Source: Asanoa ferruginea
GTDB taxonomy: Bacteria; Actinomycetota; Actinomycetes; Mycobacteriales; Micromonosporaceae
Length of the DNA: 64,000 nucleotides
Direction of reading: 5' to 3'
Assembly: GCF_003387075.1 (NCBI RefSeq)
Contig: NZ_QUMQ01000001.1
Coordinates: 3,844,001-3,908,000 of the forward strand
Below are positions 1-64,000 of this stretch, piece after piece. A model generated the notes under the pieces. That model saw only the letters and a program-made list of their open reading frames with translations. It ran no database searches and was not told where the DNA came from. Positions within the stretch are counted from its first letter, which is position 1; the number at the start of each line of letters is the position of its first letter. Both the position numbers and the translations under genes were made by a program.

Positions 1-1214
1 CGGCGTCCTTGTCCTTCTTGGCCTCCTGCTTCGGTGCCGTCACCGAGGGGACGATGCCGGCGAGACCCGAGAGCATCTGGCCGAGCTGCGCCGTGACCGC
101 GTCTTTCTGGCGGGTGAGGTCTTCGACCTCGCGCCGGGCGGTGTTGGTCGTGATCTCGGCCTCGTTGCGCGCCTCGGTGAGGTGGCGGTGCGCCTCGGAC
201 TGGGCTTCCTTGAGGTTCTTGTCGGCCGCGGCGCGGGCCCGGTCGACCGTCTCGGCCGCGGTGCGCTCGGACTCGACCCGGCGCGCCTCGGCGCGCTGCT
301 CGATCTCCTTGGCGCGGTCTTCGGCGGCGCGGGCGCGCTCCTCGGCCTCGGCGACCAGCTTCTGGGTCTGCGCGACCTGGGCGGCGTGCCGCTCGGACTC
401 TTCGCGCTCCGACTTCTCGCGGCGCTCGGCGAGCTCGAGCGCGAGGGCCTGCAGGTCCTTGTCGCGCTTGTCGCGGGCGTCGGAGAGCATCTTGGTCGCC
501 TCGGCGCGCTTCTCCTCGGCCTCGCGGCCGGCCTTGGCCCGGAGCTGGGTGATCTCGCGCTCGGCGGTGGCCCGCAGGGTGGCGACCTCACGCTCCACGG
601 TCGACTTGAGCTCGGCGACCTCGTGGGCGGTCACCGTGCGGAGCTGCTTGGTCTCCCGGTCGGCGTCGGCACGCAGCGTGTCGGCCTCGCGGCGGGCCTG
701 AACCCGGACCTCGGCGGCCTCGCGCTCGGCGGCCGTGCGCAGGCTGCCGGCCTCGCGCTCGGCGGTGGCCTTCATGGCCGCGGCCTCGGCACGGGCCTTG
801 TCGGTGATCTCGCGGGCCTCGAGCCGGGCCGCGGAGAGGATGCCCTCGGACTCGCGCTTGGCTTCGCCGCGGTGGTCGTTGGCCTGCTCTTCGGCGAGGC
901 GCAGGATCTGCTCGACCCGGGTGCCCAGACCGGAGAGCGTGGGCCGGTTGTTCTCCTCGAGCTGCTTGTTGGTGTCGTTCAGCTTCTGCTCGAGTGCGCC
1001 GAGCCGCTGCTCGGCCTGGCGCAGGCGGCGCTGCGCGTCATTGGTCTTCTGCTCCGCGTCGGCGCGCTCCTTCTCGGCGGCGGCGAGGCGGTTCTGAAGA
1101 CGCGCGAGGGTGTCGTCGACCTGCCTGCGGTCGTAGCCGCGCAGAGCGACGGTGAACTCTTCCGTCGAGTTAGCGTTCTCGAAGAAGCCAAGGGAGGACT
1201 GCTGCTGGGGCATT
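1..1214 (-). CDS. DivIVA-type coiled-coil polarity/cell-wall protein (3' end outside window)
   Basis: The gene starts at ATG 1214 and runs off the left edge, so about 404 codons are visible. The N-terminus (MPQQQSSLGFFENANSTEEF, then TVALRGYDRRQVDDTL) matches the membrane-targeting DivIVA-like domain, with the RGYDxxQVD core near residues 27-36. The rest is one continuous, charged heptad-type coiled coil rich in Glu, Ala, Arg and Lys. The last visible stretch (QLGQMLSGLAGIVPSV, then lysine-rich) looks like the end of the coil. Family knowledge: actinobacterial proteins of this type (DivIVA, Scy and FilP relatives) organise polar growth and the cytoskeleton. An AGGA ribosome site lies about 9 nt before the start. 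Older databases call homologues cellulose-binding proteins, for which nothing here gives support. Confidence 0.75.
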
Positions 1215-1350
1215 GGGACATCCTGGCAGACCTACCCAGGGGCAGCGCAAGGGTGGTGCGGCCGTTGTCGCCCGACAAAGCATGGTCATCTTACCAGTGT
1301 TGGCCGTCGACATAGGAAATTCCGCCGATCGTGGACAAACGGCGAGTCGG

Positions 1351-2700
1351 CTATTCCCCCCGGAACCGGTTGATCGCATCTTCGTGCCGTGCGCGCAGCT
1401 CAGGATCACGAACGCCCAGCCCTTCGGCCGGTGCGAGGCAGCGGACGCCGACCTTTCCCTGGTGCCTGTTGCGTTGTACGTCGAGGGTCGCCTGCCCGGT
1501 CTGCTCCAGCGGATAGACGCGGGAGAGGGTGGGGTGGATTCGAGCCGAAGAGATGAGTCGATTCGCTTCCCACGCCTCGCGATAGTTGGCGAAGTGGCTG
1601 CCGATGATCCGCTTCAGGTTCATCCACAGATAGCGGTTGTCGAACTCGTGCTGAAAACCACTCGTCGACGCGCAGGTGACGATCGTCCCGCCGCGCCGAG
1701 CGACGTACACGCTGGCTCCGAAGGTCTCTCGCCCCGGATGCTCGAACACGATGTCGGGGTCGCGCCCACCCGTCAGCGACCGGATCAGCTCACCCAGCCG
1801 CTTCCACTCGCCCGGGTTCTGGGTGTGTTCGTCGGACCAGAACCGGAAGCCCTCGGCGGCACGGTCGATGACGAGTTCGGCGCCCATCCGGCGGCACAGC
1901 TCGGCCTTCTCCGGCGAGGACACCACACAGACGGGCGTGCCACCGCCGTTGAGGACGTACTGGGTGGCGTACCCACCGAGCCCGCCGGAGGCGCCCCAGA
2001 TGAGCACCACGTCACCCTGCTTCATCGCGGCGCCGTGGTGCGAGACGAGCTGCCGGTAAGCGGTCGAGTTGACCAGCCCCGGGCAGGCCGCCTCCTCCCA
2101 GGTGAGGTGCCGCGGCTTGGGCATGAGCTGGTTGGCCTTCACCACGGCCAGCTCGGCGAGGCCGCCGAAGTTGGTCTCGAAGCCCCAGATCCGCTGCTCC
2201 GGGTCGAGCATGGTGTCGTCGTGCCCCTCGGCTTCCTCCAGCTCGACCGACAGGCAGTGCGCGACCACCTCGTCGCCGGGCCGCCACTTCGAGACGCCCG
2301 CACCCACCCGGAGCACGACGCCGGCAGCATCGGAACCCACCACCTGGTAGGGCAGCTCGTGCCGCTTGGTGATCGCGGAGAGCTTGCCGTAACGGCGCAG
2401 GAACGCGAACGTCGGCACGGGTTCGAAGATGCTGGTCCACACGGTGTTGTAGTTGATGGCGCTGGCCATGACCGCGACCAGGGCCTCACCGGGCGCCAAC
2501 TCGGGTGTCGGCACGTCCTGGATGTGCAGCGACTTGCGCGGGTCCTTGTCGCTGGTCGCCAGCCCCTCGAACATCCCGGTCTCGTCGGCCCGAACCACGA
2601 CACCGCGGTAGGTAGGCGGCACGGGTATGCGCCCGAGCGCCGACAGATCAGGCGAAGTGGACCCTTCGGCGGCCATGATCGTTTCGACGATGTCGCGCAC
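1351..2700 (-). CDS. ccr: Crotonyl-CoA carboxylase/reductase
   Basis: A 449-residue enzyme for reductive carboxylation of crotonyl-CoA to (2S)-ethylmalonyl-CoA with NADPH and CO2, the key step of the ethylmalonyl-CoA pathway and a source of polyketide extender units. It is full length and aligns by eye along its whole length with Streptomyces Ccr. The NADPH-binding loop GASGGLGGYATQ lies at about 236-247. The four residues that hold CO2 in characterised Ccr enzymes are present at equivalent places: Asn83 (INYN), Phe174-Glu175 (WGFETN) and His369 (GSHFANY), so carboxylation rather than simple reduction is expected. The start is GTG 2700, with a GGAGGT ribosome site at 2706-2711. It is divergent from the LLM oxidoreductase gene. 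Long in-frame extensions upstream are not coding. Confidence 0.96.
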   Translation of the reverse strand: MRDIVETIMAAEGSTSPDLSALGRIPVPPTYRGVVVRADETGMFEGLATSDKDPRKSLHIQDVPTPELAPGEALVAVMASAINYNTVWTSIFEPVPTFAFLRRYGKLSAITKRHELPYQVVGSDAAGVVLRVGAGVSKWRPGDEVVAHCLSVELEEAEGHDDTMLDPEQRIWGFETNFGGLAELAVVKANQLMPKPRHLTWEEAACPGLVNSTAYRQLVSHHGAAMKQGDVVLIWGASGGLGGYATQYVLNGGGTPVCVVSSPEKAELCRRMGAELVIDRAAEGFRFWSDEHTQNPGEWKRLGELIRSLTGGRDPDIVFEHPGRETFGASVYVARRGGTIVTCASTSGFQHEFDNRYLWMNLKRIIGSHFANYREAWEANRLISSARIHPTLSRVYPLEQTGQATLDVQRNRHQGKVGVRCLAPAEGLGVRDPELRARHEDAINRFRGE

Positions 2701-2743
2701 CGCGAACCTCCGCGCTCCCGGGACAAACCTGGTGTTCCGGACG

Positions 2744-2755
2744 TTACGCACGTAA
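2744..2755. promoter_or_regulatory. Candidate operator dyad in the ccr upstream region
   Basis: TTACGCACGTAA is an inverted repeat with 5-bp arms (TTACG/CGTAA) around CA, lying 44-55 bp upstream of the ccr start. Its size and position suit a TetR- or GntR-type regulator site. No regulator is identified, and a dyad this short can occur by chance. Confidence 0.3.
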
Positions 2756-2785
2756 GCCCCGGCCCGGACCCGGTTCGTGAAACCA

Positions 2786-2855
2786 GCTTTGCTCTGCACC
2801 CCTGTAGGAAGCGCCCAACCCGGCGGGCGCTTCCTACAGGGGTGCAGAGCAAAGC
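2786..2855. repeat. Perfect 31-bp inverted repeat between ccr and the LLM gene
   Basis: The left arm 2786-2816 and right arm 2825-2855 are exact reverse complements over 31 bases, separated by an 8-base loop (AACCCGGC). Arm ends read GCTTTGCTCTGCACCC and GGGTGCAGAGCAAAGC. It lies between divergent genes, where a transcription terminator has no obvious role, and no T-run follows either arm. It resembles a dispersed REP/MITE-like palindrome or a cruciform regulatory site. No second copy was noticed in this window. Confidence 0.8.
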
Positions 2856-2868
2856 CTGGAAATGCCAC

Positions 2869-2874
2869 TAGGGT
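2869..2874 (+). promoter_or_regulatory. -10 box of a probable leaderless promoter (LLM gene)
   Basis: TAGGGT fits the actinobacterial TANNNT -10 pattern and sits 7 nt before ATG 2882. No Shine-Dalgarno sequence separates them, so transcription probably starts at or within a base or two of the start codon. Confidence 0.5.
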
Positions 2875-2881
2875 CGGCGGC

Positions 2882-3814
2882 ATGCCGAAGGCGTTTCGCT
2901 TCACCGCTTCTATGCCTGGTCTCAACCGCACGCCTGCGGAGTGGCGCGACCAGATTCGCCGGCTGGAGGGGATGGGGTTCAGCTCCGTTTCCGTCTCCGA
3001 CCACTTCACTGACGGCTGGGCGATGGATCCGATCGTGGCGATGACCGTGGCCACCGAGGCGACCTCCACGCTCAAGGTGCTCGCGCTCGTGTTCTGCAAT
3101 GACTTCCGGCATCCCGTGCTGCTGCACAAGTCGATGGCCAACCTCGACGTGTTCTCGGGCGGCGGGCGGGTGGAGATCGGGCTCGGTGCAGGCTGGAAGC
3201 AGAGCGAGCACGAGGCCGCCGGGCTCACCTTCGACCCGCCCGGCGAGCGGATCGAGCGGCTCGGCGAGTCGATCGAGGTGATCACGGGGTTGTTCCGCGC
3301 CGTGCCCCTCACGTTCAAAGGCGCGCACTACCAGGTCACCGACCTCGACGGGCTACCCAAGCCGGCCACAAAGCCGCGGCCGCCGATTCTGGTCGGCGGG
3401 GGGAGTCGCAAGGTGCTCGAGCTGGCCGGGCGGGCCGCCGACATCGTGGGGATCAACCCGCGGTTGACCGCCGGCGGTGGGCTGGCTGCCGCGATGGCCG
3501 ACATGACCGCCGAGCGGATCGCCACCAAGGTGGGCTGGGCGCGCGCCGCCGCCGACGATCCGGGCGCGCTGGAGTTTCAGATGACGATGCTCGACGTGCG
3601 GGTCACCGTCGGGGGCGAGACGCACGGGTCGACGTCGAGCCAGGCCCGGGAGGCGTCACCCGAGCAGCTCGCCGCCTCGCCCGCGGTTTTGCACGGCACC
3701 GTCGACGAGTGTGTCGACAAGCTGATCGAGGTGCGTGAGCGGTTCGGGATCAGCTATTTCCACCTCGGCAGCAACCTGGCCGCCGCGGCGCCGATCGTGG
3801 CGCGGCTGGGCTAG
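2882..3814 (+). CDS. LLM-class F420-dependent oxidoreductase
   Basis: A 310-residue luciferase-like monooxygenase-fold protein, probably using F420 and acting in the cytoplasm. The N-terminal strand (FRFTASMPGL), the SDHF segment near residue 40, the LGAGW turn after GGGRVEIG and the PPILVGGGS motif near 173 are typical of the F420 LLM proteins that Actinobacteria carry in large numbers. Substrate unknown. ATG 2882 was chosen because it gives the usual length and follows a TANNNT box by 7 nt; an in-frame GTG at 2777 would extend translation through the palindrome and is unlikely. The stop codon shares the tetranucleotide CTAG with the convergent epimerase gene. Adjacency to acyl-CoA genes is suggestive only. 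Confidence 0.85.
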   Translation: MPKAFRFTASMPGLNRTPAEWRDQIRRLEGMGFSSVSVSDHFTDGWAMDPIVAMTVATEATSTLKVLALVFCNDFRHPVLLHKSMANLDVFSGGGRVEIGLGAGWKQSEHEAAGLTFDPPGERIERLGESIEVITGLFRAVPLTFKGAHYQVTDLDGLPKPATKPRPPILVGGGSRKVLELAGRAADIVGINPRLTAGGGLAAAMADMTAERIATKVGWARAAADDPGALEFQMTMLDVRVTVGGETHGSTSSQAREASPEQLAASPAVLHGTVDECVDKLIEVRERFGISYFHLGSNLAAAAPIVARLG

Positions 3815-4281
3815 CGCGGGGGCTCGACCAACTCGACCAGCACACCGCCGGCGTCTTTGGGGTGCACGAAGTTGATCCGGGAGCCGGCGGTGCCGCGCCG
3901 CGGAGCGTCGTAAAGGAGCCGCATGCCACGGGACCGCAGGGCCGCAGCGGCCGCCTCGACGTCGCGCACCGTGTAGGCCACCTGCTGCACGCCGGGGCCC
4001 GACCGGTCGAGGAACTTGGCGATCGCCGAAGTCGGTGACAAGGGCGCTAGCAGTTGTACGCAACCGCCGGCGGGAGTCGGCCCAACCGACATCATCGCCT
4101 CGCGTACGCCCTGGTCCTGGTTTTCCTCAACGTGGACACACGTCATCCCGAAAACCCGGGAGTAGAACTCGATGGCCGCGTCAAGGTCGGCCACCGCCAC
4201 TCCGACATGGTCGATGCGGAGCAGGCCCACATCCGGAGTGACAGACTCGTCAGCGTGCTTCGCGGCGGCGTCCTGGCCCAT
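3811..4281 (-). CDS. mce: Methylmalonyl-CoA epimerase
   Basis: A 156-residue vicinal-oxygen-chelate protein that interconverts (2R)- and (2S)-methylmalonyl-CoA, linking mutases with propionyl-CoA carboxylase and polyketide precursor supply. The first half-module begins RIDHVGVAVADLDAAIEFY, where the His is a metal ligand. The second has VQQVAYTVRDVEAAAAAL with a glutamine-flanked metal site, and the C-terminal VLVELVEP supplies the catalytic/metal Glu. Length is slightly above the family's usual size because of a polar N-terminal extension of about 20 residues. It is divergent from the thiolase gene across 66 bp that contain the motif CCTAACGATCGCTAAG. Epimerase-thiolase-meaB is a recurrent actinobacterial arrangement. 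Confidence 0.93.
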   Translation of the reverse strand: MGQDAAAKHADESVTPDVGLLRIDHVGVAVADLDAAIEFYSRVFGMTCVHVEENQDQGVREAMMSVGPTPAGGCVQLLAPLSPTSAIAKFLDRSGPGVQQVAYTVRDVEAAAAALRSRGMRLLYDAPRRGTAGSRINFVHPKDAGGVLVELVEPPR

Positions 4282-4294
4282 GGCGATATTCTGG

Positions 4295-4310
4295 CCTAAC
4301 GATCGCTAAG
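4295..4310. promoter_or_regulatory. Candidate operator shared with the icmA promoter
   Basis: CCTAACGATCGCTAAG in the epimerase/thiolase divergent promoter is a partly symmetric site around CGATCG. Its reverse complement contains CTTAGCGATCGTT, which recurs exactly at 14813-14825 just upstream of icmA. This suggests a common acyl-CoA regulator, probably TetR-type, which is inference. Confidence 0.45.
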
Positions 4311-4347
4311 GTGACCGGTCGACACCCTGTTCTGAGAGGTAAACGAC

Positions 4348-5532
4348 ATGACGAGCGTGATCGTTGGCGGCGCGCGGACGCCGATGGGCCGGCTGTTGGG
4401 CAACCTCAAGGACTTCCCGGCCACGAAGCTGGGCGGCATCGCGATCAAGGCGGCGCTGGAGCGGGCCGGGGTGGCACCCGAGCAGGTCGACTACGTGATC
4501 ATGGGCCAGGTGCTCCAGGCCGGCGCCGGGCAGATGCCGGCCCGCCAGGCCGCGGTCGCCGCCGGCATCCCGATGTCGACCCCCTCGCTGACGATCAACA
4601 AGGTCTGCCTCTCCGGCCTCGACGCCATCGCCCTGGCCGACCAGCTCATCCGCGCCGGTGAGGCCGAGATCGTGGTGGCCGGCGGCATGGAGTCGATGAC
4701 CAACGCGCCGCACCTGATGCTCGGCCAGCGTGGTGGCTACAAATACGGCGACGTCACCGTCAAGGACCACATGGCGCTCGACGGGCTCACTGACGCGTTC
4801 GACCAGGTCAGCATGGGTGAGTCGACCGACCGGCTGGGGCTCAAGCTGAACATCGGCCGCGAGGAGCAGGACGAGTTCTCCGCCCGCAGCCACCAGCGGG
4901 CCGCCGCGGCGCAGAAGAACGGCAATCTGGCCGAGGAGATCGTCGCCATCGAGATCCCGCAGCGCCGGGGCGAGCCGATCGTGATCGAGGAAGACGAGGG
5001 CATCCGGCCCGAGTCGACCTCCGAGTCGCTCGGCAAGCTGCGGCCGGCGTTCCTGAGTGACGGCACGATCACCGCCGGCAGTTCCTCGCCGATCTCCGAC
5101 GGTGCGGCCGCGGTGGTCGTGATGAGCCAGGCCAAGGCCGCCGAGCTCGGGCTGACCTGGCTCGCCGAGATCGGTGCGCACGGCATGGTGGCCGGCCCCG
5201 ACAACTCGCTGCACGCGCAGCCGTCCAACGCGATCAAGAAGGCGCTCGACAAGCAGGGCCTGACCGTCGCCGACCTCGACCTCATCGAGATCAACGAGGC
5301 CTTCGCGCAGGTCGGCATCCACTCGATGCGGGAGCTGGGCGTCACCGACGAGATCGTCAACGTCAACGGCGGCGCGATCGCGCTCGGCCACCCGATCGGC
5401 ATGAGCGGCGCCCGACTGGCGCTCACCCTCGCGCTGGAGCTCAAGCGGCGCGGTGGCGGCACCGGCGCGGCGGCCCTGTGCGGTGGCGGTGGCCAGGGCG
5501 ACGCCCTGATCATCACCGTTCCCAAGGCATGA
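4348..5532 (+). CDS. Acetyl-CoA C-acetyltransferase (thiolase II)
   Basis: A 394-residue thiolase that condenses two acetyl-CoA to acetoacetyl-CoA, or cleaves it in reverse. The nucleophilic Cys87 lies in [10 protein letters not shown], the catalytic His348 in [10 protein letters not shown], and the acid/base Cys378 in LCGGGGQGD; the NEAF motif is also present. Length is standard for biosynthetic tetrameric thiolases. A GAGAGG ribosome site precedes ATG 4348. The stop codon overlaps the meaB start (ATGA), so the two are translationally coupled. With Ccr it can feed the ethylmalonyl-CoA route from acetyl-CoA; a hydroxybutyryl-CoA dehydrogenase is not in the window. Confidence 0.95.
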
Positions 5533-6500
5533 GTCTTCGGCGCAGCAGGAGCGTTCCCGAGCTGGTCGAGCAGGCGCGCGCGGGTGATCACCGCGCGGTC
5601 GCCCGGCTGATCACCCTGGTCGAAAACGGCGACGAACTTCTTCCGGAGATCGCTGCCGCGCTCGCACCGCACACCGGTCAGGCCCAGGTCATCGGCCTGA
5701 CCGGGTCGCCCGGCGTGGGCAAGTCGACGACCACCAACGAGCTGGTCCGTGAGCTGCGCAAGCAGGGGCACCGGGTGGGCGTGCTGGCCGTCGACCCGTC
5801 CAGCCCGTTCACCGGCGGCGCGATCCTCGGCGACCGGGTGCGGATGCAGGACCACGCCACCGACCCGGGCGTCTACATCCGGTCGATGTCGTCGCGCGGG
5901 CACCTGGGCGGGCTCGCCGCCGCGACGCCGCAGGCCGTGCGGGTGCTGGAAGGCGCCGGCTGCGACGTCGTGCTGGTCGAGACCGTCGGCGTCGGCCAGG
6001 CCGAGGTCGAGGTGGCGTCGCTGGCCGACACCACGCTCGTGCTGCTCGCACCCGGCATGGGCGACGCGATCCAGGCGGTCAAGGCCGGCATCCTGGAGAT
6101 CGCCGACGTGTTCGTGGTCAACAAGGCCGACCGCGACGGTGCCGACAACACCTACCGCGACATCCAGGGCATGATCGGGCTCGGCGAGCGGGGGCCGGGC
6201 GACTGGCGGCCGCAGGTGGTGCGCAGCGTCGCCAGCAAGGCCGAGGGGATCGGCGACATCGCCGCCGCGATCGACAAACACCGCGCCTGGCTGGTCGAGC
6301 ACGGCGAGTTGCGCAAGCGCCGGGAGAAGCGGGCCGCCGCCGAGGTCGAGGCGATCACGCTTGGCGTGCTCCGCGCCCGGATGGCCTCCTTCCGCGACGG
6401 TACGACATTGAAAGAGCTGGCCACCTCGGTCGCCGCGGGGGAGCTGTCGCCCTACGCCGCCGCCGAGCGGCTGCTGGCCACACTCGATCCCAAGAACTGA
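5529..6500 (+). CDS. meaB: MeaB-type GTPase, acyl-CoA mutase chaperone
   Basis: A 323-residue G3E-family P-loop GTPase that protects and reloads the adenosylcobalamin cofactor of methylmalonyl- or isobutyryl-CoA mutase. The Walker A motif GSPGVGKST spans residues 59-67, followed by the MeaB-typical [16 protein letters not shown] segment. [11 protein letters not shown] is the switch region and NKAD the guanine-specificity motif. The C-terminal helices match the dimerisation arm. ATG 5529 overlaps the thiolase stop codon. The genome also carries icmA about 9 kb away, a likely client; whether this MeaB serves IcmA or a separate methylmalonyl-CoA mutase cannot be decided here. Confidence 0.94.
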
Positions 6501-6548
6501 GCAACCTTCGGGGCAACGTCGCGCGTTACGTACCCCGGAGGTGATCCA

Positions 6549-9500
6549 GTGTCCGGTCTGGTCGTGGCGCTGCGCGGCATCCGATCACGGTTCGTACGCT
6601 CGATTCTCGTCGTCGTGCTGTCGACGGTCGCGATCGGGGCAGCCGTGCTCGTGCCGCTGTATTCATCGGCCGCGGCCCAGTCGGTGCTGACCGACACGGT
6701 CGCCGCCGCGCCGCCGATCGTGGCCGGGCTCAACGCCCGCAGCGCCGCGCCGCCCATCGCGGCCGGGTTGCAGGTGCAGAACGTCCAACAGCGGGGGTTG
6801 CACGCGAAAGATGTGCGGGCAGCGATCGACGGTGCCCTCGCCGGGGCGCCCGCCGTTGCCGCCGTGCTCGGCGAGCCGCTGTCCACCACCGGCGACCTGG
6901 TCAACCTGGTCGTCAAGACCAAGAACCAGGGCCGGTTGGTGTTCCGACCCGGTGTCTGCGACCACCTCACGATCACCGAAGGGCAGTGCCCGGGGCCCGG
7001 CGAGCTGATGGTCAGCGACCGGACCGCCGAGGCGCTCGGGTTGCGGGTCGGCGAAAAGGTGCCGGTGACCGCCGATGGGGGAGCGACGCGGGCCTACCTT
7101 GGCGAGCCGCCGACGGTCGACCCCACCTTCACCGTGGTCGGCCTCTACCGGATCGGCGACCCGACCGATCCCTACTGGGAGACCTCGGGCTTCTTCCGCG
7201 GCGCCCCGACGAACATCCTCGAAGACGGCACCCACATCGTCGACGAGGCGTTCACCGGTGGCGAAGACGCCGTGTTGACGATCCCGCACGGCCGGCCGTT
7301 CGCCACCGTCGACTACCCGCTGGTGGCGGAGAAGGTCCGCCTCCGCAACGTTCCCGAACTCACCCGCGAGCTCGAGTCGCTCAGCGAGCGCAACGAGGTC
7401 GACCGGGTCGCGCTGATGATCGGCCTGCTGCCCAGCCTGCGCGACGCGGAGAAGCAACGGGCCGCGATCACCGCCGGGGTACCGACCGTGGCGCTGCCGC
7501 TCGTGGTCCTGTGCTGGTTCGTGCTGTTCCTGGTGATCGCCGCGGTGACCGACGACCGGCGGGCCGAGATCGCGGTCGGCAAGCTGCGCGGCCTGAGCGT
7601 GGGTGGCATCACCCGGTTCGCGATCGGTGAGCCGCTGCTGCTCATCGCCGTGGCCGCGCCGCTCGGCGTGCTCTTGGGCATCGGCCTTACCAAGCTGGCC
7701 GCTGATGCGTTCCTCGCTCCCGGCGTCGACGTCCAGGTCGGCTGGTCGGCCTTCGCGGTCGGGCTCGGTGCCCTGGTCGGCGCGGTCGTGGCCGCGGTGC
7801 TCGGCGCCCGCCAGACCGTCCGGGCCACCATCGCGTCGCTGTTGCGCCGGGTGCCGCACCGGTCGGGCCGGCGCACGGCCGTGGCCGAGGCGATCGTCGC
7901 CGCCCTCGCCGTGGCCGCCCTCTACCAGTTGCTGTTCGGCGGCGACGGGCAACGGGCGACGCTCGGCTACGCGGCCCCCGCTCTGGTCGCCCTCCTCGCG
8001 GGCCTGCTCACCGGGCGGCTGCTGAGCGTGGTGGCCAAGCAGCGGCTGGCCCGGGCCACCCGGCGCGGCCGGCTCCCCGCGATGCTCGCCGCGGCCCAGG
8101 TAGGTCGCCGGCCGGAGAGCGCCCGGCTGGTCGCGGTGCTGACCGTGGCGCTCGCGCTGCTCACGTTCGCGGCGACGATCTGGGACGTCTCGTCGGCCAA
8201 CCGGACCCGGACCGCCGACGCCGACCTGGGCGCGGACCGGGTCTACGTGGTCACCGCGTCGGAGCCGGGCGCGGCGCGGGCCGCCGTCGAACGGATCGAC
8301 CCGAGCGGCAAGCAGCTCATGGCCGTGGTCCGGAGCCGGCAGAGCTACGCCGGCGACTACGTCGACCTGATCGGCGTGCAATCCGACCGGATGGCCGCGG
8401 TCGCGCGCTTCCCCGACAAGAACAAGGCCCAGGTCGCCGCCCTGGCCGCCGAGCTCGGTGACCGCGGTGCGCCGCCGGTGCCGCTGCATCCGGGCCGCGT
8501 CGTGGTGCGGGCGACCGTCACCAAGCTGAACCAGTCGGCGGACCGGCCGATGGGCCTCGGCATCGTGGTCGGCGAACCCGGTGCGGCGCCCCGGGCGATC
8601 GATCTCGGCCGGCTCAAGACCGGTCCCGCGTCGTACGCCGGTGACCTGACCTGTGTCGCCGACTGCCGGCTGCTGGGCCTTCAGGTGCGCCGGTTCGGCG
8701 GCGACAACACCCCCGGTGCGGCAACGGTGCGGGTCGACGGGATCGAGATCGACGGCCAACCGCTCGACGCCTCGCTCACGAAGGCCGACGCGTGGCGGCC
8801 GGTCGCCTCGCCGCCGGTCGGGCAGACCCTCACGACCTCGGCCGACGACGCCGGGCTCACCCTCGACGTGACCAGTGAGAGCAGTTCCGACGTGCTGGCC
8901 CAGTACGCCGACGTGGTCAAGGACGCCCCGGTAGCGCTGGCCGGCCCGAGCCCGGCCGACGACAAGGACGCCAGCGAGTTCTCGTTCCCGATGCTCGGCA
9001 AGGCACCTGACGACGTACGCGTGGTCGATCGGGTCCCGCTGTTGCCCCGGGTCGGTGACCATGCGCTGCTCTTCGACGGCGCCGCCCTGGTGTCCCGGGC
9101 CGAGCGGTCGGCGGGCCTGCTCCTCGACGAGCTCTCCTACGAGGTCTGGGCGACCGCCGACGCGCCGGCCGACCTCGGCGCGCGACTGGCCGCCGAGGGC
9201 ACGCCGGTGACGCTCACCGAGAACCGGTCGACCCGGCTGGCCGAGCTCGGCCGGGCCGCGCCGGCGCTGGCCCTGCGGCTCTATTTGTTCGCGGGCCTGG
9301 TCGGGCTGCTGCTCGCCTTGGGCGCGCTGGTCCTCGACGCGGGCGTCACCGCGCCCTGGCGCCGCGAGCAGACCCGAGGGTTGCGGATCACCGGCGTGCC
9401 GGCCCGGGTGCTGCGTGGCATGGCCAATCGGGAGAACCTGATGGTGCTCGGCTTCCCGGTGGTGGCCGGGATCATCGCGGGGGTGGGCGGCGCGGCGCTG

Positions 9501-9653
9501 GTGCTGCCGGCCATCGCGCTGGTCAACATCGACGGCACCAACCAGGCCTACCGGCTCGGCGGCTGGTGGCTGCCCGGCTCGCTGCTGTTCCTGGTGGTCG
9601 CGCTGACGATCGCCGGCCTGGTGCTCCGCCGCATCCGGGGAGGTGCGCGGTGA
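6549..9653 (+). CDS. Giant FtsX-like ABC permease, copy 1
   Basis: A 1034-residue membrane protein of the FtsX/MacB-like permease class. One N-terminal membrane helix (about 19-40) is followed by a large predicted extracytoplasmic domain. A block of hydrophobic helices starts near residue 314 (LPLVVLCWFVLFLVIAAV), then comes a second large external domain, and three C-terminal helices lie between about 907 and 1028. GTG 6549 has a GGAGG site 7 nt upstream. It heads an apparent operon with permease copy 2 and two ATPases, roughly 80% identical to copy 2 by eye. Copy 1 has an extra segment near residues 55-70 in which the APPIxAGLxxRS sequence is repeated. Substrate unknown; export of a lipid, peptide or envelope component is the family expectation. 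Confidence 0.87.
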   Translation: MSGLVVALRGIRSRFVRSILVVVLSTVAIGAAVLVPLYSSAAAQSVLTDTVAAAPPIVAGLNARSAAPPIAAGLQVQNVQQRGLHAKDVRAAIDGALAGAPAVAAVLGEPLSTTGDLVNLVVKTKNQGRLVFRPGVCDHLTITEGQCPGPGELMVSDRTAEALGLRVGEKVPVTADGGATRAYLGEPPTVDPTFTVVGLYRIGDPTDPYWETSGFFRGAPTNILEDGTHIVDEAFTGGEDAVLTIPHGRPFATVDYPLVAEKVRLRNVPELTRELESLSERNEVDRVALMIGLLPSLRDAEKQRAAITAGVPTVALPLVVLCWFVLFLVIAAVTDDRRAEIAVGKLRGLSVGGITRFAIGEPLLLIAVAAPLGVLLGIGLTKLAADAFLAPGVDVQVGWSAFAVGLGALVGAVVAAVLGARQTVRATIASLLRRVPHRSGRRTAVAEAIVAALAVAALYQLLFGGDGQRATLGYAAPALVALLAGLLTGRLLSVVAKQRLARATRRGRLPAMLAAAQVGRRPESARLVAVLTVALALLTFAATIWDVSSANRTRTADADLGADRVYVVTASEPGAARAAVERIDPSGKQLMAVVRSRQSYAGDYVDLIGVQSDRMAAVARFPDKNKAQVAALAAELGDRGAPPVPLHPGRVVVRATVTKLNQSADRPMGLGIVVGEPGAAPRAIDLGRLKTGPASYAGDLTCVADCRLLGLQVRRFGGDNTPGAATVRVDGIEIDGQPLDASLTKADAWRPVASPPVGQTLTTSADDAGLTLDVTSESSSDVLAQYADVVKDAPVALAGPSPADDKDASEFSFPMLGKAPDDVRVVDRVPLLPRVGDHALLFDGAALVSRAERSAGLLLDELSYEVWATADAPADLGARLAAEGTPVTLTENRSTRLAELGRAAPALALRLYLFAGLVGLLLALGALVLDAGVTAPWRREQTRGLRITGVPARVLRGMANRENLMVLGFPVVAGIIAGVGGAALVLPAIALVNIDGTNQAYRLGGWWLPGSLLFLVVALTIAGLVLRRIRGGAR

Positions 9654-9657
9654 CCGC

Positions 9658-12600
9658 ATGGTGACCCTGCGGGGCATCCGTTCGCGGTTGGGCCGGTCGC
9701 TTCTCGTCGTGCTGCTGTCGACGATCGCGATCGCCGCCGCGGTGCTGGTGCCGCTGTATTCGACGGCCGCCGCGCAGTCGGTGTTGACCGACACGGTCGC
9801 CGCCGCGCCGCCGATCGTGGCCGGGCTGCACGCCCGCAGCGGGACGCGGAGCGGGCTGCTGGCCGAAGACGTGCGGAAGGCCGTCGACGCGCAACTGACC
9901 ACGACGCCTGCGGTCGCCGCGGTGCTCGGCGCACCGCAATACTCCACCGCTGACGTCATCAACCTGGTCGGCAAGGCGAAGAACCGGGGCAAGCTGGTCT
10001 TCCGGCCCGGCGCCTGCGAGCACGTCACGATCACGTCGGGGCGTTGCCCGGGTGCCGGCGAGGTGATGGTCAGCGACCGCGCCGCCGGTTCGCTCGGCGT
10101 GCGGATCGACGAGGTGCTGGCGCTGCGGGCCAACGGGGGGTTGACCCGCGCCGTCGCGGGCCAGCCGACGCCCGTCGATCCGACTTTCACCGTGGTCGGC
10201 GTCTACCGGATCGGCGACCCGACCGACCCCTACTGGGAGACGACCGGGTTCTTTCCCGGCTCGCTGAACAACGTGCTCGAAGACGGCACCCGGATCATCG
10301 ACGAGCTGTTCACCGGCAGCGAGGACCGGGTGGTGACCGTCCCGCGCGGCCTGCCGGTGGCCACTGTGGACTATCCGCTGGTCGCGGGGAAGGTGCGGCT
10401 GGCCGCGGTGCCCGAGTTGACCCGCGAGTCGCAGACGCTCAGCGAGACCCACGCGATCGACCAGGTCGCACTGCTGGTGGGCCTGCTGCCCAGCTTGCGC
10501 GTCGCGGCCGACCAGCGGGCGGCGGTCAACGCCGCGGTGCCGACCGTGGCCCTGCCGCTGGTCGTCCTCTGCTGGTTCGTGCTGTTCCTGGTGATCGCCG
10601 CGGTCACCGACGACCGGCGGGCCGAGATCGCGGTCGGCAAGCTGCGCGGGCTCAGCGTCGGTGGCATCACCCGGTTCGCGATCGGCGAGCCGCTGTTGTT
10701 GATCACCGTGGCCGCGCCGTTCGGCGTGCTGCTCGGCATCGGGCTCACCAAGCTGGCCGCTGACACGTTCCTCGCTCCCGGCGTCGACGTCCGGGTCGGC
10801 TGGCCCGCCTACGCCGTCGGGCTCGGTGCCCTGCTCGGCGCGGCAGTGGCCGCGGTGCTCGGCGCCCGCCAGACCGTCCGCGCCACGATCGTGACCCTGT
10901 TGCGCCGGGTGCCACACCGCTCGGGCCGGCGCACCGCGGTGATAGAGGCGATCGTCGCCGCCCTCGCGGTCGCCGCCCTCTACCAACTCCTCTTCGGCGG
11001 CCGCGGTCAGAAAGCGACGCTGGGCTACGCGGCGCCGGCCCTCGTCGCGCTCCTGGCCGGCCTCCTCACCGCCCGGCTGCTCGGTCTCGTGGCTCGGCGG
11101 CGACTGGTCACCGCCACCCGGCGCGGCCGGCTGCCCGCGATGCTCGCCGCGGCCCAGGTCGGTCGCCGGCCGGAGAGCGCCCGGCTCGTTGCGGTGCTGA
11201 CCGTCGCGCTGGCGCTGCTCACGTTCGCGGCGACGATCTGGGATGTCTCGTCGGCCAACCGGACCCGGACCGCCGACGCCGACCTGGGCGCCGACCGGGT
11301 CTACGTGGTCAGCGCGGAGGAGCCCCGGGCGGTGCCGGCCGCTGTCGAACGGATCGACCCGACCGGCAAGCAACTCATGGCCGTGGTGCGCAGCCGACAG
11401 AGCTACGCCGGCGACTACGTCGAACTGGTCGGCGTGCAACTTGACCGGATGGCCGCGGTCTCGCGCTTCCCTGACAAGACACCGGCGCAGGTCGCCGCCC
11501 TGGCCATCGACCTGGGCGACCAGGGCGCACCGCCGGTCCCGCTGCACACCGGCCGGCTCGAGGTGCGAGCGACGGTCACCAAGCTGAACCAGTCGGCGGA
11601 TCGGCCGATGGGCCTCGGCATCGTGGTCGGCGAACCCGATGCCGCACCCCGGGCGATCCCCCTGGGTCTCCTGAAGACCGGACCCGCGGCGTACGCCGGT
11701 GAGCTGAGCTGTGTCGCCGAGTGCCGGCTGCTCGGCCTCCAGGTGCGCCGTCTCGGTGCCGACAACACGCCCGGTGCGGTGACGCTGACGGTCGACCGGA
11801 TCGAGCTGGACGGGCAACCGCTCGACGCCTCGCTCAGCAGCGCGGACGCCTGGCGGCCGGTCGGGAACCCGCCGGTCGGCCAGACCCTCACGACCACGGC
11901 CGGCGACGCCGGGCTCACCCTCGACGTCACCAGCGAGAGCAGTTCCGACGTGCTGGCGCAGTACGGCGACGTGGTCAAGGACGCCCCGGTGGCGCTGGCC
12001 GGCCCGAGCCCCGCCGACGACCGGAACGCCGCCGAGTTCTCGTTCCCGGTGTTCGGCAAGCTGCCCGACGACGTACGCGTGGTCGATCGGGTCCCGTTGT
12101 TGCCCCGGGTCGGCAACCGCGCGCTGCTCTTCGACGGTGCCGCCCTGGTGTCCCGCGCCGAGCGGTCGGCCGGGCTGCTCGGCGACCAACTCTCCTACGA
12201 GGTCTGGGCCACCAGTGCGGCACCGGCCGACCTCGGCGCGCGACTGGCCGCCGAGGGCATCCCGGCGACGCTGATCGAGAACCGGTCGACCCGGGTGACC
12301 CAACTCGGCCGGGCCGCACCCGCGCTGGCCCTGCGGCTCTACCTCTTCGCGGGCCTGGTCGCGCTGTTGCTCGCACTCGGCGCGCTGGTCCTCGACGCCG
12401 GCGTCACCGCGCCCTGGCGCCGCGAACAGATCCGGGCATTGCGGATCACCGGCGTGGCCGCCGGGGTGCTGCGCCGCGCGGCCAACCGGGAGAACGTGTT
12501 GGTCCTGGGCTTCCCGGTGGTGGCCGGGATCGTCGCGGGGGTGGGCGGCGCGGCCGTCGTGCTGCCGGCCATCGCCCTGGTCAATATCGACGGCAGCGAC

Positions 12601-12711
12601 CAGGCTTACCGGCTGGGCGGCTGGTGGCTGCCCGGCTCGCTGCTGTTTCTGATGCTCGCACTGGCGATCGCCGCCGTGGTGCTCCGCCGAATCCGAGGAG
12701 GTGCGCGATGA
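9658..12711 (+). CDS. Giant FtsX-like ABC permease, copy 2
   Basis: About 1017 residues, with the same architecture as copy 1: one N-terminal helix, external domain, central helix block, second external domain, three C-terminal helices. The match to copy 1 is close and continuous, including the pair TDPYWET and the segment KLNQSADRPMGLGIVVGE, so this is a tandem duplication. The start is set at ATG 9658, aligned with the copy 1 N-terminus; the GGGGAGG upstream is far for it, and coupling to the copy 1 stop at 9653 is likely. The stop overlaps the ATPase start (ATGA at 12708). The two copies may form a heterodimeric transporter core, which is inference. Confidence 0.85.
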   Translation: MVTLRGIRSRLGRSLLVVLLSTIAIAAAVLVPLYSTAAAQSVLTDTVAAAPPIVAGLHARSGTRSGLLAEDVRKAVDAQLTTTPAVAAVLGAPQYSTADVINLVGKAKNRGKLVFRPGACEHVTITSGRCPGAGEVMVSDRAAGSLGVRIDEVLALRANGGLTRAVAGQPTPVDPTFTVVGVYRIGDPTDPYWETTGFFPGSLNNVLEDGTRIIDELFTGSEDRVVTVPRGLPVATVDYPLVAGKVRLAAVPELTRESQTLSETHAIDQVALLVGLLPSLRVAADQRAAVNAAVPTVALPLVVLCWFVLFLVIAAVTDDRRAEIAVGKLRGLSVGGITRFAIGEPLLLITVAAPFGVLLGIGLTKLAADTFLAPGVDVRVGWPAYAVGLGALLGAAVAAVLGARQTVRATIVTLLRRVPHRSGRRTAVIEAIVAALAVAALYQLLFGGRGQKATLGYAAPALVALLAGLLTARLLGLVARRRLVTATRRGRLPAMLAAAQVGRRPESARLVAVLTVALALLTFAATIWDVSSANRTRTADADLGADRVYVVSAEEPRAVPAAVERIDPTGKQLMAVVRSRQSYAGDYVELVGVQLDRMAAVSRFPDKTPAQVAALAIDLGDQGAPPVPLHTGRLEVRATVTKLNQSADRPMGLGIVVGEPDAAPRAIPLGLLKTGPAAYAGELSCVAECRLLGLQVRRLGADNTPGAVTLTVDRIELDGQPLDASLSSADAWRPVGNPPVGQTLTTTAGDAGLTLDVTSESSSDVLAQYGDVVKDAPVALAGPSPADDRNAAEFSFPVFGKLPDDVRVVDRVPLLPRVGNRALLFDGAALVSRAERSAGLLGDQLSYEVWATSAAPADLGARLAAEGIPATLIENRSTRVTQLGRAAPALALRLYLFAGLVALLLALGALVLDAGVTAPWRREQIRALRITGVAAGVLRRAANRENVLVLGFPVVAGIVAGVGGAAVVLPAIALVNIDGSDQAYRLGGWWLPGSLLFLMLALAIAAVVLRRIRGGAR

Positions 12712-13607
12712 GCGCACGGGTTGACACGCTGGACGCGGAGACTGGCTTCGTGCCCTTCGGCGTCACCTGCCGTGGCGTGGTGTTGATCTACCGGCTCGAG
12801 GGCTATGACGTGGTCGCGCTGGCCGGCGTCGACCTCGACATCGCGCCGGGGGAGGCGGTCGCGCTGGTCGGCCCGTCCGGCGCCGGCAAGTCGACGCTGC
12901 TCTCGCTGATGTCCGGCGTGCTGCGCCCGTCGGCCGGCCGGCTCCAGGTCGGCGAGCTCGACCTCGTGCGGGCCAGCGCCGCCGACGTGCAGCGGCTGCG
13001 CGCCGTCGATGTCGGCGTCGCGTTGCAGGGCAGCAGCCGCAACCTGCTGCCCTATCTGACCTGCGAGCAGAACGTGCGGTTCGCGCAGCGCGCGGCGCGC
13101 GGGCTCGGCCGGCGCCCGCCGGACCCGGCGGTCATCCTCGACGACGTCGGGCTGCTCGGCCGCCGGCGTGCCGTGCCAGGGGACCTGTCGCCCGGTGAGC
13201 GGCAGCGGCTGGCCTTCGCCGTCGCGGGCGCGGCCCGACCTGGGCTGTTGCTGCTCGACGAGCCGACCAACCAGCTCGACGAGCATTCCCGCGACGAGGT
13301 GCTGGCCGTGCTGCACCGGCTGCACGAGGCCGGCACCACGGTCGTCGTGGTCACCCACGACATGGCGGTCGGCGCGGCCCTCGGCCGCACGGTGACCATC
13401 CGCGACGGCCGGGTCGGCGCCGAGGGGCGGCGCGGTGAGGACTACTCCGTGGTGGGTCGCGACGGTAGCGTGCACCTTCCGGCGGAGCTGCTCGACCGGC
13501 TTCCGCCGGGCACGCTTGTCAAGATCGCGTCCGATGACGACGGCACCATCCGGCTCGTGCCGGCGATTGAAGGGGGAACCGATGAGCAGGACCATCGTCG
13601 TCGATGA
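12708..13607 (+). CDS. ABC transporter ATPase with AbrB-like C-terminal tail
   Basis: A 299-residue ATPase of the MacB/LolD group. Walker A GPSGAGKST is at 55-63, the Q-loop region is near 107, Walker B LLLLDEPTNQLD is at 180-191 and the H-loop THD is near 216. The signature is LSPGERQR (160-167) rather than LSGGQ. Residues 245-286 form an extension, VVGRDGSVHLPAELLDRLPP followed by GTLVKI and IRLVP, that reads like a swapped-hairpin AbrB/SpoVT half-barrel. The same tail occurs in the ATPase at 16574. GAGGAGG precedes ATG 12708, which overlaps the permease stop. The 3' end overlaps the next ATPase by 26 bp. The tail could mediate dimerisation or membrane-partner contact. Confidence 0.87.
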   Translation: MSARVDTLDAETGFVPFGVTCRGVVLIYRLEGYDVVALAGVDLDIAPGEAVALVGPSGAGKSTLLSLMSGVLRPSAGRLQVGELDLVRASAADVQRLRAVDVGVALQGSSRNLLPYLTCEQNVRFAQRAARGLGRRPPDPAVILDDVGLLGRRRAVPGDLSPGERQRLAFAVAGAARPGLLLLDEPTNQLDEHSRDEVLAVLHRLHEAGTTVVVVTHDMAVGAALGRTVTIRDGRVGAEGRRGEDYSVVGRDGSVHLPAELLDRLPPGTLVKIASDDDGTIRLVPAIEGGTDEQDHRRR

Positions 13608-14256
13608 GGTGACCGTCGCCTACGGCGCCGGCGAGCCCGTGCTGACCGGCGTGTCCGCGGTCGCGACACCGGGCCAGGTGCTGGCGGTGACCGGGCCGTC
13701 CGGCGCGGGCAAGACCACGCTGCTGTGGACCATGGCCGGCCTGCTCCGCCCGTCGGTGGGCAGCGTGACGGTCGACGGCGCGGCGATCCGCGACCGCGAC
13801 TTCGCGGTGGCGCAGCAGATCGTGCTGGTGCCGCAGGACAACGGCCTGGCCGCGATCCTGACCGCCGCCGAGAACGTGCAGGTCGCGCTGATCGCCGGTG
13901 GCGTCGCGCCGCCGGAGGCCCGCCGGCGCAGCGCCGAGGCGCTCGAGCGGCTGGGCCTGGCCGGGCAGTCCGACCAGCTCGTCGAGGAGCTCTCCGGCGG
14001 CCAGCAGCAGCGCACCGCGATCGCCCGCGGGCTGGCGCTGCACGGCGACGTGGTGCTGGCCGACGAGATCACCAGCGAGCTCGACGCGACCAACCGGCAG
14101 AAGGTCATCGACCTGCTCCGCGAGGAGGCGTTCCGGGGCGCGGCGGTCGTGTTCGCGACACACGACCCGGAGGCCGCGGCGGCCTGCGACGCGGAGCTGC
14201 ACCTCGTCGATGGCCGGGCCGAGTTGGTCCGCGGGCCGTCACCTGTTGGTCACTGA
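13582..14256 (+). CDS. ABC transporter ATPase (LolD/MacB type)
   Basis: A compact 224-residue ATPase with fully canonical motifs: Walker A GPSGAGKTT, signature LSGGQQQR, Walker B VVLADEITSELD and H-loop ATHD. It lacks the C-terminal tail of its neighbour. AGGGGG lies 5 nt before ATG 13582, inside the end of the preceding gene. As last gene of the permease-permease-ATPase-ATPase operon it probably pairs with the degenerate-signature ATPase to give an asymmetric motor: one consensus and one non-consensus composite ATP site, as in heterodimeric ABC exporters. That pairing is inference. Confidence 0.88.
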   Translation: MSRTIVVDEVTVAYGAGEPVLTGVSAVATPGQVLAVTGPSGAGKTTLLWTMAGLLRPSVGSVTVDGAAIRDRDFAVAQQIVLVPQDNGLAAILTAAENVQVALIAGGVAPPEARRRSAEALERLGLAGQSDQLVEELSGGQQQRTAIARGLALHGDVVLADEITSELDATNRQKVIDLLREEAFRGAAVVFATHDPEAAAACDAELHLVDGRAELVRGPSPVGH

Positions 14257-14276
14257 CAACCCTGGCGGGGCGGGGT

Positions 14277-14282
14277 TAGGGT
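14277..14282 (+). promoter_or_regulatory. -10 box of a probable leaderless promoter (Asp23 gene)
   Basis: TAGGGT lies 7 nt before ATG 14290, with no Shine-Dalgarno sequence in between. It is the same arrangement and the same hexamer as at 2869. Confidence 0.5.
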
Positions 14283-14289
14283 GCCGGCC

Positions 14290-14817
14290 ATGAGCGATGT
14301 CACCCCCGAGTCCGACGTGGCGGCCCAGGTCCACGTGCCCGCGCAGCGTCCGGAGAGCAACGGCGCCGCTGACAAGATCGGTGACGCCGTCGAGCGCGCC
14401 ACGGCCGTCTCCGGCCGGGTCGCCTCGGCGGTCGTAGAGCGGCTCCGCAACGAGGGCTCGTTGACCGCCGAGCGCGGCGCGACGACGATCGCCGACGAGG
14501 TGGTCGAGAAGATCGCCGGGATCGCGGCGCGTGGCGTTCCGGGGGTGCACGACCTCGGTGGCGATGTCGCCCGGGTGTTCGCGGGCCTGAAGGAGCGGGT
14601 CGGCCTCGACGACGACTCCGACCGCGGCGTCTCGGTCCGGCTGGAGGGCGAGCAGGCCACGGTCGAGATCACCCTCGTTATCGAGTACGGGCAGGTCGTA
14701 CGCACGGTGACCGAAGCCGTGCGGGCCGAGGTGATCGCCGCGGTCGAGAAGATGCTCAGCCTCCAGGTGACCGAGGTGAACATCAAGGTCGACGACGTGC
14801 ACGTGGCGGAGGCTTAG
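14290..14817 (+). CDS. Asp23/Gls24 family envelope-stress protein
   Basis: A 175-residue DUF322 (Asp23/Gls24) protein. The polar N-terminal 45 residues are followed by the family core starting near TTIADEVVEKIAGIAARGVP, with alternating amphipathic strands (VSVRLEGEQATVEITLVIEY) and the closing VTEVNIKVDDVHV. Staphylococcal Asp23 sits at the membrane and responds to cell-wall stress; actinobacterial homologues are poorly studied and often clustered. There is no transmembrane segment, so a partner would be needed for membrane attachment. It stands between the ABC operon and icmA with its own probable promoter. Its stop codon lies within the candidate icmA operator. Confidence 0.88.
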   Translation: MSDVTPESDVAAQVHVPAQRPESNGAADKIGDAVERATAVSGRVASAVVERLRNEGSLTAERGATTIADEVVEKIAGIAARGVPGVHDLGGDVARVFAGLKERVGLDDDSDRGVSVRLEGEQATVEITLVIEYGQVVRTVTEAVRAEVIAAVEKMLSLQVTEVNIKVDDVHVAEA

Positions 14818-14834
14818 CGATCGTTCAGGTGAAC
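14813..14834. promoter_or_regulatory. Candidate icmA operator region
   Basis: CTTAGCGATCGTT (14813-14825) matches exactly the reverse complement of part of the epimerase/thiolase promoter site at 4295-4310. It overlaps a second dyad, GTTCAGGTGAAC (14823-14834, arms GTTCA/TGAAC). Both lie just upstream of the icmA -10 box, where a repressor would block initiation. Confidence 0.4.
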
Positions 14835-14837
14835 CTC

Positions 14838-14843
14838 TAGACT
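14838..14843 (+). promoter_or_regulatory. -10 box of a probable leaderless promoter (icmA)
   Basis: TAGACT lies 6 nt before ATG 14850, with no ribosome site. No clear -35 hexamer is seen. Confidence 0.45.
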
Positions 14844-14849
14844 GGCCGA

Positions 14850-16523
14850 ATGGACGCCGAGGAGATCGCCGCCGGCCGGGCGCGCTGGCAGGCCCGCTAC
14901 GACGCCGCCCGCAAGCGTGACGCCGACTTCACCACGCTGTCCGGGATGCCGGTCGAGCCGGTCTACGGCCCGCCGCCCGGTGTCGAGGTGCCCGGCTTCG
15001 ACAAGATCGGCTGGCCCGGCGAGTTCCCCTACACCCGGGGTCTCTACCCGACCGGCTACCGCGGCCGCACCTGGACCATCCGGCAGTTCGCCGGCTTCGG
15101 CAACGCCCGGCAGACCAACGAGCGCTACAAGATGATCCTGGGTTCCGGCGGCGGCGGGCTGTCGGTCGCGTTCGACATGCCGACCCTGATGGGCCGCGAC
15201 TCCGACGACACCCAGGCGCTGGGCGAGGTCGGGCACTGCGGCGTGGCCATCGACTCGGCCGACGACATGGACGTGCTGTTCGAGGGCATCGACCTGGCGT
15301 CGGTCACCACGTCGATGACCATCTCCGGCCCGGCGGTGCCGGTCTTCTGCATGTATCTGGTCGCCGCCGAGCGCCAGGGTGCCGACCTGTCCAAACTGGA
15401 CGGCACGCTGCAGACCGACATCTTCAAGGAATACATCGCCCAGAAGGAGTGGCTCTTCGAGCCCGAGCCGCACCTGCGGCTGATCGGCGACCTGATGGAA
15501 TACTGCGCCCGCGAGATCCCGCGCTACAAGCCGCTGTCGGTCTCCGGCTACCACATCCGCGAGGCCGGCTCGACCGCCGCGCAGGAGCTGGCCTACACGC
15601 TCGCCGACGGCTTCGGCTACGTCGAGCTGGGCCTGTCCCGCGGCCTCGACGTCAACACCTTCGCGCCGGGGCTCTCGTTCTTCTTCGACTCGCACGTCGA
15701 CTTCTTCGAAGAGATCGCCAAGTTCCGGGCCGCCCGGCGGATCTGGGCCCGCTGGCTGCGCGACGTCTACGGCGCGACCGACGAGCGAGCGCTCTGGCTG
15801 CGCTTCCACACCCAGACCGCCGGTGTCTCGCTGACCGCGCAGCAGCCGGTCAACAACGTCGTACGCACGGCTGTCGAGGCTCTGGCCGCCGTTCTCGGCG
15901 GCACCAACTCGCTGCACACCAACGCGCTCGACGAGACCCTGGCGCTGCCCACCGACGAGTCGGCCGAGATCGCCCTGCGCACCCAGATGGTGCTGATGGA
16001 GGAGACCGGCGTGACCAACGTGGCCGACCCGCTGGGCGGCTCCTGGTATGTCGAGGCGCTCACCGACGCGATGGAGGCCGAGGCCGAGAAGATCTTCGAG
16101 CGGATCCGCGAGCTGGGCTCCGACGGCACCATCACCTCGGGCATCCTGCGCGGCATCGAAGACGGCTGGTTCACCTCGGCGATCGCCGACTCGGCGTTCA
16201 CCTACCAGCGGGCGCTGGAAAAGGGCGAGAAGAAGATCGTGGGGGTCAACACGGCCACCAGCACGGTCGCCAAGGAGCTCGACATCCTGCGCGTCTCGCA
16301 CGAGGTCGAGATCGACCAGAAGGCGACGCTGGCCCGGCGCAAGGCCGGTCGCGACCAGGCGGTGGTCGACGCGGCCCTCAAGCGGATGGTCGACGTGGCC
16401 CGCACCAGCGACAACATGATCCCGTCCATGCTGGACGCGGTGCGCGTCGAGGCGACCCTGGGCGAGATCTGCGACGTGCTGCGGGCCGAGTGGGGCGTCT
16501 ACCGGGAGCCCGCCCGGTTCTAA
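14850..16523 (+). CDS. icmA: Isobutyryl-CoA mutase large subunit (adenosylcobalamin-dependent)
   Basis: A 557-residue catalytic subunit interconverting isobutyryl-CoA and n-butyryl-CoA, linking valine catabolism with butyryl/ethylmalonyl-CoA precursors. It contains the substrate-binding TIM barrel only and no C-terminal cobalamin-binding domain, so it needs a separate small subunit (IcmB), which is not in the window. The two residues that separate isobutyryl- from methylmalonyl-CoA mutases are of the IcmA kind: Phe80 (RQFAGF; Tyr in methylmalonyl-CoA mutase) and Gln198 (YIAQKEW; Arg in methylmalonyl-CoA mutase). The sequence matches Streptomyces IcmA closely along its length, including the start [14 protein letters not shown] probable leaderless start and candidate operator lie directly upstream. 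Confidence 0.92.
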
Positions 16524-16573
16524 CCAGTGATCACGGGGCTGCGCGATCATCGACGAGGTGGTAGGCAGTACCC

Positions 16574-17440
16574 GTGTCAGGTCTAGCAGTCGCATGCCGC
16601 CGGGTGGTGCACATCTACCGTGCCGAGGCGGGCGACGTCGTCGCGCTCTCCGGCGTCGACCTGTCGATCGGCCCGGGCGAAATGCTGGCGCTGGTCGGCC
16701 CGTCGGGTTCCGGCAAGTCCACGCTGGTCGCGCTCCTCGCGGGGCTGATGCGGCCGTCGGCCGGCCGGGTCAACGTCGGCACCTTCGACCTGGGCAAGCT
16801 CAGTGACGCCGAGATCTCCCGGCTGCGCGGCACCCAGATCGGCGTGGTGCTCCAGGGCGCGGCCCGCAACCTGCTGCCATACGCCTCCCTCGAGCGCAAC
16901 GTCTGGCTCGCCCAGCGCCGGGCCGCCCGCACCGAGGGCATCGAGCTCGAAGACCCGGAGCGGATCCTCGACCTGGTCGGCCTGACCGGCCGGGGCGCCG
17001 CCAAGCTGACCGACCTGCCGCCCGGTGCCCGCCAGCGCGCCGCCCTCGCCGTCGGCATCGCCGCGTCGCCCGGGCTGCTGCTGGTCGACGAGCCCACCAG
17101 CCAGCTCGACTCGCACGGCCGCGACGAGGTGCTCGACGCGCTCGAGACCGTCAACGCCGAGCGCGGCACCACCGTCGTCGTGGTCACCCACGACGCCGAG
17201 GTCGGCGCCCGCCTCGGCCGCGCGGTCACCATCCGCGACGGGCGGGTCGGCGCCGAGGGCCGCGGCGGCCAGGACTTCGCCGTGGTCGCCGGCGACGGCA
17301 CCGTGCAGCTCCCGCCCGACATCCTCGGCCACTTCCCGCCCGGCACCCTGTTCACTGTCGATCAGGCTGACGGCTCCGTCACGCTCGTTCCTGGCGGCGC
17401 TGCCCAGATCCCGGAGTCCCACACCGGCGACGCGGCGTAG
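16574..17440 (+). CDS. ABC transporter ATPase with AbrB-like C-terminal tail, second cassette
   Basis: A 288-residue paralogue of the ATPase at 12708. Walker A GPSGSGKST is at 42-50, Walker B LLLVDEPTSQLD at 168-179 and the H-loop THD near 206. The signature is degenerate, LPPGARQR (148-155). Residues 234-273 repeat the extra tail seen in the paralogue (VVAGDGTVQLPPDI, FPPGTLFTV, SVTLVP). GTG 16574 was chosen from the match of its N-terminus to the paralogue (cxxVvxIYR); the ribosome site is weak. It is followed after 7 nt by two permease genes. No canonical partner ATPase is present in this cassette, so this protein may act as a homodimer or share the ATPase at 13582. Confidence 0.86.
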   Translation: MSGLAVACRRVVHIYRAEAGDVVALSGVDLSIGPGEMLALVGPSGSGKSTLVALLAGLMRPSAGRVNVGTFDLGKLSDAEISRLRGTQIGVVLQGAARNLLPYASLERNVWLAQRRAARTEGIELEDPERILDLVGLTGRGAAKLTDLPPGARQRAALAVGIAASPGLLLVDEPTSQLDSHGRDEVLDALETVNAERGTTVVVVTHDAEVGARLGRAVTIRDGRVGAEGRGGQDFAVVAGDGTVQLPPDILGHFPPGTLFTVDQADGSVTLVPGGAAQIPESHTGDAA

Positions 17441-17447
17441 CGCCCGC

Positions 17448-20400
17448 ATGTCGGGTGTCATTCGCGGCGCGCTGCGGTCCCGCCGCGCACAGGCCGCCAC
17501 CGTGCTGGTGCTCACCGGGCTGGCTGTCGCCGTCGCGGCCGCAGCGCCCTGGTATGTCCGCGCCGCCGAACGCTCGGTCGCGGTGGCCGACGTCGGGGGC
17601 GCCCAGTCCAGCGAGCTCGTGGTGCGGGTCGCCGGCCGGGTCGAGGGTGCGACCGCGCCCGGTGGCACCGTGCACAGCGGCGCCGAGGTGGTCGACGACG
17701 TCAGGCAGCAGGCCGGCGGCGTGGTCAAGGTCCCGGGCGCCGAGACGACGGTGTCCATGCGCGAGTCCGGCGCCATCACCTCCGACCTGGCCCGGGTCAA
17801 CCTGCGGCTGGTCTACCGCGACGAGATGTGCGACCACCTCGAGGTCGAGGGCGCCTGCCCGCGCGCGGCCCGCGAGCTGTTGCTCAGCCGCCGCACCGCG
17901 CAGGCGCTTCAGGTCGGCCCCGGCGACGAGGTCGACTTCACGCTCTCCTCGCTGGAGCCGGTGCCCTACCAGGTCGTCGGCACCTACCAGCTGAAGGACC
18001 CGCTCGGAAAATACTGGGCGCTGACCGACTTCGGTGGCTCGTCGGCGCTCGACCCGGGCGCCGACGGCCCCGGCGACCCGGCCTTCGTCGCCTCCGACAC
18101 GATCGCCCAACTGCCGATCAAGGAGATCACGGCCGACTACCACCTGCGCCTGCCGGAGCAGCTGTTCCTCGACGACATCGAGGGGTTGCGGGCCGACCTG
18201 GCGCCGGTCGCGCGGGACAACGGCGTCTGGCGGGCCACGACCGACGCGGTCACGCTGGCCGGCCGGATCGACCACGAACGTGACCTGGTCGCGCTCGGGG
18301 TCGGCGTGGCCGCCGTACAACTGCTGGTCCTGTGTTGGTTCGGCCTCTTCTTCGCGGTCCGGCACACCGCCGAGCAGCGCCGCCCCGACATCGGCCTGCT
18401 CAAGCTGCGCGGCGCCGCCCGCTGGCGGCTCTGGTATCTCGCGATCGCGCAGAGCGCCGTCCCCATGGTGGTGGGCGCGGTGGCCGGCACCGGCCTCGGC
18501 CTCGGCGTCGCCCGACTGGTCGCCGGCGACGTGAGAAACAGCGGCTCGGCCGCGATCATGTCCGGCATCGCCGCGCTGGCCGCCCTGTTCGGCGCGGTGC
18601 TCGCGGCCGTGGCCGCCGACGCCGGCGGCATGCGGACCCCGGTCACCGACCTGCTCCGGCACGTGCCGTCCCGGCGCCGTGGCTGGCGGGCCGAGGTGGT
18701 CGACTTGGTCGTCGTGCTGATCGCCGCGGCCGGTCTCTACCAGAGCTATGCGACCGCGGTCGACGACGACGACACCACTGGCCTCGCGCTGCTGGCGCCG
18801 GCCCTGGTCGCGGTCCTCGTCGCGCTCGCCGCCGCCCGCCTGCTCACCCCGCTGGCCGGCCGCGTCGGCCGGAGCGCGCTGCGCTCCGGTCGGGTGCCGG
18901 CCGCCCTCGGCGCTATCCAACTCGCCCGCCGGCCCGGCACCCACCGGGTGTTCGCGCTGCTGGTGATCGCCGTCGCGCTGCTCGGCACGGCGGTCGGCGG
19001 CTGGAGCGCGGCGACCGACAGCCGGGTCGAACGCGCCCGGCACGAACTCGGCGCCGACCGGGTGGTCACCGTGCAGGCCCGCAGCCGGGCCCAACTCGTC
19101 GCGGCCGTGCGCGCCGCCGACCCGGGTGGCCGGCAGGCGATGGCGGTCGTCCGCACCAGCAACGGGCCCGCGACGGTGCTGCTCGCCGTCGACTCGGCGC
19201 GCTTCGCGGCGGTCGCCGACTGGCAACCGGTGTACGGCGGCCCGCCGCTGTCCACGATCGCGGCCCTGCTCCACCCCGCCGCCCCGGCGCCGCTGTCGGT
19301 CAGCGACGGCGAACTGACCCTCGAGGCCGAGGCCCGGATGGTGCCGGCGCCGCTGGCCCCCCTCAGCGCCGGTGACGACACCGGCGGGTCCGCGGGTGGC
19401 GCCGCCGCGCCGCCGACCGACCCGCTGTTCTTCCTGCTCCATCTGGCCACCGCCGCCGGCGACCAGGTCACCGTCCAGTTCGGCCCGATCACCGGTCCGC
19501 GCGCGAGCTACCGCGCCACCGTGCGGGGCTGCGCTGGCAGCTGCCGGCTGGTCGGTTTCGAGCCGGCGGCCCGCAACTTCGCCGGCCGCTCGGCCGTTCC
19601 CGAGCCGGGCGCGACGGTCACCGTCTTCGGGCTCGCCGGCGCCGCCGGCCCGGTCGTGCCGGCCGCGGTGCTCGGCGATGTCGGCCGCTGGCGTGCCGGA
19701 GTCGGCGAGACCACCGTCGGCCCCAACCTGACCGCCGCCGGCGGCTCGCTCACCATCACCGCGGTCCGCGCGGCGCGCGAGTCCGACCGGGCGACCCGGG
19801 TCTGGGTGGTCGACGGGCCGGCACCGCTGCCCGTGGTCACCACCAGTAGCGCCTCGCTGCCGCCGGCCGGTGACGCGCGATTGCCGGTCTTCGGCGGTGA
19901 CCCGGTGCCGTTCCGCGCCGTCGCCAGCGCCCGCACACTGCCGGTCGCCACCCGGTTCGGCTACCTGATGGACCTCGAATACGCCGATCGGATCGCCGAG
20001 AATCCGGGTGTTGGCGACAATCCGCAGGTCTGGCTCACGTCCGATGCCGCGCCCGACATCCTCGACCGGCTCCGGGCCGGCGGGCTGACCGTCATCTCCG
20101 ATGAGACCGCCGCCGGGCTGACCGACCGGTTCGACCGCGAAGCGCCGCCGGCCGCACTGCGCTTCCAAGTCGTCGCCGCGATCGCCGGGCTGCTGCTCGC
20201 CGCCGGCGCCTTCATCGTCGTGGCCGCGGTGGAGCGACCGGAGCGGGCCGGCGAGTTGGCCGCGCTGCGCGCGCAGGGCCTGCCACCCAAGGTGGTCCGC
20301 CGGGTCGCCTGGGGTGGCTACGGCGGGCTCGCGGCCGCGGCGGTGCTGCTCGGTGCCGGCGCGAGCGCGCTCGCCCAGGCGGTGACCCGCCGGCCGATCC

Positions 20401-20570
20401 CGCTGTTCGTCGACGGCTGGGATGTGCTGCCGGTCGCAGTCGGCCCGCAGTACGGGCCGCTCGGCCTGGCCACCCTGGCCGCGGTGGTGGTCGTGGGCGC
20501 CGCCGGTGCGGCCGCCGCGGTGCTGCTCGTGCGGGCCGTCGTCAACGCCGGGTCAGAGGAGTCCGCGTGA
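17448..20570 (+). CDS. Giant FtsX-like ABC permease, second cassette, subunit 1
   Basis: A 1040-residue FtsX-type permease starting MSGVIRGALRSRRAQ. One N-terminal helix (about 19-38) precedes an external domain. A central helix block starts with VQLLVLCWFGLFFAV and a second external domain follows. Three helices lie at the C-terminus (near LLAAGAFIVVAAV, GLAAAAVLLGAGAS, ATLAAVVVVGAAGAAAAVLL). It shares local motifs with copies 1 and 2 (CDHLxxxxGxCP, KLRG, ARRPG) but is clearly diverged from them. The gene begins 7 nt after the ATPase stop and overlaps the next permease start (GTGA). With subunit 2 it probably forms a heterodimer. Substrate unknown. Confidence 0.86.
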   Translation: MSGVIRGALRSRRAQAATVLVLTGLAVAVAAAAPWYVRAAERSVAVADVGGAQSSELVVRVAGRVEGATAPGGTVHSGAEVVDDVRQQAGGVVKVPGAETTVSMRESGAITSDLARVNLRLVYRDEMCDHLEVEGACPRAARELLLSRRTAQALQVGPGDEVDFTLSSLEPVPYQVVGTYQLKDPLGKYWALTDFGGSSALDPGADGPGDPAFVASDTIAQLPIKEITADYHLRLPEQLFLDDIEGLRADLAPVARDNGVWRATTDAVTLAGRIDHERDLVALGVGVAAVQLLVLCWFGLFFAVRHTAEQRRPDIGLLKLRGAARWRLWYLAIAQSAVPMVVGAVAGTGLGLGVARLVAGDVRNSGSAAIMSGIAALAALFGAVLAAVAADAGGMRTPVTDLLRHVPSRRRGWRAEVVDLVVVLIAAAGLYQSYATAVDDDDTTGLALLAPALVAVLVALAAARLLTPLAGRVGRSALRSGRVPAALGAIQLARRPGTHRVFALLVIAVALLGTAVGGWSAATDSRVERARHELGADRVVTVQARSRAQLVAAVRAADPGGRQAMAVVRTSNGPATVLLAVDSARFAAVADWQPVYGGPPLSTIAALLHPAAPAPLSVSDGELTLEAEARMVPAPLAPLSAGDDTGGSAGGAAAPPTDPLFFLLHLATAAGDQVTVQFGPITGPRASYRATVRGCAGSCRLVGFEPAARNFAGRSAVPEPGATVTVFGLAGAAGPVVPAAVLGDVGRWRAGVGETTVGPNLTAAGGSLTITAVRAARESDRATRVWVVDGPAPLPVVTTSSASLPPAGDARLPVFGGDPVPFRAVASARTLPVATRFGYLMDLEYADRIAENPGVGDNPQVWLTSDAAPDILDRLRAGGLTVISDETAAGLTDRFDREAPPAALRFQVVAAIAGLLLAAGAFIVVAAVERPERAGELAALRAQGLPPKVVRRVAWGGYGGLAAAAVLLGAGASALAQAVTRRPIPLFVDGWDVLPVAVGPQYGPLGLATLAAVVVVGAAGAAAAVLLVRAVVNAGSEESA

Positions 20571-23500
20571 TCGCCCTGGTCGCTCTGATGCTCACCGCCC
20601 GGCGCTTTCAGGCGGCGCTGGTCGTGCTGCTCAGCGCGCTCGCGACGGCCGCCGCGGTGGCCGGCCCGGCCTACACCGCCGCCGTCGACCGGGCGGCGAC
20701 CGTCGCCGAGGTGGCCAACACGCCCCCGGCCGCCCGCACCGTCGCCCTCACCGGCGCGATCGACAGCACCCAGCGCGACCGGTTCGACGCGCTCGCCAAC
20801 GACCTGGCCGACCTGCCCCGGTTCAACACCGTGCTGACCGCCGTCCTGCCGGTGCTCGGCCTGGAGCCCGCGAGCGGCGAGATCTCCTGGATGACATTCC
20901 GCGACAGCGCCTGCGAGCACCTGGAGATCGTCGCGGGCCGCTGCCTGATGGCCGCCGGCGAGGTAATCGTCGGCGAGTCGACCGCGCACCGCCTCGGCGT
21001 GGCACCCGGCCAGTCGGTGACCCTGAGCTGGGCCACCTACGACGACGCCACCCGCAGATGGGTGTCCTCCGGGCGGCCGGCGCCGATCACGATCGTCGGC
21101 GTCTACCGGCCGCGCGACCCGGCCGAGCCCTACTGGGGGCGCAGCGGCTATTTCTCGCCGACCGCGCCCGACGCCAACCAGGAGCCGGTCTTCACCGGCC
21201 GGCCGACCGTCGACGGGCTGGAGCACGAGTCCGACAACCGGTCCGTTGAGGCGATCCCCGGTCCCGGTGCGCTCGACGCCGACCAGTTGCCCGCGCTCGG
21301 TGTCGCGCTCGACAACCTGCGCGACAAGCTCGGCGACGACGAGGAGTCGACCGGTTTCGCGACCCTCAACGACGAACTGCCCAAACTCTTCGACCGGGTA
21401 CGTCGCTCCGACGCGCTGACCCGCGAACTGGTGCCGCTGGCCGGCCTGCCGCTGATCGGCCTGTGCTGGCTGGTCATCTTTGTCGCGGTGGCCGGCGCGA
21501 CCGCCGCGCGCCGGCACGAGCAGGCGCTGATCGCATTGCGCGGCGCGCCCCGGATCGGCCGGTTCTGGCTGGCCGCCGGGGAGAGCGTGATCGCGATCGC
21601 GGTCGGCGCCCCGATCGGCTACCTGGTCGGGACGCTGGCCACCCGGGCGGCCGCCAACGCGCGCTTCGGCCCGGTCCCGATCTTCGAACTCGCTCCGGCG
21701 CCGGGGGTGCTGCTGGCCGCCTTGGTCGCGGTCGCCGGCGCGGTGGCCGTCGGCCTGCTCGCGCTGCGCAGCGACCTGGCCAGCCCGGTGGTCGACCTGC
21801 TCCGCCGGGTGCCGCCGCGCGGCGCCGCCTGGCGCACCGTCGCGATCGACGCGGGCGCGGTCGTGCTCGCCGTCGTGGCCGCCGTGCAGCTGCGCGCATT
21901 CGACGGCCAACTGCTCGGCCTGGGTCTGCTGGTGCCGGCGCTGATCGGGCTGGCGATCGCGGTGCTGGCCGGTCGCCTGCTGGTCCCGCTGGCCGCCCGG
22001 CTCGGCCGCCGGGCCATCCGCAGCGGCCGGCTCGGGTTGGCGCTCGGTGCGCTCCAGGTCGCCCGCCGGCCCGGCAGCCAACGGCTGTTCGTGCTGCTGG
22101 CCGTCGCGGTCGCGGTGCTCGGTTTCGCGACCACCGCCGTCGACGTGGCCGGTCGGGCCCGGGCCGATCGGGCCGCGGTGGAGACCGGCGCCCTCCGCAC
22201 GCTGACCGTCGGCACGGTCGACGCCGGCGCGCTGCGGTCGGCCGTGCGGGCCGTCGACCCGGACGGCCGCTTCGCCATGGCGGCCGGCACGCGATCCTCC
22301 GCGGAGGGCCCGCCGGTGGTGTTCGCCGACACCGCGGCATTGCCCGCCGTGGCACTCTGGCGTCCCGAATACGGCGACCGCTCGGCGGCGGAGATCGCCG
22401 CCGCGCTGCGCCCGCCAGCCGACGAGCCGGTCGTGGTCAAGGGCACCGAACTGGCGCTGACCGTCAACTACGAGTCGCGGACGCCGACCGGCACCGAGCT
22501 GCGGCTGACCGCGCTGCTTCGCCCGCTGGCGGGTGGTTCACCGGTGCGGGCCGGCACCGCCAAAATCGCAACCGGCCGGCATACCTGGACCATGGCCAGC
22601 CAGATCTGCGTCGTTGGCTGCCGGCTTGCCGGGATCGAGGCGGTCTACGCCGCGGCCGGCGGCACGGCGGCGGACATCTCGATCATTTCGTTGGCCGAAC
22701 GGCCCGACCAGTCGGCGCCGTTCACCGACGTGGTGCCGGCGTTCGGCACCGACAAGTGGCGCGCCAACAACGACGCGACGCTGACCGCACAGGACGGCGG
22801 CGTGCACGTCGTCGTGCCGGGTGCGGTCGTGCAGCCGCGGCCGACCGTGATCGTGCCGACGGGCACACCCACCGAAGTGCCGGTGCTCAGTGGCGGGCCG
22901 CCGCCCAAGTCGGGCGAGGCCGAGGGCGTCGACGGCAACGTGGTCGCGATCCGGCCGGTCGGCGAGGGCCGCGCACTGCCCCGGATCGGCACCGGACTGC
23001 TGATGGACATCGGGTACGCCGAACGCATCGCCACCGGCAGCACCGACCTCACCACGGCCGAGGTCTGGCTCGGCCCGGCGGCCCCGGCCGACATCGAGCA
23101 GCGGCTGACCGATCAGGGCCTGATCGTGACCGGCCGCGACTCGGTCACGGCCGCCGCCGACCGGCTCGACCAGCGCGGCCCGGCCCTCGCGGTGTGGTTC
23201 CACCTGCTGGCCGGCGGGGTCGCGGTGCTGCTCGCCGCGTGCGGCATGTGGCTGATGGCCGCCGTCGACCGCCGGCGCAACCTCGACGACCTGATCGCTT
23301 TGCGGCGGCAGGGGCTCGCGGCGCGTACCGGTGGAAGCTGGGTTCTCTGGGCTTATCTGCCTGTCGCCATCGCGGCCGTGCTCGCCGGTTTGGTCGCGGC
23401 CGTCATCGCCTGGGCGGTGGTCGGCAAGTATGTCCCATATTTCGTTGATGACGACTTCGCCCTGGCCCCGCCGGCCTGGCCACGGCCCCTCGCCATCGTC

Positions 23501-23578
23501 CTTCCGGCGGTCGCGGTCGCCCTGCTGTTCACCACCGTGGCGGCCGGTCTGCGTCGAGCGCTCCGCGTGCGAGACTAG
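20567..23578 (+). CDS. Giant FtsX-like ABC permease, second cassette, subunit 2
   Basis: A 1003-residue permease with the same plan: N-terminal helix (about 14-33), external domain containing CEHLEIVAGRCLMAAGEVIV and the RDPAEPYWG motif shared with the other copies, central helices from LAGLPLIGLCWLVIFVAVAG, second external domain, and C-terminal helices ending near residue 995. GTG 20567 overlaps the preceding stop. The recurring Cys-x(6-9)-Cys pair in the first external domain, present in all four permeases, could form a disulfide outside the cell. The thioredoxin-like gene follows 6 nt after the stop, possibly as part of the same transcript. Confidence 0.86.
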   Translation: MIALVALMLTARRFQAALVVLLSALATAAAVAGPAYTAAVDRAATVAEVANTPPAARTVALTGAIDSTQRDRFDALANDLADLPRFNTVLTAVLPVLGLEPASGEISWMTFRDSACEHLEIVAGRCLMAAGEVIVGESTAHRLGVAPGQSVTLSWATYDDATRRWVSSGRPAPITIVGVYRPRDPAEPYWGRSGYFSPTAPDANQEPVFTGRPTVDGLEHESDNRSVEAIPGPGALDADQLPALGVALDNLRDKLGDDEESTGFATLNDELPKLFDRVRRSDALTRELVPLAGLPLIGLCWLVIFVAVAGATAARRHEQALIALRGAPRIGRFWLAAGESVIAIAVGAPIGYLVGTLATRAAANARFGPVPIFELAPAPGVLLAALVAVAGAVAVGLLALRSDLASPVVDLLRRVPPRGAAWRTVAIDAGAVVLAVVAAVQLRAFDGQLLGLGLLVPALIGLAIAVLAGRLLVPLAARLGRRAIRSGRLGLALGALQVARRPGSQRLFVLLAVAVAVLGFATTAVDVAGRARADRAAVETGALRTLTVGTVDAGALRSAVRAVDPDGRFAMAAGTRSSAEGPPVVFADTAALPAVALWRPEYGDRSAAEIAAALRPPADEPVVVKGTELALTVNYESRTPTGTELRLTALLRPLAGGSPVRAGTAKIATGRHTWTMASQICVVGCRLAGIEAVYAAAGGTAADISIISLAERPDQSAPFTDVVPAFGTDKWRANNDATLTAQDGGVHVVVPGAVVQPRPTVIVPTGTPTEVPVLSGGPPPKSGEAEGVDGNVVAIRPVGEGRALPRIGTGLLMDIGYAERIATGSTDLTTAEVWLGPAAPADIEQRLTDQGLIVTGRDSVTAAADRLDQRGPALAVWFHLLAGGVAVLLAACGMWLMAAVDRRRNLDDLIALRRQGLAARTGGSWVLWAYLPVAIAAVLAGLVAAVIAWAVVGKYVPYFVDDDFALAPPAWPRPLAIVLPAVAVALLFTTVAAGLRRALRVRD

Positions 23579-23584
23579 GGAACC

Positions 23585-24520
23585 ATGAGCGAACCACGGA
23601 CGTCTCCGTCGATCTTCACTCGCGGCGCGGTCGATCTCGGCGCGCTGCGCCCTTCACCATCTCCGTCCCCGGCCGCCGCTGGCGGCGGCGCGGGCGGTCA
23701 ATCAGCGCCCACCGAGCAACCGGCACCGGGTGGCTTCGCGCCCGGCGGCAGCGTCGCCGTGATCGACGTGACCGAGGCGACGTTCCAGGCCGAGGTCCTC
23801 GAACGCTCGCTGACCACGCCCGTGGTCATCGACTTCTGGGCCGAGTGGTGCGAGCCGTGCAAGCAACTCTCCCCGATGCTGGAGAAGCTGGCGATCGAAG
23901 GCGGCGGCGCGTGGGTGCTCGCCAAGATCGACGTTGACGCCAACCAGCGCCTCGCCCAGATGTTCCGGGTCCAGGGCATCCCGATGGTCTTCGCGGTGGT
24001 CGGCGGCCAGCCGGTCGACGCCTTCTCCGGCGTCGTGCCCGAGTCGCAGCTCCGCCAGTGGATCGGCGCGGTGCTCAAGGCCGGCGGCGTCGAGGTCGAG
24101 GCACCGGCTGACCCCCGCCTCGAGAGCGCCGACGACGCCCTGATGGTCGGCGACCTCGACGCGGCCGAGGCCGCCTACAAGAAGATCCTCTTCGAGGCAC
24201 CGGCCGACGCGGCCGCCGAAGCCGGCCTGGCCCAGGTCGGTCTCTACCGCCGGGTGCAGGGCGTCGACGCGGCCAAGGTCATGTCGGACGCGGCCGCGGC
24301 CCCTGATGACCTCGACCTCCAGGAGCTGGCGGCCGACATCGAGATCCTCGGCGGCGAGGCCGAGCGGGCCTACAAGCGCCTGATCGACCTGGTGAGACGC
24401 AGCGCCGGCGACGACAAGGAGCGGGTCCGCAAGCACCTGGTGTCGCTGTTCACGATCGCCGGTCCCGACGACCCGGCGGTCTCCGCGGCCCGCCGGGCCC
24501 TGGCCAGCGCGCTGTTCTGA
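23585..24520 (+). CDS. Thioredoxin/TPR protein (YbbN/CnoX-like co-chaperone)
   Basis: A 311-residue cytoplasmic protein. A Pro/Ala/Gly-rich N-terminal 55 residues precede a thioredoxin fold (about 58-170) with WCEPCK, redox Cys89 and Cys92. This is followed by a C-terminal helical region of degenerate TPRs (LESADDALMVGDLDAAEAAY, ERAYKRLIDLVRR). The order matches E. coli CnoX/YbbN, a chaperedoxin that hands clients to GroEL. Unlike E. coli CnoX, which lacks a normal CxxC, this protein keeps both cysteines and could be redox active. ATG 23585 follows the permease stop by 6 nt; the next gene starts 4 nt after its stop, so co-transcription is likely. Confidence 0.9.
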   Translation: MSEPRTSPSIFTRGAVDLGALRPSPSPSPAAAGGGAGGQSAPTEQPAPGGFAPGGSVAVIDVTEATFQAEVLERSLTTPVVIDFWAEWCEPCKQLSPMLEKLAIEGGGAWVLAKIDVDANQRLAQMFRVQGIPMVFAVVGGQPVDAFSGVVPESQLRQWIGAVLKAGGVEVEAPADPRLESADDALMVGDLDAAEAAYKKILFEAPADAAAEAGLAQVGLYRRVQGVDAAKVMSDAAAAPDDLDLQELAADIEILGGEAERAYKRLIDLVRRSAGDDKERVRKHLVSLFTIAGPDDPAVSAARRALASALF

Positions 24521-24524
24521 GACG

Positions 24525-26846
24525 GTGAGCGCCGTGCGCCGGATCGCACTCCTGGACGCGCCGTCGAACCTGGGCCTACGACCGCCCACGCCGACGTCAA
24601 CTCCCGGCTGCGCCAAGGCGCCCGGCGCCCTCCGCGACCAGGGCCTGCTGGGCCGGCTCGCGGCCCGCGACGCAGGCTGCCTCACCCCACCCCGCTACGA
24701 CCCGGGCGACTGGCGCCCGGGCGACGGCGTCTGCCACGCCGACGCGATCGCGGCCTACTCGGTGGCCCTGGCCGGCCGCATCGGCGCGATCATCGACGCA
24801 GACGAGTTCCCGGTCGTCCTCGGCGGTGACTGCTCGATCCTGCTCGGCTCCGCGCTGGCGATGCACCGCCTGGGTGAGGCGGTCGGCGGCCGCATCGGCC
24901 TGGTCTTCGTCGACGGCCACTCCGACTTCCGCCACCCCGGCAACGCGTCCTATGTGGGCGCCGCGGCCGGCGAGGACCTGGCGCTGGCAACGGGTCGCGG
25001 CCAAGCCGACCTGGCGGCGATCGAGGGCCGAAGACCCTACTTCCGCGACATCGACGTGGTAGTGCTCGGCATCCGCGCCCAGGACGAATACCGGCTGGAC
25101 CTACAGGCCGCCGGCATCGTGACGCGCGCGGTGCCCGCCCTACGCGCCGAGGGCGCGGCACGCACCGCGCAGTGGGCCCGCGACCAACTCGCCGACTGCG
25201 CCGGCTACTGGGTGCACGTAGACGTAGACGTGCTCGACCCCGCGGTCCTGCCCGCGGTCGACGCGCCCGACCCGGGCGGGATCGCCTTCCCGGAATTGGA
25301 ACTGTTGATCGCCGGCCTGGTCGACACCCCACACTGCCTGGGCATCGAACTCACGGTCTTCGACCCGGACTACGACCCCGACGGCACCTACGCGGCCGAA
25401 ATCGTCAGCACCGTCGTCGCGGGCCTGGCCCCGATCCGCGCGGCCGCCTCAGCCCGGGGCCGGTCAGCGTTGGCTTTCACCCAGCGCCGCCGCCCCGCCC
25501 CCGACGGCGACCGCTTCCACCCACCGGCGATCCCGGAGCCCCCGTCAAGGCCGGCCGCGCCGGCCGAGACGACGTCGGTCTGGGACTCAGTGCCGGCCGA
25601 CCTGCCCGCCGCGGCCTGGGAGCCGGTTCCGGAGGCCGAGGCCGTGCCCGCGTGGGAGCCGGTGGCGGAGGCCGCGTCTGACTGGGAGCCGCCCGCCGAC
25701 GCCGCCGCTTGGGAAAGCGAGGCGTCCCCGACATCCGACCCGGAACCAACCGCGGCGCCGGCTGTCGAGCCACCTGCGACGCCGGCCGCCGAGTCGACGG
25801 CGGCTGAGGCCGGCGAGGACGATCAGGAGTCCGCCGCCGGGGGCAAGAGGCCGGCAATCGGGCGGCAGCGGCGATCCGCCTTCGACGTGCTTTCCGGCGA
25901 TGCCGGAAACGCCCGCAAGCGGCGGTCCGCGGCCGACATCCTGGCCGCTCCGCTCGGCGCCGCCGTTGACGCGGCCGGCCCCGGCCGCCTACGCCGCGCC
26001 CCGGATGGCGATGCGGTGACGAGTGACGTGCGTCCGGGTGGGTTGCGGCGTTCCGCGGACGGTGACGCGGGCACGAGCGACACCCGCCCGGGCGGCTTGC
26101 GCCGTGCCACCGCTGGCGACGCTGCGACGGATCCGCGTCCCGGCGGCCTCCGCCGTTCCGCGGCGAGCGACACGGCGACCACCGACGCCCGTCCGGGCGG
26201 TCTGCGTCGTTCGGCGGACGCCGAGGCCGCTTTGGCCGATATCCGGCGAGATGATTTGCCGCGTTCTGCGGAAGACGATGAGGCGCCCGAAGACCGCCCC
26301 GGCGATCTCCGCCGGTCGAGCGCCGTCGACGCTGCCACCGCCGACGAGGCGCCGGATGACGACGCGGCGGCGGTCGACCGCCCGGGCGGGTTGCGCCGCC
26401 CTTCGGTCGGCGACGCCGCTTCAGCGGATGTGCGACCGGGTGGGCTACGCCGGGCGGTGGACGGTGATGCTGTCACGACCGGCCCTGGCCCTGGCCGGCT
26501 GCGCCGGGCCAATGACGGCGACGCGGCTACCGCCGACGTGCGACCGGGCGGGCTGCGCCGCACCCCGCCTGACGACGAGCCAGCCGCCGACGAGGCGCCG
26601 GATGACGACGCGGCGGCGGTCGACCGCCCGGGCGGGTTGCGCCGCCCTTCGGTCGGCGACGCCGCTTCAGCGGATGTGCGACCGGGTGGGCTACGCCGGG
26701 CGGTGGACGGTGATGCTGTCACGACCGGCCCCGGCCCCGGCCGGCTGCGCCGCGCCAATGACGGCGACGCGGCTACCGCCGACGTGCGACAAGGCGGGCT
26801 GCGCCGCACACCGCCTGACGACGAGCCAGCCGCCGACGAGGCCTGA
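24525..26846 (+). CDS. Arginase/agmatinase-family enzyme fused to a long PGGLRR-repeat tail
   Basis: A 773-residue protein. Residues 1-310 are an arginase (ureohydrolase) fold with metal ligands Asp130, His132 and Asp134 (DGHSD), Asp233 and Asp235 (HVDVDVLDP) and Glu275. The first ligand, normally His in GGDHS, is Cys103 (GGDCS), a variant found in some arginase-family proteins of uncertain substrate. Residues 330-485 are low-complexity, Pro/Ala/Glu-rich with WEPV-like repeats and two RRSAxDxL motifs. Residues 486-773 hold fifteen repeats of about 18 residues (consensus RPGGLRRSxDGDAxTxDV). The start is GTG 24525; GTG 24534 is an alternative. The TGA at 26844 appears to be a late interruption: an in-frame, stop-free continuation resumes the repeat and ends at 27065. 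Confidence 0.85.
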   Translation: MSAVRRIALLDAPSNLGLRPPTPTSTPGCAKAPGALRDQGLLGRLAARDAGCLTPPRYDPGDWRPGDGVCHADAIAAYSVALAGRIGAIIDADEFPVVLGGDCSILLGSALAMHRLGEAVGGRIGLVFVDGHSDFRHPGNASYVGAAAGEDLALATGRGQADLAAIEGRRPYFRDIDVVVLGIRAQDEYRLDLQAAGIVTRAVPALRAEGAARTAQWARDQLADCAGYWVHVDVDVLDPAVLPAVDAPDPGGIAFPELELLIAGLVDTPHCLGIELTVFDPDYDPDGTYAAEIVSTVVAGLAPIRAAASARGRSALAFTQRRRPAPDGDRFHPPAIPEPPSRPAAPAETTSVWDSVPADLPAAAWEPVPEAEAVPAWEPVAEAASDWEPPADAAAWESEASPTSDPEPTAAPAVEPPATPAAESTAAEAGEDDQESAAGGKRPAIGRQRRSAFDVLSGDAGNARKRRSAADILAAPLGAAVDAAGPGRLRRAPDGDAVTSDVRPGGLRRSADGDAGTSDTRPGGLRRATAGDAATDPRPGGLRRSAASDTATTDARPGGLRRSADAEAALADIRRDDLPRSAEDDEAPEDRPGDLRRSSAVDAATADEAPDDDAAAVDRPGGLRRPSVGDAASADVRPGGLRRAVDGDAVTTGPGPGRLRRANDGDAATADVRPGGLRRTPPDDEPAADEAPDDDAAAVDRPGGLRRPSVGDAASADVRPGGLRRAVDGDAVTTGPGPGRLRRANDGDAATADVRQGGLRRTPPDDEPAADEA
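25980..26843 (+). repeat. Protein-coding repeat array, fifteen PGGLRR units
   Basis: The repeats begin at PGRLRRAPDGDA (codon 486) and run to the stop codon. Most units are 54 bp; two are 84 bp because of an acidic insertion (DEAPDDDAAAVDR). Core variants are PGGLRR, PGRLRR, PGDLRR, QGGLRR and one strongly decayed unit, RDDLPR. The alternation of basic LRR and acidic DGDA/DD patches suggests a disordered tail with regularly spaced charges. Confidence 0.9.
26345..26836 (+). repeat. Two tandem 246-bp copies, about 98% identical
   Basis: Copy 1 (26345-26590) and copy 2 (26591-26836) differ at 6 of 246 positions by direct comparison. The period is 82 codons, so the frame is kept. Older units are far more diverged, so this block duplicated recently, by unequal crossing-over or slippage. 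A third copy begins at 26837 but breaks off after 7 bases. Confidence 0.92.
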
Positions 26847-27065
26847 ACGCCGTTTGCGCGGGGCAGCCGAGGGTGGGTCTCTTTCCGCGTACGTGTTCTT
26901 TCATGTGGCTACATAAAAGAACATGTACGCCCGCAGAGACACCTGCCCGGTCCCCGGCCAGGTGAGGGACGCCGTCCTAGGGGCGGCGACGCCGCTTCAG
27001 CGGACGTGCGACCGGGCGGGCTGCGTCGCGCGCCGCCGACCGGTGACCGGTCGGCGGCCGACTAG
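26847..27065 (+). pseudogene. In-frame severed 3' end of the repeat gene
   Basis: After the TGA at 26844-26846 the same frame stays open to a TAG at 27063-27065. From 26985 it encodes GDAASADVRPGGLRRAPPTG and ends DRSAAD, an ordinary further repeat and a plausible natural C-terminus. Between them lie about 140 bp unrelated to the repeat, including a long hairpin. The best reading is that an insertion or replacement introduced the stop codon and cut off the last repeat. A sequence error or stop readthrough is possible but less likely. Confidence 0.6.
26877..26940. repeat. 64-nt hairpin element in the broken repeat region
   Basis: Bases 26877-26906 pair with 26911-26940. Paired blocks are GTCTCT/AGAGAC, GCGTAC/GTACGC, TGTTCTTT/AAAGAACA and ATGT/ACAT, with about four mismatches, two G-U pairs and a GGCT loop. 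Its composition is notably AT-richer than the flanks. It could be a palindromic mobile element or a bidirectional terminator for the convergent penicillin-binding protein gene. Confidence 0.8.
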
Positions 27066-27074
27066 GGGTGATCG

Positions 27075-29003
27075 TTAGTGCAGGGCGCGGAGGAAGCGTT
27101 CGGCGGCTGGGACGGCTGTTTCGCCGCTGCCGCCGCCGTTTTCGACGAAGACTGCGAACGCTACGTCGCCCTGCCAGCCGACGAACCAGGCGTGCGTGTG
27201 TGCTGGGTTGTCGTCGAACTCCGCCGTGCCGGTCTTGCCGGACACGGCGCCGCCGGGGACGTCCTTCAGGGCCGTCGCCGTCCCGGACGTGACCACCTGG
27301 CGCATCATCGAACGCAGCGGGTCTAGGCTCTCGGCCTTCAGCGCCGCGCCGGGCTTTGCCGGCTTGTCGGCGATCACCGAGGGCGGCACTACCGAGCCCT
27401 TCGCTACCGCTGCCGTCGCCGAGGCCATGGCCAGCGGGGAGACCAGTGTGGTGCCCTGGCCGAAGGCCGCCGCGGCGCGTTCGGCGTCGGAGCCGCCGGT
27501 CGAGACCTTGCCGCTGAAAGCGTCGACGCCCAGGTCCCAGGTGCCCTCCAGGCCCAGCGAACGTCCCGCTGCCGCCAGGCCGTCGGGGCCCAGCGACGGG
27601 GCCAGCGAAGCGAAGGCCGTGTTGCAGGACTTCGCGAAGTCGACCTGGAACGGGACCTTGCCGAGCGCGAAGCTTTCCGAGTTCTTGAACGAGCGGCCGT
27701 CGACCGTGAAGTTCTGCGGGCAGTTGACCACCGTCGACGAGGTGACCTTGCCGCCGTCGAGCAGGCCCAGCGCGCTCACCATCTTGAACGTCGAACCCGG
27801 TGGGACCTGGGCGGTGAATGCCAGGTTTTCACCCGAGCCGCCGTCGGGGCCGTTGGCCGCCGCCAGCACCGCGCCGTCGCTGACCCGGACCGCGACCAGC
27901 GCCGAGCGCTGTTTCACTCCGGCCAGGGCCGTGTCGGCGGCGTTCTGGGTGCGCACGTCGAGCGTCGTCTTGACCGGAGTGCCGGGCTTCGGCTCGGCGC
28001 GGAACAGCTCCTCGCCGTCGTTGACTTCGCCGTCCGGTGCCTTCTGGGAGATTACGACGGAGACGCCGGGCGTACCCCTCAACTGCTTGTCGAACGCACC
28101 CTGGATGCCGCCGTGGCCGACCAGGTCGCCCTCCGCGACCGCGTCGGGGTTTTTGTCGATGTCTTCCTTCAGGGCCGGGTCGGCCGAGCCGAGCAGGGCG
28201 CGGGCGAACGCGCGGGTCGGTGCCAGGTCGCGCTTCTCCGCCCGGAACCGGGTGCCCTCCAGCGGTTGGATCTTCGACCGAATCTGATCGTAGGCATCCT
28301 TGCGCAGGGTGACTACCTCGAGGAACTGCTCGGGGTTCTCGGCCGAGGTGATCTTCTTGGGCAGGTCCTTGAGGTCGATCGGCGGCAACGCCGGGCGCAC
28401 CGACTTGAAAGCCTTGTCCAGAGCGGCAGTGATCCCGGCCGGGTCGTCGACGCCCGCCGGCTCCACGCCGACCACCACGACGTCGCGCGGCTCGACGATG
28501 GGCTTGCCGGCGCCGTCGAGGACGCCGGCCCGGTCGGGCCGCTGGCGGCGCAGGCCCAGTTGGTCGCCGCTCTTCAGCTTGGCGTTGACCAGCGCCGGCT
28601 CCCAGATCACCGACCAGACGTCGTCTTTGCCCTGGGTCAGCCGGACCGTCGACGGATAGGTCCAGTGGGTGCCGCCGGGCAGGGTCCAGTCGAGATTGAT
28701 CTTCGCGGTGGCGGTCTTCTCGACCTCTTCGACGGAACCGTCGCGGTGCACCGCGGGCGACGGCAGCTCGCCGGAGAGATCTTTGAGCGACTTCGCCACG
28801 TCGGTGGCGGCGATCTTCGCGCCGGTGGGTTCGACGAAGGCGATCTGGGCGAGATCACCACGCTGCCAGCCGGTGAGGAAGGCGTCGACGGCTTCGTCGG
28901 GGCCGGAGTCGCCGGAGCAACCGGCGAGTCCGGCGGCCAGGAGCGCGAGGCCCACCAGCGCCGCGCTGGGGCGTTTTTTCATCATCGGGTATGACCGACG
29001 CAT
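27075..29003 (-). CDS. Lipoprotein penicillin-binding protein (class B transpeptidase, MecA-like)
   Basis: A 642-residue D,D-transpeptidase that crosslinks peptidoglycan outside the membrane. The N-terminus MRRSYPMMKKRPSAALVG and the following LALLAAGLAGC form a lipoprotein signal with lipobox LAGC, so lipid anchoring replaces the usual class B membrane helix. An NTF2-like MecA_N domain (AVDAFLTGWQRGDL onward) and a dimerisation region precede the transpeptidase domain with the three catalytic motifs: STFK (SxxK), SCN (SxN) and KTGT. ATG 29003 was chosen for its AAGGA site 9 nt upstream; ATG 28985 or 28982 are alternatives. MecA-like PBPs in other groups have low beta-lactam affinity; whether this one does cannot be told from sequence. 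Confidence 0.9.
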   Translation of the reverse strand: MRRSYPMMKKRPSAALVGLALLAAGLAGCSGDSGPDEAVDAFLTGWQRGDLAQIAFVEPTGAKIAATDVAKSLKDLSGELPSPAVHRDGSVEEVEKTATAKINLDWTLPGGTHWTYPSTVRLTQGKDDVWSVIWEPALVNAKLKSGDQLGLRRQRPDRAGVLDGAGKPIVEPRDVVVVGVEPAGVDDPAGITAALDKAFKSVRPALPPIDLKDLPKKITSAENPEQFLEVVTLRKDAYDQIRSKIQPLEGTRFRAEKRDLAPTRAFARALLGSADPALKEDIDKNPDAVAEGDLVGHGGIQGAFDKQLRGTPGVSVVISQKAPDGEVNDGEELFRAEPKPGTPVKTTLDVRTQNAADTALAGVKQRSALVAVRVSDGAVLAAANGPDGGSGENLAFTAQVPPGSTFKMVSALGLLDGGKVTSSTVVNCPQNFTVDGRSFKNSESFALGKVPFQVDFAKSCNTAFASLAPSLGPDGLAAAGRSLGLEGTWDLGVDAFSGKVSTGGSDAERAAAAFGQGTTLVSPLAMASATAAVAKGSVVPPSVIADKPAKPGAALKAESLDPLRSMMRQVVTSGTATALKDVPGGAVSGKTGTAEFDDNPAHTHAWFVGWQGDVAFAVFVENGGGSGETAVPAAERFLRALH

Positions 29004-29176
29004 GCCAACAGATCCTTCCCCCGGGGACACCAGGGACCCTAGTACCCGGCGCAAAGTGGGTAAGAGTATGCGTACTCAGGAACAGCCTGATCCGGCGCCG
29101 AAGGTCCGTCGCCGCCGCCGTACGCTGAACTTTGATGTGGCCCACAGCGTGGTGGGTTTCGAGGGGAGTGGCACCG

Positions 29177-32100
29177 ATGGACCGGCGTCAGACGCGCACG
29201 TCGCAGGATATTTCTGATGAATACGACACGGCGCTAGACACCGACAGCGAGCTCGACGAACCCGTGCCCAACGCCGAGCGGCTGGCCGCCGAAGCGGTCA
29301 CTCTCGCCGGCCCGGGCAGCCCCGAAGCCGCCCTGGTCGCCCGGTTCTGGCGGTTCGCGCCCGACGAGGAGCTGATCGGCTACACGTCGGCGGAGATGGT
29401 CGACGCCGCGCGCAGCCACCGCGAGCTGGCCGAGCAGCGGATGCCGGGTCAGCTCAAGCTGCGGATCACCGAGCCGGTAGCCGACCTGCCACACACCGTG
29501 ATCGAAATCGTCACCGACGACATGCCGTTCCTGGTCGGCTCGGTCACCGCGCTGCTGATCGGTCGGCACCTCGACATCCACCTGCTGGTGCACCCGCTGG
29601 TCGTGGTCCGCCGCGAGCCGATGGGCAAGCTGGTCGAGGTCGCCGCCGAGGTCGAGCCCGACGACGCGATCGCCGGCGACATCGTCGAGAGTTGGATGCG
29701 CGTCGAGATCGACGCGATCCGCGACGCGACCGAGCGCGAGCAGCTCGAGCGCGAGCTCGTGCGGGTGCTGACCGACGTGCGCGAGGCGGTCGAAGACTGG
29801 CCCCGGATGCGGCAGCGGGCCTTGGCGATCGCCGACGAGCTCGAGGAGATCCGCGACACCGACGCCCGCCCGCCGGTGCCGGAGAAGGACATCACCGACT
29901 CGGTCGAGCTGCTCCGCTGGCTGGCCCACGAGCACTTCACGTTCCTCGGCTACCGCGAATACAAGCTGGCGACCGGCGACGACGGGCAGCAGGTGCTGGC
30001 CGCCGAGATGGGCACCGGGCTGGGCATCCTGCGCCAGGACCAGCCGGCGCCGCTGGCCCTGACGGCGCTGCCGCCCGAGGCGCGGGCCAAGGTGCTGGAG
30101 AAGCGGCTCCTGATCATCACCAAGGCCAACTCGCGGGCGACGGTGCAGCGCAGCGCCTACCTCGACTACATCGGCTTCAAGATTTTCGACGCCAACGGTG
30201 AGGTGATCGGCGAGCGGCGGTTTCTCGGCCTGTTCTCCAGCGCCGCCTACCGCACCAGCGTGCGCAACCTGCCGGTGGTCCGGCGCAAGGTCTCCGAGGT
30301 GTTCGACCGCTCCGGGCTCTCGCCCCGCAGCCACTCGGGCAAGGATCTGTTGCAGATTCTCGAGACGTACCCCCGTGATGAGCTTTTCCAGATCAAGACC
30401 GATGACCTCTACCGCGCGGTGATCGGCGTGCTGCGGATGGCCGGCCGGCGCCAGTTGCGGGTCTTCGTCCGCCGCGACGGCTACGGCCGGTTCATCTCGT
30501 GCCTGATCTACCTGCCCCGCGACCGGTTCACCACGCACAACCGCCTCCGGATGCAGGAGATCCTGCTGCGCCGGTTCAACGGTGTCGGCCTCGACTACAC
30601 GACCCGGGTCACCGAGTCGCTGCTGGCCCGCGTCCACGTCGTGGTGCGCACCGACCCGACCAACCCGCCCGGCGAGGTCGACATCGACGCGCTGGCCGAG
30701 GAACTGGCCGAGGCGACCCGCCTCTGGGATGACGACTTCTCCCTGATGCTCAGCCGCAAACTCGGCGACGAGCAGGGCAAACTGCTTTTCACGAGGTACG
30801 CCGACGCGTTCCCGGACGGCTACAAGGAGGAGAACAACCCCTACGAGGCGTTCAAGGACCTGGCCAAGCTGGAGTTGCTCGAAGAGCCGGGCCAGCTCGA
30901 GATGCACCTGTTCCGGAAGAACCGCGACGACGACAACGTCCGGTTCAAGGTCTTCCGCTACGGCGAGCCGATGGTGCTCTCGGCCGTGCTGCCGGTGCTG
31001 CATTCGCTCGGGGTGCGGGTCGCCGACGAGCGGCCCTACGAGGTCGAGCGCTCCGACGGCACCGTCTACCTCTACGACTTCGGCCTGGAGCTGCCGGCCG
31101 GGCAGGGGCTGCCGACCGCCGTACGCCCGCATGTGGAAAACGCCTTTGCCGCGGCCTGGCGACGGGAAGCCGAGGTCGACGGGTTCAACCAACTCGTGCT
31201 GCTGGCCGGCTTGACCTGGCGGCAGGCGGTGATCCTGCGGGCCTACGCCAAATATCTGCGGCAGGCCGGCACGGTCTTCTCGCAGGACTACATGGAGTCG
31301 ACGTTCGTCGCCTACCCGGAGATCGCGGCCCGGTTGGTCGAGCTCTTCGAGGTGCGGTTCTCGCCCCGCCTCGCACTGTCCGATGAGGAGCGTGGCGACC
31401 GCGCGACCCAACTGGTAGACGAGATCGGCAAGCGCCTCGACGACGTGACCAGCCTCGACCAGGACCGGATCCTGCGCTCCTACCTGACGCTGATCCAGGC
31501 CACCCTGCGCACCAGCTTCTTCCAGCGCGGCAGTGACGGCCGGCCGAAGTCCTATGTGGCCTTCAAGCTCGACCCGCAGGCGGTGCCCGACCTGCCCGCG
31601 CCGCGGCCGAAGTTCGAGATCTTCGTCTACTCGCCCCGGTTCGAGGGCGTGCACCTGCGCTTTGGCCCCGTCGCCCGGGGCGGGCTGCGCTGGTCTGACC
31701 GGCGCGAAGACTTCCGCACCGAGGTCCTCGGCCTGGTCAAGGCACAGATGGTGAAGAACGCCGTCATCGTGCCGGTCGGCGCCAAGGGCGGCTTCGTGCT
31801 CAAGCAGTTGCCGGGTGACCGTGACGAGGCGGTGACCTGCTACAAGCTGTTCATCACCGCGCTGCTCGACGTTACCGACAACATCGTGGGCGGCGAGATC
31901 AAACACCCGACCGATGTCGTACGTCACGACGGCGACGACCCCTACCTCGTGGTGGCCGCCGACAAGGGCACCGCGACGTTCTCCGACTACGCCAACGCGA
32001 TCTCGGTGGCGCACGGGTTCTGGCTGGGTGACGCGTTCGCGTCCGGCGGTTCGGCCGGCTACGACCACAAGAAGATGGGCATCACCGCGCGCGGTGCCTG

Positions 32101-34057
32101 GGAGTCGGTCAAGCGGCACTTCCGCGACCTCGGCACCGACATCCAGACGACCGACTTCACCGTGGTCGCGGTCGGCGACATGTCCGGTGACGTGTTCGGC
32201 AACGGCATGCTGCTGTCGCCACACATCCGGCTGCTGGCCGCGTTCGACCACCGGCACATCTTCCTCGACCCGGCCCCGGTCGCTGAGACGTCCTATGTGG
32301 AACGTCGCCGGATGTTCGATCTGCCGCGCTCGTCGTGGGCCGACTACGACAAGTCGCTGATCTCGGAGGGCGGTGGGGTGTTCGCCCGTACCCTCAAGTC
32401 GATCCCGATTTCCGCTCAGGTCCGCGCGGCGTTGGGGCTCGGCGAAGAGGTTACGGCGATGTCCCCGCCGGAGTTGCAGAAGGCGATCCTGCAAGCGCCC
32501 GCCGATCTACTGTGGAACGGCGGCATCGGCACCTACGTCAAGGCTTCGACCGAGACGCACGCCGAGGTCGGCGACAAGGCCAACGACCCGATCCGGGTCA
32601 ACGGCAAGCAGGTGCGGGCGCGCGTCGTCGGCGAGGGCGGCAACCTGGGCCTGACCCAGCTCGGCCGGATCGAATACGCGCTGCGCGGCGGTCGCGTCTA
32701 CACCGACTTCATCGACAACTCCGCCGGCGTCGACTGCTCCGACCACGAGGTCAACATCAAGATCCTGCTCGGCGGCGCGGTCGCCGACGGGGAGCTGACC
32801 GTGCCTGACCGCGACAAGCTGCTGGCCGAGATGACCGACGAGGTCGCCGCGCTGGTGCTGCGCGACAACTACAGCCAGGCGACCGCCCTGGGCACCGCGC
32901 TGGTCCAGGCGGAGTCGCTGCTGCCGGTGCACCGCCGAATGATCATCGAGATGGAGCGGTCCGGCCTGCTCGACCGCGCGCTGGAGGGCCTGCCGACCGA
33001 CGAGGAGTTGGCCGCCCGCCCCGGCGGCCTGACCGCGCCCGAGTTCGCGGTGCTGCTGGCCTACGTGAAGATCGACCTGGAAAACCAGGTGCTGGCCGAC
33101 CCGGTGGTCGACGAGGCCTGGACCTTCGACGTGCTGGCCAGCTATTTCCCGACCCCGCTGCGCGCGGCGTACGCCGACCGGATGGCCGGCCACCGCCTAC
33201 GCCCCGAGATCGTCACCACGATGCTGGTCAACGAGGTGGTCAACCGCGGCGGCACGTCGTTCGTCTTCCGCACGATGGAAGAGACCGGCGCGTCGGCGGC
33301 CGACGTCATCCGCGCCTACGTGGTCGCCCGCGAGGTCTATGGCCTCCGCGACCTGTGGGCCGCGGTCGAGAAGCTCGACAACCAGGTGCCGACGATCGCG
33401 CAGACGAAGATCTACCTGGAGCTGCGCCGCCTGCTCGACCGCGCGGTCCGCTGGCTGGTCACCAACCGCCGCTCGCCACTCGACGTGACCGGCGAGATCG
33501 CCCGCTTCGCCGCGGTGGCCGACCTGCTCGGCCAGCTCGACACCCGGTTCGTGGGCAGCGAGCGCGAGGCGTTGCTGGCACACATGGAAGAGGTCGAGGC
33601 CCGCGGCATGCCGGCCAGCTTGGCCGCGGCCGTGGCCCGGGTGATGTACGGCTTCGGCCTGATCGACGTGGTCGAGACGGCCCGGGTGACGGCCCGCAGC
33701 CCGGGCGACGTGGCCCAGATCTATTTCGTGCTGAGCGACCACCTGCGGGTCGACGAGCTGCTGTCGAAGATCTCGCTGCTGCCCCGCGAAGACCGCTGGC
33801 AGACCCTGGCCCGTATGGCGCTGCGCTACGACCTCTACGCGGCGCTGGCAGCCCTGACCCAGGGGGTATTGCAGTCCACACCGGACGGTGCACCGGTCGA
33901 GGAGCGGGTGGCGGCCTGGGAACGCTCGAACGCCACGGCTGTGGGCCGCTCGAAGAAGGCGATCAGCGAGTTCGGCGACTCAAACGCCGACCTGGCCGCG
34001 CTGTCGGTGCTGCTACGCCAGATCCGCCAGCTCGTCCGCACCTCGTCGGCCAGCTGA
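29177..34057 (+). CDS. NAD-specific glutamate dehydrogenase, large (180-kDa) type
   Basis: A 1626-residue enzyme oxidising glutamate to 2-oxoglutarate and ammonium with NAD, mainly catabolic. Family features are the long N-terminal regulatory region with ACT-like segments ([20 protein letters not shown]), the catalytic core around [20 protein letters not shown] and KGGFVLK with substrate lysines, the dinucleotide-binding region [16 protein letters not shown], and the long helical C-terminus. Length is normal for the L_180 family of Streptomyces and Proteobacteria. ATG 29177 follows AGGGGA by about 10 nt; GTG 29168 is possible. It is divergent from the penicillin-binding protein gene and ends in a strong convergent hairpin. 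Confidence 0.95.
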   Translation: [1626 protein letters not shown]

Positions 34058-34062
34058 TCTGA

Positions 34063-34091
34063 CCGGCGCCCGCCAGCTCGGCGGGCGCCGG
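34063..34091. terminator. Bidirectional hairpin terminator
   Basis: CCGGCGCCCGCC (34063-34074) pairs perfectly with GGCGGGCGCCGG (34080-34091) around a 5-nt loop. It sits between the convergent glutamate dehydrogenase and toxin genes and touches the toxin stop codon. There is no long T-run, as is usual in GC-rich actinobacteria. Confidence 0.8.
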
Positions 34092-34445
34092 CTATTCCGT
34101 GGCTTTGGGATGTGCCGGCGAGGCCGCCACGACCCACACGATGCGCCGGCGCGGGTCGGGGCAATACCAGATCCGCCCACCGGCGGTGACTTCGTATTGC
34201 CATTGATCGAGCACGTCACGGCCGATCGCGCGGGTGGCCAGCGAGCCGCGCAGCCGGTGTTGACGCGCCGGGTTCTCCGGAGCGTCCGGGCGCTCGGTGA
34301 GGATGATCCAGGCTTCCCAGGTGTTGGCCCGGGCGGCTTGGCAGAGCTGTTCCCAACCCTTCGCCGCCTCCGACGTCGCGAACCGTGCCTCCCAGCCACC
34401 GGGCTGCCCTGGCGGGGCGACCCGGTCTCCCCGTTTGGCCGGCAT
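34092..34445 (-). CDS. RelE/ParE-like toxin of a type II toxin-antitoxin pair
   Basis: A 117-residue protein. WEQLCQAARANTWEAW, then RQHRLRGSLA, QWQYEVTAGGRIWYCPDPR and RIVWVVAASPAHPKATE follow the RelE/YoeB/ParE order: helices, then a strand region with basic and aromatic residues, ending in the HPK.TE tail seen in such toxins. It starts 3 nt after the antitoxin stop, as usual for an operon in which the antitoxin is made first. The likely activity is ribosome-dependent mRNA cleavage or gyrase inhibition, which sequence alone does not settle. Assignment rests on fold pattern and context. Confidence 0.72.
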   Translation of the reverse strand: MPAKRGDRVAPPGQPGGWEARFATSEAAKGWEQLCQAARANTWEAWIILTERPDAPENPARQHRLRGSLATRAIGRDVLDQWQYEVTAGGRIWYCPDPRRRIVWVVAASPAHPKATE

Positions 34446-34448
34446 GAC

Positions 34449-34910
34449 TCATACCTCGGGCCCGGGAACCGGGCCATGGTCGTCGGTGAGTGGACGGGTC
34501 AGGTCGCGGGCGAGGGCGGGGTCGGCGTAGACCGCCGCGGTGGCCTTCCATTCGCGCAGCGTCTGCGCCAGCACGCCCCACTGGCCGAGTTCGGCCGAGA
34601 TCTGTGCGGCCTTGACGAAGTCACGGACGAAGAGCGGCAGGTCAGGCGTCGGCAACAGGGCAAGCCACGGGAACTCGTCGGAAAGCGCCTCGGCGGCTTG
34701 CTCCGCGGACAGGTGGGTCAAGACGTTGCGGAGAGTGCGCGCGGCAGCGAGGGCGCCCTCGCTGGCGGCGGTCATGCGGTCTTCGCGCATCAGCAGCAGG
34801 GGGACGCCGTCGCGGCGGCGCAGCCGCACGTCACCCGAGTCGGCAAGCGCCGCCACGCTTCTCGGGTCGCGTTGTAGCTCGCTCCACTGCACTTCCTGGG
34901 TCTCCACCAC
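34449..34910 (-). CDS. Phd/YefM-like antitoxin
   Basis: A 153-residue protein with a Phd-like N-terminus: VQWSELQRDPRSVAALADSG followed by VRLRRRDGVPLLLMREDR, the pattern of prevent-host-death antitoxins that bind their own operator and neutralise the toxin with the C-terminal part. It is longer than typical Phd proteins (about 80-90 residues) because of a helical C-terminal half (LRNVLTHLSAEQAAEALSDE onward). The start is GTG 34910 or 34907; no ribosome site is evident. It is divergent from the copper locus across about 80 bp, with a dyad at 34918-34935 as possible autoregulatory operator. Confidence 0.78.
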   Translation of the reverse strand: MVETQEVQWSELQRDPRSVAALADSGDVRLRRRDGVPLLLMREDRMTAASEGALAAARTLRNVLTHLSAEQAAEALSDEFPWLALLPTPDLPLFVRDFVKAAQISAELGQWGVLAQTLREWKATAAVYADPALARDLTRPLTDDHGPVPGPEV

Positions 34911-34917
34911 GGGTTAA

Positions 34918-34935
34918 TTCTGAACTTATTCAGGA
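34918..34935. promoter_or_regulatory. Dyad upstream of the antitoxin gene
   Basis: TTCTGAACTTATTCAGGA has arms TTCTGAA/TTCAGGA that pair at 6 of 7 positions. It lies 8-25 nt before the antitoxin start, the expected place for a toxin-antitoxin autorepression site. Confidence 0.45.
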
Positions 34936-34956
34936 TTCGGCGCAACCACCATTGGC

Positions 34957-34984
34957 TTGACTTGATACCCCCCAGGGGTATGCT
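34957..34984 (+). promoter_or_regulatory. Copper-responsive promoter with CsoR-type operator
   Basis: The -35 TTGACT (34957-34962) and -10 TATGCT (34979-34984) are separated by 16 bp. The operator ATACCCCCCAGGGGTAT (34965-34981), a 7-3-7 inverted repeat of the known CsoR form, fills the spacer and overlaps the -10 box. The predicted transcription start falls at or next to ATG 34992, so the mRNA should be leaderless. Confidence 0.82.
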
Positions 34985-34991
34985 GAGCCGC

Positions 34992-35483
34992 ATGGACAAT
35001 CTGACGCGGTTGGCGGTATCGGCGACTTTGCACTGTCTGACCGGGTGTGCCATCGGTGAGGTGCTGGGCATGGTGATCGGCACCGCCTTCGGCCTGTCCA
35101 ACGCCGTGACGATCGTGTTGGCCATCGTGTTGGCGTTCTTCTTCGGCTACTCGCTGACCATCCGGCCGGTGCTGCGATCCGGCGTGCCGGTCAAGGCCGC
35201 CATCGGGGTCGCGCTCGCCGCCGACACCGTGTCGATCGCCGTGATGGAGCTGGTCGACAACGGGATGCTGCTGGTGATCCCGGGCGCGATGGCGGCCGGG
35301 CTGGCCGACGGGCTGTTCTGGGTGAGTCTCGCGGCGTCGTTGCTGGTCGCCGCCGTGGTCACCGTGCCGGTCAACCGGTGGATGATCTCCCGCGGGCGGG
35401 GGCACGCCGTCGTCCATCAATATCACCAGGGCCACGAGGGCCACGAGAGCCACCACGGGGTCGAAACGGGCGGAACGGCATGA
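34992..35483 (+). CDS. DUF4396 membrane protein with His-rich tail, copper locus
   Basis: A 163-residue integral membrane protein with about four hydrophobic segments (first near [18 protein letters not shown], then [17 protein letters not shown], a third near [16 protein letters not shown], and [19 protein letters not shown]). The tail [20 protein letters not shown] is followed by HH: seven histidines in a short stretch, suitable for metal binding. Family function is unknown. The CsoR-type operator directly upstream and copA immediately downstream argue for a role in copper homeostasis. ATG 34992 was chosen because it coincides with the predicted transcription start; ATG 34980 would lie inside the promoter. 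Confidence 0.82.
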
Positions 35484-35500
35484 ACCGGCAGGCGATCGGG

Positions 35501-35520
35501 ATACCTCCCGGGGGTAAGGT
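35501..35520 (+). promoter_or_regulatory. Second CsoR-like operator and -10 box (copA)
   Basis: ATACCTCCCGGGGGTAA (35501-35517) is a slightly imperfect version of the upstream CsoR site. It overlaps TAAGGT (35515-35520), a TANNNT -10 box 7 nt before GTG 35528. copA may thus be expressed both from this promoter and by readthrough. Confidence 0.68.
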
Positions 35521-35527
35521 GAACAGC

Positions 35528-37672
<2,145 letters not shown>

Positions 37673-37686
37673 TCGCGGAGGTTCCG

Positions 37687-38358
37687 GTGCTCGACACGCG
37701 CCTCTACCACCACCTGGTGACGTGGTTGGGCCAATGGCCGACCAGTCAGGCGCTCCAGATCGTCGGCTCCGACAGACGGCTGCGCCCGGCCTGGGACGGC
37801 TCGATCCATCCGGCGGTCGGCGTCGGCTCGCCCGACGGTGTGTTGCTCTCGGTGCCACCGCAGCGGGTCGAGGCCGTTCGCGCCATCGCCGACCTGCCGG
37901 TGCCCGACCTCCTCGAAAAGCTGCCCGGCGCGGTCGGCTTCGACGGCTGGCGAGCACTGCGTGCGGTCTTCCGCTTCACGACCGAGCCGGCGCCGCTGCC
38001 CGACGCGGGGGAGTGGGTGCCGGTCAACGACCCGGCCGTGCCGGGCTGGCTTCGCCCGTTCGGCAACGAGGTGCTGATCGCCCGCGACGAAGCCGGCGAT
38101 TACCTGGCCGGCGTCGGCATCAAGCGGCACGACCCCTACGGCAACGAACTCGCGGTGGGCACCGAGCCGGCCGCCCGCGGCCAGGGCCTGGCCCGCCGGC
38201 TGGTCGCGCAGGCGGCCCGGCGGGTGCTCGACGAGGGCGCGGTGCCGACCTACCTACACGACCCGGTCAACTTCGCGTCGGCGAAGGCGGCCGAGGCAGC
38301 CGGCTTCCCCGACCTGGGCTGGGTCGCCTACGGCGTCTTCGGACCAGAAGGCCCCTGA
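37687..38358 (+). CDS. GNAT-family N-acetyltransferase
   Basis: A 223-residue protein. The C-terminal half has the GNAT acetyl-CoA site: LAVGTEPAARGQGLARRLVA with the RGQGLA pyrophosphate loop, then DEGAVPTYLHDPVNFASAKA and AAGFPDLGWVAYGVF. The N-terminal 110 residues are less conserved and probably form the acceptor-binding part, as in two-domain GNATs. GTG 37687 is preceded by GGAGG. It follows copA by 14 nt and might be co-transcribed, but nothing ties it to copper. Substrate unknown. Confidence 0.82.
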   Translation: MLDTRLYHHLVTWLGQWPTSQALQIVGSDRRLRPAWDGSIHPAVGVGSPDGVLLSVPPQRVEAVRAIADLPVPDLLEKLPGAVGFDGWRALRAVFRFTTEPAPLPDAGEWVPVNDPAVPGWLRPFGNEVLIARDEAGDYLAGVGIKRHDPYGNELAVGTEPAARGQGLARRLVAQAARRVLDEGAVPTYLHDPVNFASAKAAEAAGFPDLGWVAYGVFGPEGP

Positions 38359-38359
38359 C

Positions 38360-38394
38360 GACGGCTCCGGACGGCCTGACGGCTCCGGACGGCC
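38360..38394. repeat. 17-bp direct repeat between convergent genes
   Basis: GACGGCTCCGGACGGCC occurs twice (38360-38376 and 38378-38394), one base apart. The GCTCCGG within it can pair with CCGGAGC at 38403-38409, so the region may double as a terminator for the GNAT and ROK genes. Confidence 0.6.
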
Positions 38395-38409
38395 ACGACG
38401 CGCCGGAGC

Positions 38410-39585
38410 TCAGCCGGTCGTCGACCCGAACAGGTCGTCGCGGACCGCGTCCAGCGCGGTCAGCAGCGCACCGCGCAGCACCGGCTCGTCTTCGACCTGG
38501 GTGACCGCGACCTTGGGCGAGACCAGCGTGATCGCGGCGACCTCGTGCTGCACCCGCTCGGCGAGCGCGTTGCCACCGGCCTGGCCGACTTCGCCGGCCA
38601 GCACCACCAGCGGCGGGTCGAGCACCACGCAGGTGCTGGCCACGCCCAGCGCGAGCCGCCGCGCGATCTCGTCGAGCGCCGGCCCACCCTCGGTGCCGGC
38701 GGCGATCGCCGCGCGGATCGCGTCGGCCGCCGTGGCGCCGCGGAAACCGTGCTCGCGGGCCACCGCGCGCAGCGCCGCGGCGCCGGCGAGCTGGCCGAAC
38801 GGTGGCTGGGAGCGGCGCGACTGGTCGCGGTTGACCGGCATCCCGGGCACCGGCAGGTAGCCGATCTCGCCCGCGGCCCCGCTGCTGCCGTGGTGCAGCC
38901 GGCCGCCGAGCACGATCGCGAGGCCGACGCCGATGCCGGCCCAGACCAGCACGAAGTCGTCGACTCCCGCGGCCGCGCCGGTGTGTGCCTCGGCGAAGGC
39001 GGCCAGGTTGACGTCGTTCTCGAAGACGACCGGGGTGTCCAGGTCTTCGCGCAGCGCGGCGAGCAGGCCGCGGTGCCAGCGGGGCAGGTTGAACGCGAAG
39101 GTGATGTCGCCCGAGCCCGGGTCGACCAGGCCCGGCGTGCCCAGCACCACCCGGCGCACGCTGGCGAGCTGGGCGTGCGCGGTGCTGGCCGCCTCGACCA
39201 CCGCGTTGTGCACGACGCCGAGCGGGTCGTCGGTGTCCTTGGTGGACATCTCGACCTGGCCGACCACGGCGCCGGTGATGTCGGCGCAGGCGGCGAGCAC
39301 CCGGTCGGCGGCGACGTCGACACCGACCACATAGGCGCTGCCGGGGCGCACGGCGTAGAGCTGTGCGTTGGGGCCTCGGCCGCCGGCCTGCTCGCCCACC
39401 CGGGTGACCAGGCCGCGTTCCTCGAGGCGCTCGACGAGCTGGGAGGCGGTGACCTTCGACAGCCCGGTCAGCTCACCGATCTGGGCCCGGGTCAGCGGGC
39501 CGCGGGCGAGCAACAGCTCCAGCGCGGCGCGGTCGTTGAGCGCCCGCAACAAGCGCGGGGTACCAGGCAGGCGGGTCGACCCCAT
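38410..39585 (-). CDS. ROK-family transcriptional regulator
   Basis: A 391-residue repressor-type ROK protein. The N-terminal winged helix-turn-helix (about 18-75; LTRAQIGELTGLSKVTASQL) precedes the actin-like sugar-binding domain with VGVDVAADRV and VVFENDVNLAAFAEAHTGAA. The usual zinc-binding CxCGxxGC motif of ROK repressors is absent; the corresponding segment reads MPVNRDQSRRSQPP. It is divergent from the GH3 glycosidase gene across 133 bp holding an ROK-like operator, so it probably controls that gene in response to an amino sugar or its phosphate. The start at ATG 39585 has AGAGGA 7 nt upstream. Confidence 0.9.
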   Translation of the reverse strand: MGSTRLPGTPRLLRALNDRAALELLLARGPLTRAQIGELTGLSKVTASQLVERLEERGLVTRVGEQAGGRGPNAQLYAVRPGSAYVVGVDVAADRVLAACADITGAVVGQVEMSTKDTDDPLGVVHNAVVEAASTAHAQLASVRRVVLGTPGLVDPGSGDITFAFNLPRWHRGLLAALREDLDTPVVFENDVNLAAFAEAHTGAAAGVDDFVLVWAGIGVGLAIVLGGRLHHGSSGAAGEIGYLPVPGMPVNRDQSRRSQPPFGQLAGAAALRAVAREHGFRGATAADAIRAAIAAGTEGGPALDEIARRLALGVASTCVVLDPPLVVLAGEVGQAGGNALAERVQHEVAAITLVSPKVAVTQVEDEPVLRGALLTALDAVRDDLFGSTTG

Positions 39586-39602
39586 GCGACATCCTCTAGC
39601 AA

Positions 39603-39628
39603 TAAGGAATCTTTACTAATACATTAGT
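39603..39628. promoter_or_regulatory. Candidate ROK operator in the ROK/GH3 divergent promoter
   Basis: TAAGGAATCTTTACTAA (39603-39619) follows the pseudo-symmetric pattern TNAGNAA..TTNCTNA of sugar-responsive ROK sites. It overlaps a second dyad, ACTAATACATTAGT (39615-39628). The AT-rich block stands out from its surroundings. Confidence 0.6.
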
Positions 39629-39718
39629 CGCCTTACGAGTAGGCGTAGCGTACTGGGAAGGCAATGGTGCGACGATCACACGACCCGGCAGGAGCGAGTT
39701 ACAAGAGGGTGAGAACCG

Positions 39719-41167
39719 ATGGCGATTGATCCCACTCTGCGCCGACTCGCGCTGCGTACGCTGCTCGCGGCCTACCCCGGCAGCACCCCGCCGCCCTGGG
39801 CGCTCGACCTCGCCGCCGAAGGTCTGGCCGGCTACACGCTGTTCGGGTTCAACATCGTCGACCGCGCGCAGGTGGCCGCGAGCACGGCCGCGTTGCGGGC
39901 TGCCAACCCGTCGGTGATCGTGGCGATCGACGAAGAGGGTGGCGACGTCACCCGGCTGGCGCACCGCACCGGCAGCCCCTACCCGGGCAACGCCGCGCTC
40001 GGCGCGCTCGACGACGTCGAGGTGACTCGCGCGGTCTACCGCGCGATCGGCGGCGAGCTCGCCGCCGTCGGCGTCAACGTCGACCTGGCGCCGACCGTCG
40101 ACGTCAACACCGCCGACGACAACCCGATCATCGGCACCCGCTCGTTCGGCGCCGACCCGGCGCGGGTCGCCGCACACACCGCCGCAGCGGTCGAGGGGTT
40201 GCAGGAGACCCGGGTGGCCGCCTGCGCCAAGCACTTCCCGGGGCACGGCGCCACGATCGCCGACTCACACCTCGAGCTGCCCACTGTGGACGCGCCGCTG
40301 GCGGTGCTCCGCGAGCGTGACCTGCCCCCGTTCGCCGCGGCGGTGAGGGCCGGTGCGCAGGCCGTGATGACCGCGCACATCCGGGTGCCCGAGCTGACCG
40401 GCGATCTGCCGGCCACGTTCAGCCGGGCCGCGCTGCACGACCTGCTCCGCGGTGAGCTGGGCTTCGCCGGCGCGCTGATCACCGACGCGCTGGAGATGAA
40501 AGGCGCGGCCGTGGTCGCCGGCGGCACCGCACAGGCCGCGCCGCTGGCCCTGGCGGCCGGCGCCGACCTGCTCTGCGTCGGCGCCGACGTCGACGCCGAC
40601 CTGGTCGAGGAGACCGCTGCCGAGATCGTGGCCGCCATCCAGCAGGGCCGGCTCAGTGGCGCGCGGGTCGAGGAGGCCGCCGAGCGGACCGCCGCGCTCG
40701 CTGCCTGGGCGGCACCGGTCGCGCCGACCGAGCCCGCACCCGAGAGCCTCGGCTACGACGCCGCGCGGCGTGCGGTGCGGGTGGAGGGTGACCCGGTCGT
40801 GGGCGGCGTGCCGTTCGTGGTCGAACTCGCCGCCACGTCGAGCATCGCCGAAGGCCGGGTGCCGTGGGGGCTGGCCGAACACGTCGACGGCGCCGAGACG
40901 ATCCGTGCGGTGGCCGCGACCACGAGCGCCGACGAGTTGGTCGCGCGGGCCGGTGGCCGGCCGATCGTGGTCGTCGCGCGGCACGCGCATCGGCTGGCCA
41001 ACGCGACCGAGCTGATCGAGGCGCTGGCCGCCCGGCACCCGGTCACGGTCGTCGAGATGGGCTGGCCGTCGAGCTGGCGGCCGGCGGGCGCGCAGGCGTT
41101 CGTGACCACCTACGGCGCCAGCCACGCCAACGGTCGGGCGGCGGCGGTGGTGCTCGGCCTGCACTGA
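39719..41167 (+). CDS. GH3 glycosidase, beta-N-acetylhexosaminidase-like
   Basis: A 482-residue glycoside hydrolase family 3 protein. It has the NagZ-type signature KHFPGHG (171-177) followed by the DSH triad (182-184) that supplies the His general acid/base. The predicted nucleophile is Asp256 in LITDALEMKG. The single barrel plus a C-terminal extension (from about residue 345), and the absence of a signal peptide, point to a cytoplasmic enzyme acting on imported or recycled N-acetylglucosaminides, such as muropeptide-derived sugars. The GAGGG site lies 9 nt before ATG 39719. Regulation by the divergent ROK protein is likely. Some GH3 NagZ-type enzymes act as phosphorylases; this is not decided here. 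Confidence 0.88.
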   Translation: MAIDPTLRRLALRTLLAAYPGSTPPPWALDLAAEGLAGYTLFGFNIVDRAQVAASTAALRAANPSVIVAIDEEGGDVTRLAHRTGSPYPGNAALGALDDVEVTRAVYRAIGGELAAVGVNVDLAPTVDVNTADDNPIIGTRSFGADPARVAAHTAAAVEGLQETRVAACAKHFPGHGATIADSHLELPTVDAPLAVLRERDLPPFAAAVRAGAQAVMTAHIRVPELTGDLPATFSRAALHDLLRGELGFAGALITDALEMKGAAVVAGGTAQAAPLALAAGADLLCVGADVDADLVEETAAEIVAAIQQGRLSGARVEEAAERTAALAAWAAPVAPTEPAPESLGYDAARRAVRVEGDPVVGGVPFVVELAATSSIAEGRVPWGLAEHVDGAETIRAVAATTSADELVARAGGRPIVVVARHAHRLANATELIEALAARHPVTVVEMGWPSSWRPAGAQAFVTTYGASHANGRAAAVVLGLH

Positions 41168-41226
41168 TTGAACGTGTTCAAATTTCGCGTACGATGAGTC
41201 CTGGCCGGGAAGTTGAACGTGTTCGA
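41168..41226. promoter_or_regulatory. Two operator dyads upstream of the TetR gene
   Basis: TTGAACGTGTTCAA (41168-41181) is a perfect 6-2-6 inverted repeat. A second copy TTGAACGTGTTCGA (41213-41226) differs at one base. The copies start 45 bp apart and precede the TetR -10 box, so autorepression by the adjacent regulator is likely. The first directly follows the GH3 stop codon. Confidence 0.78.
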
Positions 41227-41245
41227 CATCCCGGGGCGGAGTCGG

Positions 41246-41251
41246 TACGGT
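41246..41251 (+). promoter_or_regulatory. -10 box of a probable leaderless promoter (tetR)
   Basis: TACGGT lies 7 nt before ATG 41259, with no ribosome site between. Confidence 0.5.
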
Positions 41252-41258
41252 TGCGACG

Positions 41259-42002
41259 ATGACCGACCGTTCCGTTCCGCCACCCGCCGGTGCCGGCGGT
41301 GCCACCGAGCAAACGGGGGTCGGTGGCGCCGCCGGTGCCGAACCGGCGACCGCCCGCGGCGAACAGACCCGCCAGTTGATCCTCGACACCGCACTGCGGC
41401 TGTTCCGTGAGCGCGGCTACGCGCAGACGACCATGCGGGCGGTGGCCAAGGAAGCCGGCGTCGCGGTCGGCAACGCCTACTACTACTTCGGCTCCAAAGA
41501 GCATCTGATCCAGGAGTTCTACGCCGAGACCAGCGTCGAGCACCGCACCCGAGCGACCGCGGTCCTGGCCCGGGAGAGCGGGTTCGCCGAGCGGCTGCGC
41601 GGCGTGCTGCACGCGGGCATCGACACGATGACGCCGTCGCACGAGTTCGCGGCGGCGTTCTTCAAGACCGCGGCCGAGCCGACCTCACCGCTGAGCCCGT
41701 TCTCGGCCGAGTCGTCGCCGACCCGCGAGGCGTCGATCGCGCTCTTCCGCGAGGCGCTGGCCGGCTCGACGGCCAAGGTCGACCCGGAACTGCGCGACGA
41801 ACTGCCGGAACTGCTCTGGCTCGCCTACATGGGCGTGATCCTCTACTGGGTCTACGACAAGTCACCCGACCAGGCGAAGACCCGCACGCTGATCAACGGC
41901 GTGGTGCCCTTGATCGACCGCCTGGTCGGCCTGTCCCGGCTGCGGGTCCTCCGCCCGGTGACCCGCGACGTGCTCGCCCTGATCCGCACGCTGCGCCACT
42001 AG
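41259..42002 (+). CDS. TetR-family transcriptional regulator
   Basis: A 247-residue regulator. After a Gly/Ala/Pro-rich N-terminal tail of about 30 residues, the TetR DNA-binding domain runs TRQLILDTALRLFRERGYAQ, TTMRAVAKEAGVAVGNAYYY, FGSKEHLIQEFY, a textbook helix-turn-helix. The C-terminal ligand domain (YAETSVEHRTRATAVLARES onward, ending in an LRxLR-rich helix) is of the type common in actinobacterial TetR proteins of unknown ligand. Two TTGAACGTGTTCAA-type dyads upstream are its probable operators. Targets beyond itself are not evident; no other copy of the dyad was noticed in the window. Confidence 0.9.
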   Translation: MTDRSVPPPAGAGGATEQTGVGGAAGAEPATARGEQTRQLILDTALRLFRERGYAQTTMRAVAKEAGVAVGNAYYYFGSKEHLIQEFYAETSVEHRTRATAVLARESGFAERLRGVLHAGIDTMTPSHEFAAAFFKTAAEPTSPLSPFSAESSPTREASIALFREALAGSTAKVDPELRDELPELLWLAYMGVILYWVYDKSPDQAKTRTLINGVVPLIDRLVGLSRLRVLRPVTRDVLALIRTLRH

Positions 42003-42010
42003 GGCGCCGC

Positions 42011-42067
42011 CCTGTTCCACGAGACCCGCCCTGTTCCACGAGACCCGCCCTGTTCCACGAGACTCGC
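42011..42067. repeat. Three tandem 19-bp repeats
   Basis: The unit CCTGTTCCACGAGACCCGC occurs at 42011, 42030 and 42049, the last with one change (ACTCGC). The array fills the gap between the convergent tetR and EamA genes and runs into the first base of the EamA stop codon. No hairpin potential is obvious within a unit. Confidence 0.9.
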
Positions 42068-42936
42068 TACGGAATCGCCAGCAGAGCCACGCCGACGGCG
42101 ACCGCGACGCTCGCGGCGATCCGGAGGCGACCCATCGGCTCCTTGAAGGCCACCACGCCGATGACGGCGGCGACCACGACGCTGCTCTCCCGCAACGCCG
42201 CCACGGCGGCCAGCGCGCCCCGGGTCTGTGCCCACAACACCAGCCCGTAGGCCAATGTGGACATCAAGGTGACCGCGCTCGCGGCCAACCAGGCGCGTCC
42301 GCCGCCGGCGAGCATCGGATTCCCGGCCGCCCGCCGCCTGCCCAGCACGACGGCCACCAGCGTGGTCGCCGCGCACTCGAGGCAGACCAACCACAGCGCG
42401 TAGCCGGCGGCGCTACCGCTGGCGCGTACCCCGATGCCGTCGGTCAGGGTGTAAGTGGCGATCGTGAGGCCGGTGAAGACCGCAGCCAGCACCGCCGGCC
42501 GGTTGGCCCGCACGCGGCGCCACGGCGTCAGGCCCAACACCCCGATCGCCGCAGCGATCACCAGCACGCCGACGGCCGGCAATGTCGCCAGCGGCTCGTC
42601 GAGCGCGGTCGCCGCGACCACCGCGACCACCACCGGACCGAGACCGCGGGCCAGGGGGTACGTCTGGTTGAAGTCGCCCAGCCGGTAGGCGGCCAGCAGG
42701 CCGAGGTTGTAGAGCACGTGGATCACGACGGACGCGATCAGCCAGCCCCACGACCCGCCGGCCGGAAACGGCACGAACCAGAGCGCGACACCACACACGC
42801 CGGCGCCGACCACGCTGGAGCGGGCCATGACGGCGACCTGGTCGCCCGAGCCCTTGACGACCGCGTTCCAGCTCGCGTGCAGCACGGCCGCCGCCAGCAC
42901 CGCGAACACCGCGGCGGGCCCGGCCCACGGGCTCAT
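42067..42936 (-). CDS. EamA/DMT-family transporter
   Basis: A 289-residue drug/metabolite-transporter protein with ten predicted helices in two EamA halves. The first half starts AVFAVLAAAVLHASWNAVVK. Each half ends in the usual helix with conserved Gly/Pro (the ALDEPLATLPAVGVLVIAAA and VAFKEPMGRLRIAASVAVAV segments correspond, each with an xEP motif). Substrate unknown; family members move amino acids, nucleosides or drugs. Its ATG overlaps the stop codon of the upstream serine hydrolase gene (ATGA at 42933-42936), so the two are translationally coupled. Confidence 0.88.
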   Translation of the reverse strand: MSPWAGPAAVFAVLAAAVLHASWNAVVKGSGDQVAVMARSSVVGAGVCGVALWFVPFPAGGSWGWLIASVVIHVLYNLGLLAAYRLGDFNQTYPLARGLGPVVVAVVAATALDEPLATLPAVGVLVIAAAIGVLGLTPWRRVRANRPAVLAAVFTGLTIATYTLTDGIGVRASGSAAGYALWLVCLECAATTLVAVVLGRRRAAGNPMLAGGGRAWLAASAVTLMSTLAYGLVLWAQTRGALAAVAALRESSVVVAAVIGVVAFKEPMGRLRIAASVAVAVGVALLAIP

Positions 42937-44267
42937 ATGACGTTGGCCGCCGCCACTCGCGCCGGATCGGGGTTGGCCCAGCTCCAGTTGGGATGGGCCC
43001 GGTTGGTGAGCAGCACGAGGACCAGCCCGCGGTCGGGGTTGACGACCAGCGAGGTGCCGGTGAACCCGGTGTGCCCGAACGTGCGCGGCCCCGACAGCTT
43101 GCCCATGAACCAGGGCTGGTTGAGCTCGACGCCGAGGCCATGGTCGGCGGTGCGCTGGGGCCGCTCGGCGTCGATCGCCGGCTTGCCCTTGTTGGCGTTG
43201 GTCAGCATCCGCTTGACCGTGTCGTCCGACAGGATCCGCTTGCCACCGTGGGTACCCCCGTTGAGCAGAAGCTCGCCGATGACCGTGAGGTCGGCGGCGG
43301 TGCTGAAGATGCCCGCGGACCCGGCGACGCCACCCATGATGTTGGCGACGTCGTCGTGCACCGTGCCACGCAGCAGCCCGCGCCCGGTGCGGGCGTCGGT
43401 GGCGACCAGTCGCTTGGCCTGGTCGGCCTTGCTCAGCCAGGTCAGCGGCTTGAAGCCGGTGTCACGCAGGCCGAGCGGGCCGGTGATGCCGCTCTTGAGC
43501 GCCGCGTCGAGCGACTGGCCGGCGAGCAACTCGACGAGGTAGCCGGCGACCATCAGCCCGACGCTCGAATAGCGGAACGTCTTGCCCGGCACCGCGCCCT
43601 TGACCAGCGGCGAGGCCAGCACCGCGGCCCGGCGCGCGGCGTTCGACGACATCCCGGTGACCGACGCGCCGACCGGCAGCCCGCTGGTGTGGGTCAACAA
43701 CATCTCGACGGTGACCGCGCTCTTGCCGGCACCGGTGAAGCCGGGCAGGTATTCGGCAACCGGCGCCGCGAGATCGAGCCGCCCCTTGTCGACCTGCTGG
43801 AGCGCCAGGATGGTGGTGAACACCTTGGTGATCGAGGCCAGATCGAAGATCGAATCTTCGCGCATCGGCACCCGCTTGGCCGGCGGCAACTCCACCGGCC
43901 CGGCCGAGTAGCGCAACGCGTCGCCGACGACGGCCTTGGTCTTGACCTTGCCACCGACACTGACCAACGCGACCGCGCCGGCGAACGTCGGATGCTTCGG
44001 ATTCTCCGGCGTCGCCTTCAGGAAACGGCTGAGCGTGGCGGCCAACCTCGTCGGCGTCTGCGGCGCTTTCCCCGCCGACGTCGCGGTCGCGGTCGGCATC
44101 GGGCGCGCCGCCGGTGCCTTCGCGCCCGCCGGCAGCGGGTCGGCTTCACCGGCCGGCGTCCACTGCGCTCGCGTGGGTTGGGCACAGCCCGCCACCGCAC
44201 CGACAGCGGCGGCCAGGCTCGCGGTCAGGACCGAACGCCGGGAAACAGACACGGCGCCGATCGTCAC
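42933..44267 (-). CDS. Tat-exported serine hydrolase (class C beta-lactamase/PBP4* fold)
   Basis: About 444 residues. The N-terminus (VSVSRRSVLTASLAAAVGAV, then AGC) is a twin-arginine signal (SRRSVL) ending in a lipobox, so a Tat-exported lipoprotein is predicted. A Pro/Ala/Thr-rich linker leads to a beta-lactamase/esterase domain with SITK (SxxK nucleophile, in FDLASITKVFTT), YSS (the Tyr motif YxN/S, in FRYSSVGLMVAG) and HTGFTG (the HxG equivalent of KTG). Activity could be D-Ala-D-Ala carboxypeptidase, esterase or other; beta-lactam resistance should not be assumed. The start is GTG 44267 or 44252. The longer upstream frame is not credible coding sequence. Confidence 0.85.
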   Translation of the reverse strand: MTIGAVSVSRRSVLTASLAAAVGAVAGCAQPTRAQWTPAGEADPLPAGAKAPAARPMPTATATSAGKAPQTPTRLAATLSRFLKATPENPKHPTFAGAVALVSVGGKVKTKAVVGDALRYSAGPVELPPAKRVPMREDSIFDLASITKVFTTILALQQVDKGRLDLAAPVAEYLPGFTGAGKSAVTVEMLLTHTSGLPVGASVTGMSSNAARRAAVLASPLVKGAVPGKTFRYSSVGLMVAGYLVELLAGQSLDAALKSGITGPLGLRDTGFKPLTWLSKADQAKRLVATDARTGRGLLRGTVHDDVANIMGGVAGSAGIFSTAADLTVIGELLLNGGTHGGKRILSDDTVKRMLTNANKGKPAIDAERPQRTADHGLGVELNQPWFMGKLSGPRTFGHTGFTGTSLVVNPDRGLVLVLLTNRAHPNWSWANPDPARVAAANVI

Positions 44268-44730
44268 ATGTCGACGCCCCGCGACGCCACCCCGGAGGCC
44301 AGGCGCTGAAGACAAAGATGCGGACTCGGGTCCGCGGTGGGCGCGACCGTCGCTCCCGCCAGGCTCACCCTTCGTCGTCGGTCGCGGTCTCAAGCCCAAC
44401 GACCTGGTCCAGAAACCGACCGCGCCCACGTCCGTGGACGCAACCCCATCGACCGGCCGCGCGGTCGGACATCCGCCGAACCGGTCCCGTCCGGGCCGCC
44501 AGTCGGCGCTGAGGTTGAGCAGCCAGGTGCTGCCGTCGTCGTCGTGGAACAGCGCCGCGCCGCGCTCGCCGGCTCCGGCGAGGTTTGACGCAGGCCGCGG
44601 GGACCGCGACCGCCGCAAGAACCGGAGCGCGCCGCGGCGCGAGCGCCGCACCACCGCCGCGTCGAACGTGCCGCCGCCGAGGTCGTAGCCCACCCTAGGC
44701 GCGGCGCAGGTGGCGATGCCGACCTACGTT
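44268..44730. other. Stretch without an intact gene
   Basis: About 460 bp between the serine hydrolase and the apbE-side repeats. No intact gene is recognisable on either strand; long frames here are GC-driven. It holds the Hsp70-like fragment at its right end and presumably the serine hydrolase promoter, which was not located. Confidence 0.6.
44600..44693 (-). pseudogene. Fragment resembling the Hsp70 phosphate-binding motif
   Basis: Reading down from 44693, the frame encodes GYDLGGGTFDAAVVRRSRRG. This matches the second phosphate motif of Hsp70-type ATPases (DLGGGTFD) and the equivalent segment VHDFGAGTFDASVVVRRSDG of the intact gene at 51247-53091. Similarity fades afterwards, and no upstream or downstream Hsp70 sequence is recognisable in any frame. 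It is probably a decayed remnant; the recognisable part is only about 20 residues. Confidence 0.4.
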
Positions 44731-44897
44731 TCGGTCTCCGGTGGCGGTGTCGACCTACGTTCGGCCGCCGGTGGCGGTGTCGATCTACGTTCGGCCGCCG
44801 GTGGCGGTGCCGACCTACGTTCGGCCGCCGGTGGCGGTGTCGATCTACGTTCGGCCGCCGGTGGGGGAGCCGACCTAGGTTTCGGCCGCCGGTGGCC
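44731..44897. repeat. 30-bp tandem array, about 5.5 copies, at the apbE 3' end
   Basis: Units start at 44731, 44761, 44791, 44821 and 44851, with a partial sixth at 44881. Each contains GGCCGCCGGTGGCGGTG (last full unit GGCCGCCGGTGGGGGAG) and CGACCTACGT or a close variant. The apbE stop codon (44875-44877) lies inside the array and the last codons of apbE are unit sequence. Each unit can form a small CCGCC-GGT-GGCGG hairpin. On the plus strand the array reads as GGGVDLRSAA repeats, probably not translated. Confidence 0.88.
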
Positions 44898-45987
44898 AGG
44901 TGCCGAAGACGCGGACCGAGCGTTCGTGGCCGACCAGGCGGGCCGGTGCCGAGAGCGCCTGTAGCCACGACGGCGCCAGTTCCTCGCGGATCAGGGCGGC
45001 GTTGGCGACCGTGGTGGCGCGTAGGGCCGAGAACGCGGCGACCGACGCCGACCGCCAGGCGTGTCGCACGGGCCGGCCGGTCTCCGGGTCGACGATGTGC
45101 TGGAGCAACTCCTCGGCCGTGTCCCAGCGCCGGTGGTGGCTGCTCGCCGTCGACACCGCAGCCCCGCCCGGTAGCCCGACATGTGCGGCCGGGTCGACCG
45201 GGCCGTCTCGCACCAGCAGCGGCCAGCCGTTGCGCGGCGACGGGCCGGCGGTCGCGACGTCGCCGCCGATCGAGACCAGGCAGCCGACGTCGAGCGTGGC
45301 CGCGATCAGCGCGGAGCAACGGTCGACCGCCCGCGCCCGCATCGTGACCGACAGGTCGAGCGTCACGCCCTCCGGGATGGTCAGGTGCTGGCCGTCGAGG
45401 CGCACCTCCTCCCAGCTCGGCGGGCGGTAGACCGCCAACTGTCCAACCTGGACGTGCTGGGTGGCGCCGTCGGTCACCAGCGCGCCGAAGTCCGGGTCGT
45501 GGCCGAGGCTGGTCATAATCGCGCCGACGGTCGGGTCGACGTCGCCCTCGGTGTCGCGGGCGGCCGAGAGCGCGACCGCGACGAGTTCGGCCAGCAGCGG
45601 GCTGACCTCACTGCCGTCGCCGGCCGAGGCGAGCTCTGAGTCGGCGCGCAGCCGGCTCGCGGCCACGTCGATCGCGGCCAGCTCACCGCGGACCAGTTCC
45701 TCGGCCCGCCGCAACGTGCTCGCGTCGGTCACCGACACCCGGACCGGCTCGTCCCAGAGCGTCCATTGTGCCGTGTCGACAGTGGATGGCAGAGCATCGG
45801 CGACGGTGAGCATCGGCCATTGGGTGAAGGCCGGCGGCGGGGCCGGTGGCGCTTCCGGAGGCGCGGCCCCGGGCGGGGGGCCCTGCCCGGAACCGCGCGC
45901 GGACCCCGACGCGGGCACCTGGCGCCGGCCGGAGCTTCCGAAGACACTGGCAACAAGAGCCACAACGAACACGCCTGCGAATACCAT
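44875..45987 (-). CDS. ApbE-like FAD:protein FMN transferase, possibly altered active site
   Basis: A 370-residue protein with an N-terminal membrane helix (MVFAGVFVVALVASVFG), a Pro/Ala/Gly-rich linker and an ApbE domain. Family landmarks are ASRLRADSEL, DVDPTVGAIMTSLGHDPDF, VSIGGDVATAGP and HIVDPETGRP. ApbE (Ftp) enzymes attach FMN to threonine of extracytoplasmic redox proteins. The usual LDLGATAKA segment, which contacts FAD, reads LDLSVTMRARAVD here, losing the Gly and replacing Lys by Arg, so activity is uncertain. GGGGG precedes ATG 45987. No flavinylation target is seen nearby. Confidence 0.8.
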   Translation of the reverse strand: MVFAGVFVVALVASVFGSSGRRQVPASGSARGSGQGPPPGAAPPEAPPAPPPAFTQWPMLTVADALPSTVDTAQWTLWDEPVRVSVTDASTLRRAEELVRGELAAIDVAASRLRADSELASAGDGSEVSPLLAELVAVALSAARDTEGDVDPTVGAIMTSLGHDPDFGALVTDGATQHVQVGQLAVYRPPSWEEVRLDGQHLTIPEGVTLDLSVTMRARAVDRCSALIAATLDVGCLVSIGGDVATAGPSPRNGWPLLVRDGPVDPAAHVGLPGGAAVSTASSHHRRWDTAEELLQHIVDPETGRPVRHAWRSASVAAFSALRATTVANAALIREELAPSWLQALSAPARLVGHERSVRVFGTWPPAAET

Positions 45988-46083
45988 CGCTGCCCCCCGT
46001 GCGTGACGGATATCTCAGGCCTAGCTCGCATTTCTGAGCGTTTCCTGAGAGCTCCCGCCAAAGGCGGCGAAAGGGCGGCGAAC

Positions 46084-46872
46084 TTACGCGGCGCGAGCGG
46101 TGAAGCGGCCCTCGGAACTCTGCACCAGGAGGGGCTGGCCGAACGCGGCTGACAGGTGCTCGGCGGTGATCGTCTGCTCCACCGGACCCTGCGCCACCAC
46201 GACACCCTCGCGCAGCAGCAGCGCGTGCGTGAAGCCCGGCGGAATCTCCTCGACATGGTGGGTGACCAGCACCAACGCCGGCGCGGCCGGGTCGGACGCG
46301 AGCGCGGTGAGCCGCTTGAGCAGGTCTTCGCGGCCGCCCAGGTCGAGCCCGGCCGCCGGCTCGTCGAGCAGCAGCAGTTCCGGGTCGGTCATCAGCGCGC
46401 GGGCGATCTGCACTCGCTTGCGCTCGCCTTCCGAGAGCGTCCCGTACGTCCGGTCGACGAGCGCGCCGACACCGAGCTGGTCGATCAGGGTGCGCGCACG
46501 GGCCTCGTCGAGCGGGTCGTATTGCTCGCGCCAACGGCCCACCACCGACCAGGCGGCGGTGACCACGACATCGAGCACCCGCTCCTCGCCCGGGATCCGC
46601 TCGGCCATCTTGGCGGTCGTGATGCCGATCCGGGTGCGCAGCTCCCAGACGTCGGTGCGGCCCACCTTCTCGCCGAGCACGATGGCACCGCCGGTCGTCG
46701 GGTGGAGCTGCCCGGCCGCGATCGACAGCAGGGTGGTCTTCCCGGCACCGTTGGGGCCGAGGATCACCCACCGCTCGTCGGGGTAGACCGTCCAGTCGAT
46801 GTCACGCAGCAGCGGGTTGCGATTGCGCGTGACGCCGATCCCGTCGAAGGAGAGCACCGCGTCGTCGATCAT
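46084..46872 (-). CDS. ABC transporter ATPase (ModF/ZnuC-like, stand-alone)
   Basis: About 262 residues. Walker A GPNGAGKTT, signature LSEGERKRV, Walker B LLLLDEPAAGLD and H-loop VTHH are all present, with the D-loop following. Stand-alone ATPases with this motif set (LRDIDWTVYPDERWVILGPN) are common in actinobacteria without a permease gene nearby, as here. A role in transport or in a soluble process is open. ATG 46872 matches the usual N-terminus length; GTG 46884 is possible. Upstream there is no clear ribosome site. Confidence 0.85.
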   Translation of the reverse strand: MIDDAVLSFDGIGVTRNRNPLLRDIDWTVYPDERWVILGPNGAGKTTLLSIAAGQLHPTTGGAIVLGEKVGRTDVWELRTRIGITTAKMAERIPGEERVLDVVVTAAWSVVGRWREQYDPLDEARARTLIDQLGVGALVDRTYGTLSEGERKRVQIARALMTDPELLLLDEPAAGLDLGGREDLLKRLTALASDPAAPALVLVTHHVEEIPPGFTHALLLREGVVVAQGPVEQTITAEHLSAAFGQPLLVQSSEGRFTARAA

Positions 46873-46953
46873 GTTGGTCGGCACGCGGTCATCAAATCAC
46901 GCAGGCCACCGGCTGCGGGGTGCGCCCCGCGGCCCGGCGACCCGGCGCACACG

Positions 46954-47925
46954 TCAACCGCCCAGCAGGGCCTCGGCGGCCAGGGTCAGGTGTGCGACGG
47001 ACAGGTCGGCGTCGCGGGGCGGCACGAGGACCACCGCGTCGGCTCCCGCGGCCGCCAACCGCTGGACAGCGGATCCGCACTGCGAAGCATCGCCGGTCAC
47101 CGCGTAGCGGTCGACGATCTCGTCCGGCAGCGCCGCCGCGAGCGCGTCGAGATCGCCCTTCGCGTCGGCGACCAGCCGGGCCAGCGTCTCCGCGTCGGCC
47201 GGGTCCGACGGTTGAGCGGGGGAGTTGAACTGCGCGGCCAGCTCGGACCGGGCGCTGCGCGCGGCCTCGTCGAAGTCGAGGTGGGCGTACACCGTGACCC
47301 GGTGTGGATCGGTGCGCCCGGCCTCGGCGCGGCCCTCGTCGATCCGCTCGCGGGCCCAGGCGATGTAGGCCGGTGCCGCGCCCTCGGCCAGGATCGTGCC
47401 GTCGGCGACCCGGCCGGCCAGCCGCAGCGACTTCTCGTTGCGCACGCCGGCCGAGATCAGCGGCGGCTCGCCGGGCGGGAACGCCAGCGTGACGTCGTCG
47501 AGGTTGACGTGGCGGCCGTGCATCGTGACGGTCTCGCCGTGCAGCAGCGCGCGGACGGCGCCGATGGTCTCCTCGAGCACGGCCAGCGGCGACGGGTGGT
47601 GCGCGCCGACCTGGCGGACCCACGACGGCACGCCGTGGCCGAAGCCGGGCAGGATCCGGCCGGGGAACAAGCGGCTCAGGTTGGCCAGCTCCATCGCGGC
47701 CAGCGCGGGGTTGCGGAACGCCGCCGGCAGGATGCCGATGCCGATCTTCAGCGTCTCGGTGCTCGCGGCCGCGACCGCGGCGGCCGAGATCGCGCCGGTG
47801 AAGAAGCAGTCCTCGACCACCCACAGCTCGTCGTAGCCGATCCGCTCGGCGAGCTGGGCGTAGGCGGGGAGGTTCTCCGGCGGGCTGTCGCAGCGGAACA
47901 TGACACTGAGAGGCGGATTGTCCAT
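46954..47925 (-). CDS. LLM-class flavin-dependent oxidoreductase
   Basis: A 323-residue luciferase-like protein. Typical segments are LPAYAQLAERIGYDELWVVE, the LKIGIGILPAAFRNPALAA strand-turn, FPGRILPGFGHGVPSW and PPLISAGVRNEKSLRLAGRV. The latter and the length suit FMN or F420 binding; residues do not allow a choice. Substrate unknown. ATG 47925 is preferred to ATG 47955, which would cross into the divergent ribokinase promoter. It is unrelated in detail to the LLM protein at 2882. Confidence 0.83.
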   Translation of the reverse strand: MDNPPLSVMFRCDSPPENLPAYAQLAERIGYDELWVVEDCFFTGAISAAAVAAASTETLKIGIGILPAAFRNPALAAMELANLSRLFPGRILPGFGHGVPSWVRQVGAHHPSPLAVLEETIGAVRALLHGETVTMHGRHVNLDDVTLAFPPGEPPLISAGVRNEKSLRLAGRVADGTILAEGAAPAYIAWARERIDEGRAEAGRTDPHRVTVYAHLDFDEAARSARSELAAQFNSPAQPSDPADAETLARLVADAKGDLDALAAALPDEIVDRYAVTGDASQCGSAVQRLAAAGADAVVLVPPRDADLSVAHLTLAAEALLGG

Positions 47926-47950
47926 GGGGAGCAGCCTGCCAGAGAACGCA

Positions 47951-47956
47951 TACACT
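47951..47956 (+). promoter_or_regulatory. -10 box of a probable leaderless promoter (rbsK)
   Basis: TACACT lies 8 nt before ATG 47965, with no ribosome site. Only 39 bp separate the two divergent start codons. Confidence 0.45.
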
Positions 47957-47964
47957 CGCCGACT

Positions 47965-48867
47965 ATGAATCGGGCCCGGGTGGTCGTCGTCGGCAGCACC
48001 AATATGGACCTGGTCGCGAAAGCGCCGGCGCTGCCGAAGCCGGGTGAGACCGTGCTCGGCGGCGAGTTCGCCACGATCCCCGGCGGCAAGGGCGCCAACC
48101 AGGCCATCGCCGCGACCCGCGCGGGCGGGGCGACCCGGTTGCTCGGCGCGATCGGCTCCGACGCGTTCGGGGTGACGCTCAAGGCCCGCATCGACGCGGC
48201 CGGTGTCGACACCGGGCTGCTGCGGGTGCGCTACGGCGCGTCCGGCGTCGCGCTGATCACCGTCGACGCCGACGGGGAGAACACCATCGTGGTGACCCCG
48301 GGCGCCAACGCCACCTTCACCGACCTCACCGGGCCCGAGCGGGCGGCGCTGGCCGAGGCCGACGTCATGATCGCGCAGCTCGAGATCCCGGTGGAGACGG
48401 TCACCGAAGCCGCGGTCGCCGCCCGGGCGGCCGGCACCCGCACCGTGCTCAACGCGGCACCGGCCCGGGCGCTACCGGCCGAGCTGCTCGACGCGGTCGA
48501 CCTGCTCGTGGTCAACGAGACCGAGGCGGCCGCGATCGGCGGCGAGCGCCGGCCCGAACCGCTGCTCGCCTCGGTGCCGCGGGTCGTGTTGACCCTCGGC
48601 CCGGAAGGTGCCTGGTATGCGGACCGCGACGGCACCTCGGTGCGGGTGCCCGGCGTCAGGGTGGAGACCGTCGACTCGACCGCGGCCGGCGACGCGTTCA
48701 CCGGCGCGCTCGCGGTCGCCTGGGCCGAGGGCCGGGAGATCGTCGAGGCGGTCGGCTGGGCCTGCGCGGCCGGTGCTGCCTGCGCCCGCAAGCTGGGCGC
48801 CTCGACCTCCCTGCCGACCCGCGCGGAGATCGACGAGCTCAGTCGAGGTCCTGGCCGCGCTTCGTGA
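47965..48867 (+). CDS. rbsK: Ribokinase (PfkB family sugar kinase)
   Basis: A 300-residue PfkB-family kinase. The first signature is GGKGANQAIAATRAGG, and the second signature with catalytic Asp is DSTAAGDAFTGALA. The N-terminal VVVGSTNMDLVAKAPALPKP is typical of ribokinase, including the ribose-contacting Asn-Met-Asp. Reaction: D-ribose to ribose 5-phosphate with ATP. No ribose transporter is nearby, so salvage of ribose from nucleosides is as likely as uptake. The 3' end overlaps the convergent coiled-coil gene by 29 bp. Confidence 0.9.
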   Translation: MNRARVVVVGSTNMDLVAKAPALPKPGETVLGGEFATIPGGKGANQAIAATRAGGATRLLGAIGSDAFGVTLKARIDAAGVDTGLLRVRYGASGVALITVDADGENTIVVTPGANATFTDLTGPERAALAEADVMIAQLEIPVETVTEAAVAARAAGTRTVLNAAPARALPAELLDAVDLLVVNETEAAAIGGERRPEPLLASVPRVVLTLGPEGAWYADRDGTSVRVPGVRVETVDSTAAGDAFTGALAVAWAEGREIVEAVGWACAAGAACARKLGASTSLPTRAEIDELSRGPGRAS

Positions 48868-49519
48868 GCATCCGCAGGCCCGGGATGCCCTTGACGGCCA
48901 GCCGCAGCTCGCGGGTGACGTTGAGCAGCTCGTGGATGTCGGGACCGACCCGGTCGAGGGTGGCCAGGATCGGCAGGATGTCTTCGTCCATGTGCTTGGT
49001 GAACCGGGGCAGCTCGTCGATCAGCCTGATGGCGGCGTCGACCTCTTCGTCGGAGAGCTGCTCGACGAAGTGGCGGGCCATCGGCGCGCCGCGGCGCAGC
49101 GTCGGCGCGTAGACACCGATCAGCTCGTCGGCCGTGCCGGCCGTGGCCTCGGCCTTGTCGACCACGCCGTTGGCCTTGACCGCGACCGTCTCGGCCTCGA
49201 CGACCACCGCGCGGGCATCGGCGACCACCCGGGCCACCAGCTCGACCTGTGCGGTCGCGGCGGCGCTGACCACCCGGGTGCTTTCCAGCACCGCTTCGGC
49301 CTCGGCGACCGCGCCGCCGACGAGGTCGATCAGCGCGGCGGCCCGGTCGGTCAGCCCGTCGAGCCGGTCGAGAAACGCTTCGGCCCGGTCGGCGATCCCG
49401 TTCACCCGCTTGACCAGCGCCTCGATGTCGTCGAGCAGGCGCAGGGCACGGGCCGGCACGGCGACGGCGGACCGGGTCAGGCCGATCACGTCGGCCGGCG
49501 TCGGAATGGGGAGAGCCAT
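48839..49519 (-). CDS. Amphipathic coiled-coil protein, function unknown
   Basis: A 226-residue protein not assigned to a characterised family. It is almost wholly helical, Ala/Val/Asp/Glu-rich, with heptad-like runs (ALRLLDDIEALVKRVNGIAD, LTDRAAALIDLVGGAVAEAE) resembling apolipoprotein-like or four-helix-bundle sequences. The C-terminal region (FTKHMDEDILPILATLDRVG, then LLNVTRELRLAVKGIPGL) is more ordered. There is no signal peptide or membrane helix. ATG 49519 has AAGGGA 11 nt upstream. Membrane-surface association through amphipathic helices is a guess. Confidence 0.7.
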   Translation of the reverse strand: MALPIPTPADVIGLTRSAVAVPARALRLLDDIEALVKRVNGIADRAEAFLDRLDGLTDRAAALIDLVGGAVAEAEAVLESTRVVSAAATAQVELVARVVADARAVVVEAETVAVKANGVVDKAEATAGTADELIGVYAPTLRRGAPMARHFVEQLSDEEVDAAIRLIDELPRFTKHMDEDILPILATLDRVGPDIHELLNVTRELRLAVKGIPGLRMLTKRGQDLD

Positions 49520-49556
49520 GCCGACCATTGTCCCTTGCGGGTGCCAGCGGTGCTGG

Positions 49557-51179
49557 TCAGGCCAGGTTGGATGACCGCGGGTAGGCGTCGGCCGGGTCGG
49601 TGAGCACGTTGACGAGGTAGGGCACGCCGGCCGCGAACGCCCGGTCGAGCGCACTGCTGAGGTCGGCCGCCTTGGTGACCGTCTCGCCCGCGCCGCCCAG
49701 TGCCTTGACGACGTCGTCGTAGCGGAGCCCGGGCTGGAGGTCGGCGGCCACGTCATAGCCGTACATCGCCTGCATGGGGTGTTTCTCCAGCCCCCAGATG
49801 CCGTTGTTGCCGACCACGATGACCACCGGCAACTGCTGGCGGACCAGCGACTCGACGTCCATCAGGGAGAAGCCGGCGGCCCCGTCGCCCATCAGCACGC
49901 AGATCTGCCGGTCGGGATAGGTGACCCGGGCGCCCATGGCGTAACCCATGCCGGTGCCGAGGCAGCCGTAGGGACCCGGGTCGAGCCAGGTGCCGGGGAG
50001 GGAGGGCTCCAAATAGCGTCCGGCGTACGAGACGAAGTCGCCGCCGTCGCCGATGGTCACCGCGTCGGGGGCGAGCACCCGGCGCAGCTCGCCGTAGACC
50101 CGGGCCGGCTTGATCGGGTCGGTGTCGGCGGCCATCTCCTCGGCGTCGCGCGCCTTGCCGAGGTCTTCGGCCGCGCGCAGGTCGGCGATCCAGCTCTCGT
50201 GGTCGGCGCGGACGCCGGTGTGGTCGGCCAGCGCGGACAGGATCAGCCGCAGGTCACCGGCGGGGGAGACGACCGGGTTGACGTGGGTCGCGCGCTGCGA
50301 CGGCGCGTCGACGATGTGCACGACCTGGGCGGAGCCGAAGTCGCCGAAGCTGAGCCGGAAGTCGAGCGGGGTGCCGATCACCACGATCACGTCGGCGCCG
50401 CGCAGCGCGGCCCGGCGCGCCTTGGCGAACGCGAGCGGGTGGGTCGGCGGCAGCGAACCGCGCCCCATCCCGTTGGCGATCACCGGCACCCGCAGGGTCT
50501 CGGCGGCCTCGCGCAGGGCGGCGACGGCGTCGCCCGCGTAGACGTCGGAGCCGGCGATGATCACCGGGCGCTCCGCCTCGGCGATCAGCCGGGCGGCGCG
50601 GGCGACCTCGTCGGGGTCGGGCTCGATCACCGCGACGTCGGGTGCGCCCGGCGCGTCGGCCTCGCCGTGCGAGAAGACGATCTCCAGCGGCAGGTCGAGG
50701 AAGACCGGGCCGCGGTGTGGGGTCAGTGCCGCGCCGAGAGCCGCGCGCACCGCGCCGGGAATCTCGTCGGTGGCGAAGACCGTGGAGGCGTGCTTGGTGA
50801 CCGGGGCGACCAGCGGCACGTGGTCGAGTTCCTGGAGACTGCCGGAGCCCCAGCGCATGGCCGGTGCCCGGCCGCCGATCACCATCACCGGTGAGGCGTT
50901 GAAGTGGGCGCTGGTCAGCCCCGAGATGCCGTTGGTGACGCCCGGCCCGGCGGTGAGCACCGCGAGCCCGGGCCGGCGGCGCAGCTTGGCGACCGCCTCG
51001 GCCGCGAACACGGCCGACTGCTCGTGGCGCACGTCGTAGATCGGGAAGCCGGTCTTGTGCGCCGCGTCGTAGAGCGGGAAGACGTGGCCACCGGAGAGGG
51101 TGAACATCTCGTCGACGCCGGCCGCGCGTAGTGCCGCGAGGGCGAGTTCGCCGCCGTGACCCTCGATCCGCTCGCTCAT
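49557..51179 (-). CDS. ThDP-dependent enzyme, acetolactate-synthase-like
   Basis: A 540-residue enzyme of the acetolactate synthase/benzoylformate decarboxylase superfamily. The cofactor-activating Glu53 lies in RHEQSAVFAAEA and the ThDP-magnesium motif is GDGAAGFSLMDVESLVRQQL followed by PVVIVVGNN. The central domain (VARAARLIAEAERPVIIAGS) is the usual ADP/FAD-type fold. It lacks a nearby small regulatory subunit (ilvN), so it is probably not the biosynthetic acetolactate synthase. Oxalyl-CoA or 2-hydroxyacyl-CoA type lyase activity is possible. GGGAG lies 5 nt before ATG 51179. Confidence 0.85.
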   Translation of the reverse strand: MSERIEGHGGELALAALRAAGVDEMFTLSGGHVFPLYDAAHKTGFPIYDVRHEQSAVFAAEAVAKLRRRPGLAVLTAGPGVTNGISGLTSAHFNASPVMVIGGRAPAMRWGSGSLQELDHVPLVAPVTKHASTVFATDEIPGAVRAALGAALTPHRGPVFLDLPLEIVFSHGEADAPGAPDVAVIEPDPDEVARAARLIAEAERPVIIAGSDVYAGDAVAALREAAETLRVPVIANGMGRGSLPPTHPLAFAKARRAALRGADVIVVIGTPLDFRLSFGDFGSAQVVHIVDAPSQRATHVNPVVSPAGDLRLILSALADHTGVRADHESWIADLRAAEDLGKARDAEEMAADTDPIKPARVYGELRRVLAPDAVTIGDGGDFVSYAGRYLEPSLPGTWLDPGPYGCLGTGMGYAMGARVTYPDRQICVLMGDGAAGFSLMDVESLVRQQLPVVIVVGNNGIWGLEKHPMQAMYGYDVAADLQPGLRYDDVVKALGGAGETVTKAADLSSALDRAFAAGVPYLVNVLTDPADAYPRSSNLA

Positions 51180-51246
51180 CAGAACTCCCGTCCTCGGTCC
51201 GCTGCGAGCACCTTACCGGTCAGTAGGGAGCAAATGTGAAAGCGGC

Positions 51247-53091
51247 TCACCTAAGCCCGTCGAGCCAGCTCCGGATGCCGTCGACGATGTCGGTGTAAGA
51301 GTCGCCGGTCGCGTAGTGGAACGCCACGACCGCGGCGACCGCCGGGCTCGCCACCAGCAGAACGAGCATCAACAGCCCGCGCAGGAAGCGGCCGAAGCCG
51401 CCTCCCCGGCGACGGGGGGCCGGGCGGGCCGGCTTGGCTTCCCACACCGGCGGGCGCTCGTCGCGGCGGGCCGGCACCGGGTCGGGGTAGACCTGCGGCT
51501 CGTCGTAGCCGGACAGCGACCGCAGGTCGGAGACCAGGGCGGGCTCGGCCAGCGTGTCGCGGCCGAACCGGGACGGGCGGGTGGCCTTGGCCGCCTTGAC
51601 CGGCACCGCGGCCCGGCCCGGCGGGTAGGCCGCGGGCGGCGGGAGCGGTGCGGTCGGCGGCGGGCGGTGCCCGTTGCGGGACGACGAGACAGCGGCCTTG
51701 GCAACGAAGGGTGCCGCCGCCGGTCCGCTGGCCGGCGTCGCCGCCGACGCACCGGAAGGCGCACCGGACGTGGCGCCCGAAGGCGCACCGGGCTGCGCGC
51801 TCGAAGGCGCACCGGGCTGCGCGCCCGAAGGCGCACCGGACTGCGCGCCCGAGGGCGCGCCAGGTGCGACCGGCCCGGCGGGCGACACGGGTGCGATCTT
51901 GACCGGCTGCGGTATCGCGCCGTCGGCCGGCTCGACGACCTTCGGGAACGTCCCGGTCACCGGCACCGCGCCGGCCGCGCTGGCCAGCATCGCGGTCGAC
52001 GCCAGCACGCTGCCCTCGGCCACCACGAGCTCGGGCTGCTCGATCACCACCGGCGGCTCGCCGAGCTCGCGGTGCAGCATCGTCGCCAGCAGCGGGATGC
52101 GGCTGGACCCGCCGACCAGGAAGACACCGGCCCGGTTGCCGGCCGGCAGCGCCGCGGCCTCGATCACCGACTTGGTCACCTGCACCGTGCGCGCCAGGAT
52201 CGGCGTCGCCACCCGCTCCAATTCGGCGCGGGTCAGGTGCGCTTCGATGTCGCAGAGAGGGATGACCAGGTCGGCCGAAGGGCTGCGGGACAACCGCTCT
52301 TTGGCCACGCGTACGTCGTCCCAGAGTTGCCGCTTGGCCCGCCGGTCTTCGACCGTCGCCGGTGCCCGCAGCCGCTCCCAGGCCTCCGGATGGGCCGGCG
52401 CGTAGGTGGCCGCCAGGTGCTCGACCAAGGCCGCGTCGACGTCGAGGCCACCCAGGTCGGCGCGGCCGTCGACGGCGAGCACCTCGAAGCCGTCGGACCG
52501 GCGCACCACCACGCTCGCGTCGAACGTGCCGGCGCCGAAGTCGTGCACGACCACGGCGGAGCCGATCGGCACGTCGCGGCCGAGCACCTCGGCGAAGTAG
52601 GTGGCCGCGGCGACCGGCTCGGCGACCAGTCGGCCATTGCCCAGCCCGGCCTTGGCGGCGGCGCCGGAGAGCAGCTCGCGGCGGGTCGCACCCCAGGTCG
52701 CGGGGCAGGTCAGGGTCAGCGTCGGCGGGGTGTCGGCGGTGACCTCGCCGGTGGTCAGGTCACCGATCGTGCGGCGCCACTCTTCGGCGAGCCGGGACAG
52801 CACCGCGGCGATCAGGTCGGCCAGCGGGATGTCGCGCTCGCCGAGCAGCACGCTGCCGTCGTCGACGTGGCGCTTGGGGTTGGGCTCGAAGCGGGCCGGG
52901 TCGAGCCGGGAGCTGTGCACCGCGTCGCGGCCGACCACCAGCGGCGCGTCGCCCGGCGGCGCGTAGACCGCCGAGGGCAGCAGGGGCGAGCCGTCGACCA
53001 GCAGCGGGCGCACCCGACCGTCGGGCCAGCGCACCACGGCCACCGTGTGCGAGGTCCCGAAATCGACCCCCAGCGCGGCCCCCGGTGACAT
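51247..53091 (-). CDS. Hsp70-like ATPase with Pro/Ala-rich linker and C-terminal membrane anchor
   Basis: A 614-residue protein. Residues 1-370 form an actin/Hsp70 ATPase domain with phosphate motif 1 GVDFGTSHTVAVVRW, connect and phosphate 2 motif VHDFGAGTFDASVVV, and adenosine motif VFLVGGSSRIPLLATML. The Hsp70 peptide-binding domain is absent. Instead there is a Pro/Ala linker with repeated GAPSGAQ units (about 410-450), an arginine-rich stretch (PRRRGGGFGRFLRG) and one membrane helix (LLMLVLLVASPAVAAVVAF), followed by about 20 external residues. The membrane-anchored ATPase would thus face the cytoplasm. Such proteins are known in actinobacteria but their clients are not. A TAGGCT box lies 7 nt before ATG 53091. 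Confidence 0.88.
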   Translation of the reverse strand: MSPGAALGVDFGTSHTVAVVRWPDGRVRPLLVDGSPLLPSAVYAPPGDAPLVVGRDAVHSSRLDPARFEPNPKRHVDDGSVLLGERDIPLADLIAAVLSRLAEEWRRTIGDLTTGEVTADTPPTLTLTCPATWGATRRELLSGAAAKAGLGNGRLVAEPVAAATYFAEVLGRDVPIGSAVVVHDFGAGTFDASVVVRRSDGFEVLAVDGRADLGGLDVDAALVEHLAATYAPAHPEAWERLRAPATVEDRRAKRQLWDDVRVAKERLSRSPSADLVIPLCDIEAHLTRAELERVATPILARTVQVTKSVIEAAALPAGNRAGVFLVGGSSRIPLLATMLHRELGEPPVVIEQPELVVAEGSVLASTAMLASAAGAVPVTGTFPKVVEPADGAIPQPVKIAPVSPAGPVAPGAPSGAQSGAPSGAQPGAPSSAQPGAPSGATSGAPSGASAATPASGPAAAPFVAKAAVSSSRNGHRPPPTAPLPPPAAYPPGRAAVPVKAAKATRPSRFGRDTLAEPALVSDLRSLSGYDEPQVYPDPVPARRDERPPVWEAKPARPAPRRRGGGFGRFLRGLLMLVLLVASPAVAAVVAFHYATGDSYTDIVDGIRSWLDGLR

Positions 53092-53098
53092 GCCGCCG

Positions 53099-53104
53099 AG
53101 CCTA
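53099..53104 (-). promoter_or_regulatory. -10 box of a probable leaderless promoter (Hsp70-like gene)
   Basis: On the minus strand TAGGCT is followed by 7 nt and ATG 53091, with no ribosome site. Confidence 0.45.
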
Positions 53105-53136
53105 CCGGTGCGACGCCCGCCGCTCGGACCAGTTGA

Positions 53137-53910
53137 TCAGCGTCCGGTGAAGTCCGGTTTGCGTTTTTCGACGAAAGCGGCCATGCCCTCGCGCCGGTCG
53201 TCGGTCGCGAACAGGGCGGCGAAGAGCTGGCTCTCCCAGGCGAGCGCCGACGTGAGATCCATCTCAAGGCCGCCGTCGATCGCGACCTTCGCCGCGCGGA
53301 TGGCCTGGGCCGGACCGGTCAGGTAGGGGCGGACCAGCTCCACCGCGGCCGCGTAGACCTCGGCCGCCGGGACGACCTGGTCGGCGAGCCCGATCCGCAG
53401 CGCCTCGGCGGCGTCGACCATCCGGCCGGACAGGACGATGTCTTTGGCCTTGGCCGGGCCGACCAGCCGGGCCAGCCGCTGGGTGCCGCCGGCGCCGGGG
53501 ATGATGCCGAGCTTGATCTCCGGCTGGCCGAGCTTGGCGTCGTCGGCGACGACCCGCCAGTCGCAGGCCAGCGCCAGCTCACAGCCGCCGCCGAGGGCGT
53601 AGCCGGTGATCGCCGCGACGACCGGCTTGGGGATGCGGGCCACCGCACCGAGCGCCGCGGACAGGTCGGCCGCCCGGCTCGACATGTCCACGTAGGACAT
53701 GTTGGCCATCTCCTTGATGTCGGCGCCGGCGGCGAAGACCTTCTCGCCTCCGTACACGATGACGGCGCGGACGCTGTCGTCCGCGGTCGCCTCGGTGGCC
53801 GCGGCCCGGATCTCCTCCTGCACCTGGGTGTTGAGCGCGTTCATCGGCGGCCGGTCGAGCCGGATCGTGCCGATGCCGTCGTGCTTTTCCAGCCTGACGA
53901 GCTCGCCCAC
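53137..53910 (-). CDS. Enoyl-CoA hydratase/isomerase
   Basis: A 257-residue crotonase-fold enzyme adding water to trans-2-enoyl-CoA. Both catalytic glutamates of enoyl-CoA hydratases are present: Glu111 (GGGCELALACDW) and Glu131 (GQPEIKLGIIPGAGGTQRL). The oxyanion-hole segment FAAGADIKEM is intact. GTG 53910 has GGAGGTG upstream. It belongs with the acyl-CoA functions elsewhere in the window (thiolase, Ccr, Etf), though physically separate. Short-chain specificity is the default expectation. It is a single gene, divergent from the DUF6232 pair. Confidence 0.92.
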   Translation of the reverse strand: MGELVRLEKHDGIGTIRLDRPPMNALNTQVQEEIRAAATEATADDSVRAVIVYGGEKVFAAGADIKEMANMSYVDMSSRAADLSAALGAVARIPKPVVAAITGYALGGGCELALACDWRVVADDAKLGQPEIKLGIIPGAGGTQRLARLVGPAKAKDIVLSGRMVDAAEALRIGLADQVVPAAEVYAAAVELVRPYLTGPAQAIRAAKVAIDGGLEMDLTSALAWESQLFAALFATDDRREGMAAFVEKRKPDFTGR

Positions 53911-54001
53911 GTCACACCTCCATGTGCTTCTGGCGTCCGAGACACATTACGGGGTCCGCGGTTGGGTAACGTGGAGGCAGGGGTCCTTTCTGGTGGTAGG
54001 G

Positions 54002-54463
54002 ATGATCACTTACTACAACGACCGTGCCGTGCGGGTCACGTCCCAGGCGATCCAGGTCGCCGGGCGCAGCTACCCGCTGGCCACGCTGTCCCGGGTCTGG
54101 CACCGGCGCGGCGACCGGTCGCTGCGCACGGTCGCCGGGCGGGGCGCGATCGGGGTCGCGCTGATCTCCCCGCTCGTCGCCGCCGCCATCGGCATCGTGG
54201 TCGCCCTGCGGCTGCACACCTCGACGGCGACCACGGTGCTGATCGTCGGCGGCTCGGTGCTGGTCGGCCTGGCCGCCGCGCCGCTGGCCGACTTCCTGCT
54301 CGGCCGCCTCGACCTGTCCTACTCGAAGGGTTCCCGGGCGTTGGAGATCTGGGCCGAGGTGGGTGGCCGGCCGACCCTGCTGGTGCAGACCGCCGACGCG
54401 CTGAAGTTCGGGCAGATCTACCGGGCGCTGCAACGCGCACTCGAAGCCGCACCGAGGTATTGA
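54002..54463 (+). CDS. DUF6232 membrane protein, copy 1
   Basis: A 153-residue protein starting MITYYNDRAVRVTSQAIQVA, the typical DUF6232 beginning, with a PH-like strand-rich N-terminus (WHRRGDRS motif). Two central membrane helices follow (AIGVALISPLVAAAIGIVVA and TTVLIVGGSVLVGLAAAPLA), then a C-terminal cytoplasmic strand-helix segment (EIWAEVGGRPTLLVQTADAL, FGQIYRALQRALE). Function of the family is unknown. It is followed after 19 bp by a paralogue, so the two are probably co-expressed and may form a heteromer. Confidence 0.8.
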   Translation: MITYYNDRAVRVTSQAIQVAGRSYPLATLSRVWHRRGDRSLRTVAGRGAIGVALISPLVAAAIGIVVALRLHTSTATTVLIVGGSVLVGLAAAPLADFLLGRLDLSYSKGSRALEIWAEVGGRPTLLVQTADALKFGQIYRALQRALEAAPRY

Positions 54464-54482
54464 CGGGGGCGGTTTTGCTGTA

Positions 54483-54965
54483 GTGGTGACCGTCTACTTC
54501 CGCGATCAGCACGTCCAGGTGACGTCCGATGCGGTGCGGGTCGACGGGGCCACGTTCCCAGTGGCGGCGTTGCAGCTCGTCTGGCACCGCCGTGGCCCCG
54601 CCACGACCCGCACGATGTCCCGGCGCTTCGGCCGGGGCGTCCTCATCCTGGTCATCTCGATCCTGCCGCTCGCGGCGATCGTCTGTGCCATCTCGCTCGT
54701 CTACTCCGCGACTGACCGGTCGGCCTGGGGGCTGGCGATCGTCGTGCTCGCTGTGGGGGTGATCGGCGCCCTGGTCCTGGCCCCGTTCGCCGAGATCCCG
54801 CTCGGCTGGCTGGACCGCTCCTATGACCGGGGCACCGTGGTCAGCGAGCTGTGGGTGCGCTACGCGGGGGAAGACCTGATGCTTCTGCGTACGTCGAACA
54901 CGCTGCGCTTCGGTCAGATCTACCGAGCCGTCCAACGCGCCGTCGAGCAGCAGAACCCCCGCTAG
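54483..54965 (+). CDS. DUF6232 membrane protein, copy 2
   Basis: A 160-residue paralogue of the preceding protein: VTVYFRDQHVQVTSDAVRVD start, shared LVWHRRG motif, two membrane helices (GVLILVISILPLAAIVCAIS and GLAIVVLAVGVIGALVLAPF) and the same closing LRFGQIYRAVQRAVE. Identity to copy 1 is moderate, highest at the two ends. The start is GTG 54483 or GTG 54486. The stop codon shares CTAG with the convergent AfsR-type regulator gene. Confidence 0.8.
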   Translation: MVTVYFRDQHVQVTSDAVRVDGATFPVAALQLVWHRRGPATTRTMSRRFGRGVLILVISILPLAAIVCAISLVYSATDRSAWGLAIVVLAVGVIGALVLAPFAEIPLGWLDRSYDRGTVVSELWVRYAGEDLMLLRTSNTLRFGQIYRAVQRAVEQQNPR

Positions 54966-57900
54966 GCCCGGGTGAGCCGGGCCTGTGCGGCGGCGGCGTG
55001 CGGCGAGGCGAGGTCGGTGTAGAGGTTGCGGGCCTTGACCCACATCTCGGTGCCCGCCTCGACGTCACCCCACTCGACCAGCACGTCGCCGAGCAGCAGC
55101 AGGGCGGCCGCGATGCCCGGGCGGTGACCGGACTCCCGGTGGATCTTCAGCGCGCTGCGCACGTTGCGGATCGCGTCGGGCGCCACGCCCAGGTCGTGCG
55201 CGCAGCTCGCCAGGACCCGCAGCGCCTGCCCTTCGAGGATCCGGAAGCCGGACTGCCGGGCCAGGTCGAGCGCGGTCTCCGCCAGGTCCTGGCCGTCGGT
55301 CGGGCGGCCCTGCTCGCGGCGCAGGTCGGCCAGCGCGGCCAGCGCGCCGACCTCGGTGTGCGGGTAGGCCGCCCGCCGCGCCAGCCGGATCGCCTCGTCG
55401 AGCGCGTCGGCGGCCTGGTCGAGGTCGTCGTTGCCGTGGTAGGCCATGCCGAGCGCCTTGTGCGCGTCGGCCAGCAGGCGCGACCGCTCGGTCTCGATGC
55501 CGATCTCGATCGCCCGGCGGGCCGTGCGGATCGCCTCCTCGCCCTCGCCGCACGCGGCGTGCACCTGGGCGATCGCGCACAGCACGTCGCCCTCGGTGCG
55601 CCGGTTGCCGTTGCGGGTGGCCATCCGCAAGGCCCGGGTGAGCGCCCGCCTGGCCTGCTTGTAGCGGCCCTGCTCGGAGCGGATCAGGCCGAGGCCGAGG
55701 AACGCGATCGCCGACGACTGCGGCCAGCCCGCCGCCCGGTGCAACCGCAGCCCGCGCTGGAGCACCTTGGCCGACTCGTCGAGCCGGCCCAGCGCCCAGT
55801 AGAGGCCGGACAAGTTGCCCAGCACGGTCGCCTCGGCGGTGCGGTTCTCGTTGCGCTGCGCCACCTCGATGCTGCCCTCGAACAGCTCGATGGCGTCGAG
55901 GAGCCGGCCGTTGCGCCAGTAGAGCAGCGCAAGGTTGCCCATCACCCCGCCCTCGCCGGCCTGCCAGCCGCTGGACCGGGCCAACTCGAGTGCGCGGCGG
56001 TAGTGCGGCTCGGCCGCCGGCAGGTCGGACCGCTGCGCGTGCAGGTCGCCGAGGCTGATCTCGGCTGCCGCGGTGCCCATCGGGTCGTTGTCGGCGGCGG
56101 CCGCGACCAGGGCCGCCTCGGCGATCGCCCGCCACTCCGTCGGGCTGCCGGTCGACCACAGCAACGGGCGCAGCGCGTCGGCCAGCCGCACCGCCACCGG
56201 GCGCGGCCCGTGCTGCGCCGCGACCGCCACCGTCGGCACCAGGTTGGGCAGCTCGGCGGTGATCCAGTCGACGGCGTCGGCGGCGCTGGGGAACGCGACG
56301 GACGGGGTCGCCGGCGCGGTCACCGGCAGCCGGGAGAACTCCGGGTAGACCAGCCGGCTGGCCGCGTCGACGTGGTCGAGATACCACCCGAAGAGCCGGC
56401 CCCGGGCCGCGTCGTGGTCGGGCTCGTCAGCCGCCAGCCGGCCGCGGGCGTATTCGGCGACCAGGTCGTGCAGGCCGTAGCGGCCAGGGCCGCGCTCGTT
56501 GACCAGGCTGGCGGCCACCAGCGGATCGAGCGCCGGGCCGATCTCGGGTCGGCCGGTCAGGGCGGTCGCGAGCCCTGCTCCGAACTCGGCGCCCGGCACC
56601 AGCGCGAGCAGCCGGAACAACCGCCGGGCGGGCTCGGCGAGGGCCGCGTAGCTCAGGTCGAACGCGGCCGACACAGTGGCCGCCGCGTCGTGCTCGATGC
56701 CCAGACCGGCCAGCCGGTCGCCGGCCCGCAGCCGTTGGTTATAGGTCGTGATCGGCCTGGGCCGGCCGGTGTCGACCTGCGCGGCCGCGATCCGCAGCGC
56801 GAGCGGCAGGTGGCCGGTCAGCGCGGCGAGGTCGGCCGCGGCGGCCTGCTCGCGGGCCACCACGTCGGCGCCGAGCAGGCGGCCGAGCAGCGCGCTGGAG
56901 GTGGCCGGCGCCAGCACGTCGAGTGGCAGCGCGACGGCGCCGTCGACCGCGACCAGGCCGGCGAGCCGGTTGCGGCTGGTCACCAGCGTCACGCTGCCGT
57001 CGCCGGCGGGGAGCAGCGGACGCACCTGGTCGGCGTGCTCGGCGTTGTCGAGGAGCACCAGGAGCTGCTTGTCGGCGGTGATCGTGCGATAGACCTGGAC
57101 CGCCTCGTCGAGGTCGGCCGGGGTGCTGGCCGCCGGCACGCCGAACGCGGCCAGGAACCGGCCGACCACCTCGGCCGGGCGCAGCGACCGCGACTGGGCC
57201 CAGCCACGCAGGTCGACGGCGAGCTGGCCGTCGGGGAAGCGGCGGCGGACCCGGTGTCCCCACTGGACGGCCAGGGTGGTCTTGCCGACCCCGGCCATGC
57301 CGGAGATCACCACCGCGACCGGTGCGCCGCCGGCGCCGCCGACCACCGTGTCGAGCCGGCGCAGGGCCTGGTCGCGGCCGAGGAAGGTGCGTGTCGGCGG
57401 GGGGAGCTGGGCCGGCGCGGTGCGCTCCTGGGCGGCCGCGCGCAGGATCCGCCGGTGCAGCTCGCGCAGGTTGTCGCCGGGGTCGACGCCGAGCTCGTCG
57501 GCCAGCAAGCGGCGGGTGCGCTCGTAGGCGGCCAACGCCTCGGCGCGCCGGTCGGAGCGGGCCAGCGCCCGCATCAACTGGCCCTGGAGCCGTTCGCGCA
57601 GGGGGTGTTGCTCGGCCAGCGTCCGCACCTCGGCGCCGATCTCGCGGTGCCGGCCCAGCTCGAGCTCCAGCTCGAAGCAGTCCTCATAGGCCGCGAGCCG
57701 CAGCTCGTGCAGCCGGGCCGCCTCGGCGCGGACCCGGTCGCCGTAGTCGTCACCATCGTAGGCCGCGGCGCCGCGCCACAGGCCGAGGGCCTTGCGCAGC
57801 GCCCGGCGGGCGTCTTCGCCCTCTGAGTCGGCGCGCAGCCGCCCGGCCTGCGCCAGCAGCGTCTGGAACGTGTCGGAGTCGAGCCCACCCGGCGGCACGA

Positions 57901-58195
57901 CGAGCTCGTAGCCGGCCGGTGTCCGGTGTAGCGCGTCGTCGCCGAGCGCCTTGCGCAGGTGATGGATGAGCACCCGGATGGCGCCGCGCCGGGTCTCCTC
58001 GCCGGCGCCCTTCTCCCACAACGCCTCGGCGAGCACCGCCACCGACACGGTGCGGTTGGCGTCGACGAGTAGGTTGGCGAGCACCACGCGGACCTGGCGG
58101 GCGGCCAGCGCGACCACCTCTGGATCGGCGTGCTGCGTGCGCGCATCAGGCTCTGCCCGCAGCACACGCAGCGGGCCAAGCACTTCGAACCGCAT
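54962..58195 (-). CDS. AfsR/SARP-type transcriptional regulator with NB-ARC and TPR domains
   Basis: A 1077-residue regulator. Residues 1-100 are an OmpR-like winged helix (MRFEVLGPLRVL onward) and 105-255 the bacterial transcriptional activation domain typical of SARPs. These are followed by an NB-ARC/STAND ATPase with Walker A GMAGVGKTT (299-307) and the kinase-2 segment LLVLLDNAEHADQV. The C-terminal third is a series of TPRs (GDLHAQRSDLPAAEPHYRRA and many more). Such proteins act as signal-gated activators, often of secondary metabolism. ATG 58195 was chosen because TGGGAG lies 6 nt before it. No biosynthetic cluster is adjacent, so its targets are unclear. It shares its last 4 bp with a DUF6232 gene. 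Confidence 0.92.
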   Translation of the reverse strand: MRFEVLGPLRVLRAEPDARTQHADPEVVALAARQVRVVLANLLVDANRTVSVAVLAEALWEKGAGEETRRGAIRVLIHHLRKALGDDALHRTPAGYELVVPPGGLDSDTFQTLLAQAGRLRADSEGEDARRALRKALGLWRGAAAYDGDDYGDRVRAEAARLHELRLAAYEDCFELELELGRHREIGAEVRTLAEQHPLRERLQGQLMRALARSDRRAEALAAYERTRRLLADELGVDPGDNLRELHRRILRAAAQERTAPAQLPPPTRTFLGRDQALRRLDTVVGGAGGAPVAVVISGMAGVGKTTLAVQWGHRVRRRFPDGQLAVDLRGWAQSRSLRPAEVVGRFLAAFGVPAASTPADLDEAVQVYRTITADKQLLVLLDNAEHADQVRPLLPAGDGSVTLVTSRNRLAGLVAVDGAVALPLDVLAPATSSALLGRLLGADVVAREQAAAADLAALTGHLPLALRIAAAQVDTGRPRPITTYNQRLRAGDRLAGLGIEHDAAATVSAAFDLSYAALAEPARRLFRLLALVPGAEFGAGLATALTGRPEIGPALDPLVAASLVNERGPGRYGLHDLVAEYARGRLAADEPDHDAARGRLFGWYLDHVDAASRLVYPEFSRLPVTAPATPSVAFPSAADAVDWITAELPNLVPTVAVAAQHGPRPVAVRLADALRPLLWSTGSPTEWRAIAEAALVAAAADNDPMGTAAAEISLGDLHAQRSDLPAAEPHYRRALELARSSGWQAGEGGVMGNLALLYWRNGRLLDAIELFEGSIEVAQRNENRTAEATVLGNLSGLYWALGRLDESAKVLQRGLRLHRAAGWPQSSAIAFLGLGLIRSEQGRYKQARRALTRALRMATRNGNRRTEGDVLCAIAQVHAACGEGEEAIRTARRAIEIGIETERSRLLADAHKALGMAYHGNDDLDQAADALDEAIRLARRAAYPHTEVGALAALADLRREQGRPTDGQDLAETALDLARQSGFRILEGQALRVLASCAHDLGVAPDAIRNVRSALKIHRESGHRPGIAAALLLLGDVLVEWGDVEAGTEMWVKARNLYTDLASPHAAAAQARLTRA

Positions 58196-58350
58196 GGGCA
58201 TCTCCCAGTTGTTACCATGGCAAAGACGGCTACTCACGTTAGCGCACGCGCGCCACCTCTTGCCGGTTCAGCCAACGCAGAACCAACACCGGCCCTGCAC
58301 AGTAGGCACCGGCCGCACCGCCCTGGGCGCAACCGGCCGCCGAGGGGGGT

Positions 58351-58375
58351 GACGCGGCCAACGGGGGGCCGCGTC
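58351..58375. terminator. Hairpin downstream of the PLD-N membrane protein gene
   Basis: GACGCGGCC (58351-58359) pairs with GGCCGCGTC (58367-58375) around a 7-nt loop, 23 bp beyond the stop codon at 58398 on the minus strand. It separates that operon from the AfsR-type gene. Confidence 0.68.
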
Positions 58376-58397
58376 TTCCCTCTGCCCCGCCGCCGGA

Positions 58398-58793
58398 TCA
58401 GCCGCGCGGCGGGTCTTCTTTTTCGCGCTTCAGGTCGTCTTCGCGCCGGCGTAGGTCGGCTTCCCAGCGCTCGAACATCTCGCGGTCGCCGGTGGGCTCG
58501 CGTTCGATGGAGCGGAGAAACTCGGGGTCGTCGTCGGGCGCCTTCGGCCGCGGGCGCTCGGCCTCGGGGAAGCCGTTGCCGGGCCGCCACTGGCCGCCCG
58601 GCCGTGGTGAGTTGTGTCGACCCGCGACAAACCACGCCACGCCGCCGACCAGGGGGAAGAACAGGATGATGAGCACCCATGCGATCCGCGGCAGCGCCCG
58701 GATCTCGCCCTCCTCGGCGGAGAGGCAACTGATCAGCGCGGCGACTGCCAGCACGAGCTGGGCCACGAAGAGGAGACCGTAGAGGCGCACCAT
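58398..58793 (-). CDS. Small membrane protein with phospholipase-D-nuclease N-terminal domain
   Basis: A 131-residue protein. Two N-terminal membrane helices (MVRLYGLLFVAQLVLAVAAL; RIAWVLIILFFPLVGGVAWF) have the WVLIILFFPLVGG signature of the PLDc_N domain. A soluble, charged C-terminus follows (REMFERWEADLRRREDDLKR), predicted helical. The catalytic PLD domain is missing, as in many actinobacterial members of unknown function. ATG 58793 was preferred over 58817 for its fit to the first helix. It is third in an apparent operon with two DUF202 genes, 61 bp downstream. Confidence 0.82.
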   Translation of the reverse strand: MVRLYGLLFVAQLVLAVAALISCLSAEEGEIRALPRIAWVLIILFFPLVGGVAWFVAGRHNSPRPGGQWRPGNGFPEAERPRPKAPDDDPEFLRSIEREPTGDREMFERWEADLRRREDDLKREKEDPPRG

Positions 58794-58854
58794 GCGGACA
58801 TGATGGACCGTCGGCACCCACCCCGGCCACCCCGTGGCCCTGCCAAAACGGCTG

Positions 58855-59196
58855 TCAGAGAATCAGGACCATCAACAAACCGAGAATCGCATAGCCGGGT
58901 ACGACCAACGCGGCCACCAGCAGCATCCGCGGCGTGACCGGGGTAACCGGGGTTGACCTGCCGGCGAGCTGCCGCACCCGGCGCATCGTCCACAGTCCCG
59001 CCACGCCCCAGCCGGCGATGGCGACGGCCGCGAACACCCCGCCCGGCGTGCCGTGCCGCACCCCGAACCGGGCCGCGAGCACCGCGGTCACCGACAGGGT
59101 CAGCACCGTGCGGCCCCAGGCCAGCCGGGTGCGGATCCACGCGACGCCGGTGTCGCGTACCCGGAAGTCGGCCCTCTCCGGGTTGACCTCAGCCAC
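58855..59196 (-). CDS. DUF202 membrane protein
   Basis: A 113-residue protein with the DUF202 motif RDTGVAWIRTRLAWGRTVLT followed by three hydrophobic helices, ending LVVPGYAILGLLMVLIL. The family is small inner-membrane proteins (YidG/YidH-like) without established function. Its start overlaps the end of the paralogous upstream gene by 8 bp, a sign of coupled translation, and the two may assemble together. Confidence 0.82.
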   Translation of the reverse strand: MAEVNPERADFRVRDTGVAWIRTRLAWGRTVLTLSVTAVLAARFGVRHGTPGGVFAAVAIAGWGVAGLWTMRRVRQLAGRSTPVTPVTPRMLLVAALVVPGYAILGLLMVLIL

Positions 59197-59560
59197 GCGC
59201 GGCCTGCACCAGCACCGCGGCCACCAGCAACAGCGCGCCGATCGCCACCAGGATCGACAGCAGTGCCGGGAACTGCGACGGGGGCAGGTCGCGCTTTTCC
59301 CGCATCGCCCGCTCGGCCCGGGCCCAGTGGTCGACCGCGCGCAGCGCGACGAAGCCGCCGAGCACGAGCAGCGCCACCGCGATCACCTCGCGCAGGTGTG
59401 CGATGCCCAGCACGGGCAGGAACTGGGCGGCGGCGAGCCCACCGGCCACCAGCGCGAGGGCGGTGCGGATCCAGGCCAGGAACGTGCGCTCGTTGGCCAG
59501 CGAGAACCGGTAGTCCGGCGTCTCGCCCACGTCCTGGGGGTCGAACCACCGCTTGATCAC
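59189..59560 (-). CDS. YidH-like DUF202 membrane protein
   Basis: A 123-residue protein beginning MKRWFDPQDVGETPDYRFSL, with the DUF202 core LANERTFLAWIRTALALVAG and three helices (LAGLAAAQFLPVLG-like region, EVIAVALLVLGGFVAL, LLSILVAIGALLLVAAVLVQ). It begins at GTG 59560, where the family N-terminus starts; longer in-frame extensions run through the divergent GNAT gene. It is the first gene of the three-gene small-membrane-protein operon. Confidence 0.85.
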   Translation of the reverse strand: MIKRWFDPQDVGETPDYRFSLANERTFLAWIRTALALVAGGLAAAQFLPVLGIAHLREVIAVALLVLGGFVALRAVDHWARAERAMREKRDLPPSQFPALLSILVAIGALLLVAAVLVQAARG

Positions 59561-59587
59561 GTTTCGATTATCGGTCGACGGGTGCCA

Positions 59588-59593
59588 TAACCT
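59588..59593 (+). promoter_or_regulatory. -10 box of a probable leaderless promoter (GNAT gene)
   Basis: TAACCT lies 6 nt before GTG 59600, with no ribosome site. Confidence 0.42.
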
Positions 59594-59599
59594 GTAGCG

Positions 59600-60397
59600 G
59601 TGACGGATCTCGACGCCGCGGCGCTGCGCGCCGCCTACGACGCCCAGCTCCGCACCATCGATCCCGACGTGCCGGGCGTGACGTTCGAGATGGACGGTCC
59701 GGTGCACCGCGGCTACGGCTCGCCCGGCGGCGGGTTCGTCGTCTACCGCGATCTCGGCGGCCTGGCCGGCGCCGACCTCGACGCGGTGATCGCCCGCCAG
59801 CGCGACTTCTTCGCTGCCCGCGGCGAAGAGGTCGAGTGGAAGCTGCATGCCCACGACGAGCCGGCCGACCTCAGCACCCGCCTCGAGGCGCACGGTTTCG
59901 CGCCGCAGGAACGGGAAACGATCGTGATCGGTGCGATCGCGCCGCTCGCGGCCGCCCTCCCGGTGCCGCCGCCCGGGGTCCGGCTGCGCGAGGTCAGCGA
60001 GCGCGCCGACCTCGACCGGATCGCCCGGATGGAGACCGAGGTCTGGGGCGACGACCGCGGCTGGCTCGCTGACACGCTCGCCGACGAGATCGCCGCGCAC
60101 CCGGCTGTGATCACCGTCGTCGTGGCCGAAGACGAGCAGACCAACGAAGTGGTCAGCGCCGGCTGGATCCGGTTCGTGCCGGGCACCGCGTTCGCGACCC
60201 TCTGGGGCGGCAGCACGCTGGCCGCCTACCGCAGCCGAGGCATCTACCGGGCGCTGGTGGCACACCGGGCCCGGCTGGCCGACGCCAACGGCTACACGCT
60301 GCTCCAGGTCGACGCCTCCGACGACAGCCGGCCGATCCTCGAGCGGCTGGGATTTGTGGCGGTCACCACCACGACCCCCTACGTCTACCATCCGTGA
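59600..60397 (+). CDS. GNAT-family N-acetyltransferase (tandem GNAT fold)
   Basis: A 265-residue protein. The C-terminal domain has GNAT features: VRLREVSERADLDRIARMET, then the core strand TLWGGSTLAAYRSRGIYRAL with the acetyl-CoA loop RSRGIY, and NGYTLLQVDASDDSRPILER ending LGFVAVTTTTPYVY. The N-terminal half, with EVEWKLHAHDEPADLSTRLE and AHGFAPQERETIVIG, looks like a second, degenerate GNAT domain. Substrate unknown. Its stop codon overlaps the possible GTG start of the next gene. Confidence 0.82.
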   Translation: MTDLDAAALRAAYDAQLRTIDPDVPGVTFEMDGPVHRGYGSPGGGFVVYRDLGGLAGADLDAVIARQRDFFAARGEEVEWKLHAHDEPADLSTRLEAHGFAPQERETIVIGAIAPLAAALPVPPPGVRLREVSERADLDRIARMETEVWGDDRGWLADTLADEIAAHPAVITVVVAEDEQTNEVVSAGWIRFVPGTAFATLWGGSTLAAYRSRGIYRALVAHRARLADANGYTLLQVDASDDSRPILERLGFVAVTTTTPYVYHP

Positions 60398-60399
60398 TC

Positions 60400-60795
60400 A
60401 TGGCTGAGCTGACTGATCACGAACGAGCGACGTTGAAACGCGCCGCCTTCGGCGTGGTCTACCTCGTTTCCAGTGCCGACCCCGGTTTCCTGTCGATGCT
60501 GCGCGAGAGCGCGGCGGCGGCCGGCGCCTTCACCGGCGCCCGCGGCCTGGCCCGTGACGTGCTGACCAGCGGAGCCCTGCCCACGCTGCCCCGCAAGGAT
60601 CCGGTGCGGGTCGAGGCCGAGGTGCTGCCGGCCCTGACCGAGTCGCTCTCCATCCTGCGGGTCAAGGCGCCCGACGAGGTCGACAACTACCGCGACGCGG
60701 TGCTGTCGGCGGCGCAGCGGGCGGCCGAGGCGGCCCATGGCGTCAACCCTTCCGAAGCCGCTGTCCTGGCCAAGGTGCGTGCCGCGCTCGCCTGA
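60400..60795 (+). CDS. Small helical protein, function unknown
   Basis: A 131-residue soluble, mostly helical protein starting MAELTDHERATLKRAAFGVV. It contains YLVSSADPGFLSMLRESAAA and a C-terminal AVLSAAQRAAEAAHGVNPSE. It is not recognised as a characterised family. ATG 60400 is preferred; GTG 60394 overlaps the GNAT stop codon (GTGA) and is equally possible through coupling. Probably co-transcribed with the GNAT gene. Confidence 0.72.
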   Translation: MAELTDHERATLKRAAFGVVYLVSSADPGFLSMLRESAAAAGAFTGARGLARDVLTSGALPTLPRKDPVRVEAEVLPALTESLSILRVKAPDEVDNYRDAVLSAAQRAAEAAHGVNPSEAAVLAKVRAALA

Positions 60796-60837
60796 CACCC
60801 GTGAGCCGTGTCACGCTGATGCTCTGCGAAGCGGAAG

Positions 60838-60852
60838 CTACTGGCGGGTAAG
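60838..60852. promoter_or_regulatory. Candidate operator upstream of etfBA
   Basis: CTACTGGCGGGTAAG is a partial inverted repeat (TAC..GTA core) about 120 bp before etfB, in the only substantial noncoding stretch of this region. Fatty-acid-type regulators could bind here; none is identified. Confidence 0.3.
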
Positions 60853-60970
60853 TTAGCTCTCGGTGGCAGGTGGGCAACTCCACACCGCCCTGCGATTGAC
60901 CGGGCATTCCGGCGCCCGGCAGGCTGCGGCCTAGCGTGCGTTAACCAACCAGGAGGGTCGTCGAAACGCG

Positions 60971-61747
60971 ATGAACATCGTCGTCCTCGTCAAGCAGGTG
61001 CCTGACTCCGGCTCGGAGCGCAACCTCGCTGGCGACAACACGGTCGACCGCAGGTCGGCCAACAACGTCATCAACGAGATGGACGAATACGCCATCGAGG
61101 AGGCGTTGCGGATCCAGGAGGCGCACGGCGGTGAGGTGACGGTCCTGTCGATGGGTCCGGAGCGGGCCGCGGAGTCGATCCGCAAGGCGCTGTCGATGGG
61201 CCCCGACAAGGCGGTCCACGTGATCGACGACGCGCTGCACGGTTCGTGCGCGGTGGCCACGTCGAAGGTCCTGGCGGCGGCGCTCGGCACGTTGAACCCC
61301 GACCTGATCATCGCTGGCGCGGAGTCGACCGACGGCCGCGTGCAGGTGCTCCCGCACATGATCGCCGAGCGGCTCGGTGTCGCGGCGCTGACCGGCGCGC
61401 GCAAGCTCACCGTCGACGGCGGCACGTTGACCATCGAACGGCAGACCGAGGAGGGGTACGAGGTCGTCACGGCCTCGACGCCCGCGGTGGTGTCGGTGTG
61501 GGACACGATCAACGACCCTCGCTACCCGTCGTTCAAGGGGATCATGGCGGCGAAGAAGAAGCCGGTGCAGACCCTGGCTCTGGCCGACCTGGGCGTCGAC
61601 GCAGGCGAGGTGGGCTTCGCGGGCGCGACCTCCGAGGTCGTCGAGCACGCGAAGCGGCCGGCCCGCTCCGGTGGCCAGAAGGTCACCGACGACGGTGCCG
61701 GTGGCACGGCGCTGGTCGATTTCCTGTCGTCCGAGAAGTTCGTCTGA
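60971..61747 (+). CDS. etfB: Electron transfer flavoprotein beta subunit
   Basis: A 258-residue subunit that binds AMP and, with EtfA, carries electrons from acyl-CoA dehydrogenases to the respiratory chain. Signature segments are MNIVVLVKQVPDSGSERNLA, NEMDEYAIEEALRIQEAHGG, the AMP-binding LIIAGAESTDGRVQVLPHM (ADP-type fold), and the recognition-loop region TINDPRYPSFKGIMAAKKKP. Length is normal for group I Etf. AGGAGG lies about 14 nt before ATG 60971. etfA follows 12 bp after the stop, as an operon. Confidence 0.96.
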   Translation: MNIVVLVKQVPDSGSERNLAGDNTVDRRSANNVINEMDEYAIEEALRIQEAHGGEVTVLSMGPERAAESIRKALSMGPDKAVHVIDDALHGSCAVATSKVLAAALGTLNPDLIIAGAESTDGRVQVLPHMIAERLGVAALTGARKLTVDGGTLTIERQTEEGYEVVTASTPAVVSVWDTINDPRYPSFKGIMAAKKKPVQTLALADLGVDAGEVGFAGATSEVVEHAKRPARSGGQKVTDDGAGGTALVDFLSSEKFV

Positions 61748-61759
61748 GGAGGCGCAGTC

Positions 61760-62719
61760 ATGGCTGAGGTATTGGTCCTGGTCGAGGCCACCCGCGAGCA
61801 CGGCGTCAAGAAGGTCACCCTCGAGTTGCTGAGCCTGGCCCGCACGCTCGGCTCGCCGTCCGCCGTGGTGTTCGGCGCCACCGGTGCGGCCGCCGCGATG
61901 GCCGACAAGCTGGGTGAATACGGCGCGGAGAAGATCTACGCCGGTGAGGGCGACGACATCGACGGCCACCTGGTGGCGCCGAAGGCGACCGCGCTGGCCG
62001 ACCTGGTCAAGCGGGTCCAGCCCGCCGCGGTGCTGCTGCCCTCCACGCAGGAGGGCAAGGAGATCGCCGGCCGGCTGGCCGTCAAGCTCGACAACGGCCT
62101 GCTCACCGACGTGGTCGAGTTGACCGCCGACGGTGTCGCGACGCAGCCCGCGTTCGCCGGCCAGGTCGTCGTCAAGTCCCGGGTCACCCGGGGCATCCCG
62201 CTGGCTACGATCCGCCCCAACTCGCTGACCCCGACCCCGGCGGCGGCGACGCCGCAGGTCGAGGCGCTGGAGGTCACCGTCGGCGACGCCGACAAGCTGG
62301 CCAAGGTGGTCGACCGGGTGCTCGAGCAGAAGGGCTCCCGGCCGGAGCTGACCGAGGCGTCGGTCGTCGTCTCCGGTGGCCGCGGCGTCGGCAGCGGCGA
62401 CAACTTCAAGCTCGTCGAAGAGCTCGCCGACCTGCTCGGCGGTGCCGTCGGCGCGTCCCGGGCGGCGGTCGACTCCGGCTTCTACCCGCACCAGTTCCAG
62501 GTCGGTCAGACCGGCAAGACCGTGTCACCGCAGCTCTACGTGGCCCTGGGCATCTCCGGCGCGATCCAGCACCGGGCCGGCATGCAGACCAGCAAGACCA
62601 TCGTCGCGGTCAACAAGGACCCCGAGGCGCCGATCTTCGAGCTCGCCGACTTCGGCATCGTCGGCGACCTCTTCAAGGTGGTTCCGCAGGCCGCCGAGGA
62701 GATCCGCAAGCGCAAGTAG
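61760..62719 (+). CDS. etfA: Electron transfer flavoprotein alpha subunit
   Basis: A 319-residue FAD-binding partner of EtfB. The C-terminal FAD domain has [20 protein letters not shown], then [40 protein letters not shown] and [20 protein letters not shown], all classic EtfA motifs including the SGxIQH and NKD segments. The N-terminal domain is the usual alpha/beta half. GAGGAGG precedes ATG 61760. No ETF dehydrogenase or acyl-CoA dehydrogenase is next to it. A strong hairpin follows the stop codon. Confidence 0.96.
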
Positions 62720-62725
62720 CCAGCC

Positions 62726-62759
62726 CACCGCCCGGCCACGCCAACGTGGCCGGGCGGTG
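62726..62759 (+). terminator. Terminator hairpin after etfBA
   Basis: CACCGCCCGGCCACG (62726-62740) pairs perfectly with CGTGGCCGGGCGGTG (62745-62759) around the loop CCAA, 6 bp after the etfA stop codon. No T-run follows. Confidence 0.85.
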
Positions 62760-62783
62760 CGGGTGGTAAGGACCGCGCGGGGC

Positions 62784-62789
62784 TACGCT
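62784..62789 (+). promoter_or_regulatory. -10 box of a probable leaderless promoter (cysteine desulfurase)
   Basis: TACGCT lies 8 nt before ATG 62798 and 5 nt before GTG 62795, with no ribosome site. The predicted start of transcription falls between the two codons. Confidence 0.45.
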
Positions 62790-62797
62790 GAACCGTG

Positions 62798-63961
62798 ATG
62801 GCATACCTGGATCACGCCGCCACCACGCCGATGCTCGACGAGGCCATTGAGGCCTACGCCGCCACGGCTCGGGAGGTCGGTAACCCTTCGTCGTTGCACG
62901 CCGCCGGGCGTTGCGCCCGCCGGCATGTCGAAGAGTCGCGGGAGCGGATCGCGGCCGCCCTCGGCGCCCGCCCGTCTGAGGTGATCTTCACGGGCGGCGG
63001 CACCGAAGCCGACAACCTGGCCGTCAAGGGCATCTTCTGGGCACGCCGGGCCGAGCAACCCGGCCGCATCCGGGTGATCGCCAGCTCGGTCGAACACCAC
63101 GCCGTCCTCGACTCGGTCGAGTGGCTGGTCCGCCACGAGGGCGCGACCGCCACCTGGCTGCCGGTCGACGAGGCGGGCCGGCTTAACCCGGCCACGCTGG
63201 CCGAGGCCCTCGACGACGACGTCGCCCTGGTCACCGCGATGTGGGCCAACAACGAGGTCGGCACGCTGCAACCCATCACCGACCTGGCCGCGATCGCGTC
63301 CGGCCGGCGGGTCCCGTTCCACACCGACGCGGTGCAGGCGGTCGGCCAGGTGCCGGTCGACTTCGCCGCCAGCGGTGCGGCCGCGCTCACCGTCACCGGC
63401 CACAAGCTGGGCGGCCCGGTCGGCGTCGGCGCCCTGCTGCTCGGCCGCGACGTCGCCTGCACACCGCTGCTGCACGGCGGCGGCCAGGAGCGCGACGTGC
63501 GGTCCGGCACCCTCGACGCGCCCGGCATCGTCGCGTTCGCGGTCGCCGTCGAACACGCGGCCAAGACCCAGCGCGAATACGCCGCCCGCGTCAGCGCCCT
63601 CCGCGACCAACTGGCCGCCGGCGTCCGCCAGGTGGTGCCGGATGTGATCTACAACGGCGACCCGGTCGACCGGCTGCCGAGCAACGCGCACTTCTCCTTC
63701 CCCGGCTGCGAGGGCGACGCGCTGCTGCTGCTCCTCGACGCCCAGGGCGTCGCCTGTTCGACCGGTTCGGCCTGCTCGGCCGGGGTGGCCCAGCCGTCGC
63801 ACGTGCTGATCGCGATGGGTGCCGACGACGACCGGGCCCGCTCGTCGCTGCGTTTCACGCTCGGCCACACCTCCACCCAGGCCGACGTCGACGCGCTGAT
63901 CGCGGCGCTGCCGGCCACGGTCGAGCGCGCCCGCCGGGCCGGGATGATCAAGTCACGTTGA
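62798..63961 (+). CDS. Cysteine desulfurase (IscS/NifS type)
   Basis: A 387-residue PLP enzyme releasing sulfur from cysteine as an enzyme-bound persulfide. The N-terminal [16 protein letters not shown], the substrate/PLP segment [13 protein letters not shown], the PLP lysine Lys203 in [10 protein letters not shown], and the mobile-loop catalytic Cys326 in [14 protein letters not shown] are intact. Length and motifs fit class I (IscS-like) enzymes. What is probably mnmA starts 25 bp downstream, so sulfur for tRNA 2-thiouridine is the likely main destination. ATG 62798 is preferred; GTG 62795 is possible. Confidence 0.94.
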
Positions 63962-63973
63962 TAGCCCACCGCG

Positions 63974-63979
63974 TACCCT
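63974..63979 (+). promoter_or_regulatory. -10 box of a probable leaderless promoter (next gene)
   Basis: TACCCT lies 7 nt before GTG 63987, the same geometry as the other leaderless candidates in this window. Confidence 0.42.
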
Positions 63980-63986
63980 TGCTGCC

Positions 63987-64000
63987 GTGAGGGTTTTAGC
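63987..64000 (+). CDS. mnmA: Start of a gene cut by the window edge, probably tRNA 2-thiouridylase MnmA
   Basis: Only GTG AGG GTT TTA and two further bases are visible, encoding MRVL and probably Ala. This matches the usual actinobacterial MnmA start (MRVLAAMSGGVDS), and mnmA commonly follows this cysteine desulfurase. The identity is inferred mainly from context. Confidence 0.5.

What the first reader, a model, noticed from the sequence alone, without database searches (positions are those of the whole stretch)
24525..26846. Arginase-family enzyme fused to fifteen PGGLRR-type repeats
A complete ureohydrolase domain (residues 1-310) continues into about 150 residues of WEPV-type low complexity and then fifteen units of about 18 residues with a PGGLRR core and acidic DGDA spacers. 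I know of no described ureohydrolase with such a tail. The regular basic/acidic spacing could make a scaffold, a condensate-forming tail or a polyamine-, RNA- or membrane-interacting region. It lies in an apparent transcript with a thioredoxin/TPR chaperone.
Basis: partly seen in the sequence, partly recalled or inferred. Interest (0 to 1): 0.72.

Follow-up and report, generated by a model that had tools for sequence, protein, structure and literature searches.

The report
Arginase-like protein with amplified motif tail
A soil actinobacterium carries an arginase-like protein whose long floppy tail repeats, about fifteen times, a short motif that most close relatives keep only once or a few times, which suggests that the tail is a docking arm whose contact points evolution has multiplied.

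Summary
Window 24525-26846 is one 773-aa frame: an Arginase-family domain (residues 22-297), an Ala/Pro/Glu-rich linker, and 14 clear plus one degenerate PGGLRR-type unit, mostly 18 residues apart. The nearest relatives are Asanoa.

The tail is coding: DNA-level comparison keeps frame and shows third-position excess in the three better-aligned of six Asanoa pairs. It is not unique. The domain occurs in 120 of 121 genomes searched from the window's family. Of 39 sampled genera, 7 have no real tail and 22 have tails of 40-1227 aa. Of 75 complete close relatives, 60 carry PGxLR[RP] in the tail (0.4 expected by shuffling); Asanoa and four other lineages multiplied it.

The domain is not a typical arginase: a metal His is Cys, and the proton-shuttle His and guanidinium Glu are missing. 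A CnoX/YbbN-like thioredoxin-TPR gene lies upstream in 80 of 80 relatives.

Best reading: a disordered docking tail bearing a short linear motif, amplified for multivalency. Partner and binding are inferred, not shown. New variant of a known kind.

The parts
23585..24520 (+). Upstream gene: thioredoxin-TPR protein of CnoX/YbbN type, active site WCEPC
   Evidence: PF00085 and TPR_20; best PDB match YbbN 3.5e-25; upstream in 80 of 80 relatives
24525..26846 (+). The gene: arginase-fold domain plus tail, 773 aa, GTG start 4 nt after the upstream stop
24525..25433 (+). Arginase-fold domain, residues 1-303
   Evidence: PF00491 at residues 22-297; strong conservation up to about residue 303
24822..24836 (+). 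GGDCS motif, residues 100-104: Cys103 in place of the metal His of GGDHS
   Evidence: GGDCS in 81 of 81 proteins; Cys in 52 of 52 wider representatives
24912..24926 (+). DGHSD motif, residues 130-134 (metal ligands)
   Evidence: 81 of 81; His132 is Asn in 1 of 48 family representatives and Ser in 4 of 4 outside relatives
25221..25241 (+). DVDVLDP motif, residues 233-239 (metal ligands)
   Evidence: 79 of 81, the other 2 DLDVLDP
25434..25850 (+). Ala/Pro/Glu-rich linker with WEPV-type pieces, disordered by charge-hydropathy (residues 311-440 tested)
25851..25997 (+). Box conserved in 4 of 4 Asanoa proteins read: PxIGRQRRS..KRRSAADIL..GPGRLRR
25980..26843 (+). Array: 14 clear and one degenerate PGGLRR-type unit with acidic spacers
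26334..26825 (+). 246-bp tandem duplication within the array, 9 differences
26984..27064 (+). Orphan unit beyond the stop, same frame, ends in TAG
   Evidence: found again as a separate match (E 1.4e-4)

Best explanation
The gene encodes a core protein of this family: a metal-binding, arginase-fold domain of a non-arginase subfamily, encoded directly after a CnoX-like thioredoxin-TPR protein. In part of the family the domain gained a long disordered C-terminal arm. The arm works as a tether that carries a short linear motif, PGxLR[RP] in an acidic and Pro-rich setting, for docking a partner protein. Most close relatives carry one or two motifs; Asanoa, and independently a few other genera, multiplied it, turning a one-site arm into a multivalent one (about 15 sites per chain here; arginase-fold proteins usually form trimers or hexamers, recalled, so an assembly could carry some 45-90). 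Shown: the frame is coding, the tail is an add-on, the motif outlives the rest of the tail, and it was amplified repeatedly. Inferred: disorder in the cell, binding, valency, and the partner (the neighbouring TPR protein is the first candidate to test, on position alone).
For: Coding: window against L011, 633 of 633 aligned tail bases in frame, mismatches .27/.23/.49 by codon position; L009 .27/.23/.45 with 95% in frame. Add-on: 7 of 39 genera and the outside relatives read end at the domain, and pocket residues are nearly the same with and without tail. Motif: 60 of 75 complete relatives, 0.4 expected; among the 400 commonest 8-mers tested it is the most widely kept in 60 Micromonospora-type tails (45 of 60; next other element 35 of 60), while its third codon positions vary freely (1.49 bits, 44 genes). 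Amplification to three or more copies needs at least five changes on the tree: Asanoa, L158, L170, L177, L162/L191. Specific to this gene: profile and array searches found no other convincing protein. Sequence-based disorder for linker, box and repeats. Precedent: RNase E tail microdomains.
Against: No partner is known and none was tested; no structure was obtained. 15 of 75 complete close relatives lack the motif in frame, and only 10 of 39 sampled genera (Asanoa not counted) show it. Tail comparisons with L010 give no third-position excess or a reverse one. The neighbour gene is present with and without a tail, so it gives no special support as the partner. Motif presence and the neighbour's active site are unrelated (Fisher p 0.31, 74 loci).
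Confidence: 0.55

Rival explanations
1. Near-neutral tail growth: stop-codon loss and slippage in GC-rich DNA lengthen a tolerated disordered tail, and repeat copies rise and fall by recombination with little or no function.
For: Tail length varies from 0 to 1227 residues; positions 1 and 2 change several-fold faster than in the domain; a recent 246-bp duplication; repeat arrays of other sequence also occur in relatives' tails.
Against: The motif is kept in 60 of 75 complete relatives against 0.4 expected, with free third positions, and the same motif was amplified in at least five lineages.
Confidence: 0.22
2. Bulk electrostatics: alternating +3 cores and acidic spacers make a polyampholyte that self-associates, forms condensates or binds RNA, polyphosphate or membrane, without a specific partner.
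For: Strict charge alternation (cores +41 over 98 residues, spacers -48 over 179); low hydropathy.
Against: In 57 relatives with PGxLR[RP] outside Asanoa the stretch around the last motif is only mildly acidic (-1.0 over 12 residues before, -2.5 over 20 after), and the Pro-Gly-x-Leu part, which carries no charge, is kept too.
Confidence: 0.12
3. Peptidyl-arginine chemistry: the domain acts on arginines in peptides, as the peptide arginase OspR does, and the Arg-pair tail is its own substrate, pseudosubstrate or client bait.
For: OspR also lacks the proton-shuttle His and the guanidinium Glu (passages of PMC10028609); residues for the free amino acid's carboxylate look lost here (roles recalled); the array offers many Leu-Arg-Arg sites.
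Against: OspR keeps all six Asp/His metal ligands while this family has Cys103; the pocket is nearly the same in tail-less members, so the tail cannot be the general substrate; no activity is known.
Confidence: 0.05
4. Cargo-loading tail for a protein shell such as an encapsulin.
For: Enzyme plus disordered tail with short motif resembles such cargo (recalled; PMC8346489 seen only as a listing).
Against: No family-1 shell (PF04454) in this genome, with controls that rang in 3 genomes. PF19307 gave nothing either, but no control rang, so that is inconclusive.
Confidence: 0.03

Closest known systems
RNase E noncatalytic region with microdomains (PMC4435900; abstract and passages seen)
   Same: Conserved enzyme domain plus long, fast-evolving, biased and repeat-rich disordered C-terminal region with embedded short conserved motifs that bind partners; an Ala/Glu/Pro/Val-rich part there, Ala/Pro/Glu-rich linker here.
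   Different: Unrelated enzyme; partners are known there and unknown here; here one motif is amplified to about 15 copies.
Canonical arginase (TIGR01229; PDB 2ef4/2eiv and others)
   Same: Fold family, three metal-motif regions, Pfam PF00491.
   Different: Cys for one metal His, Ala for the proton-shuttle His, Val for the guanidinium Glu, score 81.6 against a cut-off of 227.6, long tail.
Peptide arginase OspR (PMC10028609; passages seen)
   Same: Atypical arginase-fold enzyme without the shuttle His and the Glu.
   Different: OspR keeps all six metal ligands and acts on a RiPP precursor; sequence relation to this domain was not tested.
DcsB, N-hydroxy-arginine hydrolase (PDB 6lug, weak match)
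   Same: Arginase-fold member; a Cys at the metal site is recalled, not checked.
   Different: Part of cycloserine synthesis (recalled), no such tail known to me; match E 2.3e-7 only. No paper on it was found in the library.
CnoX/YbbN chaperedoxins (PMC6282202, passages seen), for the neighbour gene
   Same: Thioredoxin plus TPR architecture; WCxPC active site as in the reductase-type members.
   Different: Chaperone function not tested; in 28 of 79 relatives the active site is replaced by GAAG[FY]P[ED]S.
Borg tandem-repeat proteins (PMC9879509; abstract and passages seen)
   Same: In-frame tandem repeats create disordered regions with motif-like units and evolve fast.
   Different: Archaeal extrachromosomal elements with perfect amino-acid repeats; here the units have diverged at synonymous sites and derive from a conserved motif.

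Membership tests
Arginase superfamily (PF00491) | Pfam model above its gathering score | tested here: met
   94.8 bits against 22
Arginase proper (TIGR01229) | equivalog model above cut-off | tested here: not met
   78.2 bits (whole protein) and 81.6 (domain) against 227.6
Arginase proper (TIGR01229) | six metal ligands in GGDHS, DAHxD, SxDxDxxDP | tested here: not met
   GGDCS in 81 of 81; the other ligands kept in DGHSD and DxDVLDP; motif definition from PMC10028609 passages
Arginase proper (TIGR01229) | proton-shuttle His and guanidinium-binding Glu | tested here: not met
   Ala148 and Val278 in the alignments to PDB arginases; over 52 representatives Ala or Gly, and Val or Ile
Arginase proper (TIGR01229) | urea release from free L-arginine | not testable with these tools
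   needs an assay
Agmatinase / formimidoylglutamase | NCBIfam models above cut-off | tested here: not met
   35.5 against 174.3, 35.7 against 302, 59.5 against 229.15
Peptide arginase (OspR type) | activity on peptidyl arginine; sequence kinship to OspR | not tested
   only the shared loss of two catalytic residues was compared with the paper's text
CnoX/YbbN (neighbour gene) | thioredoxin domain followed by a YbbN-type TPR | tested here: met
   PF00085 residues 59-160 and TPR_20 residues 225-311; YbbN best PDB match over residues 59-165
CnoX/YbbN (neighbour gene) | holdase that works with GroEL/DnaK | not testable with these tools
   needs an assay
Encapsulin cargo | a shell protein in the genome | tested here: inconclusive
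   PF04454 absent with working controls; PF19307 absent but no control rang
Enzyme with motif-bearing disordered tail (RNase E plan) | long biased tail predicted disordered, with a conserved short motif | tested here: met
   composition and charge-hydropathy only; motif in 60 of 75 complete relatives
Enzyme with motif-bearing disordered tail (RNase E plan) | motif binds a partner | not testable with these tools
   no partner known; structure service took no jobs

The most novel reading that the evidence does not exclude
A near-universal module of this family pairs a chaperedoxin with an atypical arginase-fold protein that acts on peptidyl arginine (Arg to Orn); its own Arg-pair motif tail, amplified in Asanoa, is a built-in substrate, pseudosubstrate or bait array for client proteins.
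Probability: 0.05. Interest if true: 0.88.

Novelty: new variant of a known kind. Interest (0 to 1): 0.5.

Why it matters
It offers a bacterial case in which stages of docking-tail evolution survive side by side in one family: no tail, tail without motif, tail with one motif, tail with an amplified motif, all on a strongly conserved domain. That makes it possible to test whether the valency of a short linear motif is selected in bacteria. It also points to a gene pair, a chaperedoxin and an atypical arginase-fold protein, present in nearly all genomes searched of a family known for antibiotic producers, for which I found no description in the library searched.

Tried and rejected
Noncoding tail: rejected by frame keeping and third-position excess in three of six Asanoa pairs (window/L009, window/L011, L009/L011). 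Pairs with L010 do not help: window/L010 .40/.45/.48 with 78% in frame, L009/L010 .42/.48/.38 with 82%, L010/L011 .42/.45/.39 with 61%; I read these as misalignment of a much changed tail.

Motif as a shared sorting signal: the array as a protein query found only itself, the orphan unit and one hit at E 0.02 in the own genome. The box profile in 13 genomes at E up to 10 (150 scored candidates each, of 228 to 1001) found this gene strongly in the six Asanoa-genus genomes; the best other hit there was E 0.015, in an unrelated enzyme frame (L124). In the other seven genomes the best hits were a flavin-monooxygenase-like frame in G095 (L116, E 0.005, and L125; judged by eye) and this very gene in G153 (E 0.02).

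Link between motif and the neighbour's active site: none (39/9 against 24/2 over 74 complete loci, L080 left out as unclear, the four alternate-frame loci counted as having the motif; p 0.31).

RNA element: one sub-threshold Rfam match, taken as chance. Consensus promoters and terminators: none found in 23300-27200. Encapsulin: see rivals.

Literature: ten searches. No paper held holds PGGLRR, GPGLLRR or PGLLRR. DcsB papers were not found.

Structure prediction and fold search: not run, as the service accepted no jobs.

Full report
What is there. The frame 24525-26846 codes for 773 residues. Residues 22-297 match the Arginase family well above cut-off. After about residue 303 comes a linker rich in Ala, Pro and Glu, then a box kept in 4 of 4 Asanoa proteins read (PxIGRQRRS...KRRSAADIL...GPGRLRR), then the array. 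I count 13 PG[GRD]LRR cores, one QGGLRR and, by eye, one degenerate unit, mostly 18 residues apart; cores carry +41 net charge over 98 residues and spacers -48 over 179. Shuffled tails give 0.027 cores on average and never more than 2 in 1000. A 246-bp tandem duplication with 9 differences lies at 26334-26825, so copy number is still moving.

Is the tail translated? Aligned as DNA, without reference to protein, the tails of the window and L011 lie in one frame over 633 of 633 aligned bases, with mismatch rates .27.23 and .49 at the three codon positions; with L009 .27.23.45 and 95% in frame; L009 with L011 .30.29.43 and 96%. The domain gives .06.02.33 (L011) and .04.00.24 (L009). The three pairs with L010 align poorly (61-82% in frame) and show little or reversed third-position excess; I take that as misalignment, but they do not support the claim (all). 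So the tail is coding and, overall, weakly constrained.

How special is it? The nearest relatives are Asanoa species (domain 93-95% identical). Of 231 relatives found, the tool kept the best 80; their titles name Micromonosporaceae genera, and all 80 frames run at least 24 residues past my domain mark (five are cut by contig ends). A profile found the domain in 120 of 121 genomes of the window's family, 107 of 107 of good quality, and in 12 of 148 genomes drawn from its class at E up to 1e-20, two of them from the same family. In the nearest outside relatives read (L099-L102) the frame ends at the end of the domain (L103 was not read out). Among one or two loci from each of 39 genera, 7 have at most 10 residues beyond the domain, 22 have a tail of 40 or more in at least one locus, and the longest is 1227 residues (L186 and L194 were dropped, and the tails of L132 and L148 are cut by the locus end). 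On a quick tree of 72 domains (18 of 69 inner branches starred, 25 open, long branches in the outgroup) most tail-less rows branch near the base (L181 and L195 do not). The tail is therefore an add-on.

The motif. In 60 of 75 complete relatives the tail holds at least one PGxLR[RP], against 0.4 expected from shuffling each tail (61 of 80 with the five cut frames). Four further loci have an AGPG[LR]LRR box in another frame: in L018 and L039 it lies inside the span of the tail frame, in L082 just past the stop, probably frameshifts or sequencing errors; in L036 it lies 2.3 kb past the domain with four stops between, so its belonging is unsure. The setting is similar across genera: EPVGPPASAGPGLLRR in many Micromonospora, RPLGSAPLLDSEPLPATRPGMLRPRPP in Actinoplanes, APLG..D..GPGRLRR in Asanoa. 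In 60 Micromonospora-type tails it is the most widely kept of the 400 commonest 8-mers tested (45 of 60 within two mismatches); another element, around APRRGNGR, reaches 35 of 60. Third codon positions vary freely (1.49 bits over 44 genes, 41 distinct DNA versions; the first two positions are fixed by how I chose the units), so the motif is old rather than recent. Three or more copies need at least five changes on the tree: Asanoa; L158 (3); L177 (4); L162 and L191 (3); L170 (6, counting PG[GR]LAR). In the four Asanoa genes read the count of PGxLR[RP] is 5, 5, 7 and 13. Against this, only 10 of the 39 genera (Asanoa not among them) show the motif in the loci read. A profile of the motif box found this gene strongly in the six Asanoa-genus genomes and no other protein below E 0.015 there.

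The domain is not a typical arginase. GGDHS reads GGDCS in 81 of 81 proteins, and Cys is kept in 52 of 52 wider representatives, four of them from outside the family. Against bacterial arginases in the PDB the places of the proton-shuttle His and the guanidinium Glu hold Ala148 and Val278, and places that by recalled numbering bind the substrate carboxylate hold Arg136, Val144 and Ala146. These are nearly the same in tail-less and tailed members (Gly for Ala148 in 3 of 31 tailed; Ile for Val278 in 2 of 10 short-tailed). His132 is Asn in 1 of 48 family representatives and Ser in 4 of 4 outside relatives. Scores lie far below the arginase, agmatinase and formimidoylglutamase cut-offs. Passages on OspR show that a working arginase-fold enzyme can lack both the shuttle His and the Glu, so these losses do not prove loss of activity; they argue against free arginine as substrate.

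The neighbour. A thioredoxin-TPR gene of CnoX/YbbN type ends 4 bases before the start codon. tblastn finds it upstream in 80 of 80 relatives (four matches partial) and on the same strand in 47 of 49 family loci, with or without a tail, but in 0 of 11 outside loci read, which reach about 1.5 kb beyond the match. In 28 of 79 relatives its WCxxC is replaced by GAAG[FY]P[ED]S. So the pair is older than the tail, and redox activity is not what holds it together in part of the family.

How it most likely works. The steady element of the tail is the short motif, not length or bulk charge, so I take the tail as a flexible tether with docking motifs and the array as a multivalent form. Shown: coding, add-on history, motif conservation, repeated amplification. 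Inferred: disorder (composition only), binding, partner, effect of valency. RNase E is the closest precedent for the plan (passages).

Verdict. It is a lineage-specific amplification within a family-wide tailed protein, not an isolated fusion. The setting may be the more surprising part: a nearly universal pair of a chaperedoxin-like and an atypical arginase-fold protein in this family, for which I found no description.

Noticed in passing
window 26889-26928; L002-L008: A near-perfect palindrome (TGTTCTTTNATGT-NNNN-ACATNAAAGAACA core) just after the gene, with at least 15 further places in the genome (40 of 675 candidates scored); folds strongly, z -4.7. It stands between this gene and a penicillin-binding-protein gene on the other strand.
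   Followed up: partly
window 26984-27064: One more repeat unit, in frame with the gene but beyond its stop and the palindrome; by eye absent from the nearest relative L009.
   Followed up: partly
upstream genes in L012, L016, L078, L088 and others: In 28 of 79 relatives the CnoX-like neighbour has lost its WCxxC active site (GAAG[FY]P[ED]S), yet stays next to the arginase-fold gene.
   Followed up: partly
L099-L102: Outside-family relatives of the domain have Ser in place of a metal His, so they may be metal-poor or inactive forms.
   Followed up: no
L018, L036, L039, L082: Motif box in another frame than the gene's tail frame: frameshifts or sequencing errors in GC-rich tails.
   Followed up: partly
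window 44705-44906 and 51748-51858: Other tandem arrays: a 30-bp unit repeated 6.6 times and a 24-bp unit repeated 4.6 times.
   Followed up: no
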